Shown here: positions 1 to 46,948 of the stretch, piece after piece
Layout: every line of letters starts with the position of its first letter
Numbering within the stretch: the stretch's first letter is position 1
Assembly (NCBI GenBank): GCA_011391215.1
Contig: JAABQX010000011.1
Location: 1 to 46,948 of the forward strand
DNA length: 46,948 bases
Origin: Rhodocyclaceae bacterium
Lineage (GTDB): Bacteria > Pseudomonadota > Gammaproteobacteria > Burkholderiales > Rhodocyclaceae
Direction of reading: 5' to 3'
Translations under genes and position numbers: made by a program
Notes under the pieces: model-generated
What the model saw: only the letters and a program-made list of their open reading frames with translations
Database searches by the model: none
Told to the model about the DNA's origin: nothing

Positions 1-1328
1 CGGCTGTATTCGGTACCGGGGCGGGCGGTTTCGAACAGCTCATGCACGGTGCGCTCATGCACTTCGGAGTTCTGCCGCAAGTCGAGGGCAGCCAGATGGA
101 AGCCGAACAGTTCCACGGCGCGTCGTAGCCGCCGCAGCCGGCCACGGGCCATGAGCGCCGAACGGTTACGTTTCAGCGAGTTGTCGAGAATGTCGAGTTC
201 GGCGGCGAATGCGGCGCAGTCGGCATAGGGTGGCGCATCGGCCACGGCATGGCGCAAGGCTTCCATGTGGTCGAGTTCGCGGGCCGTTGCTGCAAGCCGT
301 GCGTAGATGCCGGCGATGGCGCGCCGGTAGGGTTCGTCGCTACGGTGCGGATTACGGTCGGGTGAGCGCTCATCGAGATCGTGCAGCGCGTCCGAGATAT
401 TCACCAGCAGTTCGGAAGAAGACAGTTCGCCACCCAGTTTGTGCGTCTGTTCGAGGTAGTAGGTGAAAGCCTTGCGGCTTTGCGCGTTCAATGCGCTTTT
501 TAGAATGTCGGCAGTGACGAAGGGATTGCCGTCACGATCACCGCCGATCCAGGAGCCGGGACGCAGGAAACCGGGCAGCGGAGCGCCGACGGCATCCTCG
601 ATGCTGTTATGCAGACGGGGTAGCTCGCGCAGGAAGGTGGTGTCGTAATAAGACAGTGCATTGCTGACTTCGTCCATCACCGAGAGCTTGACGGTGCGCA
701 ACATGCGCGTCTGCCAGAGAATCAGCACGGCGCGGTGCAGCGCTTCGCTGTTGTCCTTGAGTTCCTCGGGTGTCAGCGGCGTGCGGTCGCGCGCGTCGAG
801 CAGGCGCGCAACCTGCCACTGGCGATCGAGGATGCTCTTGCGCTGGACCTCGGTCGGGTGTGCGGTGAGCACGGGGGCGATATCGGCCTGGGCAAGAAAT
901 TCTGCGAGCTGTTCGCGCGGGATACCCATCTCGCCGGCCAGCGCGGTCGCGTGGGCGAAGCTGCCTTCGCGCGGCTGCGAGCCAGCCAGCGCGTGGGCGC
1001 GGGCACGGCGGATGTGGTGCTGGTCCTCGGCGATGTTGGCGAGGTGCGAAAAGTAGCTGAAGGCGCGCGCCACAAGATTGGTCTGTTCGCGCGTCAGGCT
1101 GTCCAGCAGGGCTTCCAGTTCCACGCGGGCAGCATTTTCGTTATCGCGATGCAGGCGGATCGACAGCAGGCGGATGCGCTCGATGATGGTGAAGACTTCT
1201 TCGCCTTCCTGATCGCGGATGACCGCGCCGAGCAGCTGGCCGAGCAGGCGGATATCCTCGAACAGCGGAGCGTCCTTGTCCATGGCCGCTTCGGCTGGGA
1301 TGCTAGAATCGGCCGAAATTCCGTTCAT
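1..1328 (-). CDS. ppc: phosphoenolpyruvate carboxylase, N-terminal part (C-terminus outside window)
   Basis: This gene is absent from the ORF track because it runs off the window. Translating the minus strand from ATG at 1328 gives about 442 uninterrupted residues starting [13 protein letters not shown] carboxylase makes oxaloacetate from PEP and bicarbonate in the cytoplasm, an anaplerotic step. The family signature [12 protein letters not shown] carries the catalytic histidine (about residue 157), and [19 protein letters not shown] follows at about 245-265. The family is usually 870-950 aa, so roughly half is present. An internal Met at [11 protein letters not shown] is a possible later start. 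It diverges from hemC with only 30 bp between start codons, so the two promoters must overlap or lie within coding sequence. Confidence 0.96.
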
Positions 1329-1358
1329 AATTTTCTTTCGATATTGGTGGTCTGCCCA

Positions 1359-2288
1359 GTGAGTTCATATCCCGAGCGTATCGTCATTGCCACCCGCGAA
1401 TCGCGCCTCGCCCTTTGGCAGGCGGAGCATGTGCGAGGACTTCTGCAACGATTATATCCGGCGTGTCAGGTCGAGCTTCTGGGCATGACGACCCGCGGCG
1501 ACCAGATTCTCGACCAGCCGCTCTCCAAGGTCGGCGGCAAGGGGCTGTTCGTCAAGGAACTTGAAACCGCATTGCTGGAGCGCGCCGCCGACATTGCCGT
1601 GCATTCGATGAAGGATGTGCCGATGCAACTGGCGCCCGAATTTGCGCTGGTGGCGATCGGTCCGCGCGAAGTGCCGCTCGATGCTTTCGTGTCAAACAAG
1701 TTCGCACGCCTCGAAGACCTGCCGCCGGGCGCGGTGGTCGGCACGTCCAGCCTGCGTCGCGAGGCGCAACTGCATGCCAATTATCCGTATCTCGCCGTGA
1801 CCAGCTTGCGCGGCAATCTCGACACGCGGCTGCGCAAGCTCGATGAAGGCCAGTACGACGCGATCATTCTTGCCGCTGCCGGGTTGACGCGGCTGGGATT
1901 GGGCGAACGCATCCGTGCGGTGCTGTCGGCTGAATTATCCCTGCCTTCCGCCGGACAGGGCGCACTGGGCATCGAGGCACTGTCTGATCGACCCGAAGTG
2001 GCTGACTGGATGCAGCCCCTCAACGATGCGGCCACGGCGGCCTGTGTGCGTGCCGAGCGTGCCGTATCGCGGGCGCTGGCGGGCAGCTGCGAAGTGCCGT
2101 TGGGTGCCTACGCCGAATTTGCAGACGGGAATCTGCGCTTGCGCGGCCTGGTGGCCACGCCCGACGGAGCGCGCATCGCCCGTGCCGAGCATATCGGGCC
2201 GGCGACTGATCCCGAAACACTCGGTCTGGCGCTGGTCGCCGATTTGCGTGCGCAGGGCGCCACCGAGATTCTTGCCTCACTGGGTTGA
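1359..2288 (+). CDS. hemC: hydroxymethylbilane synthase (porphobilinogen deaminase)
   Basis: HemC joins four porphobilinogens into linear hydroxymethylbilane in tetrapyrrole synthesis. The track ORF starts far upstream inside the ppc antisense. The real start is the GTG before [20 protein letters not shown], giving 309 aa (E. coli HemC is 313). Visible family features are [36 protein letters not shown] and [11 protein letters not shown], where Cys244 should carry the dipyrromethane cofactor. No strong Shine-Dalgarno precedes the GTG, and another in-frame GTG lies 12 bp upstream, so the exact start is not certain. The stop codon overlaps the hemD start (TGATG), which indicates translational coupling at the head of a four-gene hem operon. 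Confidence 0.97.
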
Positions 2289-3097
2289 TGGACTGCGTCA
2301 CGGAAAAGTCGGCGCTGACAACACGGAGCCAGACTCCGCTGGCTGGGCGGCATATCGTCGTGACGCGGCCGGCAGGCCAGGCAACCCATCTGGCCGAAGC
2401 GCTGGTCGAACTCGGCGCACATCCCGTACTGTTCCCCGTGCTGGCTATCGCGGATGTGACGGATACGGCGCCCTTGCTGGATGTGGCGATCCGTCTCGAG
2501 CAATACGACTGGGCGGTGTTCGTCAGCCCAAACGCCGTCGATAAGGCGCTCGCAGTGGTTCTGGAATACCGGCAATGGCCGGCGAGTGTGCGCGTGGCAA
2601 CCGTCGGTCACAGCAGTGAAGAGGCCTTGGCGCGTCACGGCATCCGCAACGTGGTGGCGCCGCAAGAGCGTTTCGACTCCGAGGCGCTCATGGAACTGCC
2701 CCCGCTCCAGGAGATGGCCGGCAAGCGCGTCATCATCTTTCGCGGCGACGGTGGCCGAGATTTGTTCGGTGACACCATGAAAGCGCGCGGTGCGCAAGTC
2801 GATTATGTCACCTGCTATCTGCGCAGCAAGCCCGCGCTCGATCCGGCGCCGCTGCTCAAGCTGTGGGGCGACGGCCGGCTGGACGCGCTGACCATCACCA
2901 GCAGCGAAGGCCTGCGCAATCTCTATGAGATGGTCGGCAAGCTCGGCCAGAGTTGGCTGAAAAAGACGCCGACCTTCGTGCCCCATGCGCGGATTGCCCA
3001 GCAGGCGCGCGCACTGGGGCTCACTCAGGTTATCCTGACGGGACCGGCAGATGCCGGATTGCTTGCCGGATTGATCGAACACCTTTCATCGCCATGA
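2288..3097 (+). CDS. hemD: uroporphyrinogen-III synthase
   Basis: HemD cyclises hydroxymethylbilane with D-ring inversion to uroporphyrinogen III. I take ATG 2288, which overlaps the hemC stop, rather than the TTG used by the track; this gives 269 aa, normal for the family. The start of the fold is visible in LAGRHIVVTRPAGQA, later FVSPNAVDKAL, TVGHSSEEAL and FVPHARIAQQA. HemD proteins diverge strongly, so recognition rests on these motifs plus the position between hemC and hemX. The N-terminal tail, residues 6-13 (EKSALTTR), is encoded by the most degenerate copy of the dispersed 23-bp motif. The 3' end overlaps hemX by 4 bp (ATGA). Confidence 0.95.
   Translation: MDCVTEKSALTTRSQTPLAGRHIVVTRPAGQATHLAEALVELGAHPVLFPVLAIADVTDTAPLLDVAIRLEQYDWAVFVSPNAVDKALAVVLEYRQWPASVRVATVGHSSEEALARHGIRNVVAPQERFDSEALMELPPLQEMAGKRVIIFRGDGGRDLFGDTMKARGAQVDYVTCYLRSKPALDPAPLLKLWGDGRLDALTITSSEGLRNLYEMVGKLGQSWLKKTPTFVPHARIAQQARALGLTQVILTGPADAGLLAGLIEHLSSP
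2305..2327 (+). repeat. dispersed 23-bp motif, degenerate copy in hemD
   Basis: It matches the consensus at 18 of 23 positions. The first 13 bases are perfect, the second half is degraded, and the final CGG is kept. It is read in the KSALAGR frame as KSALTTR in the N-terminal tail of HemD. Confidence 0.6.
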
Positions 3098-4260
3098 CCG
3101 AATCTCATTCCTCCCCCCATTCATCCGCCCCGGCTCCCGAGTTGCCCGCACTGACGGCGCCGCCCCGCAAGAACTCCGGCGGTAATCAGCCGCTCGCCAT
3201 CGGGTTGGCAGTGCTTGCCCTGGCGGGAGTACTGCTGTTGTCCTGGTTCGGCTGGCAAGGCAGCGAGCGTCTCGAGGCGACACGCCAGGACTTGTCGCGC
3301 CGCCTCGCCGATGGTGACGCGGTGCAACGCGATGCTCAGGCCAATGCCAAACAGAATCGCGAGGCGCTCGATGCGCTGCAGGCCAAGGTGGGCGCACTGG
3401 AAGCGCGTGCGGCGGAAATGCAGAGCCAGCAACTGGCACTCGACGCGCTGTATCAGGATTATTCCCGGGTAAAAGATGATCGTTTGCTGGCCGAAATCGA
3501 GCAGGATGTCTCGCTGGCCGCTCAGCAACTGCAACTGGCCGGCAACGTCGAAGCGGCGCTGATTGTGATGCAGGGTGCGGAGGCGCGTCTGGCCAAAAGC
3601 CTGCAGCCGCAATTCCTGTCGTTGCGCAAGCTGATCAATCGCGACATCGAGCGCCTCAAGTCCCTGCCGGGAGCCGATGTGCCGGGCATTGCCATCAAGC
3701 TGGACGCGATCCTGAATGCGGTGCCCGGTTTGCCGCTGGCCTTCGAGCAACGGCCGGCACCGGCTGCTAAGCGCAAGCCTGCCGTCGTCGATCAGGCCGC
3801 CGCCGACTCTACCGCTGCTGTACCCGCCGCGCCGCCGGCTGCGGAAACGGATCCTCCGGCCATGCCGGCTTTCAACTGGCAGGCACTGGCCCAGACTTGG
3901 CTGGTCGATGTGTGGCGGGAACTGCGTCAGCTGGTGCGCATCGAGCGTATCGACCGTCCCGATCCGGGACTGCTGGCGCCCCGTGAAATCTTCTTCCTGC
4001 GCGAGAACCTACGCTTGCGCCTCCTGACGGCACGTCTGGCGCTGCTGGCGCGCGACGGCCGCACCTTCCAGAGCGATCTCAAGCAGGCCAATGAATGGCT
4101 CGACCATTACTTCGATACGCGCGCGGCCAGTGTGCAGGAGGCGCAGGCTGCCCTGAAGGTGCTGGGACGTCTCGATGTGATGCGTGAACCCGTCGAGCTG
4201 AATGAAACGCTCTCGGCGCTGCGCAATTTCAAATTGGCGCGCGAGCGCGTCACCCGGTAG
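3094..4260 (+). CDS. hemX: HemX-like membrane protein of the hem operon
   Basis: The protein is 388 aa from ATG 3094, overlapping the hemD stop by 4 bp; the longer track ORF only reads through hemD in another frame. A Pro-rich cytoplasmic N-terminus leads into one transmembrane segment (about 32-52, ending VLLLSWFGW). A coiled-coil region rich in Ala, Gln and Glu follows (about 55-110), then a helical periplasmic domain split by an Ala/Pro-rich linker near 225-255. In annotation this family is often called uroporphyrinogen-III C-methyltransferase, but it lacks the SAM-binding fold of CobA/CysG. A structural or scaffolding role with HemY is more plausible. No catalytic motif is visible. Confidence 0.9.
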   Translation: MTESHSSPHSSAPAPELPALTAPPRKNSGGNQPLAIGLAVLALAGVLLLSWFGWQGSERLEATRQDLSRRLADGDAVQRDAQANAKQNREALDALQAKVGALEARAAEMQSQQLALDALYQDYSRVKDDRLLAEIEQDVSLAAQQLQLAGNVEAALIVMQGAEARLAKSLQPQFLSLRKLINRDIERLKSLPGADVPGIAIKLDAILNAVPGLPLAFEQRPAPAAKRKPAVVDQAAADSTAAVPAAPPAAETDPPAMPAFNWQALAQTWLVDVWRELRQLVRIERIDRPDPGLLAPREIFFLRENLRLRLLTARLALLARDGRTFQSDLKQANEWLDHYFDTRAASVQEAQAALKVLGRLDVMREPVELNETLSALRNFKLARERVTR

Positions 4261-4267
4261 TCAGCCC

Positions 4268-5491
4268 ATGCGCTCCCTCTTCTGGTTGCTGACCCTGAGC
4301 GCACTGGCGATCGGCGTTGCCTTGCTTGGTCACCTGTCTGACGGTTATGTGCTGTGGGTGTTGCCGCCCTGGCGCATCGAGCTGTCGTTCAACCTGTTTG
4401 TGCTGTTGCAGTTTGTTGTGCTTGCGGTGGTTTATCTTTTATTGCGTGCGATTGCCATCACCATGAACATGCCGCGCATCGTCGGCGAGTTTCGCTCCCG
4501 GCGCGCCCGCCAGCGCGATGAGCGCACGGTGGCCGAAGCGCTGCGTCAGTTCTGGGAAGGTCGTTACGGTCATGCCATCAAGAGTGCGGAAAAAGTCGGC
4601 GCCGGCGGGACGGCAGCTCCGGCTGGACCCGCCGTACAACTGGCAGCACTCGTCGGCTTCAAGGCTGCACATGCACTGCATGATGAGGCGCGCATCGCCG
4701 AGTGGCGCGCGCGTGCAGCAGCCGATGATGGCGCTTGGCATACGGCCCGCTTGATGGCCGAGGCCGGTTTGGCACTCGATGCGCGTGACTTTGCGGCAGC
4801 CAAAGCTGCGCTAGATCAACTCGGCGCCAAAGAGCGCCGCCAGATTTCTGCCCAGCGCATGTTCCTGCGTCTGGCCCAGGGGCAATCCGATTGGGCGGAG
4901 ATGTTGCGGATCGCCCGTTCGCTGGAAAAGCACCGCGCCCTGACGGCCGAGCAGGCTTTGCCCTTGCGCCTGCGCGCGCAGCGCGGCATGCTCGACGGGC
5001 TACAGGACGACCCTGTGCAACTCATGCGCTATTGGCGGGATATGCTGTCTGCCGAACGCCTCGATTTGCAACTCGCCCAGCGCGTCACGCGTGCATTGAC
5101 GATGGCTGGCGCCTGTGCAGAGAGCGGGCAACTTATCGAGGATTATCTCGATGCACGTTGGGAATCCGTGCTGCTGGAAGACTACGCGCGTTGCGTGAGC
5201 GCCGACGTTCTCGGGCACATCGCCCATTGCGAGAAGTGGCTGCATGCGCACCCGAACGATGCCGAGTTGCTGCTGGCGCTGGGCCGACTGTGCGCCCGCC
5301 AGCAACTCTGGGGTAAGGCACAAAGCTATCTGGAAGCCTCGCTGGCGGTGGATCCGTTATGTGATGTGCATGTTGAGCTGGCCCGTCTGTTTGACCATCT
5401 CGAGCGTCCCGATGATGCCAATCGGCACTATCGGGCGGCCGCAGGCTGCTTCGATCAAACCCAGTCGCGCGGCGGCAGGAAGTCCGTGTAG
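4268..5491 (+). CDS. hemY: HemY, inner-membrane TPR protein of the hem operon
   Basis: The protein is 407 aa starting [20 protein letters not shown], 7 bp after hemX. Two N-terminal transmembrane helices (about 4-22 and 38-60) precede a long helical region with TPR-like repeats; one near the C-terminus reads [20 protein letters not shown]. Proteobacterial HemY of this type is not the protoporphyrinogen oxidase of Bacillus; its biochemical role is unsettled, though it always travels with hemC, hemD and hemX. Residues 109-116 (KVGAGGTA) are encoded by a 22/23 copy of the dispersed motif, in a low-complexity loop between helices. The 3' end overlaps the convergent hemF by 37 bp. Confidence 0.93.
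4592..4614 (+). repeat. dispersed 23-bp motif in hemY
   Basis: It has 22 of 23 consensus bases (T to C at position 12). It is read as KVGAGGTA in the sense direction of hemY. Confidence 0.92.
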
Positions 5492-6351
5492 AGCTTTTCC
5501 TCGGCGCTGCCGACCTCCGGATGCCAGTCGTAGCGCCATTTGACGATGGGCGGCAGCGACATCAGGATTGCCTCGGTACGCCCGCCGGATTGCAGGCCGA
5601 ACAGCGTGCCGCGATCCCACACCAGATTGAACTCGACATAGCGCCCGCGCCGGTAGGCCTGGAAGTCGCGCTCGCGTTCGCCGTAAGGCAGGTCGCGGCG
5701 CCGCGCGCAAAGCGGCAGATAGGCGTCGGTAAAATGGTCGCCGACGCTTTGCGTAAGAACGAAACAGCGCTCGAAGCCACCCTCATTCAGATCATCGTAA
5801 AAGATGCCACCGATGCCGCGCGGTTCGTTGCGATGCTTGAGAAAGAAATATTCGTCGCACCATTTTTTGTAGCGCGCATGCATACCATCGCCGAAGGGCG
5901 CGAGTGCTGATTTGCAGGTTTGATGAAAATGCGCGGCATCTTCCGCAAAGCCGTAATAGGGCGTGAGATCCATGCCGCCACCGAACCACCAGACGGGATC
6001 GCTGCCTTCTTTCGTGGCGATAAAGCAGCGTACATTCATGTGCGAGGTGGGGCAGTAGGGGTTGCGCGGATGCAGCACCAGCGACACGCCCATGGCTTCC
6101 CATGTGCGTCCCGCCAACTCGGGGCGGTGCGCAGTGGCGGAAGCGGGTAACTGGTCACCGGTGACGTGCGAGAAATTGACGCCGCCGCGTTCAAAGAAGG
6201 TGCCTTCTTCGATCAGTCGCGAAATGCCTCCCCCACCCTGGGGCCTTTTCCACGCATCGCGCCGGAACGGCTGGCCGTCGAAAGTTTCCAGCGCTGCGAC
6301 AATGCGTTCCTGCAGCCCCGTAAAGTAGGTTTTGACAGCGGTGCTGTCCAT
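5455..6351 (-). CDS. hemF: oxygen-dependent coproporphyrinogen-III oxidase
   Basis: HemF oxidatively decarboxylates coproporphyrinogen III to protoporphyrinogen IX using O2, so this cell makes haem aerobically. The protein is 298 aa (E. coli 299). Strong family blocks are [34 protein letters not shown] (with conserved His residues), [14 protein letters not shown] and [11 protein letters not shown]. It is the last gene of the dusB-fis-purH-purD-hemF run. Its ATG overlaps the purD stop by one base (TGATG), and its own stop lies inside the 3' end of convergent hemY. Its proximity to the hemCDXY operon on the other strand places much of the late pathway together. Confidence 0.98.
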
Positions 6352-7619
6352 CAGCGTTTGAGGGCGCGATAGCCAATATCGCGGCGGAATTGCATACCGT
6401 CGAAACGGATGTCGTCGACGATATCGTAGGCACTCTTCTGGGCGGCCCGGACGTTGTCGCCGAGCGCGGTGACGCAGAGAACGCGCCCACCGGCGGTGGC
6501 AATGTGGCCATCCTTTTCGGTGGTGCCGGCGTGGAAGACATGCGCATCGGCGCCGGTCTTGCCAAGCCCGTGGATGACATCACCTTTGCGCGGGGTCTCG
6601 GGATAATTGTGGGCGGCGAGCACGACCCCCAGGGCGACGCGGCGATCCCACTGCGCCTCGGCCTTGTCGAGGTGGCCGTTGATGGCAGCGTCGACGAGAT
6701 CGACCAGGTCGCTCTTCAGGCGCAGCATGATCGGCTGTGTCTCGGGGTCACCCATGCGGCAGTTGAATTCGAGGACTTTCAGGCCGCCGTCGGGCTTGAT
6801 CATCAGGCCGGCATAGAGGAAGCCGGTGAACAGGATGCCGTCCTGTTCCATGCCGCGCAGCGTCGGCTGGATCACCTCGCGCATGACACGGGCGTGAATC
6901 TCGGGCGTTACCACCGGGGCGGGCGAGTAGGCGCCCATGCCGCCGGTGTTGGGGCCTTCGTCGTTGTCCTTGAGGCGTTTGTGATCCTGGCTGGTGGCGA
7001 GCGCCAGAGCATGGTGACCGTCGGCCATGACGATGAAACTGGCTTCCTCGCCGTCGAGAAACTCTTCGATAACCACGCGGCTTCCAGCGTCGCCGAGTTT
7101 GTTGCCGGCGAGCATGGCGTCGATGGCGCGATGCGCCTCGTCGGCGGACATCGCGACAACCACACCCTTGCCTGCTGCCAGGCCGTCAGCCTTGATAACG
7201 ATCGGTGCGCCCTCGGCATCGATATAGGCATGCGCCTCGGCAGTGTCGCTGAAGGTGCGGAACTTCGCCGTCGGAATGTTGTGGCGGTGCATGAACTGCT
7301 TGGCAAAATCTTTTGAGCTCTCCAGTTGTGCGGCTGCGCGCGTCGGGCCGAAAATACGCAGTTCGGCGCTACGAAAAGCGTCGACGATGCCGGCGGCCAG
7401 CGGTGCTTCCGGGCCGACCACTGTGGCGTGGATGTCGTTGTCGCGGGCAAAGGCGACCAGATCGGGGATATGCTTGAGCGGCAGGTTTTCCAGACCGTCC
7501 TCATGTGCCGTGCCGGCGTTGCCCGGTGCGACATAGACTTTCTGGACTTTCGCAGATTGCGCGAGCCGCCAGGCCAGTGCGTGTTCGCGGCCGCCGGAAC
7601 CGATGACGAGTAACTTCAT
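6351..7619 (-). CDS. purD: phosphoribosylamine-glycine ligase (GARS)
   Basis: PurD ligates glycine to phosphoribosylamine with ATP, step two of de novo purine synthesis. The protein is 422 aa starting [20 protein letters not shown], the typical GARS N-terminus. ATP-grasp features include [49 protein letters not shown] and [14 protein letters not shown]. It begins 2 bp after the purH stop, so the two are clearly co-transcribed. No copy of the dispersed motif is present; a similar-looking stretch at the GDAGS codons is native family sequence. Confidence 0.98.
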
Positions 7620-7621
7620 GA

Positions 7622-9193
7622 TCAGTGACGGAAGTGACGGAAGCCGGTGAATACCATGGCGATATTGTGCTCATCGGCTGCCGCGATGACCTCAGCGTCG
7701 CGCACCGAACCGCCGGGCTGGATCACTGCGGTTGCGCCGGCCTGGGCCAGCACGTCGAGCCCGTCACGGAAGGGGAAGAAGGCGTCGGAGGCGACCACCG
7801 AACCGGCCACGGTCATCTTGTTGTTCTCGGCCTTGATGGCGGCGATGCGTGCCGAGTCGACACGGCTCATCTGGCCGGCGCCGACGCCGACGGTCATGCC
7901 ATCCTTGCAATAGACGATGGCGTTCGACTTGACATACTTGGCGACTTTCCAGGCGAACAGCAGGTCACGCATTTCCTGCTCGGTCGGCACGCGCTTGGTG
8001 ACCACCTTGATGTCGCTCTGCGTGATGCGCGCTTCGTCCGCCGTTTGCACCAGCAGGCCGCCGCCGACGCGTTTGAAGTCGAAGGCGCCGGTACTCTTGC
8101 CCATGGGGACGACCAGCACGCGCAGGTTTTGCTTGGCGGCAAACACCTGGCGCGCCTCATCGGTGATTTCCGGCGCGATGATGACTTCGGCAAACTGGCC
8201 GGAAACGGCTTCCGCCGTGGCCTTGTCGATAGTGCAGTTGAAGGCGATGATGCCGCCGAAAGCCGAGGTTGGGTCGGTCGAGAAGGCGCGACGGTAAGCT
8301 TCCTCGGCGGTGGCGCCAAGTGCCACGCCACAGGGGTTGGCGTGCTTGACGATTACGCAGGTGGTAGTTTCGTAGGCTTTCACCGCTTCCCACGCCGCAT
8401 CGGCATCGCCGATATTGTTGTAGGAGAGTTCCTTGCCCTGCAACTGCTGGTAACTGGCGATACTGCCGGCAACGGCAACCGGTTCGCGATAGAACGCGGC
8501 CTGTTGGTGCGGATTCTCGCCGTAGCGCATGGTGTCAACCTTGTCGAAAGCCAGTTGCAGGCGCTCGGGGAAGGTGGTCGGCTGGTTGTCGGCATTTAGG
8601 CTGGTCAGCCAGTTGGCGATGGCGCTGTCGTAGCGCGCCGTATGCACGAAGGCCTTCTTCGCTAGATTGAAGCGTGTGGCGTAGGAAATAACCCCGCCGT
8701 TCGCCTGCAGTTCCGCGATGATGCCTGCGTAGTCCTCCGGATCGGTGACGACCGCACAGCCGCCTTGCTCATTGCCATGATTCTTCGCCGCAGCACGCAC
8801 CATGGTCGGGCCACCGATGTCGATGTTCTCGATGGCATCGGTCAGCGTGCAATCCTTCTTGGCGATGGTTTGTGCGAACGGGTAGAGATTCACGACGACG
8901 AGGTCGATGGGGGGGATGTCGTGCTTTTCCATGGTCGCTGCGTGTTCAGGGTTGCCGCGGATGCCGAGAATGCCGCCATGGACCTTGGGATGCAGGGTCT
9001 TGACGCGGCCGTCGAGCATCTCGGGGAAGCCGGTGTAGTCGGAAACATCGGTGACAACAAGGCCGGCATCGCGCAGCAGCTTGGCGGTGCCGCCAGTGGA
9101 CAGCAGCCGAATGCCGAAGGCGGCGAGTTCGCGCGCGAAGTCGACGGTGCCGTGCTTGTCGGAAACGCTGATGAGCGCTTGAGTAACTTTCAT
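7622..9193 (-). CDS. purH: bifunctional AICAR transformylase / IMP cyclohydrolase
   Basis: PurH performs the last two steps of IMP synthesis: formylation of AICAR with 10-formyl-THF, then ring closure. The protein is 523 aa (family about 520-530) starting [15 protein letters not shown]. The N-terminal cyclohydrolase domain (1-200) contains [31 protein letters not shown] and NLYPF. The C-terminal transformylase domain contains [36 protein letters not shown] and [12 protein letters not shown]. It sits 4 bp downstream of fis and 2 bp upstream of purD. Confidence 0.98.
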
Positions 9194-9197
9194 GTCT

Positions 9198-9437
9198 TCA
9201 CCTGTTTTCAGAGAGATTGTGTTCGGCGAGCTTGCGCCGCAGAGTACTGCGGCTGATACCGAGCATTTCGGCGGCGTTGGTCTGGTTGTTCTGTGCCTGT
9301 TTCATCACGACTTCGAGCATGGGCTTTTCGATGCTGGCAATCACCATGTCGTAAATCGCATGCGGGGTTTCACCGTCAAGATCACGGAAGTAGCGGTTGA
9401 GATTGCGGCGAACGCAATCGGCAATTTCATTACTCAT
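9198..9437 (-). CDS. fis: Fis-family nucleoid-associated DNA-binding protein
   Basis: This 79-aa protein has the size and form of Fis. The N-terminal half is a dimerisation region, and the C-terminal helix-turn-helix reads [20 protein letters not shown]. Fis bends DNA and acts as a global regulator and recombination factor. The start overlaps the dusB stop by 4 bp, the classic dusB-fis arrangement of proteobacteria, and purH follows after 4 bp. Fis homologues share this C-terminal fold with NtrC-type activators, but the short length excludes those. Confidence 0.96.
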
Positions 9438-10447
9438 GCAGCATCCATGTAGGAAAGCGGGTCGTTGGCCGACGGGTGGCTGTCGGGGCCAAGAAAGAAT
9501 TCATCGGTAGCGGCGAGTTGCGCCGCCACATTTTCCAGTTGATTCATCGCGTGGCGGAAACGCGCCGCGCCGACGATACCTTTGGTGTACCAGGAGATGT
9601 GCTTGCGCGCGATTCTTACGCCGGTATCCTCGCCGTAAAAAGCGTAGAGGTCGGCGAGGTGTTCGCGCAGGATGGCGTGGATCTCGGCAAAAGTCGGCAC
9701 TGGCAGGACGGCGCCCGTCCTGAGGTAATGCTCGATCTCGCGGAACAGCCAGGGGCGACCCTGCGCAGCGCGGCCGATCATCACGCCATCGGCCTGCGTG
9801 TAATCGAGCACCTCTTTGGCTTTCTGTGGCGTGGCGATGTCGCCGTTGGCGATGACCGGAATACTCACCCGCGATTTCACGAGTGCGATGGTGTCGTATT
9901 CGGCATTGCCTGTGTACTGGTCAGCGCGCGTGCGGCCGTGGATGGCGATAGCGCGAATGCCGCATTCCTGGGCGATATGGGCGATCGTCGGGGCGTTCTT
10001 GTTGGCGTGATTCCAGCCAGTACGAAACTTCAGCGTGACCGGCGTTTCAGGTACGGTGCTCACCACGGCTTCAAGAATCTTTGCCACCAGCGCTTCGTCC
10101 TGCATCAGCGCCGAGCCGGCCATGACGTTGCACACCTTTTTTGCCGGGCAGCCCATGTTGACATCGACGATTTGCGCGCCACGGTCTACGTTGTAGCGCG
10201 CCGCTTGCGCCAGCAGGCCGGGATCAGCCCCGGCGATCTGGACAACGATCGGATCAACTTCGCCCGTGTGGTCGGCACGGCGGCGTGTCTTGGCACTGCC
10301 GTAGAGTAGCGAGTTGGAGGTGACCATCTCTGATACCGCCAGCCCCGCGCCGAGTTTCTTGCACAACTGGCGGAATGGCCGGTCCGTCACCCCGGCCATG
10401 GGCGCGACGAACAGGTTATTGCGCAGCGTGAAGCCGAGGTAGTCCAT
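9434..10447 (-). CDS. dusB: tRNA-dihydrouridine synthase B
   Basis: DusB is an FMN enzyme that reduces uridine to dihydrouridine in tRNA. The protein is 337 aa with APMAGVTDRPFR near the N-terminus, the signature DVNMGCPAKKVCN with the catalytic cysteine, AIHGRTRADQYTG and VIANGDIATPQKA (FMN barrel). The pairing with fis identifies the B subfamily. Residues 246-253 (VLPVPTF) are encoded antisense by a copy of the dispersed 23-bp motif, near the junction of barrel and C-terminal helical domain. A 73-bp gap without an obvious hairpin separates it from the ubiH-like gene. Confidence 0.97.
   Translation of the reverse strand: MDYLGFTLRNNLFVAPMAGVTDRPFRQLCKKLGAGLAVSEMVTSNSLLYGSAKTRRRADHTGEVDPIVVQIAGADPGLLAQAARYNVDRGAQIVDVNMGCPAKKVCNVMAGSALMQDEALVAKILEAVVSTVPETPVTLKFRTGWNHANKNAPTIAHIAQECGIRAIAIHGRTRADQYTGNAEYDTIALVKSRVSIPVIANGDIATPQKAKEVLDYTQADGVMIGRAAQGRPWLFREIEHYLRTGAVLPVPTFAEIHAILREHLADLYAFYGEDTGVRIARKHISWYTKGIVGAARFRHAMNQLENVAAQLAATDEFFLGPDSHPSANDPLSYMDAA
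9690..9712 (+). repeat. dispersed 23-bp motif in dusB (antisense to gene)
   Basis: It has 21 of 23 consensus bases (A at positions 10 and 16). On the dusB strand it reads AVLPVPTF, the APTF-type frame. Confidence 0.9.
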
Positions 10448-10520
10448 GGGCGGTGGTGAAGGGGAATATCGGGGAGGAGGGGCAGAATTCTAACGCGATC
10501 GCAATCCCGCGACTATATCC

Positions 10521-11609
10521 CTACCAACCCCGTGCGCCGAACATCATGCGACGGGCCAGGAAGGAGCGGGCGGCGGGGATCAGGTCGAGCGCCAGCAGGC
10601 CGGCACTGCGGAGGTGGCGCAGCGGTGCGCTGTCGTTGGAAAACAGCCGCACCAGGCCGTCAGTGAAGCCGACGGTGGAGATGCGGTCGATGCGCCGCCC
10701 GGCGGCATAGCGGGCCAGCCGTTGGGCGTCGCCTGGATCGGCGGCGTCAGTGAGCGCGTCGGCCAGTTCGCTGATATCGCGCAACGCGAGATTGAAACCC
10801 TGGCCGGCGACCGGGTGCAGGGTTTGCGCGGCGTTGCCGATCCAGACCTCGCGGCCGACGACGGGTTGGCGCCGCAGACGAAGGCCGAGCGGATAGACGA
10901 GGCGCGGACTGGCAGCCGTCAGGCGCACGTTGGCACCGAAACGCGACTGCAGCAGCGCGAGGAAATCACTGTCGTTGGCCGCCGCGATTGTCGCGCTTTC
11001 GCCGGCCGGGCAGGTCATCACCACCGCGTAGGCATCGTTGCAGGGCAGCAAGGCCACCGGCCCGGCGGGCGTGAAGCGTTCCCAGGCGACGCCACGCGGC
11101 GGTGCGGAGGCGCGGGCCGTGCAAATCACGGCATGCTGGCCGTAGTCGCGATTGTGGATGTCCGCAACATTGTTGCTGTTGTCGATATGTCCTTCGGCAT
11201 GTACGATCAATGCGCTGTCGGGGTGCGCGGGGGCCGCAGTGTTGTCGTCAAAAGCCGTGCCGTGCTTGGCCAGCGCCGTATCGAGAACCGTGGCCAGGTC
11301 ACCGGCGGCGAGCACGTAACCGAGTGCGGGGACGTTCTCTTCCGCAGCGCGGATGCGCGTGCGGCCGAGCCCGCCCTGATGGGAAACGTGGATGGTGGTG
11401 ATGGGCGTGTGCGGAATTTTGCCCCAGACGCCGAGGTTCTCGAGGATCAGGCGTGAACCGTGCGAGAGCGCGAGGATGCGCGCATCGCTTTTTGCCGCGC
11501 CACGCGGACGGGAATCGACAATGCGGGCGAACACGCCGCGCTGGTGCAGCGCCAGTGCCAGCGCCATGCCGGCGGGACCGCCACCGATGATGAGGACGGG
11601 TTCTTTCAT
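10521..11609 (-). CDS. ubiH: FAD-dependent UbiH/UbiF/VisC-family hydroxylase (ubiquinone biosynthesis)
   Basis: The real start is MKEPVLIIGGGPAGMALALA (ATG 11609), overlapping the pepP stop by 4 bp; the longer track ORF lies in pepP. This gives 362 aa, slightly short for the family (380-410). The N-terminal GGGPAGMA Rossmann motif and the C-terminal WIGNAAQTLHPVAGQGFNLA block are diagnostic of the ubiquinone hydroxylases that act on the ring at the inner membrane. The pepP-ubiH pairing matches E. coli. Which ring position it hydroxylates cannot be told from the sequence, so the symbol is a best guess within UbiH/UbiF/UbiI/UbiM. Confidence 0.85.
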   Translation of the reverse strand: MKEPVLIIGGGPAGMALALALHQRGVFARIVDSRPRGAAKSDARILALSHGSRLILENLGVWGKIPHTPITTIHVSHQGGLGRTRIRAAEENVPALGYVLAAGDLATVLDTALAKHGTAFDDNTAAPAHPDSALIVHAEGHIDNSNNVADIHNRDYGQHAVICTARASAPPRGVAWERFTPAGPVALLPCNDAYAVVMTCPAGESATIAAANDSDFLALLQSRFGANVRLTAASPRLVYPLGLRLRRQPVVGREVWIGNAAQTLHPVAGQGFNLALRDISELADALTDAADPGDAQRLARYAAGRRIDRISTVGFTDGLVRLFSNDSAPLRHLRSAGLLALDLIPAARSFLARRMMFGARGW

Positions 11610-12925
11610 TTGGCCATGAGCGCTTCTATAGCGGCGATCTTCTTGGGCGTATCGATAGTGAGAATGTCGCAGCCTTCTGCCGTGACCAGCACATCGTCCT
11701 CGATACGTACGCCGATATTCCAGAAAGCCTCCGGCACGTCGTCGCCGGGACGAATGTAGCAGCCGGGTTCGACCGTCAGCGCCATGCCCGGCAGCAGGGC
11801 GCGCCATGCTTCGCCGCTGCGGTATTCACCAGCGTCATGTACATCGAGACCGAGCCAGTGGCTGGTGCGGTGCATGTAGAAACGTTTGTAGGTTTCCGTT
11901 TCGATCACGGTATCGACGCTACCCTCGAGCAGTTTCAGGTCGATCATGCCTTGCGCGAGGATGCGCACCGCTGCATTGTGCGGGTCAAGGAAATTCGCGC
12001 CCGGCTGGATGGCGGCAATGGCTGCCGCCTGCGCTTCAAGCACGAGGTCGTAAACGTCTGCCTGCGGGCCGGAAAAGCGGCCATTTACCGGGAAGGTACG
12101 CGTGATATCGCTGGCGTAGCCGTCGACCTCGCAACCGGCGTCGATCAGCAGCAGGTCGCCGTCCTTGAGCGCACGGTTGTTGTCGACATAGTGCAGAACG
12201 CAGGCGTTGGCACCGCCCGCCACGATGGGCGTGTAGGCCGGATACTGGCTGCCCTGGCGGCGGAATTCGTGGAGGAACTCCGCCTCGACTTCATGTTCGA
12301 ATTTTCCTGGCGCGGTAAATTGCATGGCGCGCCGGTGCGCCGCGCCGGCGATACGGGCGGCCTGTTGCATGAGAGTAATTTCGTGACCGTCCTTGACGAG
12401 GCGCATTTCGTCGAGGGTGGCGCGTACATCATGCAGGACGGCGGGTGCACGCTTGCCGGAACGGGTTTGCGCGCGCACGGCATTGAGCGCGGCGGTAATG
12501 CGCGCGTCCCAGGCGCTGTCGTGGCCGAGCGAGAACCACAGGGCTGGCTGGTCGGCCAGCAATTCTGCAAGTTTGGCGTCGAATTCCTTGATCGAATGGG
12601 CTGCATCGAAACCGAAAGCTTCGCACGCGCCCGCTGGCCCGTAGCGGAAGCCATCCCAGATTTCCTTGTCGATATCCTTGTCGCGGCAGAACAGCATGGA
12701 TTGCGGTTGGTCGCCGGCAATCAGGACCAGCACCGCTTCAGGTTCGGGAAAACCGGTCAGGTAATGGAAATAGCTGTCGGCGCGGTAGGGAAAGCTTGTG
12801 TCGCGGTTGCGGATGCGTTCCGGCGCGGTGGGAATCACCGCCACCCCACCCCCGGCGACTTGCATGCGGTCGAGTAACGAAAGTCGTCGCTGCTGGAACG
12901 GGGAAATGCGCGGCAGGATATTCAT
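11606..12925 (-). CDS. pepP: Xaa-Pro aminopeptidase (aminopeptidase P)
   Basis: PepP removes an N-terminal residue that precedes proline. The protein is 439 aa (E. coli 441). An AMP_N domain (about 1-140) includes the stretch YFHYLTGFPEPEAVLVLI. The pita-bread metallopeptidase domain shows dinuclear metal ligands in LLIDAGCEVDGYASDITRTF (two Asp), HWLGLDVHDAGEY (His), GMALTVEPGCYI (Glu) and GVRIEDDVLVT (Glu). It lies 9 bp after murU and overlaps the ubiH-like gene by 4 bp, so amgK-murU-pepP-ubiH looks like one transcription unit. Confidence 0.97.
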   Translation of the reverse strand: MNILPRISPFQQRRLSLLDRMQVAGGGVAVIPTAPERIRNRDTSFPYRADSYFHYLTGFPEPEAVLVLIAGDQPQSMLFCRDKDIDKEIWDGFRYGPAGACEAFGFDAAHSIKEFDAKLAELLADQPALWFSLGHDSAWDARITAALNAVRAQTRSGKRAPAVLHDVRATLDEMRLVKDGHEITLMQQAARIAGAAHRRAMQFTAPGKFEHEVEAEFLHEFRRQGSQYPAYTPIVAGGANACVLHYVDNNRALKDGDLLLIDAGCEVDGYASDITRTFPVNGRFSGPQADVYDLVLEAQAAAIAAIQPGANFLDPHNAAVRILAQGMIDLKLLEGSVDTVIETETYKRFYMHRTSHWLGLDVHDAGEYRSGEAWRALLPGMALTVEPGCYIRPGDDVPEAFWNIGVRIEDDVLVTAEGCDILTIDTPKKIAAIEALMAK

Positions 12926-12934
12926 GCGGAAATG

Positions 12935-13612
12935 CTAGCACGCCATGCGCAACTCGGCATCGAGAGCGGCGAGTCGCTCCGGCGTGCCGACATCGACCCA
13001 GCGGCCGAGATGATGCTCGCCACTGATGCGTCCAGCGTCGATAGTTTCGTGGAGCAGGGGGGCGAGTTTTGCGGGTTGGCCGCGCACGATGCCGGCGAAA
13101 AGTTCCGTACGGTAGATGCCGATGCCGCTGAATGTCAATCGTGCCGTCCCGCCAACGCCGACTTTTTGCTGGGTTAACGTAAAGTCGCCTGCCGGATGTT
13201 GTGGGGGGTTGTCGACAAGTACCAGATGGGCCAGCATTTCCGGGGCAAGCGCACCATTTGCACGGCCGACATCCCAGTCGCAGAAGATGTCGCCATTGAC
13301 TACAAGAAACGGCGTGTCGCCGAGTAGATGCAGGGCGTTGGCAATGCCGCCGGCAGTTTCAAGTGCGCCGACCGGTTCGGCCGAATAATGAATGCGCACC
13401 CCCCAGGCATCGCCAGCCCCGAGCAAGGCTTCGATCTCATCGCCGAGATGCGCATGGTTGATGACGATATCTCGAAAGCCGGCACGCGCCAGGCGTTCGA
13501 GATGCCAGACAATCAGCGGCTTGCCGGCAACCGGAAGAAGTGGCTTGGGTGTGTGGTCGGTCAGCGGGCGCATGCGCTCACCACGGCCGGCCGCGAGAAT
13601 CATGGCTTTCAA
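12935..13612 (-). CDS. murU: N-acetylmuramate-1-phosphate uridylyltransferase
   Basis: The protein is 225 aa from a TTG start ([19 protein letters not shown]) that overlaps the amgK stop; ATG 13603 is an alternative three codons later. The nucleotidyltransferase signature [31 protein letters not shown] and [10 protein letters not shown] place it in the sugar-1-phosphate NTP-transferase family. Coupling to amgK and proximity to lptD match the Pseudomonas putida locus, where AmgK and MurU turn recycled MurNAc into UDP-MurNAc and bypass the fosfomycin-sensitive step. Function is assigned by that synteny. Residues 150-157 (KVGVGGTA) come from a dispersed-motif copy just before the conserved LTFSGIG. 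Confidence 0.9.
13143..13165 (-). repeat. dispersed 23-bp motif in murU
   Basis: It has 22 of 23 consensus bases on the minus strand (T at position 11). It is read in the sense direction as KVGVGGTA. Confidence 0.92.
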
Positions 13613-14604
13613 AATGAGTAACCCACCTGCACCTGGCGATTTTCGAGTTGGTCGAGCAGGCGCAGTAGCGGGAAGAGTTCGCTGTAGCGCAGACAAGCCG
13701 CGCGCAGATATTTGGCCACCAGCGGCATGTCCTTGAGATAGCCATCCTTGCCGTCGCGGTGGAACAGGCGGGCAAAGATGCCGAGTACCTTGACGTGCCG
13801 CTGTACGCCCATCCATTCGTAATCACGGAAGAATTCGCCGAAGTTGGCGCGTACCGGCAGTCCGGCTTTCTTTGCCTTCTCCCAGTAGCGCGCCAGCCAG
13901 TCGATGGTTTGCTCTTCGTCCCATTCGACGTAGGCATCTTTGAACAGGGAAGCGAGGTCGTAGCTGAGGGGGCCGTAGACAGCATCCTGGAAGTCGATTA
14001 CGCCGGGCGCAGTTCCGGTGTGCATGAGGTTGCGCGAGTGATAGTCGCGATGCACGAAGACGCCGGGTTCGCCCAGGTTAACGGCGAGGATCTTTGCAAA
14101 TACGGCTTCGAGCGTGTTGCGCTGCTCATTGCCAAGGGCGATCGGCAGATGTTTGCCGATGTACCAATCAGGAAACAGGTCAAGTTCGCGCTTGAGCAAT
14201 GCCCGGTCATAGACGGGCAGGGCGCCGGGACGGCTGGCGCCCTGGATGTCGATCAGCGTGTCGATGGCGGCGCGGTAGAGCATGTCGACGTTCCCGGAGT
14301 CGAAGGCCGCAAGATAGGTCGTCGAGCCCAGATCGGAAATCAGCAGGAAGCCGCGCGCCAGATCCTGCGCCAGGACTTCCGGCACATGCGCGCCGGCGTT
14401 GCGGAACAACTGCTGCACATGTAGCCAGGGCCGTACATCCTCGCGTTCCGGCGGGGCGTCCATGACGATGCCCGTCGTGCCATCGGCGAAAGTGGCGCGC
14501 AAATAACGCCGGAAACTGGCGTCGCTGGAGGCGACCGCCAGAGTGAAAGTCTGCTCCGGGAGCTGCACTGCCAGCCAGTCCTGAATCTGCTTGATGCGCT
14601 CCAC
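13609..14604 (-). CDS. amgK: N-acetylmuramate/N-acetylglucosamine kinase, aminoglycoside phosphotransferase fold
   Basis: The track uses TTG 14622, but GTG 14604 ([15 protein letters not shown]) has a GGAG eight bases upstream and is preferred, giving 331 aa. The kinase fold is visible in [12 protein letters not shown] (catalytic loop) and [20 protein letters not shown] (metal-binding Asp). With murU directly downstream and lptD divergently upstream, this matches AmgK, which phosphorylates MurNAc at the anomeric carbon for peptidoglycan recycling. Other APH-fold kinases share the motifs, so the substrate assignment depends on the context. Confidence 0.88.
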
Positions 14605-14697
14605 GTGAGGAACTCCACTCAAATGTTAGAATTGAAAATTCTATCATCGGCTTGGCCGGCGCTCAGGCGTGCAGGGCTGACAAATTAAGCGGCGATA
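14605..14697. promoter_or_regulatory. divergent amgK/lptD intergenic region
   Basis: This 93-bp gap must hold the promoters of both operons. It contains a short perfect inverted repeat, AGAATT-gaa-AATTCT (14628-14642), next to the amgK start. I cannot pick convincing -35/-10 pairs, so no specific promoter is called. Confidence 0.5.
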
Positions 14698-17355
14698 ATG
14701 GTTTTGGCATGGATGCGGCATCGGTTAGGCTGGGTGGGTTGGCTGGCGCTGGCGAGCGCCAGCAGCGTTGCCGTGGCTGGTGAAAGCCTCCCGCCCCTGC
14801 GCGTTGACCCTCTACTGCTGGGGGCCTCGCCCCTGAAGCCCGTTCCTGTTCCTGCCAGTCAGGGGGAAACTGCGGTAAGCCAGCCGGCGTCGCCCCCGCC
14901 GTCGATTGAGACCCGGGAATTGCCGGCTTTCACTGCCCCCAAAGTTCCACCCGCCCCCGCACCGGTATCCATGCCTGTCGCCCCACCGGCACCTGTCCCA
15001 CCGGTTGCCGCGTCTGTCGCGGCAGGTGCGCTCCCGCATCCCGCCACTACCCCGTTCTCTGCCACAGACAAGAAATCCGCGTCGACCATCATCACGGCCC
15101 AACACATCAAAGGGGTTAACGAGGTTGAAATGGTTGCCGAGGGCGATGCCGTGCTGCAACGCGCCGGGGATACCCTGCTTGCCGATCTCCTGATCTATCG
15201 TGAGGCGGATGACGAGGTGGAGGCGGTCGGCAACGTGCGGCTGACCTCGCCCGATACTTCCATGACGGGGCCCCGTTTGAGAATGCGCATGGAGGAAAGT
15301 ACCGGTGAATTCCAGACGCCCTCATACACCATCAAACGTCAGCCGCCCGCCGTGCCGGAACCTGCGCTGACCATGTCCGGACTGCCGGCGGTTTCCCCTG
15401 GCGGCAAGGTGCTGGCAACCACCGGGAAAATGATTCTTCCCCCTCCCGTCACCGGAAGTGGCAAGGCAGAACTCCTGGAGTTCCGTGGTGAAGACCAGTA
15501 CCACCTCAAGAATGCCACCTACAGCACTTGCGCCCCGGGGCAACGGGACTGGGAGATCGGCGTCGATGAACTCGATCTCGACAACAGCCGCGAAGTGGGC
15601 ACCGCCCGCAATGCCCTGGTGACTTTCATGGATGTGCCCATCCTGTACTCGCCCTGGATGAGTTTCTCGCTGAACAATCAGCGCAAGAGCGGATTGCTCA
15701 CGCCGTCGATCGGCTCCACCACCTCGAGCGGTTTTGAAGTGTCCACGCCGTGGTACTGGAATATCGCCCCCGACATGGATGCGACCATCACGCCGCGCGT
15801 CCTTTCTAAGCGCGGCGTTCAGCTCAATACCGAATTCCGTTATCTCCTCGATACCCCCGTCAACCGGGCTGTTCCCTTGGGTGCAGCGTTGCCCGACAAG
15901 GGGCAGGTGCGCCTTGAGTACCTGCCCAGCGACAATCAGGCCAATCGTGATCGCTACGGCTATTCAGTCATGCATAACCAGAGCCTGGGGCAGGGCTTCA
16001 CGGGGATGTTGAATGTCAATGGCGTCTCCGACAGCGACTATTTCAGCGACTTGTCGACGCGCATCGCGGCCATCTCGCAAGGCAACCTGCTGCGTCAGGG
16101 CATGCTGAGTTATGCAGGCCCCTGGTATACCGCTGCGCTGAACGTACAGTCTTATCAGACCTTGCGGAATGCCGAAAACTTTCAGGATTTGCCCAAACCT
16201 TACGAGCGCCTGCCGCAACTGACCGGCACGGCTTTCCGCTACGACCTGCCGGCAGGTCTGGCCTTCACGATGAATGCGGAGTATGTCGATTTCAATCACC
16301 CCACCTTCCTGCTGGGCAAGCGCACCACGCTCTACCCCCAGCTATCCCTGCCATTCACCACTGCCGCTTTTTCTTTGACGCCGAAAGTCGCTATCCATTC
16401 CACGCACTATGATCTGGACGGGCAGGACCGGCCGGGCGCCCTCGCCTGGAATAATGGCAATGAAGTCCCCGCCAGCCAAAGCCGTACACTGCCAATCTTC
16501 AGCGTCGACGGTGGCTTTTTCATGGAGCGCGATACCGATTATTTTGGTGGCCGCTCGTTGGTGCAGACGCTCGAGCCGCGCGCTTATTATTTGTATGTTC
16601 CGGCAAAGGATCAGCGCGATATTCCGGTTTTCGATACGGGCATCGCGGGTTTCAATTACGCACAGATGTTCGCCGAAAATCGTTATGCGGGCGGCGACCG
16701 GATCGGCGATGCCAACCAGTTGACCCTGGCCGTCACTTCCCGTCTGATCGATCCATCTGGCGGTGAGGAATTGCTGCGTGCCACGCTGGGCTCCCGCTTT
16801 TACTTCGCCAATCAAAGTAACCAGGTGTTCCTGCCGGGAGAAACCATCCGGACCGAAAACAAGGCGGATATTCTTGCCGCTTTCATCGGCCAGATACTAC
16901 CCAAGACCTTTGCGGATTTAGCCTGGCAATACAACCCGCGCGACAGCTTGACCGAGCGTTTCGCCGTGGGTGGCCGCTATCGTCCGGCGGCAGGAAAAAT
17001 TTTCAATGCTGCTTATCGATATGATCGCAACAACCTCGATCAGATCGACGTGTCCGGCCAGTGGCCTGTTTCCGGCGGCTGGCATGCCGTGGGACGCTAC
17101 AACTATTCGCTCGAGGAGAGTCGTGTCATCGAAACCATCGCCGGCCTCGAATATGACGCCGGTTGCTGGGTGGGACGTGCCGTCGTGCAGCGTATTGCCA
17201 CGATTGCAAACCAACCGAACGATGCCTTCTTTTTGCAGCTGGAGCTGAACGACTTTTCGAAGATCGGTTCCAATCCGCTGGAGATCCTCAGGCGCAACAT
17301 CCCCGGCTATGGACTCATCAATCAGGCGATGGCCGACCCGGTATTAGCCGAGTAA
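14698..17355 (+). CDS. lptD: LPS-assembly protein LptD, outer-membrane translocon
   Basis: LptD, with LptE, inserts lipopolysaccharide into the outer leaflet. The protein is 885 aa. It has a signal peptide ending near SSVAVAGE, a long Pro/Ala/Val-rich linker (about 30-118), and a LptA-like beta-jellyroll (about 125-205, ITAQHIKGVNEVEMVAEGDA). The C-terminal barrel has the family hallmark FMDVPILYSPWMSFSL. Only two cysteines are seen, Cys278 and Cys823, whereas E. coli has four forming two inter-domain disulfides; here a single disulfide seems possible. It is first in lptD-surA-pdxA-rsmA, the conserved proteobacterial order. Confidence 0.97.
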   Translation: MVLAWMRHRLGWVGWLALASASSVAVAGESLPPLRVDPLLLGASPLKPVPVPASQGETAVSQPASPPPSIETRELPAFTAPKVPPAPAPVSMPVAPPAPVPPVAASVAAGALPHPATTPFSATDKKSASTIITAQHIKGVNEVEMVAEGDAVLQRAGDTLLADLLIYREADDEVEAVGNVRLTSPDTSMTGPRLRMRMEESTGEFQTPSYTIKRQPPAVPEPALTMSGLPAVSPGGKVLATTGKMILPPPVTGSGKAELLEFRGEDQYHLKNATYSTCAPGQRDWEIGVDELDLDNSREVGTARNALVTFMDVPILYSPWMSFSLNNQRKSGLLTPSIGSTTSSGFEVSTPWYWNIAPDMDATITPRVLSKRGVQLNTEFRYLLDTPVNRAVPLGAALPDKGQVRLEYLPSDNQANRDRYGYSVMHNQSLGQGFTGMLNVNGVSDSDYFSDLSTRIAAISQGNLLRQGMLSYAGPWYTAALNVQSYQTLRNAENFQDLPKPYERLPQLTGTAFRYDLPAGLAFTMNAEYVDFNHPTFLLGKRTTLYPQLSLPFTTAAFSLTPKVAIHSTHYDLDGQDRPGALAWNNGNEVPASQSRTLPIFSVDGGFFMERDTDYFGGRSLVQTLEPRAYYLYVPAKDQRDIPVFDTGIAGFNYAQMFAENRYAGGDRIGDANQLTLAVTSRLIDPSGGEELLRATLGSRFYFANQSNQVFLPGETIRTENKADILAAFIGQILPKTFADLAWQYNPRDSLTERFAVGGRYRPAAGKIFNAAYRYDRNNLDQIDVSGQWPVSGGWHAVGRYNYSLEESRVIETIAGLEYDAGCWVGRAVVQRIATIANQPNDAFFLQLELNDFSKIGSNPLEILRRNIPGYGLINQAMADPVLAE

Positions 17356-17371
17356 TCAACTTTCCGAGACT

Positions 17372-18670
17372 ATGAGACTACCCATATATTTCGCAATATT
17401 TTCCGTACTGATGTCGTCGCTCGCTGCAGCGCAGGCGCCACGCCAGGCCATCGCCATCGATCGCGTGATCGCTGTCGTCAATGACGAGGCGATCACCCAG
17501 TATGAGTTGCGCGATCGCCTAGCCACCGTGGAACGCCAATTGCGTCAGCGCGGTACGCCGCTGCCCGCGCGCGCGGTAATGGAAAAGCAGTTGCTCGACC
17601 GCCTGATCGTCGAGCGGGTGCAAATCCAGTTCGCCAAGGAAGTCGGGTTGCGCATCCCCGATACCGAACTGGATGCCGCGCTGCGCCGCATCGCCGAAAG
17701 CAATCGTCTCTCGCTGGCCAACTTCCGCAGCACACTCGAGAAGGATGGCATCGACTGGCAACGTTTCCGTGAAGATATTCGCAACGAGATGACGATTGCC
17801 CGCTTGCGCGAGCGCGAGGTCGAAGCGCGTATCGTCATTTCCGATGGCGAGATCGATAATTACCTGGCCAATCCTGTACAGACGAACAAGGCGGCGCTCG
17901 TGACGCTCGGCCACATCATCGTGCGCGTTCCGGAACAGGCCGACCCCGCCAAGCTGGCCCAATTGCGCGCCCGCGCCGAAGATGCTCAAGCGCGCATCAA
18001 GAGCGGCCAGGATTTCGGTCAGGTGGCGGCGAGCTTTTCCGAAGCGCCCGATGCCTTGAGCGGCGGCATGATCGAGCCACGTCCGCTGGATCGTTTGCCA
18101 ACGCTGTATGCCGAAGCCGCCGCCAAGCTGCAGCCCGGCGAGGTGAGCGGCATCCTCAGGAGCCCGGCGGGTTTCCATATCATCAAGCTGGTGGAGCGCC
18201 GCGGCGGTAGCGCTGTCGGGGCCACGATAGGCCAGACACGTGCGCGCCACATCCTGATCAAGGTGAATGAACTCGTTTCATCCGACGAGGCGCAGCGCAA
18301 AATGATCGGACTCAAGGAGCGCCTTGACAACAACGCCGATTTTGCCGAACTGGCCCGGCTGTATTCCAATGACCTTTCCGCTGCCAAAGGCGGCGACCTC
18401 GGCTGGTTGTATCAAGGCGATACCGTACCGGAATTTGAAAAGGCCATGGATGCGCTGAGGATCGGTGAAATCAGCAAGCCGGTACAGTCGACCTTTGGCT
18501 GGCATTTGATTCAGGTGCTGGAACGCAAGAATGCCGAGGCCGGCGGTGAACGCAAGCGCCTGTTGGCGCGTCAGGCGCTGCGCGAGCGCAAGTCCGACGA
18601 GGCCTACGAAGACTGGCTCAGGCAGATGCGTGACCGCGCCTATGTCGAATACCGGCTTGAAGAACGCTGA
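17372..18670 (+). CDS. surA: periplasmic chaperone / peptidyl-prolyl isomerase SurA
   Basis: SurA escorts outer-membrane proteins, including LptD, through the periplasm. The protein is 432 aa, starting 16 bp after lptD. A signal peptide (about 1-21, ending AAAQA) precedes the N-terminal chaperone domain (IDRVIAVVNDEAITQYELRD), followed by two parvulin domains (about 180-280 and 290-390). The second contains ADFAELARLYSNDLSAAKGG and VQSTFGWHLIQVLE. Its length and domain order match E. coli SurA (428 aa). The 3' end overlaps pdxA by 29 bp. Confidence 0.97.
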   Translation: MRLPIYFAIFSVLMSSLAAAQAPRQAIAIDRVIAVVNDEAITQYELRDRLATVERQLRQRGTPLPARAVMEKQLLDRLIVERVQIQFAKEVGLRIPDTELDAALRRIAESNRLSLANFRSTLEKDGIDWQRFREDIRNEMTIARLREREVEARIVISDGEIDNYLANPVQTNKAALVTLGHIIVRVPEQADPAKLAQLRARAEDAQARIKSGQDFGQVAASFSEAPDALSGGMIEPRPLDRLPTLYAEAAAKLQPGEVSGILRSPAGFHIIKLVERRGGSAVGATIGQTRARHILIKVNELVSSDEAQRKMIGLKERLDNNADFAELARLYSNDLSAAKGGDLGWLYQGDTVPEFEKAMDALRIGEISKPVQSTFGWHLIQVLERKNAEAGGERKRLLARQALRERKSDEAYEDWLRQMRDRAYVEYRLEER

Positions 18671-19610
18671 CCCCCCGGTCATTGCCGTTACTTCCGGCGA
18701 GCCGGCAGGTGTCGGCCCGGACATTTGTCTCGCTCTGGCCGCTGGTAATTTTCCCGCACGTATTGTCGTTCTCGGTGACCGCGATCTGCTCGCCGAGCGT
18801 GCGCACCTGCTTAAACACGGTAGCACGAAGCTCGAGATACGCCATATTCCATTGCGAAAGTCGGCGCTGGCGGGACGGCTCGATGTGGCCAACGCACGCT
18901 ATGTTCTCGACCTGCTAGATGCTGCTCTGGCAGGCTGCCAATCGGGTGAGTTTGCTGCCATGGTCACCGCCCCCGTCCATAAGGGCATCATCAATGATGC
19001 CGGCATTCCCTTCACCGGCCATACCGAATACCTTGCCGAGAAGACCGGCACACCGCGCGTCGTGATGATGCTTGCAGGAGCGGGGTTGCGTGTCGCGCTG
19101 GCGACCACGCATCTGCCATTGAAGGATGTGGCGGCCGCCATTACCGCCTCCGAACTTGAAACGACCATCAGGATCCTGCATGCCGACTTGCGCGGCAAAT
19201 TCGGTTTCGACCATCCGCGTATCCTGGTTGCCGGACTCAATCCCCATGCGGGTGAGGGCGGCCACATGGGACGCGAGGAGATCGAGGTGATTACGCCGGT
19301 ACTGGAGAAATTGCGCGCGGAGGGCTTGAACCTGATCGGCCCGCTACCGGCTGACACGCTGTTCACAAAAAATGTGCTGGCCGGTTCGCACGCCCAGCTG
19401 GCGATGTATCACGATCAAGGCCTGGCGGTGCTCAAATACGCCGCCTTCGATGAGGGTATCAACGTCACGCTTGGCCTGCCGATCATCCGCACCTCTGTCG
19501 ATCATGGCACCGCGCTCGATCTCGCAGGTAGCGGGAAAGCTTCGCCGACGAGTTTATTCGCCGCTGTCGAAGCGGCTATCGATATGGTGCAGCGTCGCAC
19601 CGCAGTATGA
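18642..19610 (+). CDS. pdxA: 4-hydroxythreonine-4-phosphate dehydrogenase
   Basis: PdxA oxidises 4-phosphohydroxy-threonine in the pyridoxal-5-phosphate pathway. I place the start at ATG 18642 (MSNTGLKNADPPVIAVTSGE), 322 aa, inside the end of surA; TTG 18657 is possible. Metal and substrate motifs are TSGEPAGVGPDI, GHTEYLAEKTG, LNPHAGEGGHMGREE and AMYHDQGL. Residues 72-79 (KSALAGR) are encoded by an exact copy of the dispersed motif, just before the usual GRLDPAN-like segment and without apparent length change. The stop overlaps the rsmA start (ATGA). Confidence 0.96.
   Translation: MSNTGLKNADPPVIAVTSGEPAGVGPDICLALAAGNFPARIVVLGDRDLLAERAHLLKHGSTKLEIRHIPLRKSALAGRLDVANARYVLDLLDAALAGCQSGEFAAMVTAPVHKGIINDAGIPFTGHTEYLAEKTGTPRVVMMLAGAGLRVALATTHLPLKDVAAAITASELETTIRILHADLRGKFGFDHPRILVAGLNPHAGEGGHMGREEIEVITPVLEKLRAEGLNLIGPLPADTLFTKNVLAGSHAQLAMYHDQGLAVLKYAAFDEGINVTLGLPIIRTSVDHGTALDLAGSGKASPTSLFAAVEAAIDMVQRRTAV
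18857..18879 (+). repeat. dispersed 23-bp motif in pdxA (exact consensus)
   Basis: It has 23 of 23 bases. It is read in the sense direction as KSALAGR. Confidence 0.95.
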
Positions 19611-20413
19611 GCCAGCAATTGCAAGGCCATACCGCACGCAAGCGCTTCGGCCAGAACTTCCTGGTTTCCCCTGGTGTCATCCACAAGATCATCGATGCCG
19701 TCGCACCGCTTGCGGGCGATACCGTGGTCGAAATCGGACCTGGTTTGGGGGCGCTCACCGGACCTTTCCTTGAACGCATCGACCATCTGCACGTCGTCGA
19801 GATAGATCGCGATCTGATTGCCCGTCTGCGCCAGCAGTTTCCGCCGGAGCGCCTGACCATTCATGCCGGCGATGCGCTCGCGTTCGACTTTGGTGCATTG
19901 AAAGAAGCGGGGCCACTCAAGATCGTCGGCAATCTCCCCTACAACATTTCCAGCCCCATGCTCTTCCATCTGGCCAAGTATGCAAATCAGGTCAGCGAAA
20001 TGCACTTCATGCTGCAGAAGGAAGTGGTTGATCGCATGGTCGCCGCACCCGGTTCGGGAGACTTTGGCCGGCTGTCGGTGATGCTGCAATACTGTTATTT
20101 CATGGAGCGATTGTTTATCGTGCCGCCGGGGTCGTTCAATCCGGCACCAAAGGTTGATTCTGCCGTGGTGCGCATGATCCCCCGCAAAGTCGGCGCTGGC
20201 GAGACGGCGCTTGATGAGGAACTTTTTGCGCGATTGGTGATGGCCGCCTTTTCCCAGCGCCGCAAGATGCTGCGCAATACGCTCAAGGACTTCGGTGGGG
20301 AGGCGCTGCTCGAAGCTCAGGGCATCGCGCCGACGGCGCGTGCAGAAACGCTTGCGGTGAGCGATTACGTTAATCTGGCCAACGTTCTGGCCGGACGGGC
20401 GGACAAAAAATAG
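19607..20413 (+). CDS. rsmA: 16S rRNA adenine(1518/1519) dimethyltransferase (KsgA)
   Basis: RsmA dimethylates two adjacent adenines in helix 45 of 16S rRNA during late 30S assembly. The protein is 268 aa. Motifs: RKRFGQNFLV, VVEIGPGLGALT (SAM binding), NLPYNISSPMLFHL (catalytic NLPY) and FSQRRKMLRNTL. Residues 194-201 (KVGAGETA) come from a dispersed-motif copy in the variable loop between RMIP and the C-terminal helical domain. The last codons are AAA AAA TAG, and this A-run also serves as the U-tract of the terminator of the convergent ftsZ transcript. Confidence 0.98.
   Translation: MSQQLQGHTARKRFGQNFLVSPGVIHKIIDAVAPLAGDTVVEIGPGLGALTGPFLERIDHLHVVEIDRDLIARLRQQFPPERLTIHAGDALAFDFGALKEAGPLKIVGNLPYNISSPMLFHLAKYANQVSEMHFMLQKEVVDRMVAAPGSGDFGRLSVMLQYCYFMERLFIVPPGSFNPAPKVDSAVVRMIPRKVGAGETALDEELFARLVMAAFSQRRKMLRNTLKDFGGEALLEAQGIAPTARAETLAVSDYVNLANVLAGRADKK
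20186..20208 (+). repeat. dispersed 23-bp motif in rsmA
   Basis: It has 22 of 23 consensus bases (A at position 17). It is read in the sense direction as KVGAGETA. Confidence 0.93.
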
Positions 20414-20441
20414 CACCCGGGGGAGGCGATTCCCCGGGTGC
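20405..20441 (-). terminator. intrinsic terminator of the dcw operon, overlapping the rsmA 3' end
   Basis: A perfect 10-bp GC-rich stem (GCACCCGGGG with CCCCGGGTGC) encloses a 9-nt loop at 20413-20441. On the minus strand it is followed by TATTTTTTG, a U-tract lying in the last rsmA codons, so it should end the ftsZ transcript. On the plus strand the stem is not followed by Ts, so termination of rsmA there would be weaker. Confidence 0.88.
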
Positions 20442-20467
20442 CATGTGTTACCGATCCTGCTGCTGGC

Positions 20468-21667
20468 TTAATCCGCTTGCTTGCGCAGGAAAGCCGGAAT
20501 GTCGTACTTGTCCATGCCGGTATCAGACATGGCTTGCGCGCGACTGTCGCGACTTCCGCGATTGCTGGTGAATATGCCCTCCAGCTCGATGCTGCCGGTG
20601 ACCCCTGTTCCAGTTGTTGCCGAGGAAACACCCGTACCGAGCGGAAGGTTGTCGGTCCCCGTGCGCTGTCCGGCACCTTCCATATAGCTATGAATCAGCT
20701 TGGGTTTCGGCTCGCGACGCTGGTTGGCGATGCCGAGTCCGGTCGCTACCACCGTCACGCGCAGCTGATCTTCCATCGTATCGTCGAACACGGCACCACA
20801 AATCACCGTGGCGTCAGGCGCCGTGTAGTTGCTGATGGTGGCCATAACTTCCTGGTATTCCTTGAGGCCGAGCGCGCTGCTGGCGGTGATGTTGACCAAT
20901 ACGCCCTTTGCGCCCGACAGCTCGATGCCTTCGAGCAATGGACTGGCCACGGCCGCCTCAGCGGCGAGGCGGGCGCGGTCGACACCGGCATTGGTGGCGG
21001 AACCCATCATCGCCTTGCCCATCTCACCCATCACGGTACGCACGTCCTCGAAGTCCACGTTGACCAGGCCGGGGACGTTGATGATCTCGGCGATGCCGCC
21101 GACCGCGTTCTTCAGCACATTGTCAGCGGCACGGAAGGCTTCGAGCATCGCGACATCCTCGCCCAGCACGTCCATTAGCTTTTCGTTAAGGATGACGATC
21201 AGCGAATCAACATGCTGTTGCAATTCCGCCAGGCCTTCCTCGGCCAACTTGCCACGGCGACCTTCGAAGACGAAGGGTTTGGTGACCACGGCCACCGTCA
21301 GGATACCCAGCTCGCGCGCCACTTCGGCGATGATCGGCGCAGCGCCCGTACCCGTGCCACCCCCCATGCCGGCGGTGATGAAGACCATATGTGCGCCGGT
21401 GAGCGCTTCGCTGATCCGCTCACGTTCGTTCTGGGCATGTTCGCGGGCACGCTCCGGCTTGCCGCCGGCACCTAGTCCCGGGCCGAGTTGCAGCTTGATT
21501 CCGGCAGATGAATTTTTGAGCGCCTGCGCGTCGGTGTTGCAGCAGATGAATTCCACACCGCCCACGCCTTCCTTGATCATGTGCTCCACGGCATTGCCGC
21601 CGGCGCCGCCGACACCGACCACCTTGATGACCGTGGCGTTGGGATCCCTATCGATGATTTCAAACAT
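20468..21667 (-). CDS. ftsZ: cell division GTPase FtsZ
   Basis: FtsZ polymerises into the Z-ring that organises septation. The protein is 399 aa with VVGVGGAGGNAVEHM, FICCNTDAQAL and the tubulin signature GMGGGTGTGAAP. It has the T7-loop region FEDVRTVMGEMGKAMMG, a low-complexity linker (about 315-385) and the C-terminal peptide DIPAFLRKQAD, which binds FtsA and other partners. A strong Shine-Dalgarno (AAAGGAGAGG) precedes the ATG. The gap to ftsA is 43 bp, one of the larger gaps in the cluster. It is the last dcw gene; lpxC, which commonly follows ftsZ, is not here. Confidence 0.99.
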   Translation of the reverse strand: MFEIIDRDPNATVIKVVGVGGAGGNAVEHMIKEGVGGVEFICCNTDAQALKNSSAGIKLQLGPGLGAGGKPERAREHAQNERERISEALTGAHMVFITAGMGGGTGTGAAPIIAEVARELGILTVAVVTKPFVFEGRRGKLAEEGLAELQQHVDSLIVILNEKLMDVLGEDVAMLEAFRAADNVLKNAVGGIAEIINVPGLVNVDFEDVRTVMGEMGKAMMGSATNAGVDRARLAAEAAVASPLLEGIELSGAKGVLVNITASSALGLKEYQEVMATISNYTAPDATVICGAVFDDTMEDQLRVTVVATGLGIANQRREPKPKLIHSYMEGAGQRTGTDNLPLGTGVSSATTGTGVTGSIELEGIFTSNRGSRDSRAQAMSDTGMDKYDIPAFLRKQAD

Positions 21668-21710
21668 TTTCGCCTCTCCTTTTGTTACCGTAAATGCGTT
21701 GCAAAATTAA

Positions 21711-22949
21711 TTAAAGATTCCGGACAAACCAGGCACGCATGCGTGCCAATACCTGCCCCAGAGTCATGGGTTGTTCTTTGATACCGCGCTGCCGCTGCGT
21801 TACGCCGTCGAGCAGCAGGCCCATGGCCGTTGCATAGCGCGGATTTCTTACGAAGTCGCGCAAATTGCCGGCGTAGTGCGGCATGCCGACTTTGACGGTG
21901 TTGTGGAATATCTCTTCGCCGAGTTGCGTCATGCCGGGCATCTGCGCGGTGCCGCCGGTCAACACGACGCCAGCGCGCAGCAGGCGCGCGTAGCCGCTCC
22001 TGGCCAGTTCGTCCTGCACTTTCTGGAAGATTTCCTCGACGCGCGGCTGGATGAAACCTGCCAGTGTCTGGCGCGACAGGCTGGTGGCCGGCCGTTCGCC
22101 GACGCCCGGCACCTCGAGCATTTCCTCGGGGTCGGCGAGTTGCTGCAGCGCGACGCCAAAGCGCAACTTGATCTCCTCGGCATCCTGCGTCGAGGTGCGT
22201 AGTGCGATGGCGATGTCGTTGGTGATCTGGTCGCCGGCGATTGGAATCACTGCCGTGTGGCGGATTGCCCCCTGGCTGAATACGGCAATGTCGGTGGTGC
22301 CGCCGCCGATATCCACCAGGCACACGCCGACATCCCTTTCGTCATCGGTCAGCACGGCATTCCCCGAGGCCAGCGGTTGCAGCACCAGGTCGACGACCTC
22401 CAGCCCGCAGCGACGCACACACTTGACGATGTTCTGCACGGCGGTGACGGCGCCGGTGACGAGGTGGACTTTCACTTCGAGACGCCGTGCATCCATGCCG
22501 AGCGGGTCCCTGACGCCATCCTGGCCATCGACGATGAATTCCTGCACCAGCGTGTGCAGAATCTGGTCGTCCGCCGAAATCGGCGTGGCGTTGGCGGCTT
22601 CGATAGCGCGGGCGACGTCGTATTGCGTGACCTCCTTGTCCTTCACCACCGCCATGCCGTTGGAATCCTTGCTCTTGATATGGCTGCCGGCGATGCCGGT
22701 GTACACTTCTTTGACCTTGCAGCCGGCCATCATCTCGACTTCGGCAATCGCCTTCGAAATGCTATTGACCGTCGCTTCGATATTGACGACTACACCTTTT
22801 CTCAGACCACGCGATTCCTGCGTATCCTGCGTGCCGATGCCGAGGATGGCCAGCTGGCCTTCAGGATTCAGTTCGGCGACGATGGCGACAATCTTTGACG
22901 TGCCGATATCGAGGCCGACAATCAGGTCGCGGTTCTTTTCCTTGCTCAT
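21711..22949 (-). CDS. ftsA: cell division protein FtsA (actin-like membrane tether)
   Basis: FtsA anchors FtsZ to the inner membrane and signals to the septal synthase. The protein is 412 aa (E. coli 420). The actin-fold phosphate-1 motif LIVGLDIGTSKIVAIVAE is at the N-terminus. CLVDIGGGTTDIAVFS is phosphate-2 and VVLTGGTAQMPGM the adenosine motif. The C-terminal amphipathic membrane-targeting helix is visible as LARMRAWFVRNL. The ATG overlaps the ftsQ stop by 4 bp. Confidence 0.98.
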   Translation of the reverse strand: MSKEKNRDLIVGLDIGTSKIVAIVAELNPEGQLAILGIGTQDTQESRGLRKGVVVNIEATVNSISKAIAEVEMMAGCKVKEVYTGIAGSHIKSKDSNGMAVVKDKEVTQYDVARAIEAANATPISADDQILHTLVQEFIVDGQDGVRDPLGMDARRLEVKVHLVTGAVTAVQNIVKCVRRCGLEVVDLVLQPLASGNAVLTDDERDVGVCLVDIGGGTTDIAVFSQGAIRHTAVIPIAGDQITNDIAIALRTSTQDAEEIKLRFGVALQQLADPEEMLEVPGVGERPATSLSRQTLAGFIQPRVEEIFQKVQDELARSGYARLLRAGVVLTGGTAQMPGMTQLGEEIFHNTVKVGMPHYAGNLRDFVRNPRYATAMGLLLDGVTQRQRGIKEQPMTLGQVLARMRAWFVRNL

Positions 22950-23770
22950 GACTTTCGTCCAGTGGTGACAGCGGGGGTATTTTCAATGCCCCGCAGCACA
23001 AAACCGTTCGGGTAACGCATGTCGGCGACGCGCATGGTGCCGACACGCTGGCGCAAGGCGCTGTAATGAGAAACAAAACGCTCCAGCCGCTCGCCGAGTG
23101 GATGCCGTAGCTGGTCGCGCCCCAGTTCGATGGCTACGCCATCGTCGAGTTTGATTTGCCAGGCCAGGCGTGGTGACAAGGCAACCCGGTCAACACGGCG
23201 TCTGATCGTCGCCAGGGCGCCGGTGAATTCGGCATAGCGTTGCAGCAATTCAGGTGCGCTGCCTTCCGGGCCGGTCAGCTGCGGCAATGCAGCGGCGCCT
23301 TCGGGAAATTCCGCCTGGAATACTTCACCCTGACGATTGACGAGAGCCAGCTCGCCATTCAGGCGCCGCCAGCGCGCCACGGCTTCGTGCTCTTCCAGTA
23401 CCAGGCTGAGGCCATCCGGCCACTGGCGGCGTACGGCGGCCTTGCGCACCCAGGGCAGCTTTTCGATAGCATCCCGGGTGGCATCAAGGTCGACAGTAAA
23501 GAAATTGCCGGCTACCGCTTTGCGCGTGGCATGTTCCAGCTGTTCGGTGGACACCCGGACGGGGGCGGAGGTGAGCACGAGTTCGCGTAGCGGAAATACC
23601 GGCAGGCGTTGTAATGCTGTGAGCGCCGCCCAGGCTAGTCCGGCCACTGCCAACACGGTGAGCACGTCAGCCAGCAGATTCATCAGCGCCGGTTGATGCC
23701 AGAGTCCACCGGGCTCCGTGGCTTTCTGGTTGCGCGCGTTGCCACGTGTATTGACTTTGGGCTTAGCCAC
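22946..23770 (-). CDS. ftsQ: divisome protein FtsQ
   Basis: FtsQ is a bitopic membrane protein that recruits FtsB/FtsL. The track starts at 23785, but GTG 23770 (MAKPKVNTRGNARNQ) has a GGAGG seven bases upstream and is preferred, giving 274 aa. A basic cytoplasmic tail, one transmembrane segment (about 37-57, LLADVLTVLAVAGLAWAAL), a POTRA domain beginning PLRELVLTSAPVRVS, and the beta domain (WQIKLDDGVAIELGRD) are visible. The start lies within the ddl stop region (8-bp overlap), implying tight coupling. Confidence 0.96.
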   Translation of the reverse strand: MAKPKVNTRGNARNQKATEPGGLWHQPALMNLLADVLTVLAVAGLAWAALTALQRLPVFPLRELVLTSAPVRVSTEQLEHATRKAVAGNFFTVDLDATRDAIEKLPWVRKAAVRRQWPDGLSLVLEEHEAVARWRRLNGELALVNRQGEVFQAEFPEGAAALPQLTGPEGSAPELLQRYAEFTGALATIRRRVDRVALSPRLAWQIKLDDGVAIELGRDQLRHPLGERLERFVSHYSALRQRVGTMRVADMRYPNGFVLRGIENTPAVTTGRKS

Positions 23771-24692
23771 AACGCGCCTCCGCAAGAATTTTCAGCACCA
23801 GGTCATTGAATTCAATGCCGGCGGCGCGTGCCGCCATCGGCACCAGCGAGTGGCCGGTCATGCCCGGTGCGGTATTCATTTCGAGCAGACTGTAGCTGCC
23901 GTCGGCGCGCAGGATCAGGTCGGCGCGGCCCCAGCCACGGCAATCGAGGGCGTCGAACGCCGCCAGCACCGTTTTACCGATTTCCTTTTCAACTTCTGTG
24001 GAAAGACCCGCCGGACAGTGGTAATGCACGGCGTCGGTGAAATACTTGTTCTGGTAGTCGTAGCGGCCTTCCGGTGCTTCGATACGCACCAGCGGCAGGA
24101 CGCTGCGGCCCAGCACGGCGGCGGTGAGCTCGGTGCCGGCAACGAATTCTTCAGCCATCACCTGTTCCTTGCGCCCGTCCGGCAAGGTTGCGGCGGCGGT
24201 GAAGGCGGCGGCGAATTCGTCAGGGGTCGCCACTTTGGTGACGCCGATGGATGAGCCTTCGCGCACCGGTTTGACGATTAATGGCAGCCCGAATTCAGCC
24301 ATTACCGCAGCACCTTCTGCGGCTGACTGCAGACGGCGTGAAAGAGGAGTCGGCACACCGGCCGCCTGCCAGATCCATTTGGTGCGAATCTTGTCCATCG
24401 CCAGTGCGGACGCCAGCACGCCGCTACCGGTATAGGGAATTTGCAGTAGATCGAGTGCGCCCTGCACGGTGCCGTCTTCGCCGGCGCCACCATGCAGGAT
24501 GCTGAAGGCGCGCTGCACCTGCATGTCGGCAAGTTTCCAGATCGGCTGCTCAGCCGGATCGAAGGCAAAAGCGTCGACTCCCGACTCCTGGAGCGCAGCG
24601 AGCACCGCCGCGCCGGAAATCAGCGAAATTTCGCGCTCGGCGGAATTTCCGCCCAGCAACACCGCCACTTTGCCAAAGTCTTTTGCTTTCAA
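23763..24692 (-). CDS. ddlB: D-alanine-D-alanine ligase
   Basis: Ddl makes the D-Ala-D-Ala dipeptide that MurF adds to the peptidoglycan precursor. The protein is 309 aa (DdlB 306). The ATP-grasp fold is seen in KVAVLLGGNSAEREISLISG, IVKPVREGSSIGVTKV and LLEMNTAPGMTGHSLVP. EREISL and the small size identify the D-Ala (not D-Lac) ligase group found in dcw clusters. It overlaps murB by 4 bp. Confidence 0.98.
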   Translation of the reverse strand: MKAKDFGKVAVLLGGNSAEREISLISGAAVLAALQESGVDAFAFDPAEQPIWKLADMQVQRAFSILHGGAGEDGTVQGALDLLQIPYTGSGVLASALAMDKIRTKWIWQAAGVPTPLSRRLQSAAEGAAVMAEFGLPLIVKPVREGSSIGVTKVATPDEFAAAFTAAATLPDGRKEQVMAEEFVAGTELTAAVLGRSVLPLVRIEAPEGRYDYQNKYFTDAVHYHCPAGLSTEVEKEIGKTVLAAFDALDCRGWGRADLILRADGSYSLLEMNTAPGMTGHSLVPMAARAAGIEFNDLVLKILAEARCG

Positions 24693-25564
24693 TTTCTTAT
24701 CCCGAGGATGCGTACTTCACGCACCAGTTCCACGCCGAATTTTTCCATCACTACGGCCTGAATCCGGCCGATTAAGCTTTCTATCGCGGTGGCCGTCGCT
24801 TTACCGTCTGGATTAACGATGAAATTTGCATGCTTTTCGGACACACGCGCATTACCTTCTTCACTTCCTTTCAGACCGGCCGCTTCAATGAGGCGCGCCG
24901 CATGATCGCCGGGCGGATTGCGGAACACCGAACCCGCATTCGGTAGTTGTAACGGCTGCGTCGCAATGCGTTTTTCGAGCAGGGATTTGATCTGTGCCCG
25001 CGCCGTAGCCGCTTCGCCGGGAGGGAAGCGCAGCCAGGCGGCGACGAAGATTTCGTCAGTGGCCGACTTGAGGCCGACGTGGCGGTAAGCAATCGCGAAA
25101 TCCTCTGCTGTTCGCTCGACCAGCTCCCCTTTTCTGTTGAGCATCTGCACGCGTTCGACGAACGACCAGATCTCGCCGCCGTGGCAGCCGGCATTCATCG
25201 CCAGCGCACCGCCCAAGGTGCCGGGGATGCCGGCGAGAAATTCGGCACCGGAAAAATTGTGGTTCGCCGCAAAGCGCGCGATCTTCGGCGAAGCCACACC
25301 GGCTTCCGCATAGATCGCGCCGTCGGCTTCGAGCCGCAACGTATTGATCGCACCATGGGTGAAGATGGCTGTACCGTCAAAGCCGCGGTCACGGATCAGC
25401 AGGTTGGAGCCCAGTCCGACCATGAGCAGAGGTTCGTCGTGCCGCAGCTTGCCCATGAAGTTGGCCAGATCGTCGATGTCGTGCGGAAAACAGGCGCATG
25501 CCACCCGGCCGCCGGCGCGCCAGGTGACATGTCGGGCCATCGGTTCGTCCGCGCGGACTTCCAT
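24689..25564 (-). CDS. murB: UDP-N-acetylenolpyruvoylglucosamine reductase
   Basis: MurB reduces UDP-GlcNAc-enolpyruvate to UDP-MurNAc with NADPH and FAD. The protein is 291 aa, the shorter type II form. FAD-binding features are VGLGSNLLIRDRGFDG and GAEFLAGIPGTLGGALAMNAG. The catalytic serine is in PNAGSVFRNP and the glutamate in LVREVRILG. Residues near LKSATDEIF are encoded by a stretch resembling half of the dispersed motif (AAGTCGGC), too degraded to count. It is bracketed by one-base and four-base overlaps with murC and ddl. Confidence 0.97.
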   Translation of the reverse strand: MEVRADEPMARHVTWRAGGRVACACFPHDIDDLANFMGKLRHDEPLLMVGLGSNLLIRDRGFDGTAIFTHGAINTLRLEADGAIYAEAGVASPKIARFAANHNFSGAEFLAGIPGTLGGALAMNAGCHGGEIWSFVERVQMLNRKGELVERTAEDFAIAYRHVGLKSATDEIFVAAWLRFPPGEAATARAQIKSLLEKRIATQPLQLPNAGSVFRNPPGDHAARLIEAAGLKGSEEGNARVSEKHANFIVNPDGKATATAIESLIGRIQAVVMEKFGVELVREVRILGIRN

Positions 25565-26976
25565 CAGGCCGCCACCAACTTGCCGGGTACGAGTTTGGCT
25601 GCCACTGCGCCGATCGAACCGGCGCCGAGGGTAATCACGATATCCCCATCACGCGCGGCATCCAGAATGGCCTGCGGCATGGTGGCAATCTCTTCGACGA
25701 AAACCGGTTCCAGCTTGCCGGTAACGCGCAGGGCGCGGGCCAGGGCGCGACCATCAGCGGCGACAATTGGCGGTTCGCCGGCAGCGTAAACTTCGGCCAA
25801 CAGCACGGCATCCGCCGCCGACAGAACCTTGACGAAATCCTCGAAGCAGTCACGCGTACGCGTGTAGCGATGCGGCTGAAAAGCCAGCACGATGCGCCGG
25901 CCGGGAAAGGCGCCACGCGCGGCAGCCAGCGTGGCAGCCATTTCGGTCGGATGATGGCCGTAGTCGTCGATCAGGGTGAAGGTGCCACCGGTCGACGCAG
26001 GGATTTCGCCAAAACGCTGGAAGCGCCGGCCAACGCCGTTGAACTCGGCCAAGGCTTTCTGGATCGCCGTTTCGCCAGCGCCGACTTCTGTGGCGACGGC
26101 AATCGCCGCCAGCGCGTTTCTGACGTTGTGCTCGCCCGGCAGATTGAGCGTGACCGGGAAACGCGATACCGAACCGTTGGTGCGTACGCAGTCGAAATGC
26201 ATGGCGCCGCTGCCGTCAGTGCTGGCGCGTACGTTTTCGGCGCGGATATTGACGCCGGGGGTAAAGCCGTAGGTCACGACTTGCTTCGCTATTGCCGGCA
26301 GGATTTCGCGTACATGCGGGTCGTCACCGCACATCACCGCAACACCATAGAACGGCAGGCGATGCACGAAATCGACGAAGGCCTGCTTGAGCTTGCCGAA
26401 GTCCTGGCCGTAGGTGTCCATGTGGTCCTGGTCGATATTCGTGACGACCGAAATCACCGGTGAAAGGAACAGGAAGGACGCATCGGATTCATCGGCTTCG
26501 GCGACCAGATAGTCGCCCTGCCCAAGGCGCGCATTGGCGCCCGCCGAATTCAGCCGGCCACCGATGACGAAGGTCGGGTCAAGGCCGGCCTCGGCGAGGC
26601 AACTCGCCACCAGGCTGGTCGTCGTTGTCTTGCCGTGGGTGCCGGCGATGGCGATGCCCTGCTTGAGGCGCATCAGTTCGGCAAGCATCTGGGCGCGCGG
26701 CACGATGGGGACATGGCGTGCGCGTGCCGCGACAACCTCCGGGTTGTCCTCTTTCACAGCGGTGGATACCACCACGGCATCGGCACCCAGCACATTTTCT
26801 GCTGTGTGACCGATGGTGACGCGCACGCCTTTTTCGGTCAGGCGGTGCGTGGTAGCCGATGCGGCGAGGTCTGAACCGCTGACCTCGAAACCCTGGTTGG
26901 CCAGTACCTCGGCAATGCCGCTCATGCCCGCACCGCCGACACCGACGAAGTGGATGCGCTTTACTTTATGTTTCAT
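25564..26976 (-). CDS. murC: UDP-N-acetylmuramate-L-alanine ligase
   Basis: MurC adds L-alanine to UDP-MurNAc, the first Mur ligase step. The protein is 470 aa. The N-terminal Rossmann domain has [18 protein letters not shown], the ATPase centre [16 protein letters not shown] and [15 protein letters not shown]-like metal/substrate residues, and the C-terminal domain [16 protein letters not shown] and [11 protein letters not shown]. Residues 297-304 (EVGAGETA) are from a dispersed-motif copy in the loop before the GVGRRFQR motif. It overlaps murG by 4 bp. Confidence 0.98.
26066..26088 (-). repeat. dispersed 23-bp motif in murC
   Basis: It has 20 of 23 consensus bases on the minus strand (G at position 1, A at positions 17 and 18). 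It is read in the sense direction as EVGAGETA. Confidence 0.85.
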
Positions 26977-28070
26977 TTGAAAGTATCCCAGCAGATTTTT
27001 GCAACGGATTCCGTTGCCTCAGGCATTGCCAAAGCGCGTGCCCTTTCGGCCATTTCCAGCAGCTGCGAACGCGTCAGATTGCGCAGCAAGGACAGTCGTT
27101 CCGGCGTGAGTTCCGACTGCGACAGCAGCATGGCTGCCCCGGCTTGCGAGAGGAAGCGCGCGTTGGCGGTCTGGTGGTCATCGACGGCGTGCGGAAACGG
27201 CACGAGGATGCTGGCTACGCCGGCAGCGGCGAGCTCGGAGATGGTCAATGCGCCGGCGCGGCAGATCACCAGGTCGGCCCAGCCATACGCGCCCGCCATG
27301 TCTTCGATGAAGGTCACTGTATGCGCATCTACCCCGGCAGCGGCATAGGCAGTGCGCAATGCTTCAAGATGTTTTTCGCCTGACTGATGCACGACCTCGG
27401 GGCGCTCGGCCTCGGGCAGTAGAGCCAGCGCCGCCGGCACGGTTTCGTTGAGCACCTGTGCGCCCAGGCTGCCGCCGATGACTAGCAGGTGCAATTTTCC
27501 GGAACGCCCGGCAAAACGTAAAGTCGGCGCCGGCAGGACGGCGATGTCGTGCCGCACCGGGTTGCCGATCCACTGGCCTTTTTTCAAGACGTCGGGAAAG
27601 CCGGTCAGGACGCGATCCGCCACGCCGGCCAGCACTTTGTTCGTCAATCCGGCGATGGAATTCTGTTCATGCACGACCAGCGGAATGCCCCGCAGTGCCG
27701 CCATCATGCCGCCCGGAAAACTGATGAAGCCGCCCATGCCAAGCACGACATCCGGGCGGATGCGGGAAAAGTGCGCCCAGGCCTGGCTGAAGCCGCGCAG
27801 CAGATTCCAGGGCAGCAAGAGTTTGCGCAACAGGCCCTTGCCGCGCAGAGCAGCGAAACGTACCCAGGCCATCTCGTAACCATGCTCAGGTACGCGCCGC
27901 GCCTCCATGCCATCCGGATTGCCCATCCAGAAGATTTTCCAGCCATGGCGCTGCAGTTCGTCGGCTACCGCCAGCCCGGGCATGATGTGGCCGCCGGTGC
28001 CGCCCGCCATGATGACGATCGTCTTGGTCAGGGCGGCGTATTCGGTCGGCTTGATGGTCGCCATGTTCAT
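26973..28070 (-). CDS. murG: undecaprenyl-PP-MurNAc-pentapeptide N-acetylglucosaminyltransferase
   Basis: MurG adds GlcNAc to lipid I to make lipid II on the cytoplasmic face of the membrane. The protein is 365 aa with an N-terminal tail before the usual [20 protein letters not shown] (glycine-rich loop 1). Further motifs are [31 protein letters not shown] and [11 protein letters not shown]. Residues 177-184 (VLPAPTL) are encoded antisense by a dispersed-motif copy, following IGNPVRHDI at the usual inter-domain position. It overlaps ftsW and murC by 4 bp each. Confidence 0.98.
27520..27542 (+). repeat. dispersed 23-bp motif in murG (antisense to gene)
   Basis: It has 21 of 23 consensus bases (C at position 12, A at position 16). 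On the gene strand it reads AVLPAPTL. Confidence 0.9.
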
Positions 28071-29248
28071 GCCGGCAGCCCCCGCATGAGCCTTCTGTTT
28101 TCATAGTCGACGCGCAGCAGCACCGCTAGTGCCACGCAATTGGCGACGATGCCGGAGCCGCCGAAACTCATCAGCGGCAGCGTCAGCCCCTTGGTCGGCA
28201 GGAGCCCCATATTGACGCCCATGTTGATGAACGACTGCAGGCCAAACCAGATGCCGATACCTTGCGCAACGAGGCCGGAGAAAATCCGGTCGAGCAGCAG
28301 CGCCTGGCGCCCGATGGCGAAACAGCGCTGTACCAGCAGGGCGAACAGGCCGACCACGACGACGACCCCGGCGAAGCCGAGTTCCTCGGCGATCACGGCG
28401 AGCAGGAAGTCGGTGTGCGCCTCGGGCAGATAAAAAAGCTTTTCGACGCTCGCCCCGAGTCCGACGCCAAACCATTCGCCGCGCCCGAAGGCGATGAGCG
28501 AATGCGAGAGCTGGTAGCCCTTGCCGAAGGCGTTCTGCCACGGGTCCATGTAGCTGGTGATGCGTTCCAGCCGGTAGGGCGACGACCAGATGAGGAGGAT
28601 GAAGGCCACCATCATGACGCCGATGAGGATCGCGAACAGCCGGACGTTGATGCCGCCCAGAAACAGGATGCCCATGGCGATGCTGATGATGACGACGAAG
28701 GCGCCAAAGTCCGGCTCGCGCAGCAGCAGTCCGCCGACCAGCAGCATGACGGCGGCCAGCGGCACGAAGCCGCGCCGGAAGCTGTCCATGTCGGCGAGCT
28801 TGCGGGCGGTGTAGTCGGCGGCGTAGAGCACGGCGAACAGCTTCATGAGCTCCGAGGGCTGCAGGTTGATCGGGCCGAAGCCGATCCAACGCTGGGCGCC
28901 ATTCACCGAGCGGCCGATCACGGGCAACAGCACCACGATGAGCAGCACGATACCGGCGAGGAAGGCCCACGGCGCCATCTGCTGCCAGAAGCGCAGCGGC
29001 ACCTGGAAAGCGATCAATGCCGCCACCAGCCCGATCGTCAGGTAGACGGCGTGGCGCACCAGAAAGTAGGCCGGCTGGTGGCCGGTGAACGCATTGCCTT
29101 CCGCCGTGGCGATCGAGGCGGAATAAACCATCACCAGCCCCGTCAGTAACAATGCCAGCGCCGGCCAGATCAGCAGCGCATCAATTTCGGCCGTGGCCGC
29201 TGCCGGGCTACCCTGGCCGTAGCGACGCGATAGCGTGGCCGTGTTCAT
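28067..29248 (-). CDS. ftsW: septal peptidoglycan polymerase FtsW (SEDS family)
   Basis: FtsW polymerises glycan strands from lipid II at the septum with FtsI. The track ORF is extended by antisense-type sequence in murD; the true start is [13 protein letters not shown] (ATG 29248), 393 aa. About ten transmembrane helices are evident, with SEDS hallmarks [52 protein letters not shown] and [16 protein letters not shown]. It overlaps murD by 4 bp. Confidence 0.98.
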
Positions 29249-30627
29249 GCGGCAGCGCCCTGTGCCAGTGAGCGTACCGCCGCCTTGAAGACGTCGGCGC
29301 GATGTTCGTAATTGCGGAACATGTCGAAACTGGCGCAGGCCGGCGACAGCAATACGGCATCGCCCGCCTGCGCACGTAGGGCGGCGGCCTGCACGGCCTC
29401 TGCCAGGCTGGCGGCATTCAGGATCGGCACACCGCAACCGTCGAGCGCATCACGAATTTTCGGCCCATCGCGGCCGATCAACACCACGCCGCGTGCATGG
29501 TGGGTCACGGCCGCCTTGAGCGGCGAGAAGTCCTGTCCCTTGCCGTCACCACCGAGGATGATGACCGACGGGCAACCCAGCCCTGCGAGCGCCGCCACGG
29601 TGGCGCCGACATTGGTGCCCTTCGAATCGTCGTAATACGTGACGCCGGCAATCTCGGCGACCTTCTCGACACGGTGCGGCAGGCCCCGAAAGGTGCGTAG
29701 CGCCGGCAGCAGTTTCACGACATCGATATCGATCGCGGCGCACAGTGCCAAGGCGGCCAGCGCGTTGGCGGCGTTGTGTAAGCCTGCCAGCGGCAGTTCG
29801 CTGATCGGCAACAGGAAGCGGCTGCCCTGCACCAGCCAGGGTTCTCCACGGTTTTCGCGCACCCCGAAATCCGTTTCGACAGTCGGTGCATCGAGCCCGA
29901 AGGTGATCAACTGGCGACCGGGAATGGCCATGTGCTTGACGCGTGCATCCTGGCGGTTCAACACCTGCACGCCATCACCCTTGAAAATGCGCGCCTTGGC
30001 GCTGGCGTAATCATTGAGGTCTATATAGCGATCGAGGTGGTCGTCGGAAATGTTCAGGACGGTTGCTGCTGCGGCGTTCAATGTCTCCAGCGTTTCCAGC
30101 TGGAAGCTCGATAGTTCCAGCACCCAGGCTTGCGGCAAGGCGCCAGCGTCCTGAAAATCCATCAGCGCGGTCAGCGCGGCCGGCGAGATATTGCCGGCAA
30201 CGCCAGCCGTACGGCCGCTCGCAGCAATCAAATGCCCCGTGAGCGCTGTCGTTGTCGTCTTGCCGTTGGTGCCGGTGATCGCCAGCACCGGCACATGCTG
30301 CTCCAGCGTGCGCAAACCCCAGGCGAACAGTTCGATCTCGCCGATCACCGGAAGGCTTTGCGCACGGGCGTGGATGACGATCATCAGTCCGGCGGACAGG
30401 CCGGGTGAGAGCACGAGCAGGTCGATACCTTCCAATAGCGTCTTGTCAAACTCGCCTGAGCAAAAGTCGGCGCCAGCGAGACGGCTATTGAGGTCATTTA
30501 GGTAGGGCGGTGATGTCCGCGTATCCGCGACGCGCACCCGCGCACCCTGCCGGTCGCACCAGCACGCGCAGGCCAGACCGGATTCGCCGAGGCCGAGGAT
30601 GAGGACGTGTTTGCCGCGTAAGTTCAT
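29245..30627 (-). CDS. murD: UDP-N-acetylmuramoyl-L-alanine-D-glutamate ligase
   Basis: MurD adds D-glutamate to UDP-MurNAc-L-Ala. The true start is [19 protein letters not shown] (ATG 30627), 460 aa; the track ORF reads further into mraY out of frame. Motifs are [28 protein letters not shown] (P-loop), [29 protein letters not shown] and [13 protein letters not shown]. Residues 48-55 (SRLAGADF) are encoded antisense by a dispersed-motif copy where related MurDs have PGVEF-like residues before SGPFD. Its ATG overlaps the mraY stop by one base. Confidence 0.98.
30463..30485 (+). repeat. dispersed 23-bp motif in murD (antisense to gene)
   Basis: It has 20 of 23 consensus bases (C12, A13, A17). 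On the gene strand it reads RLAGADF, the ASADF-type frame. Confidence 0.85.
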
Positions 30628-31796
30628 CAGCGGATTTTCAGTGTCGAGAGGCCGAACAGCACCAGCAGGATCGTGATGATCCAGAAGCGCACCACCACCT
30701 GTGTTTCCTTCCAGCCGGTCTGTTCGAAATGATGGTGCAGCGGCGCCATGAGCAGGATGCGTCGCCCCTGGCCGTAGCGTGCCTTGGTGTATTTGAACCA
30801 GCCGACTTGCAGCATCACCGACAACGTTTCGGCAACGAACACGCCGCCCATGATGAACAGCACGATTTCCTGGCGCGTGATCACCGCTACCGTACCGAGC
30901 GCTGCGCCGAGCGCCAGCGCGCCAACGTCGCCCATGAACACTTCGGCGGGATAAGCGTTGAACCAGAGGAAGCCGAGCCCTGCACCGGCCAGCGCGCCGC
31001 AAAACACGGCCAGCTCGCCGGCGCCCGGGATGTAGGGTAGCAGCAGATATTTCGAGAACCCGGCATGGCCGGCAACATAGGCGAAGATGCCGAGCGCCGC
31101 GCCGACCATCACCGTCGGCAGGATTGCCAGACCGTCGAGGCCATCGGTGAGATTCACCGCATTGCTCGAGCCGACGATCACCAGATAGGTCAGGATGATG
31201 AAGCCGAAAATGCCGAGCGGGTAGGAAACGCTCTTGAAGAAGGGCACGATGAGATCGGTATGTGTCGGCATGCTGGTGGAGAAGCCGCTGGCGACCCAGT
31301 GGTAGAAAAGTTCGACGACCTTTTCATTATTCGGTGCCGAGATCGCAAAGGCGATATAGACCGCCGCGACGATACCGATCAGCGATTGCCAGAAGTACTT
31401 GGCCTTGGCAGAAAGGCCTTTGGGGTTACGATATACCACCTTGCGCCAGTCATCCACCCAGCCGACCGCGCCGTAGCCGAAGGTGACGATCAGGACGATC
31501 CAGACGAAGCGGTTGCCCAGGTCGGCCCACAGCAGCGTCGAGATGCCGAGCGACAGCAAGATCAGCGCACCGCCCATGGTTGGGGTGCCGGCTTTGATCA
31601 GATGAGTCTGCGGCCCGTCGTCGCGCACCGACTGACCGATCTTCTTTGCTGCCAGCCAGCGGATCACCGCTGGGCCGAGCACGAAGGAAATCGTCAGCGC
31701 CGTCATTGTCGCGAGCACCGCGCGCAGCGTGATGTAGCTGAAGACGTTGAAGGCGCGGGTGTCTTGCGCCAGCCATTGAAAGAGTTCAAGCAGCAT
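30627..31796 (-). CDS. mraY: phospho-MurNAc-pentapeptide translocase (lipid I synthase)
   Basis: MraY transfers phospho-MurNAc-pentapeptide to undecaprenyl phosphate. The protein is 389 aa with about ten transmembrane helices. Conserved segments are [34 protein letters not shown] (catalytic DD), [26 protein letters not shown] and [15 protein letters not shown] (the HHH cytoplasmic loop). Its start lies 11 bp inside the 3' end of murF. Confidence 0.99.
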
Positions 31797-33168
31797 GGGA
31801 GCTCTCCACGATCGCTGCGACGATGCGTTCCATGCGCATGAAGCGCGATCCTTTCACCAGCACGGTGGTGTCCTTGTCCATGAGGGGTTGCAGTGCGGCG
31901 AGCAGCGTTTCGACAGCGGTGAAATGCTGTCCGCCGCCGGCGAAATTATGTACGGCGGCGACGCTCTTTTCACCCAGCGCCAACAACTGGTCAATGCCCT
32001 GGCTCTTGGCATAGCCGCCGATCTCGTCGTGCAGTTGCCCCGCCGTCTCGCCGACCTCGCCCATGTCGCCCATAACAAGGATGCGCCGGCCGGGCAGAGT
32101 CGCCAGCACGTCGATGGCGGCGCGCATCGAATCCGGATTGGCGTTGTAGCTGTCATCGATCACGGTGGCGCCCTGCCAGCCGGGTTTGTGCTGCAGTCGG
32201 CCATGCACGCCGACATAACCGGACAGGCCGCGTACCACGGCGGCCAGCGGTACGCCGGCCGCGAGGCAGGCCGCCGCCGCTGCCAGCGCATTGCGTGCGT
32301 TGTGCGCGCCCGGTACCGGAAGATGGAGCGTCGCCTTGCCTTGTGGCGTGTCGAGAGAAAGTTCGCCACCAATCCCTTCAGGGTGCCATTGCCCGCACAC
32401 TTCCGCCTCCGGCGTAAATCCGAAACGCAGCATCTGCCGGCCGGCATTCTGTTCCTGCCACAGTGGCGCATGTGGGTCATCGGCATTGATCACGGCGACG
32501 CCAGTGCTATCCAACCCGGCGAAGATTTCGCCCTTGGCCCGGGCGACATCCGCTACCGTGCCCAGGCCGGCAAGATGTGCGCGCTGGGCATTGTTGACGA
32601 GTGCCACGGTGGGTCGGGCGATCTGTGTCAGGTAGGCAATCTCACCCGGATGATTCATGCCCATCTCGATCGCGGCGGCATGATGATCGCTGCGCAATTT
32701 CAGCAGGGTGAGCGGCAGGCCGATGTCGTTGTTGAAGTTGCCGTCCGTGGCCAGCACACGGTGCTGGCCGAAATCTGCGCGCAGGATGGACGCGCACATT
32801 TCCTTTACCGTTGTCTTGCCGTTACTGCCGGTGATGCCGATCAAGGGCAAGTGAAAGCGTGCGCGCCAACTCGTCGCAAGTTGTCCCAGCGCCAGGCGCG
32901 TATCGGCGACCGCCACCAGCGGCAGGTTGAGGTTGGCGAGGTTGGCAGGATTACCTGCGACCCAGTCGGACATGACTAATGCGCCGGACGCTCCTTGCGC
33001 CAGGGCGTCGCGAACATGGTCATGGCCGTCGAAACGCTCCCCCTGCAGCGCGACAAAGAGCATGCCCGGCATCACGGCGCGCGAGTCGGTGCCGACACTG
33101 GTGAAATCGCTATTGCGGCCATGGTGGTGGCCACCGAGAATGCGCGCGGTTTCTGCCAGATTCAACAT
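31786..33168 (-). CDS. murF: UDP-MurNAc-tripeptide-D-alanyl-D-alanine ligase
   Basis: MurF adds D-Ala-D-Ala to complete the UDP-MurNAc-pentapeptide. The real start is ATG 33168 ([13 protein letters not shown]), 460 aa; the track extends it through the murE tail in another frame. The N-terminal UDP-binding domain is intact ([20 protein letters not shown]). The P-loop is [14 protein letters not shown], and the C-terminal domain has [18 protein letters not shown] and [12 protein letters not shown]. It overlaps murE by 7 bp and mraY by 11 bp. Confidence 0.98.
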
Positions 33169-34385
33169 GATGGCCGCCCATCCGTTGGCGGCATTTGCGG
33201 CTCGACGGCGTGCCGTCCCGCCAGCGCCGACTTTGCCGTGTCGAAATCGGAAAATGGCAGGCGCACGCCGGCGATTTCCTGATAGGGCTCGTGTCCCTTG
33301 CCGGCGAGCAGGATCACGTCGCGGGCGTCGGCTTGCATGATCGTTTGCGCGATGGCCTGTGCACGATTCGCTTCGATGATCGGTGTTTGCTGCATGCCGC
33401 TGCGGATGGCGGCGATGATCGTCAGGGGATCTTCGCTGCGTGGATTGTCGCTGGTGATCACGGTCAGATCGGCGCGCTGCTCGGCGATGGCACCCATCAG
33501 CGGACGCTTGCCGGTATCGCGGTCGCCGCCGCAACCGAATACGCACAGCAGCTTGCCGCTGCGCGCCGTGGCGGTTTCGCGCAGGGTCGTCAGCACTTTT
33601 TCCAGCGCATCGGGCGTATGGGCATAGTCGACCACCACCAGCGGGGCCGCCATACCGCCCAGGGTTTGCATACGACCCGCCGGCGGCATGATGTCCTGCA
33701 GTGCGCCGGCGATGTCGGCCGGCGTTTCGCCAGCAGCGATCAGCGCTCCGATGACGGCGAGCAGATTGGCGGCATTGAAGCGGCCGATTACCGGCGCCGT
33801 GAAGTGCGCCCCGGCGACATCGAAAGCAATGCCGGCGCCGCTCTGGGTCAGGTTTTCCGCGCGCAATACGTTATCCGCACCCTGCGCGTTGGCCAGCGTG
33901 TAGCCGATGGTGCGCACGCGTCCCGCGAGTTGCGCGGCGAGCTCGCTACCGAAGGGGTCATCGAGGTTGATGACCGCGGCACGCAGCCCGGGCATCTCGA
34001 ACAGTTGGCGTTTCATGGCGGCGTACTCGGCCATGTCGCCGTGATAATCGAGGTGATCGCGCGTGAAATTCGTGAACACCGCCACGTCGAAAACGATGCC
34101 GGCCACTCTTTTCTGGTGGAGGCCGATCGACGAGACTTCCATTGCGCAGACCTGCGCACCTTGCTGGACGAACTCAGGGAGCAATTGCTGCAACACGGCG
34201 GCGCCGGGCGTGGTGTTCGGGCCCGGCACCAGTGCCTCGGGAAAACCGTTGCCCAGCGTGCCGACCAGCGCACACTTGCGCCCTAGCCGCGTCAAGGCGT
34301 GCGCAAGCCATTGGGTCACTGAGGTCTTGCCGTTGGTGCCGGTGACGCCGATCATGAAGAGGGGGAAGCGTTCTGTTACGCTCAC
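33162..34385 (-). CDS. murE: UDP-MurNAc-dipeptide-2,6-diaminopimelate ligase lacking the N-terminal domain
   Basis: The central and C-terminal Mur-ligase domains are clear: GVTGTNGKTSVTQWL (P-loop), MEVSSIGLHQKRV, TNFTRDHLDYHGDM, VVDYAHTPDALEKVL and SDNPRSEDP, the last typical of meso-DAP-adding MurE. The product is only 407 aa, against about 490-510 for the family. It begins MSVTERFPLFMIGVTGTNG, so the roughly 100-residue N-terminal domain that holds the UDP part of the substrate is absent. The GTG start overlaps the ftsI stop (ATGTGA) and has AGGAGG four bases upstream, leaving no room for the missing domain. Residues 384-391 (KSALAGR) come from an exact dispersed-motif copy near the C-terminus. 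Confidence 0.95.
   Translation of the reverse strand: MSVTERFPLFMIGVTGTNGKTSVTQWLAHALTRLGRKCALVGTLGNGFPEALVPGPNTTPGAAVLQQLLPEFVQQGAQVCAMEVSSIGLHQKRVAGIVFDVAVFTNFTRDHLDYHGDMAEYAAMKRQLFEMPGLRAAVINLDDPFGSELAAQLAGRVRTIGYTLANAQGADNVLRAENLTQSGAGIAFDVAGAHFTAPVIGRFNAANLLAVIGALIAAGETPADIAGALQDIMPPAGRMQTLGGMAAPLVVVDYAHTPDALEKVLTTLRETATARSGKLLCVFGCGGDRDTGKRPLMGAIAEQRADLTVITSDNPRSEDPLTIIAAIRSGMQQTPIIEANRAQAIAQTIMQADARDVILLAGKGHEPYQEIAGVRLPFSDFDTAKSALAGRHAVEPQMPPTDGRPSC
33212..33234 (-). repeat. dispersed 23-bp motif in murE (exact consensus)
   Basis: It has 23 of 23 bases on the minus strand. It is read in the sense direction as KSALAGR in the MurE C-terminal tail. Confidence 0.95.
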
Positions 34386-36115
34386 ATTTCCTCCTCTGCG
34401 GGCGGAACGGGCGGCAGATTAGCCATCAGCAGCGGCTTCAGCGTGTCATCCGGCACAACCCCGAGCGTGCGCAATGCGCCGCCCATGACCGCGGAAAATA
34501 CCGGTGCGGCTACTTCGCCGCCGTAGTAAGCGCCCGCCGTAGGTTCGTCGATCATCACCGCGACGATCAGGCGCGGGTCGGAGACGGGTGCGAAGCCGAC
34601 GAAGGCGGAGACATACTTGTGGGCGTACGTGCCGCCATCGAGCTTCTGCGCGGTGCCGGTCTTGCCGCCCACGCGGTAACCGGGCACTTGGGCCTTGGGC
34701 GCCGTGCCGCCCGGCTGTACCGCCATCTCGAGCATGGTGCGCATTTCGCGCGCCGTCTGGGCGCTGAATACGCGTTCGCCGACGCTGGGTGGCGCCTCGA
34801 CACGCGCGAGCGACAGCGGTAGCAGATCACCGTCCCGCGCGAAGACCTGGTAGGCGCGCGCCAGCTGGATCAGTGTGACCGAAATGCCGTGGCCATAGGA
34901 CATGGTGGCCTGCTCGATCGGCCGCCAGTGCTTCCAGTGCCGCAGACGACCGCCGGCCTCGCCCGGGAAGCCCAGTTTCATCGGCTGCCCGAAACCGAGC
35001 CGGTCGAAGTTTTTCCACATCTCCACGGAGGCGATGTTGAGCGCCATTTTCGCCGTGCCGATATTGGAGGATTTCTGGATCACTTGTGCGACCGAAAGCA
35101 TGCCGTGTGCGTGGGCATCGGAGATCGTCGCGGAACCGATGGTCAGCTTGCCCGGCGCGGTCTGGATCTGCGTGTCGGCGCGCACGTTGCCATTTTCCAG
35201 GGCCAGCGCGACAGTGAAGGGCTTGAAGGTAGAACCGGGCTCGAAGGTGTCGGTGAAGGCGCGATTCCGCAGTTGCGCACCGGACAGCCGGGTGCGATTG
35301 TTCGGGTTATAGGTCGGCAGGTTGGCGAGCGCCAGCACCTCGCCGTTCTTGGCGTCGATGACAACGATGCCGCCCGCCTTGGCCTTGTGCCGGGTGATTG
35401 CCTCCTTGAGTTGCGAGAAGGCGAGGAACTGCAGCTTGGCGTCGAGCGCGAGCACCGTGTCCTTGCCTTCCTGCGGCACATGGATTGATTCGACGTCCTC
35501 GACGATCTGGCCGCGCCGGTCCTTGATGACACGCCGGCTGCCGGCTTTACCTGCCAGCTGGTTGTCGAGCGCAAGCTCGATGCCCTCCTGGCCGACATCC
35601 CCGGCGCCGGTGAAGCCGAGCATGTGCGCGGTGACTTCGCCGGTCGGATAGTAACGGCGGTATTCGTTCTGGAAGTGCAACCCCGGTAACTTGAGGTTGG
35701 CAACGCGCTCGGCGACATCCGGTGCAATCTGGCGCTTGAGATAAACGAAATCGCGTTCGCCGGCCAGTTTGCGGCTCAGTTCGCGTGCATCCATATCCAG
35801 CAGACCCGCCAGGGTGCGCTCTTGAGCGGGCGCCAGCTTGGCATCTTCGGGGATCGCCCAGACGGATTTGACCGGCGTCGACATCGCTAGCACATCGCCA
35901 TGCCGGTCGAGAATGCGTCCGCGCGTGGCGGGCATCTCGATCACGCGTTCGTAGCGCGACTCGCCCTTGCCGATCAAAAAGTCTTTATTGATGCCCTGCA
36001 GGTAAAACGAGCGGCCGACCAGTGCCGCAGAGCCGAGCAACAACAGCCCTAGGAGGAAATGCGCCCGCCAGGCGGGCAGGGGGGCGTCAAGCAACGGGCT
36101 GCGCGTCAGCTTCAT
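34382..36115 (-). CDS. ftsI: septal peptidoglycan transpeptidase FtsI (PBP3)
   Basis: FtsI cross-links septal peptidoglycan in complex with FtsW. The true start is MKLTRSPLLDAPLPAWR (ATG 36115), 577 aa (E. coli 588), overlapping ftsL by 4 bp. It has one transmembrane helix (about 18-38) and a dimerisation domain with RGRILDRHGDVLA. The transpeptidase domain has active-site motifs EPGSTFKPF (SxxK), QKSSNIGTAK (SxN) and GGKTGTAQK (KTG). The C-terminus is Pro-rich and ends PPAEEEM, its last codons forming the Shine-Dalgarno of murE. Confidence 0.98.
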   Translation of the reverse strand: MKLTRSPLLDAPLPAWRAHFLLGLLLLGSAALVGRSFYLQGINKDFLIGKGESRYERVIEMPATRGRILDRHGDVLAMSTPVKSVWAIPEDAKLAPAQERTLAGLLDMDARELSRKLAGERDFVYLKRQIAPDVAERVANLKLPGLHFQNEYRRYYPTGEVTAHMLGFTGAGDVGQEGIELALDNQLAGKAGSRRVIKDRRGQIVEDVESIHVPQEGKDTVLALDAKLQFLAFSQLKEAITRHKAKAGGIVVIDAKNGEVLALANLPTYNPNNRTRLSGAQLRNRAFTDTFEPGSTFKPFTVALALENGNVRADTQIQTAPGKLTIGSATISDAHAHGMLSVAQVIQKSSNIGTAKMALNIASVEMWKNFDRLGFGQPMKLGFPGEAGGRLRHWKHWRPIEQATMSYGHGISVTLIQLARAYQVFARDGDLLPLSLARVEAPPSVGERVFSAQTAREMRTMLEMAVQPGGTAPKAQVPGYRVGGKTGTAQKLDGGTYAHKYVSAFVGFAPVSDPRLIVAVMIDEPTAGAYYGGEVAAPVFSAVMGGALRTLGVVPDDTLKPLLMANLPPVPPAEEEM

Positions 36116-36372
36116 GGTTCGACTGCGATGATCTGGCCGGACTTCGGCGCGCGCATGCCCAGTTTGTCGCGGGCGATCTGTTCGATGCGTGCATGGGTGG
36201 CCCAGGTGCTCTGCTCGAGTTGCAGTTGGCCCCATTCGACTTCCAGTGCGCGCATGCGTTGCTGTTCGCGCTCGTATTCGGTGACGAGCTTGCGCGCGCG
36301 GTGGTTGGTCGAGACGGCGGCGAGGGCGCTGAGTAGGATGATGGCCAGTAAAATCAAATTGATTCTCGCCAT
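36112..36372 (-). CDS. ftsL: cell division protein FtsL
   Basis: FtsL is a small bitopic divisome protein. The protein is 86 aa with an N-terminal transmembrane helix (INLILLAIILLSALAAVST) followed by a coiled coil (about 28-60, rich in Arg, Glu and Gln) and the conserved region RIEQIARDKLGM. The position between rsmH and ftsI fixes the identity, since FtsL diverges greatly in sequence. Confidence 0.95.
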   Translation of the reverse strand: MARINLILLAIILLSALAAVSTNHRARKLVTEYEREQQRMRALEVEWGQLQLEQSTWATHARIEQIARDKLGMRAPKSGQIIAVEP

Positions 36373-36385
36373 GGCTAGATCCTGA

Positions 36386-37324
36386 TCACAGAACTTTTTC
36401 CGCCACGCGCATCACCGCGCTGCGCGCACGCGGGTTGGCGGCAGTTTCGGCAGCACTCGCCCGGACCGCTTTGCCGACGAGACGCAAAGTCGGCGCCGGC
36501 AGGTCGGCGGCACGTACCGGCACGCCCTTCGGCGGCTGCGGCGGGCTGGCCGCGTCACGCAGAAAGCGTTTGACAATGCGATCTTCAAGCGAATGAAAGC
36601 TGATCACGGCAAGGCGGCCTCCCGGCTGCAGGCGACGCAGCGCCTGCGGCAGGGTTAGCGACAGCTCCTCAAGCTCCCGATTGACGTGAATCCGTAGAGC
36701 CTGGAAGGTGCGCGTCGCCGGGTGCTGCCCTGGCTCGCGCGTGCGGACGACCGCCGCCACGAGCGCGGCAAGCTGTCCTGTGGATGAAATACGCTGCCCG
36801 CTCCGAGCAGCAACAAGCGCCTTTGCAAGCGCATGAGCAAACCGTTCTTCGCCATACTCACGAATTACCCCCTCTATTTGACGTTGTTCCGCGCTCGCCA
36901 GAAAGTCCGCTGCGGTCTCCCCCTGTGTCGTATCCATGCGCATGTCCAGCGGCGCATCGAAACGAAAACTCATTCCCCGTGACGGGTCGTCCAGTTGCGG
37001 CGACGACACGCCCACGTCCAGCAAAATTCCATCCACTTGAGTGACGCCCTGCGCTGTCAGCACTTCGTCCAGCCGGCTGAAGGCGGCATGAATCAGCGTT
37101 AAACGCGGATCTTTGATCGATGCCCCCGCAGCGATGGCTGCCGGGTCGCGATCCAGCGCAATCAGGCGACCGGCCGAGCCGAGCTGACCGAGAATCGCCC
37201 GGCTGTGTCCGCCGCGCCCGAAGGTGGCGTCGACATAGAGACCGTCCGGCTTGATTGCCAGTGCTGCCACGGCCTCCATCAGCAGCACCGGCAGATGGGC
37301 TGCCGGAGATAACGGGTTGCTCAT
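36386..37324 (-). CDS. rsmH: 16S rRNA (cytosine-1402-N4)-methyltransferase
   Basis: RsmH (MraW) methylates C1402 in the ribosomal P-site; RsmI, also in this window, adds the 2'-O-methyl group to the same base. The protein is 312 aa with [14 protein letters not shown] (SAM site), [35 protein letters not shown] and [14 protein letters not shown]. Residues 273-280 (DLPAPTL) are encoded antisense by a dispersed-motif copy, in register with the usual DLPPPALK-like stretch. It lies 6 bp after mraZ. Confidence 0.98.
36486..36508 (+). repeat. dispersed 23-bp motif in rsmH (antisense to gene)
   Basis: It has 20 of 23 consensus bases (C12, A16, T19). On the gene strand it reads ADLPAPTL. Confidence 0.87.
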
Positions 37325-37330
37325 TCCCAG

Positions 37331-37777
37331 TCACAGGGAAATGCCCTCGAAACCGGGGGGCGGTTGATCGCCGGCCAGAGCCTCGAAGGCAGTTTCATGC
37401 TGGCGACGCCAGCCGGCATCGCTCCAGATTTCAAAATGTGTGCCCATGCCGACCAGCCAGACTTGCTTGTCGAGTTCGGCGGAGTCACGCAGTTCGGGTG
37501 CGACGAGGATGCGTCCGGCGCTATCGATTTCGCTGTCGCGCGCGTTGCCGACGAGGATGCGCTTCAGGGCGGCGGAACGGGGGTCAAAACTCGGTGCAGC
37601 GAGAATCTTGTCGCGAATTGGCGCCCAGGCGGCTTCCGGATAAAGCAGCAGGCAGCGATGCGGATGCGCGGTCAGCACCAACCGGCCGCTGGCCTGCGCC
37701 AGGGCGTCGCGATGCCGTGACGGAATCGCCAGCCGACCCTTCGCGTCCAGATTGAGTTGCGCTGCACCTTGGAACAT
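37331..37777 (-). CDS. mraZ: transcriptional regulator MraZ, first gene of the dcw cluster
   Basis: MraZ is a ring-forming, AbrB-like DNA-binding protein that represses its own operon. The protein is 148 aa (E. coli 152) starting MFQGAAQLNLDAKGRLAIPS. Two SpoVT/AbrB repeats are visible, the second around DSAGRILVAPELRDSAEL, with the characteristic DxxGR in each. Its operator boxes and promoter lie immediately upstream. Confidence 0.97.
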   Translation of the reverse strand: MFQGAAQLNLDAKGRLAIPSRHRDALAQASGRLVLTAHPHRCLLLYPEAAWAPIRDKILAAPSFDPRSAALKRILVGNARDSEIDSAGRILVAPELRDSAELDKQVWLVGMGTHFEIWSDAGWRRQHETAFEALAGDQPPPGFEGISL

Positions 37778-37791
37778 TTCGCCCCATCTCC

Positions 37792-37816
37792 CCCACTAAT
37801 TCCCACTTGTCCCCAC
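37792..37816 (-). promoter_or_regulatory. MraZ operator: three GTGGG boxes at 10-bp spacing
   Basis: On the minus strand GTGGG occurs three times with exactly 10-bp periodicity (plus-strand CCCAC at 37792, 37802 and 37812). A fourth, imperfect ATGGG lies 9 bp nearer the gene. This is the known MraZ-binding architecture. The boxes start at the -10 element and run to the mraZ leader, consistent with autorepression. Confidence 0.88.
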
Positions 37817-37843
37817 TTTAATCCACAGATTTTGGAGAGTCAA
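37815..37843 (-). promoter_or_regulatory. sigma70-like promoter of mraZ and the dcw cluster
   Basis: On the minus strand TTGACT (37838-37843) and TAAAGT (37815-37820) are separated by exactly 17 bp. The -10 overlaps the first GTGGG box. It is the best promoter match in the window and sits about 40 bp before the mraZ start. Confidence 0.75.
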
Positions 37844-37939
37844 GGGTAAAAGTGAATATTTTTCAGGCGAGACAATGACTTAGCGCAGTCTTTCGATGAG
37901 CTTCTTGAAATAAAATATTGTTTGTAATCAATCGACCAA

Positions 37940-37960
37940 AAATCACATTGAAAGTGATTT
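37940..37960 (-). terminator. AT-rich hairpin, possible rnpB terminator
   Basis: A perfect 7-bp inverted repeat (AAATCAC / GTGATTT) with a 7-nt loop is followed on the minus strand by further Ts (GTGATTTTTGG). It lies about 65 bp past the 3' end of RNase P RNA and before the mraZ promoter. The stem is AT-rich and weak; an operator is an alternative reading. Confidence 0.45.
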
Positions 37961-38026
37961 ATGAGGTTTATCCCCAGGTGCGAGCTTGGTGGGAGATAGC
38001 TCGATTTTGAACGCGCGGGATGTGGG

Positions 38027-38405
38027 GGTGGAAGTCCGCCGATAAGCCGGGTTCTGTCGTGGGCAGCCATTCCTCTGGGACTGACGTTACCGCCAGCCTC
38101 TAGCAGCCTACCCGGGAGCGACGCGAGCCACGCCATTACTCCCCTATTTGGCCTTGCCCCGGATGAGGTTTGCCGTGCCGTCCGTGTTACCACGTCCGCG
38201 GTGAGCTCTTACCTCGCCATTTCACCCTTACCGGTTCTTGCGAACTTAGGCGGTATCTTTCTGTTGCACTGTCTGTCGCCTTGGGTCGATCGACCTGAGT
38301 CTTGCGACTTGCTGCGCCCGGCCGTTAGCCGGCATCCTGCTCTATGGGGCCCGGACTTTCCTCCAGACGATGTTTTGTCCAGCGGCTGCCTGGCGAACTT
38401 CCACT
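38027..38405 (-). ncRNA. rnpB: RNase P RNA (bacterial type A)
   Basis: The minus strand carries the conserved elements in order. They are GAGGAAAGTCCGGGC near the 5' end, ACAGTGCAACAGAAAG, GGTAAGGGTGAAA, GGTAAGAGCTCACCGC, GGCAAGGCCAAATAGGGG, GGGTAGGCTGCT and ACGACAGAACCCGGCTTAT near the 3' end. The two ends pair as P1 (GTGGAAGTTCGCC with GGCGGACTTCCAC), which sets the limits at about 379 nt. This ribozyme trims tRNA 5' leaders with RnpA. Track ORFs in this interval are artefacts. Confidence 0.98.
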
Positions 38406-38409
38406 GTCA

Positions 38410-38415
38410 ATTATA
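38410..38415 (-). promoter_or_regulatory. -10 element of rnpB
   Basis: A perfect TATAAT on the minus strand sits about 5-6 bases before the inferred RNA 5' end. No good -35 is seen at 16-18 bp (the region is GC-rich and overlaps the 3' end of the lipoprotein gene), so the promoter may depend on other contacts. Confidence 0.6.
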
Positions 38416-38420
38416 GGCGC

Positions 38421-38858
38421 TTACTCTGCGGCGCCCTTGGCCTTGCCGTTCTTCTCGTCCTCATAGGGCACGAAAGCGTAAGTTCCGTTCTTGACACGGA
38501 ACGAGCCGGCAAATTCTCCCGGTTCCGCCGGTTCTTCATCATATTGCTGAAAACGGCATCCCTTGGTTTCGGCGATATACCAGCGGCTGGCCTGATTGAG
38601 GATGAACACGCCGGGCTGCACGCGATAGACGTCCACGCGGACCTTTTCGCCGGCTTTTTTCAGCGGGTAGCGGCGCTGGCAATCGGGGTAGCGCGCCACT
38701 ATCAGATCGAGTTCCCAGCCGCTGCTCCAGAAATACTCTTTCTTGCGCTCTACCGTTAATGAATGGTCGCCGCCCTCGATCAGCAAGAATGCCGGTTCAC
38801 TTTCGCAACCGGCCAGCAAGGGCAGCATCAACACAATCAACAGCACACGCAATTTCAT
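38421..38858 (-). CDS. small lipoprotein of unknown function
   Basis: The protein is 145 aa with a lipoprotein signal peptide MKLRVLLIVLMLPLLAGC, where LAGC is the lipobox. The mature part is mostly beta-like, with KKEYFWSSGWELDLIVARYP, two further Cys (PDCQRRY and KGCRFQ) that may form a disulfide, and a charged Lys/Glu-rich C-terminus. I do not recognise the family. It lies 18 bp after pyrC on the same strand and just upstream of rnpB. Confidence 0.82.
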   Translation of the reverse strand: MKLRVLLIVLMLPLLAGCESEPAFLLIEGGDHSLTVERKKEYFWSSGWELDLIVARYPDCQRRYPLKKAGEKVRVDVYRVQPGVFILNQASRWYIAETKGCRFQQYDEEPAEPGEFAGSFRVKNGTYAFVPYEDEKNGKAKGAAE

Positions 38859-38876
38859 CTCGACAGCTCCAGAATA

Positions 38877-39911
38877 TCAGGCGAGTCGCCAGGCGATGCT
38901 TTCGCCCGCGCGCAATGGGATCAGTACATCATTTTCCAGCAACGGCTGGGTTGCCGGCACCTGCCAAGCCTCACGCACCAATGTCAGCGTGCCGCGATTG
39001 CGCGGCAGGCCATAAAAATTAGGGCCGAAGTGGCTGGCGAAGCCTTCAAGCTTGTCGAGCGCACCGGCCGCTTCGAACGCCTCGGCATACAGTTCGATGC
39101 CGGCATGCGCGGTATAGCAGCCGGCGCAGCCGCAGGCGGTTTCCTTGGTACTTTTGGCATGCGGGGCGGAGTCGGTGCCGAGGAAGAACTTCGGGTTGCC
39201 GGAAATGGCTGCTGCTAACAATGCCTGGCGATGGGTTTCGCGCTTCAGCACCGGCAGGCAGTAGTGATGCGGGCGCAGGCCGCCGGCAAAAATGGCATTG
39301 CGGTTGAGCAGCAGGTGATGCGCGGTGATCGTCGCCGCGACATTCGCGCCGGCCGACTTCACGAAATCAACGCCATCCCGGGTTGTGATGTGTTCCAGCA
39401 CCAGTTTGAGTGCGGGAAAGTCGCGCAGGAGCGGCAGCAAAACCTGGTCGATGAACACCGCTTCACGGTCAAAAATATCGACGCCAGGGTCGGTGACTTC
39501 GCCATGTACCAGCAGGGGGAGCCCCAGTTTCTCCATGCGCGCCAGCGTGGCGTGGCACTTTGCCAGATCCGTCACGCCGGCATCCGAATTGGTGGTGGCG
39601 CCGGCAGGGTAAAGTTTGACGGCATGCACGAAGCCACTATCCTGCGCGCGGTCGATCTCGTCGGCCGGCAGCTTGTCGGTGAGGTAGAGCGTCATCAACG
39701 GCTCGAACGCCATGTCTGCCGGCAGGGCGGCGAGAATGCGCGCACGGTAGCCGGCGGCTTGCGCCACAGTCGTCACGGGTGGACGGAGGTTGGGCATGAC
39801 AATCGCCCGTGCGAAGCGCTGCGCCGTATCGGGCAGCACCGCCTGCATGGCGTCCCCGTCGCGCAGGTGGAGATGCCAATCGTCGGGCCTGATGATGGTG
39901 AGCGTATGCAT
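38877..39911 (-). CDS. pyrC: dihydroorotase (PyrC type)
   Basis: PyrC cyclises carbamoyl-aspartate to dihydroorotate in pyrimidine synthesis. The protein is 344 aa (E. coli 348). Zinc and catalytic residues are visible in [10 protein letters not shown] (HxH), [18 protein letters not shown] (carboxylated Lys), LLVHGEV and [12 protein letters not shown] (His ligands), and [15 protein letters not shown] (Asp). This is the class II, PyrC-like enzyme rather than the multifunctional type. It lies 10 bp after rsmI. Confidence 0.98.
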
Positions 39912-39921
39912 GGCAGCGATT

Positions 39922-40767
39922 TTAACCGCCCTTGATTTCGAGCGCCCGCCGGTAAAGATCGTTCTTCGCCACGCCGGTGATCTCGCTCCCTAGCTTGGCG
40001 GCCTGCTTGACCGGCAATTCGGCGAGCAACACGCGCAGCACGCGCTCGGCCTCGGCATCCAGGCCTTCGCGAGGGGGCGGCGCGGAAACCAGCAGCACGA
40101 ATTCGCCCCGGCGGTGGTTTTTGTCGGCCGCCAGCCAGGCCGGTGCGTCGGGCAGCGGCAGGCGCACGATTTCCTCGAACAGCTTGGTCAACTCGCGAGC
40201 GATGACGATTTCGCGTTGTGCTTCGAGCAGATTGGCGAGGTCGGCGATGGTTTCCTCGATGCGGTGTGGCGCCTCGTAGAACACCAGCGTTGCGGCAACG
40301 GGTTTCAGTGCTTCGATCGCCGTCCTGCGAGCGCCGACTTTTGCCGGCAGAAAGCCGACGAAATGGAAAGCCGGATCATCGAGTCCGGCGGCCGAAAGCG
40401 CGGCAATCGCAGCGTTGGGGCCGGGCAGGGGGGCGACCTTGAAACCCGCAGCGCGCACTGCAGCCACGGCGCGTGCGCCCGGGTCGGAAATGCCCGGCGT
40501 ACCCGCATCCGAGATCATCGCCACGCGTTTGCCTTCGGTCAGTAGTGTGACCAATTTCTCCGCCGCTGCCTGCTCGTTGTGCTCATGCACGGCCAGCAAC
40601 TGGGCGCGAATGTCGTAGTGGTCGAGTAACCGTCGCGCATGGCGCGTGTCCTCGCAGGCGATCACCTCTGCCGTGCGTAGCACCTCGAGCGCACGCAAAG
40701 TAATGTCGCCGAGGTTGCCGATCGGGGTAGCGACGATGAATAATGCCGGTTTTCTGGAATCGCTCAT
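39922..40767 (-). CDS. rsmI: 16S rRNA (cytidine-1402-2'-O)-methyltransferase
   Basis: RsmI methylates the 2'-OH of C1402, the partner modification to RsmH. The true start is [20 protein letters not shown] (ATG 40767), 281 aa. Motifs are [47 protein letters not shown] and VGFLPAK. Residues 143-150 (KVGARRTA) are encoded by a dispersed-motif copy directly after FLPA, exactly where E. coli has KSKGRRDA, so the protein is not lengthened. Its ATG shares the tetramer CATG with the divergent yraN ATG. Confidence 0.98.
40319..40341 (-). repeat. dispersed 23-bp motif in rsmI
   Basis: It has 21 of 23 consensus bases on the minus strand (C at position 13, A at position 16). It is read in the sense direction as KVGARRTA. 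Confidence 0.9.
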
Positions 40768-41149
40768 GGCCGCAATTATCACCCACCAAGTCCCCACCAC
40801 CACCAAGCAAATCGGCGATGCCGGCGAAGCGGTCGCCGCAGACTATCTCGTTGCCCAGGGACTGCGGGTGCTGGCACGCAATTTCCGCGTCAAGGGTGGC
40901 GAAATCGATCTGGTCTGCCGCGACGGGGCGACCACGGTATTCGTCGAAGTGCGCCGTCGCGCCAGCGCCGACTTTGGCGGGGCTGGCGCGAGCATTAACG
41001 CCCGCAAGCAACAGCGCCTGATCCTCGCCGCCAGACACTGGCTGGCGCGGCATGGGGAGTGCGCCTGTCGCTTCGATTGCGTACTGATCGACGGGACAAA
41101 TAAGGGCGACAAACTGGAATGGCTGCGCGATGCGTTTTCTGCTGATTAG
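40766..41149 (+). CDS. yraN: YraN family (UPF0102) nuclease-like protein
   Basis: The protein is 127 aa from ATG 40766, overlapping the divergent rsmI start by 2 bp. The family has a restriction-endonuclease-like fold: GDAGEAVAADYLVAQGLRVL, then GEIDLVCRDG and VFVEVRRR give the Glu, Asp and ExK-like acidic centre, though the terminal Lys is replaced by Arg. Its cellular role is not established. Residues 63-70 (RRASADF) are encoded antisense by a dispersed-motif copy, lying exactly where E. coli YraN has YRRSALYGG. Confidence 0.95.
   Translation: MAAIITHQVPTTTKQIGDAGEAVAADYLVAQGLRVLARNFRVKGGEIDLVCRDGATTVFVEVRRRASADFGGAGASINARKQQRLILAARHWLARHGECACRFDCVLIDGTNKGDKLEWLRDAFSAD
40953..40975 (-). 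repeat. dispersed 23-bp motif in yraN (antisense to gene)
   Basis: It has 22 of 23 consensus bases on the minus strand (C at position 17). On the gene strand it reads RRASADF. Confidence 0.92.
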
Positions 41150-41495
41150 CCTGTTCTGGCTCGCCAGCCTGGCGGTGCAGGCGCAGGAGATCAAGATCCT
41201 CGTGCAAAGCTCCCCGCTGGCGGGTTTTCAGTTTCACGCCGGCGCAGCCTTGTGGGAGCGGCTGCAGGTCGGCGCTGCGCTGACGCTGGTGCGCGAACCG
41301 GAAAACGCTCACGATAGCCGTGCCGTGCGCGTGGAATGGCGCGGTGTTCAACTCGGCTATCTGCCGCGTGCGGAAAACGAAGCCGTTGCGGCTGCCATGG
41401 ATCGCGGCGAGCGCGTCGAAGGGCGCATCGCCGCACTTGTTAGCCACAAGAACCCGTGGCGTCGGGTGCGAATTGAGGTATTTGTCGTGCTTTAG
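41130..41495 (+). CDS. secreted single-domain HIRAN protein
   Basis: The protein is 121 aa with a clear Sec signal peptide (MRFLLISLFWLASLAVQAQ, cleavage near AQA|QE). The mature 100 residues match the HIRAN domain: LTLVREPENAHDSRAVRVEW and LGYLPRAENEAVAAAMDRG. HIRAN domains are best known from Rad5/HLTF-type helicases, where they bind DNA 3' ends, so a periplasmic one is unexpected. It overlaps yraN by 20 bp and precedes the SIS gene. No function is proposed. Confidence 0.88.
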   Translation: MRFLLISLFWLASLAVQAQEIKILVQSSPLAGFQFHAGAALWERLQVGAALTLVREPENAHDSRAVRVEWRGVQLGYLPRAENEAVAAAMDRGERVEGRIAALVSHKNPWRRVRIEVFVVL

Positions 41496-41548
41496 CCCCT
41501 TTTTCCCGTGCTGCCCCACTTGGGGCGCTCGGCTAAAATCCAGCGACC

Positions 41549-42142
41549 ATGAATCTCCAGCAACGCATCCAGCAGCAATTCGACGAAAGTCTCACCGTCA
41601 AACAGGCGGCGCTCGCCGTCATGGCTGTGCCCATCGAAGCAGCGATCCGCCTGATGGCGGCCAGCCTGCGGACCGGCGGCAAGGTCATGGCCTGCGGCAA
41701 CGGCGGCTCGGCGGCCGACTCGCAGCATTTCGCCGCCGAACTCCTCAATCGCTTTGAAAAGGAACGTCCGCCGCTGGCTGCCATCGCGCTGACGACGGAT
41801 ACGTCCACCCTTACCTCGATCGCCAACGACTCTGCCTACGATCAGGTGTTTGCCAAGCAGGTTGCCGGGCTCGGTCGTGCCGGTGATGTGCTGCTGGCGA
41901 TTTCCACCTCGGGCAACTCCCCAAATGTCATGGCCGCCATCGACGTCGCGCATGCGCACAGTGTGCGCGTGGTCGCACTTACCGGCAAAGGTGGCGGAAA
42001 AATTGCTGCCATGCTGACGCCTGATGATGTCCACCTTTGCGTTCCCGCCGAACGTACCGCCCGCATCCAGGAAGTCCATCTGGTCACCCTTCATTGTCTG
42101 TGCGATGGCATAGACGCCCTCATTCTCGGAGAAGCTCAATGA
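41549..42142 (+). CDS. gmhA: SIS-domain phosphosugar isomerase, GmhA/DiaA family
   Basis: The protein is 197 aa with one SIS domain: MACGNGGSAADSQHFAAEL, LLAISTSGNSPNVMAAI and ARIQEVHLVTLHCLCDGID. Its position (yraN, then this gene, then a BON lipoprotein) is that of E. coli diaA, a DnaA-binding initiation factor. Unlike DiaA, it keeps the GmhA metal-site residues (His and Glu of QHFAAEL, Gln and His of the RIQE..LH segment), and a heptose gene (hldC) lies downstream. Sedoheptulose-7-phosphate isomerase activity is therefore plausible; a DiaA-like role cannot be excluded. Confidence 0.88.
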   Translation: MNLQQRIQQQFDESLTVKQAALAVMAVPIEAAIRLMAASLRTGGKVMACGNGGSAADSQHFAAELLNRFEKERPPLAAIALTTDTSTLTSIANDSAYDQVFAKQVAGLGRAGDVLLAISTSGNSPNVMAAIDVAHAHSVRVVALTGKGGGKIAAMLTPDDVHLCVPAERTARIQEVHLVTLHCLCDGIDALILGEAQ

Positions 42143-42771
42143 AATCCCGCATTTCGACCCGCACCCTGCTTTTGCTTGCTGCGCTTGTTCCCGTCCTCGC
42201 CGGTTGTGTCGGCGCGGCCGTCGTCGGTGCCGGTGCCGCCGGCGCCTTGATCTTTGCGGACCGCCGTCAGGCCGAAACGATCATGTCCGACGAAGGCATC
42301 GGGATTCGCGCCAGCAGTCGCATCTCGGAAAAATTCGGTGACCGTGTGCATGTCAATATCGCCAGCTATAACCGCACGGTGCTGCTCACCGGCGAAGTTC
42401 CGGATGCGGCCGCCAAGGCCGAGATCGAGAAGATTGCCTCGGATGTACCGAACGTCAAGGCGATCAGTAACGAGTTGCAGATCGGCGCGCCCACTTCGCT
42501 GCAAAGCCGCAGCAACGATAGCTACCTGACCTCCAAGGTCAAGGCGCGTTTTGTCGATGCCAACCAGTTCGCCACCAACCACGTCAAGGTGGTGACCGAA
42601 AACGGCGTGGTGTATCTGATGGGCATGGTCAAGCAGCGTGAGGCTGCCTCTGCGGTCGAGATCGCCCGCACCACCGCTGGGGTTCTGAAGGTTGTGCGCG
42701 TTTTCGAAGTGATCAGTGAGTCAGATGCGCGCCGGCTCGATCCGCAACCAAGCACTCCGCCGGCCAAGTAA
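42139..42771 (+). CDS. dolP: DolP/YraP-like BON-domain outer-membrane lipoprotein
   Basis: The protein is 210 aa starting [18 protein letters not shown] and followed by the lipobox VLAGC. Two BON domains follow (about 65-130 and 140-200), with [17 protein letters not shown] and [19 protein letters not shown]. DolP binds anionic phospholipids and supports outer-membrane integrity and BAM function. ATG overlaps the SIS stop (ATGA). The gene order matches E. coli diaA-dolP. The track ORF start upstream is in the SIS gene and is not used. Confidence 0.94.
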
Positions 42772-42790
42772 GACAAAGCCTGAAGCTGCC

Positions 42791-43279
42791 GTGGCATTCC
42801 CGCCGCCCGCGTTTGAAAGCAAGCTCTGCGCGCCCGGAGATCTTCCCGCACGCATTGCGGCATTGCCTCAACCACGGGTATTCACCAACGGCTGTTTCGA
42901 CATCCTGCATCGCGGTCATGTCACCTATCTGGCGCAGGCGCGTGCGCTGGGCGCCAGCCTGATCGTCGCCGCGAATTCGGATGCCTCGGTGCGGCGGCTC
43001 GGCAAGGGCGATGACCGTCCCGTCAATACGCTGGAAGATCGCATGGCCGTGCTGGTGGCGCTCGAGTGCGTGTCGCTCGTTACCTGGTTCGACGAAGACA
43101 CGCCGCTGCAACGCATCCTGGCGTGCCGCCCCGACATTCTGGTCAAGGGTGGCGACTGGACCGTGGAAAATATCGTCGGTGCTGCAGAGGTGAATAGCTG
43201 GGGCGGGCAGGTGCATTCCATCCCCTTCATCCATCAGCGTTCCACCACCGCCCTGCTGGAAAAGATCAGGCGGCTGTAG
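42791..43279 (+). CDS. hldC: D-glycero-beta-D-manno-heptose 1-phosphate adenylyltransferase
   Basis: The protein corresponds to the cytidylyltransferase-fold half of HldE (RfaE domain II), which activates heptose-1-phosphate as the ADP-sugar for LPS core. Motifs are [18 protein letters not shown] (HxGH), [22 protein letters not shown] and [15 protein letters not shown] choose GTG 42791, 19 bp after dolP, giving 162 aa; the longer track ORF would overlap dolP. No good Shine-Dalgarno is visible. The 3' end overlaps the convergent TAXI gene by 14 bp. Confidence 0.95.
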
Positions 43280-44606
43280 TCTTCCGCTCGATGGCCTGGC
43301 GCACCAGCACGATATGGCTGCGCAGGGTGTACACCATGTCGGCAAACGTCACGGGCATCGGCAGGCGGTTCACGTCGTGTTCGATGGCATCCAGGCGCTT
43401 CAGCCATTCCTCGCGCGTCTGTTGCGTCGGGTCGGCATCGACTTCCGCCTCGATGAACTTGAGTTCGCCATAGCGCCGGTAGATGCGTGACTTGACGCGC
43501 CAGTCGTACATTCCCGGGGCGATCTTCAGCACGGGAATCAGCACGGCAATCAGCGGGATCAGCATCACCACCATGCGGTCGACGAGGGTCGCCGCCCAGA
43601 ACGGCAAGTAGCGCTGCAAGAAGGGCTTGCCCGACTTGTAATAGCGCTCGGCCTCTTTCGACAGGGGAAAGTCGGCGCTGGCAGCACGGGGGAATTCCCC
43701 CGGTTTTTGAAAAACGCCCGGCCCGCCATGCACTTCCGTCAGGGCCAGCATCAGCAGGTCGATGAGCGCCGGGTGGGTGTCCTCGCGCACCACCAGGCTC
43801 GCCGTGGCGGCCACCAGTTTGATGTCGCGTGGCGGCATGTCGGTGGCCAGGTCGATGGCGCCGCGCGGCAATACCAGGGCCGATAAATAAGGGAAGCGCC
43901 GCGTGTAGGCCTCGGCCTGCACCAGGCTCATCAATTTGAGTCCGGGAGTGTGCAGCAATGTCCACACTGTTGCCGATTGCGGCGGCCCGACGACGAAGGC
44001 CGCGTCGATGCGCTTTGCCGCAAAGGCCTTCGCCAGGCCGGTACCACCCTGCTCGAGCAGTTTGGTGTTGGCGGCCTCGATCTGGTTGGCTTGCAGTAAT
44101 TCCAGAGCGAGATGACGGGTTCCGCTACCCGTACCGCCGATGGCGATGCGCCGTCCCTTCAGTTCGCTGATCCGCGACAGGGGCTTTTCGTCAGCTTCGA
44201 GTTCGGTGCGGTAGAAAATCCACAGCGGTTCGTTGTACAGACCGCCCAGCGAGACCAGCGTATCGTCGTCCTGCACGCGTGCCGTGCCACCCTGGATGAA
44301 CGCGGCATCGACCGCATGCTCGGGATCGCGCAGCCGTTCCAGATTTTCTGTCGAACCCGCCGAGGCTTCTTCGGTTACCTGGATACCGTAGCGCGCCAGC
44401 ACATCCTTGTAGGCCGCGCCGAAGCGCTGGTAAGCCCCGCCTTCCCCTCCGGTAGCGATGATCAGGGTATCCGGCGGGGCCGGCCGGATATACCGCGAGG
44501 CCAGCCAGAAGCCCGCGAAGACCACGATCAGCAGCGGCAGGCCGACGATCAACAGGTCGCGCGGCGAATACTCTTTGAGGCGACGCGGGATGCGCGGCTT
44601 CTTCAT
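43266..44606 (-). CDS. membrane-anchored TAXI-family (TRAP-type) solute-binding protein
   Basis: The protein is 446 aa. An N-terminal transmembrane helix (about 18-40, [19 protein letters not shown]) anchors a periplasmic TAXI binding domain: [39 protein letters not shown] and [14 protein letters not shown] second hydrophobic segment (about 330-355, [16 protein letters not shown]) is followed by a cytoplasmic helical tail. Ordinary TAXI receptors are soluble and paired with a fused DctQM permease; none is present here. Residues 306-313 (AASADF) are encoded antisense by a dispersed-motif copy. It lies 6 bp after ssb. Confidence 0.9.
43668..43690 (+). repeat. dispersed 23-bp motif in the TAXI gene (antisense to gene)
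   Basis: It has 20 of 23 consensus bases (A16, C18, G23). On the gene strand it reads RAASADF. Confidence 0.86.
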
Positions 44607-44612
44607 CGGGTA

Positions 44613-45074
44613 TTAGAACGGAATGTCGTCCTCGACATCACCAAAGCCGCCACCCGTTGGGGCAGGGGCGCTTTGCGCCTGTGGGCGCGGGGCCGGCCGT
44701 CCGCCACCGCTTTCCCTGGGCGGTGCATCACCCATACCCTCACGCTTGCCGAGCATCTTCATCTCGTCGGCGACGATCTCGGTGGTGTATTGATCCAGCC
44801 CTTCCTTGTTTTGCCACTTGCGGGTCTTGAGCGAACCTTCGATATAGACCTGCGAACCCTTCTTCAGATACTGGCCGGCGATCTCGGCCAGACGGCGGAA
44901 GAACACTACACGGTGCCACTCGGTCGCCTCTTTCTGTTCGCCGGAATTTTTGTCCTTCCAGGATTCGGACGTCGCGATGGTCACGTTGGTGACCTGATCG
45001 CCATTCGGCATGTAGCGGGTTTCGGGGTCTTTCCCCAGGTTGCCCACCAGAATCACCTTGTTGACCGATGCCAT
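44613..45074 (-). CDS. ssb: single-stranded DNA-binding protein
   Basis: SSB coats single-stranded DNA in replication and repair. The protein is 153 aa. The OB-fold begins [20 protein letters not shown] and includes [20 protein letters not shown] and [18 protein letters not shown] Gly/Pro/Ala-rich linker (about 110-143) leads to the acidic C-terminal tip DVEDDIPF, the docking site for SSB partners. A good Shine-Dalgarno (GGGGAGA) precedes it. It is in a run with the MFS gene and close to the divergent uvrA, the usual proteobacterial neighbour of ssb. Confidence 0.98.
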
Positions 45075-45093
45075 ATTCCTGTCTCCCCTCTAA

Positions 45094-46308
45094 TTAAGTT
45101 GCTGCCGTTGTTACCGTTGTCCGTGGCTGCGGCGGGTTCATGCGCAACGCCAATCCGAGCCAGATGATGCCGATCGCGGCGCCCACCACATGCACTGCTG
45201 ACGCGCCTTGATACTTCACCAGCCAGCCGCCCAGCACGCCGCCGAGAAACAGCCCGATCGATTGCGTCGTATTGTAAATGCCCAGCGCCGCGCCTTTCGA
45301 TGCCGGTGGCGCGATGCGCGAAATCAGCGAAGGCTGCAAGGCTTCGAGGATGTTGAAGGCGACGAAGAACAGCAGCAGCCAGAGACCCGTGCCCCACAAT
45401 CCGCCGCCAAATGCGGCTAAACCCGCCTGCACCAATACCAGCAGGGCCACCGCGCCGACATACACCGGCTTGACCTTGCCGCGTCGTTCGGCGGCGATGA
45501 TGGCCGGCACCATCACGGCGAACGACAGCAACACTGCCGGCAGATAGACCTTCCAGTGTTCGCCGCCTGGCAGGCCGCCGGCGACCAGCGCGGTCGGCAC
45601 CACTACCCAGAGCGCCGTTTGCATCAGGTGCAGCGCGAACACGCCGAAATTCAGCCGTGCCAGCTTGGCGTCGAGCAAAACGCTGGAAAAGGGTGCACGG
45701 GCCTGTGCGGTAAAAGTCGGCGCTGGCGGGACGGCGACAAATAGCAGAATAATGGCGCCGAGTGCCAGACAGCCAATCAATATGAACAAACCGGAGAGCC
45801 CGAGCGCTGCGGCCAGCGGCGGTGCGGCCACCAGCGACACCGCGAATACCAGGCCAATGGTGGCGCCAATCATCGCCATCACCTTGGTGCGATGTTGCTC
45901 GCGCGTGAGATCGGCTGCCAGCGCGGTGACCGCCGCCGAGATGGCGCCGGCCCCCTGCAAAATACGACCAAAAATCATGACGTGAATATCCGGTGCCGCC
46001 GCTGCAATGAAGCTGCCCGCAGCATAGATCAACAGGCCGGTGACGATCACCGGCTTGCGTCCCCAGCGATCGGACGCCAGACCGAAGGGGATTTGCAGGA
46101 AAGCCTGCGTCAGACCGTAAGCGCCGAGCGCCAGGCCGACCAGCATGATGTCATCGCCCCCCGGCAGGCGTCCAGCCAGCACCGTAAAAACAGGCAGCAC
46201 CAGAAACAGGCCGAGCATACGCAAGCCGAAGATGGCCGCCAGCACGCTGCCGGTGCGCCGTTCGGCAGGGGTCATGGCATCGACTACGGGAGAGAGCACG
46301 CTGGGCAT
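45094..46308 (-). CDS. MFS transporter, DHA1-like drug/metabolite efflux family
   Basis: The protein is 404 aa with about 12 transmembrane helices. Motif A of the major facilitator family is visible as [19 protein letters not shown] between helices 2 and 3. The substrate cannot be inferred. A later Met ([13 protein letters not shown]) is a possible start. Residues 192-199 (VPPAPTF) come from an exact dispersed-motif copy, in the central loop between the two six-helix halves. Its location between uvrA and ssb is common in proteobacteria. Confidence 0.94.
45713..45735 (+). repeat. dispersed 23-bp motif in the MFS gene (exact consensus, antisense to gene)
   Basis: It has 23 of 23 bases. On the gene strand it reads AVPPAPTF in the cytoplasmic loop between the transporter halves. 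Confidence 0.95.
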
Positions 46309-46364
46309 TACCTTGGCTGGAGAGGTCGCGTATATTATCAGGTCGCTATAAAGCTCCTGCCACC
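46309..46364. promoter_or_regulatory. divergent MFS/uvrA intergenic region
   Basis: This 56-bp gap must contain the uvrA promoter. AT-rich TATATTAT (46331-46338) and TATAAA (46347-46352) are -10-like, but no well-spaced -35 is clear. No LexA box of the CTGT-N8-ACAG form is visible here. Confidence 0.4.
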
Positions 46365-46948
46365 ATGGACTTCATCAAAATACGCGGCGCTCGTACGCAC
46401 AACCTCAAGAATATCGCGCTTGACCTGCCGCGCAACCGGCTGACCGTGATTACCGGCCTGTCCGGTTCCGGCAAGAGCTCGCTGGCTTTTGACACGCTCT
46501 ATGCCGAGGGGCAGCGCCGCTACGTCGAGTCGCTGTCGGCCTACGCGCGCCAGTTCCTGCAGCTGATGGAAAAGCCTGATGTTGACCTGATCGAGGGGCT
46601 GTCGCCCGCCATTTCCATTGAACAGAAGGCCACCAGCCACAACCCGCGCTCCACCGTCGGCACGGTCACCGAGATCCATGATTACCTGCGCCTGCTCTAC
46701 GCCCGTGCCGGTACGCCGCACTGCCCGGAACATGGCCAGCCGCTCGAAGCCAAGAGTGTGTCGCAGATGGTTGACCATGTGCTGGCCCTGCCCGAAGACA
46801 CCAAGCTGATGATCCTCGCGCCCGTGGTGGCCAACCGCAAGGGCGAGCAACTCGATTTATTTGCCGAACTGAAAGCGCAGGGTTTCGTGCGTCTGCGGGT
46901 CGATGGCACGGTACATGACATCGACGCTCTGCCCAAGCTGACGAAAAG
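46365..46948 (+). CDS. uvrA: excinuclease ABC subunit A, N-terminal part (continues beyond window)
   Basis: This gene is absent from the ORF track because it is cut by the window end; 194 codons are readable. UvrA recognises bulky DNA lesions and loads UvrB. The N-terminus reads [20 protein letters not shown], followed by the first Walker [21 protein letters not shown], then [46 protein letters not shown] and [11 protein letters not shown]. All are canonical. It is divergent from the MFS-ssb-TAXI run. The full protein is normally about 940 aa. Confidence 0.97.

Follow-up and report, generated by a model that had tools for sequence, protein, structure and literature searches.

To our knowledge, uptake sequences have been known from only two bacterial families, and the accumulation of one of them (i.e., the DUS) is explained by biased uptake combined with recombination. 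The DUS of the Neisseriaceae is read by the minor pilin ComP (PMC3630211, PMC3868556), and Frye et al. described eight DUS dialects in this family and five genomes without one (PMC3630211). The USS of the Pasteurellaceae (PMC1626085) has a candidate receptor, ComN/PpdA (PMC12616744), and only 65% of the USS copies of H. influenzae lie in ORFs, compared with 86% coding DNA (PMC2346458). Inverted pairs that form terminators are typical of Neisseria and the Pasteurellaceae (PMC1852404). With so few families, uptake sequences may be either rare accidents or something to which competence leads repeatedly.

The motif described here (cGCCGTCYYGCCAGCGCCGACTTTt), from a genome of the Rhodocyclaceae, bears on this choice and points, on sequence grounds, to a signal for self-recognition in DNA uptake that has not been reported before. 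Like the DUS of the Neisseriaceae, it occurs in hundreds or more of dispersed copies on both strands, in and between genes; it has lineage dialects with a constant core, is absent from part of its family, and is carried by betaproteobacterial hosts with ComEC. Unlike the DUS, it is 24 bases long (versus 10 to 12), has a density of about 240 copies per Mb (versus roughly 1,000 or more), forms no inverted-pair terminators, and has a different sequence. The DUS (GCCGTCTGAA) and the motif share only GCCGTC, probably by chance. A long extended consensus, an excess in noncoding DNA, and subclade dialects are shared with the USS of the Pasteurellaceae; however, the sequences are unrelated, the USS is gammaproteobacterial with a 9-base core, and terminator pairing, present in the USS, is nearly absent here. 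HIP1, Chi, KOPS, and REP are likewise highly overrepresented short genomic sequences. Of these, HIP1 is palindromic and has 8 bases, Chi and KOPS have the same length but are oriented with replication, and REP sequences are inserted and form hairpins; we know of none among them with a 24-base asymmetric consensus and dialects lying in register in proteins. The motif is longer and sparser than the known uptake sequences and is bipartite, its family is not known for such sequences, and we found no report of it. In open-access full text (a scope outside of which most subscription papers and all preprints fall), there was no match to the motif letters and no paper linking an uptake sequence with the Rhodocyclaceae.

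The window (i.e., the whole stretch of 46,948 bases that was analyzed) contains 15 copies of the motif (up to three mismatches), while 0.01 are expected from dinucleotide shuffles. The two focal copies, the genes that hold them, the other 13 copies, and one structured RNA are as follows.

40319 to 40341, plus strand: focal motif copy in rsmI (gene on the minus strand), encoding KVGARRTA in antisense frame 0
40953 to 40975, plus strand: focal motif copy in yraN (gene on the plus strand), encoding RRRASADF
39922 to 40806, minus strand: rsmI, 16S rRNA (cytidine(1402)-2'-O)-methyltransferase (TIGR00096, NF011570)
40646 to 41149, plus strand: ORF holding yraN (UPF0102 family; TIGR00252; family match from residue 52)
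2305 to 2327, minus strand: motif copy near the HemD N-terminus, with three mismatches
4592 to 4614, minus strand: motif copy in hemY, KVGAGGTA
9690 to 9712, minus strand: motif copy in dusB, AVLPVPTF
13143 to 13165, plus strand: motif copy in murU, KVGVGGTA
18857 to 18879, minus strand: motif copy in pdxA, RKSALAGRL
20186 to 20208, minus strand: motif copy in rsmA/ksgA, KVGAGETA
26066 to 26088, plus strand: motif copy in murC, EVGAGETA
27520 to 27542, minus strand: motif copy in murG, AVLPAPTL
30463 to 30485, minus strand: motif copy in murD, SRLAGADF
33212 to 33234, plus strand: motif copy in the murE C-terminal tail, KSALAGRR frame
36486 to 36508, minus strand: motif copy in rsmH, ADLPAPTL
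43668 to 43690, minus strand: motif copy in the gene for a TAXI-type solute-binding protein, PRAASADF
45713 to 45735, minus strand: motif copy in an MFS transporter gene, AVPPAPTF
38027 to 38401, minus strand: full-length bacterial RNase P RNA class A (RF00010), between rsmH and pyrC

The RNase P RNA was the sole Rfam match in the window, with none at the motif; thus, no known RNA element accounts for the motif. A suspected frameshift in murE was dropped, as the end of MurE lies at 33162 and the ORF of MurF overlaps MurE in another frame.

The assembly of the window (G000; G, g, and f numbers denote genomes, genera, and families, respectively) comprises 2.33 Mb, is 76% complete, and carries 558 motif copies (291 and 267 on the two strands), or one per approximately 4 kb; the reversed control pattern occurs once. 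Such extreme overrepresentation of one motif across a chromosome is characteristic of DUS and USS. The short core of 9 to 12 bases found in those systems has no counterpart here: about 24 positions are conserved, the arrangement is asymmetric and nonpalindromic, and no conservation was seen beyond 24 to 25 bases around the copies. The consensus holds about 38 bits of information, compared with the approximately 13 bits that are enough to mark 558 sites. Copies with 0, 1, 2, 3, 4, and 5 mismatches number 46, 48, 24, 5, 6, and 9, respectively, and the counts beyond five merge with the control (background). The spectrum is bimodal, i.e., the copies crowd near the perfect match.

An earlier note on this DNA had proposed that the motif replaces native codons in register and keeps protein lengths, and named consistent insertions of seven to eight residues in advance as the contrary result. 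Codon alignments around rsmI covered motif-bearing genomes of the genus and of two neighboring genera together with 22 motif-lacking genomes, and later approximately 70 genomes. The RsmI site consists of exactly eight residues in 38 of 38 motif-lacking genomes, and the YraN site has eight residues in 37 of 38, the remaining genome having 12 (i.e., longer, not shorter). For comparison, the length of ordinary eight-codon windows differs in 8% of the comparisons for RsmI and in 34% for YraN, the latter figure taking in poorly aligned gene ends. One typical change at the focal sites starts from FLPPKSAARR, and another runs from VEVRLRSRSDFGG to VEVRRRASADFGG. Of the three further proteins named by the note, MurD and PdxA, like MurC, MurG, and DusB, align to solved homologues with no gap at the motif, and RsmH is equal in length to its counterparts in 8 of 8 motif-lacking genomes. 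Equal lengths were also found for the TAXI-type protein (3/3), the MFS transporter (4/6), and the MurE C-terminus (7/7, via homologous copies in relatives), while KsgA is one residue longer and MurU two residues shorter at the motif than solved homologues. Overall, 11 of the 15 window copies involve no length change and two differ by one or two residues, HemY and the HemD N-terminus being left out. None of the 13 copies compared has an insertion of seven or eight residues at the motif. Thus, the contrary result named by the note did not appear.

At the DNA level, comparisons of close congeners gave 97 in which the copy is shared and 17 in which it is missing without a gap. In the few gapped cases, the extra DNA (7 to 34 bases) usually lies in the motif-lacking genome, and no congener alignment contains a net insertion of 21 to 24 bases in the motif-bearing genome. 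In three cases (L129:15887 versus L118; L126:2692 and L128:19061 versus L157), the congener counterpart is split by an in-frame extra 27 or 33 bases; such split counterparts reflect either an insertion into an existing copy or a deletion by which a copy became complete. An insertion origin was rejected for every copy that aligns cleanly, some copies of other genomes that lie close to gene ends being too poorly aligned to judge. Many near-identical dispersed copies, some of them in length-variable gene ends, might be expected if the copies were remnants of an in-frame miniature mobile element (like the Rickettsia palindromic elements [RPE] or REP), but we consider this exceedingly improbable: the added length and clean empty sites of such elements are missing, no clean comparison contains an insertion of 7 to 8 residues or 21 to 24 bases, nothing is conserved past 24 to 25 bases, and the same PyrC codons hold different dialects by lineage (see below).

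The note had further suggested that the motif arises where the native sequence is already close and is then refined, and both parts agree with the data. The homologous sites of motif-lacking genomes differ from the motif by a mean of 11.6 (RsmI) and 11.2 (YraN) mismatches, compared with approximately 16 gene-wide, and rank at a median percentile of 4% and 2% within their genes. Being nearer to the motif than the rest of the gene, the sites were thus born where the sequence was already compatible. The gain usually altered amino acids as well (e.g., LRS to RRA in YraN), and therefore was not silent. Refinement is visible in the bimodal mismatch spectrum and in excess synonymous conservation: codon identity among congeners, counted where the amino acid is the same, is 0.84 (RsmI) and 0.90 (YraN) inside the motif, compared with 0.59 and 0.57 outside.

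In the complete genome G017, the motif shows no strand skew (p 0.27), and its sites are distributed uniformly along the chromosome (KS p 0.69) with Poisson-like spacing (CV 0.98). The strands are balanced in every genome counted, and this use of both strands with no replication polarity is shared with DUS and USS. Sites of the Chi or KOPS type are short and follow the direction of replication, an orientation not found here. A signal for recombination or self-recognition (i.e., Chi-like, or a self tag for a defense nuclease) that protects or repairs the cell's own DNA is distinctly unlikely on the evidence of this balance, of the random spacing, and of the excess information in the consensus, and no such system with a 24-base recognition site is known to us, although a very frequent, genome-wide, and lineage-specific motif that is rare in viral contigs (the exact motif occurs in 79 of 2.9 million) would suit it. 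In one viral contig (IMG/VR 3300009945_000063; L389), the exact motif occurs five times, with four of these copies at 316-base spacing.

The motif is four to five times denser between genes than within them. With genes called by a simple custom gene caller, 55 of 123 copies in a 437-kb sample of G000 are intergenic, compared with 14.6% noncoding DNA (p 1e-15), as are 26 of 81 copies in G017 (p 4e-5). Presence within genes by substitution, together with a noncoding excess, is again as in DUS and USS. The intergenic copies favor gaps between convergent genes, and only 4 of 52 lie in divergent, promoter-like gaps, which make up 20% of the gap DNA; this avoidance speaks against a role as promoter element. 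An inverted partner accompanies just 2 of the 75 intergenic copies, and a terminator function via inverted pairs was rejected; frequent pairs of this kind are common in DUS and USS but do not define them.

The motif is patchily distributed. In the genus of the window (g1), 17 of 18 congeners carry 199 to 709 copies (consensus, up to two mismatches), as does one member each of g2 and g9, and the remaining sampled family members carry zero to four copies of the g1 consensus at the same threshold. The lone g1 exception, G006, sits on a long branch and fell outside in the first tree, the trees being built on three proteins only. G032 has one copy though it is nested inside the motif-bearing clade, where its tree neighbors have hundreds, and this suggests a recent loss or a change of dialect. 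When the skeleton GCCGT-N12-GACTTT was counted in 151 Rhodocyclaceae genomes from 68 genera, strong enrichment was found in g1, g2, g9, g11, g47 (one of two genomes), g62, g69, g70, and g88, and moderate enrichment in g90; most other genera are at background, so that about 10 of the 68 genera sampled have the motif. An order-wide count placed nearly all of 50 other families at background. The clear exception outside the family is G246 (f38), with 18 skeleton copies that mix the g1 and g11 dialects, so that contamination or transfer is possible; G047 (f12) has six. The genomes cited are partly incomplete, and some of those with low copy numbers may be contaminated.

In PyrC of G028 (g11), another form of the motif (ACTGACTTT; L138:10522-10544) occupies the same codons as the g1 copies, and this observation led to a survey of dialects. 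De novo word counts revealed that some "negative" genomes carry another version of the motif; in G028, it is cGCCGT-(9)-ACTGACTTTT, with 20 copies in 139 kb. The dialects read ..CCAGCGCCGACTTT in g1, ..CAGCACCGACTTT in G026, GCCGCCCC..GAGTTT in G016, ..GGGACTGACTTT in g11, ..AGCGTCGACTTT in g69, and GCCGTRCCRCSACGGCTGACTTT in g90. They share the core GCCGT-N12-GACTTT and differ mainly in the middle, which is CCAGCGCC in g1 and in the few copies read of g47, g62, g70, and g88, CAGCACC in G026, AGCGTC in g69, GGGACT in g11, and ACGGCT in g90; G016 alters both ends (i.e., GCCGCC and GAGTTT). These lineage-specific dialects are congruent with the three-protein phylogeny, a further feature of DUS and USS.

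Orthologous sites follow the dialect of their genome. In G026, which has CACC in its dialect, the RsmI site reads GAGCACCGACTTT; in G016, it reads GCCGCCCTGCGAGCGCCGAGTTT, in agreement with the G016 dialect. One PyrC site passed from an ancestral-looking AALPAGMxFEPLMT to AAVPPGxTFxPLMT. Its DNA resembles GCSCTGCCGGCGGGCATG... in motif-lacking genomes and reads GCCGTCCCGCCAGGACCGACTTT in G003 and G017 (with a g1-like form also in G013), GCCGTGCCGCCAGGGCCGACTTT in G079 (g62), GCCGTGCCGCCGGGACTGACTTT in G028 and G114 of g11 (the g11 form also occurring in G161), and GGCGTGCCACGACGACTGACTTT in G189 (g90). Thus, four lineages hold their own motif forms at the same codons with no indel, i.e., a natural replicate experiment on the origin of sites. 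These forms are either independent gains or one old site retuned in each dialect, and both require evolution in place under a changing reader. That shared ancestry alone accounts for the sites, which would then be ancient, passed on vertically, and under no continuing drive, is very improbable: it would fit the RsmI site, which carries the motif in g1, g2, g9, g47, g62, g70, and g88 alike, but not the varying presence within a genus (the 17 ungapped absences), the restriction of the YraN copy to g1, the different dialects at the PyrC site, or the codon conservation above that of the flanks.

The motif might instead be the binding site of a chromosome-organizing or abundant cytoplasmic DNA-binding protein, under site-by-site selection and with a specificity that drifts between lineages. 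We regard this as unlikely. The in-place origin, the synonymous constraint, the dialects, and the intergenic enrichment fit it too; however, there is no macrodomain pattern and no polarity, the spacing is random, divergent promoter regions are avoided, and an asymmetric consensus of approximately 38 bits is far above the need of a marker selected site by site. The patchy occurrence among genera suggests, moreover, that the motif is dispensable.

The best explanation, and in our judgment a probable one, is that the motif represents, in a lineage of the Rhodocyclaceae, a signal similar to an uptake sequence. This reading is favored because dispersed, strand-neutral, and dialect-bearing copies that arise in place and are enriched where proteins do not constrain them are features of the DUS. 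Copies arise by point substitution at partly matching sites, on either strand and in whichever reading frame the protein tolerates, and are subsequently refined until the match is nearly perfect. We infer that the engine is natural transformation, in which the cell surface would carry a DNA receptor (probably a minor pilin of type IV) with a preference for motif-bearing fragments; recombination would then spread motif-improving alleles, and this uptake bias would amount to a molecular drive. The note had likewise pointed to biased recombination, and among the mechanisms considered it would fit the data best. When the specificity of the receptor changed in a lineage, the sites would follow, giving rise to the dialects.

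The receptor is the weak point of the uptake reading. ComEC (PF03772) is present in 39 of 40 genomes, G000 included, and does not discriminate motif-bearing genomes. Pilins of the ComP-like (PF16732) and GspH/FimT (PF12019) families occur in 36 of 40 genomes each, with or without the motif, and were rejected as markers. Neither family has a match in G086, which is motif-bearing and 98% complete, or in G000, whose assembly is 76% complete. A second, isolated GspH-type pilin, which we presume to resemble MshC, was also rejected as a marker, since it is a prepilin that occurs in motif-lacking genomes too. None of these pilins tells the motif-bearing genomes apart. The uptake reading is also opposed by the length of the motif (about twice that of DUS and USS), its sparser occurrence, and the near absence of inverted terminator pairs. 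Since a short core is missing, the candidate receptor pilins do not discriminate, and the motif is known from sequence data, we do not claim membership in DUS or USS. The chances seem to us evenly balanced that the Rhodocyclaceae are a third bacterial family with its own DNA uptake sequence system, with an uptake motif longer than any other known (24 bases, in the bipartite form GCCGT-N12-GACTTT), six or more dialects, orthologous sites rewritten in each dialect, and a receptor that is not a ComP/FimT orthologue. If independent of the known cases, a system whose dialects span many genera would allow the molecular-drive model to be tested by comparison and would offer a route to a new DNA receptor via gene content and covariation with the dialects. 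It would also imply frequent transformation in uncultured environmental bacteria that are mostly known from metagenomes.

A second overrepresented word was observed in a 400-kb sample of G017, where words of the TAACCCGTAA type, unrelated to the motif, occur in 13 copies.
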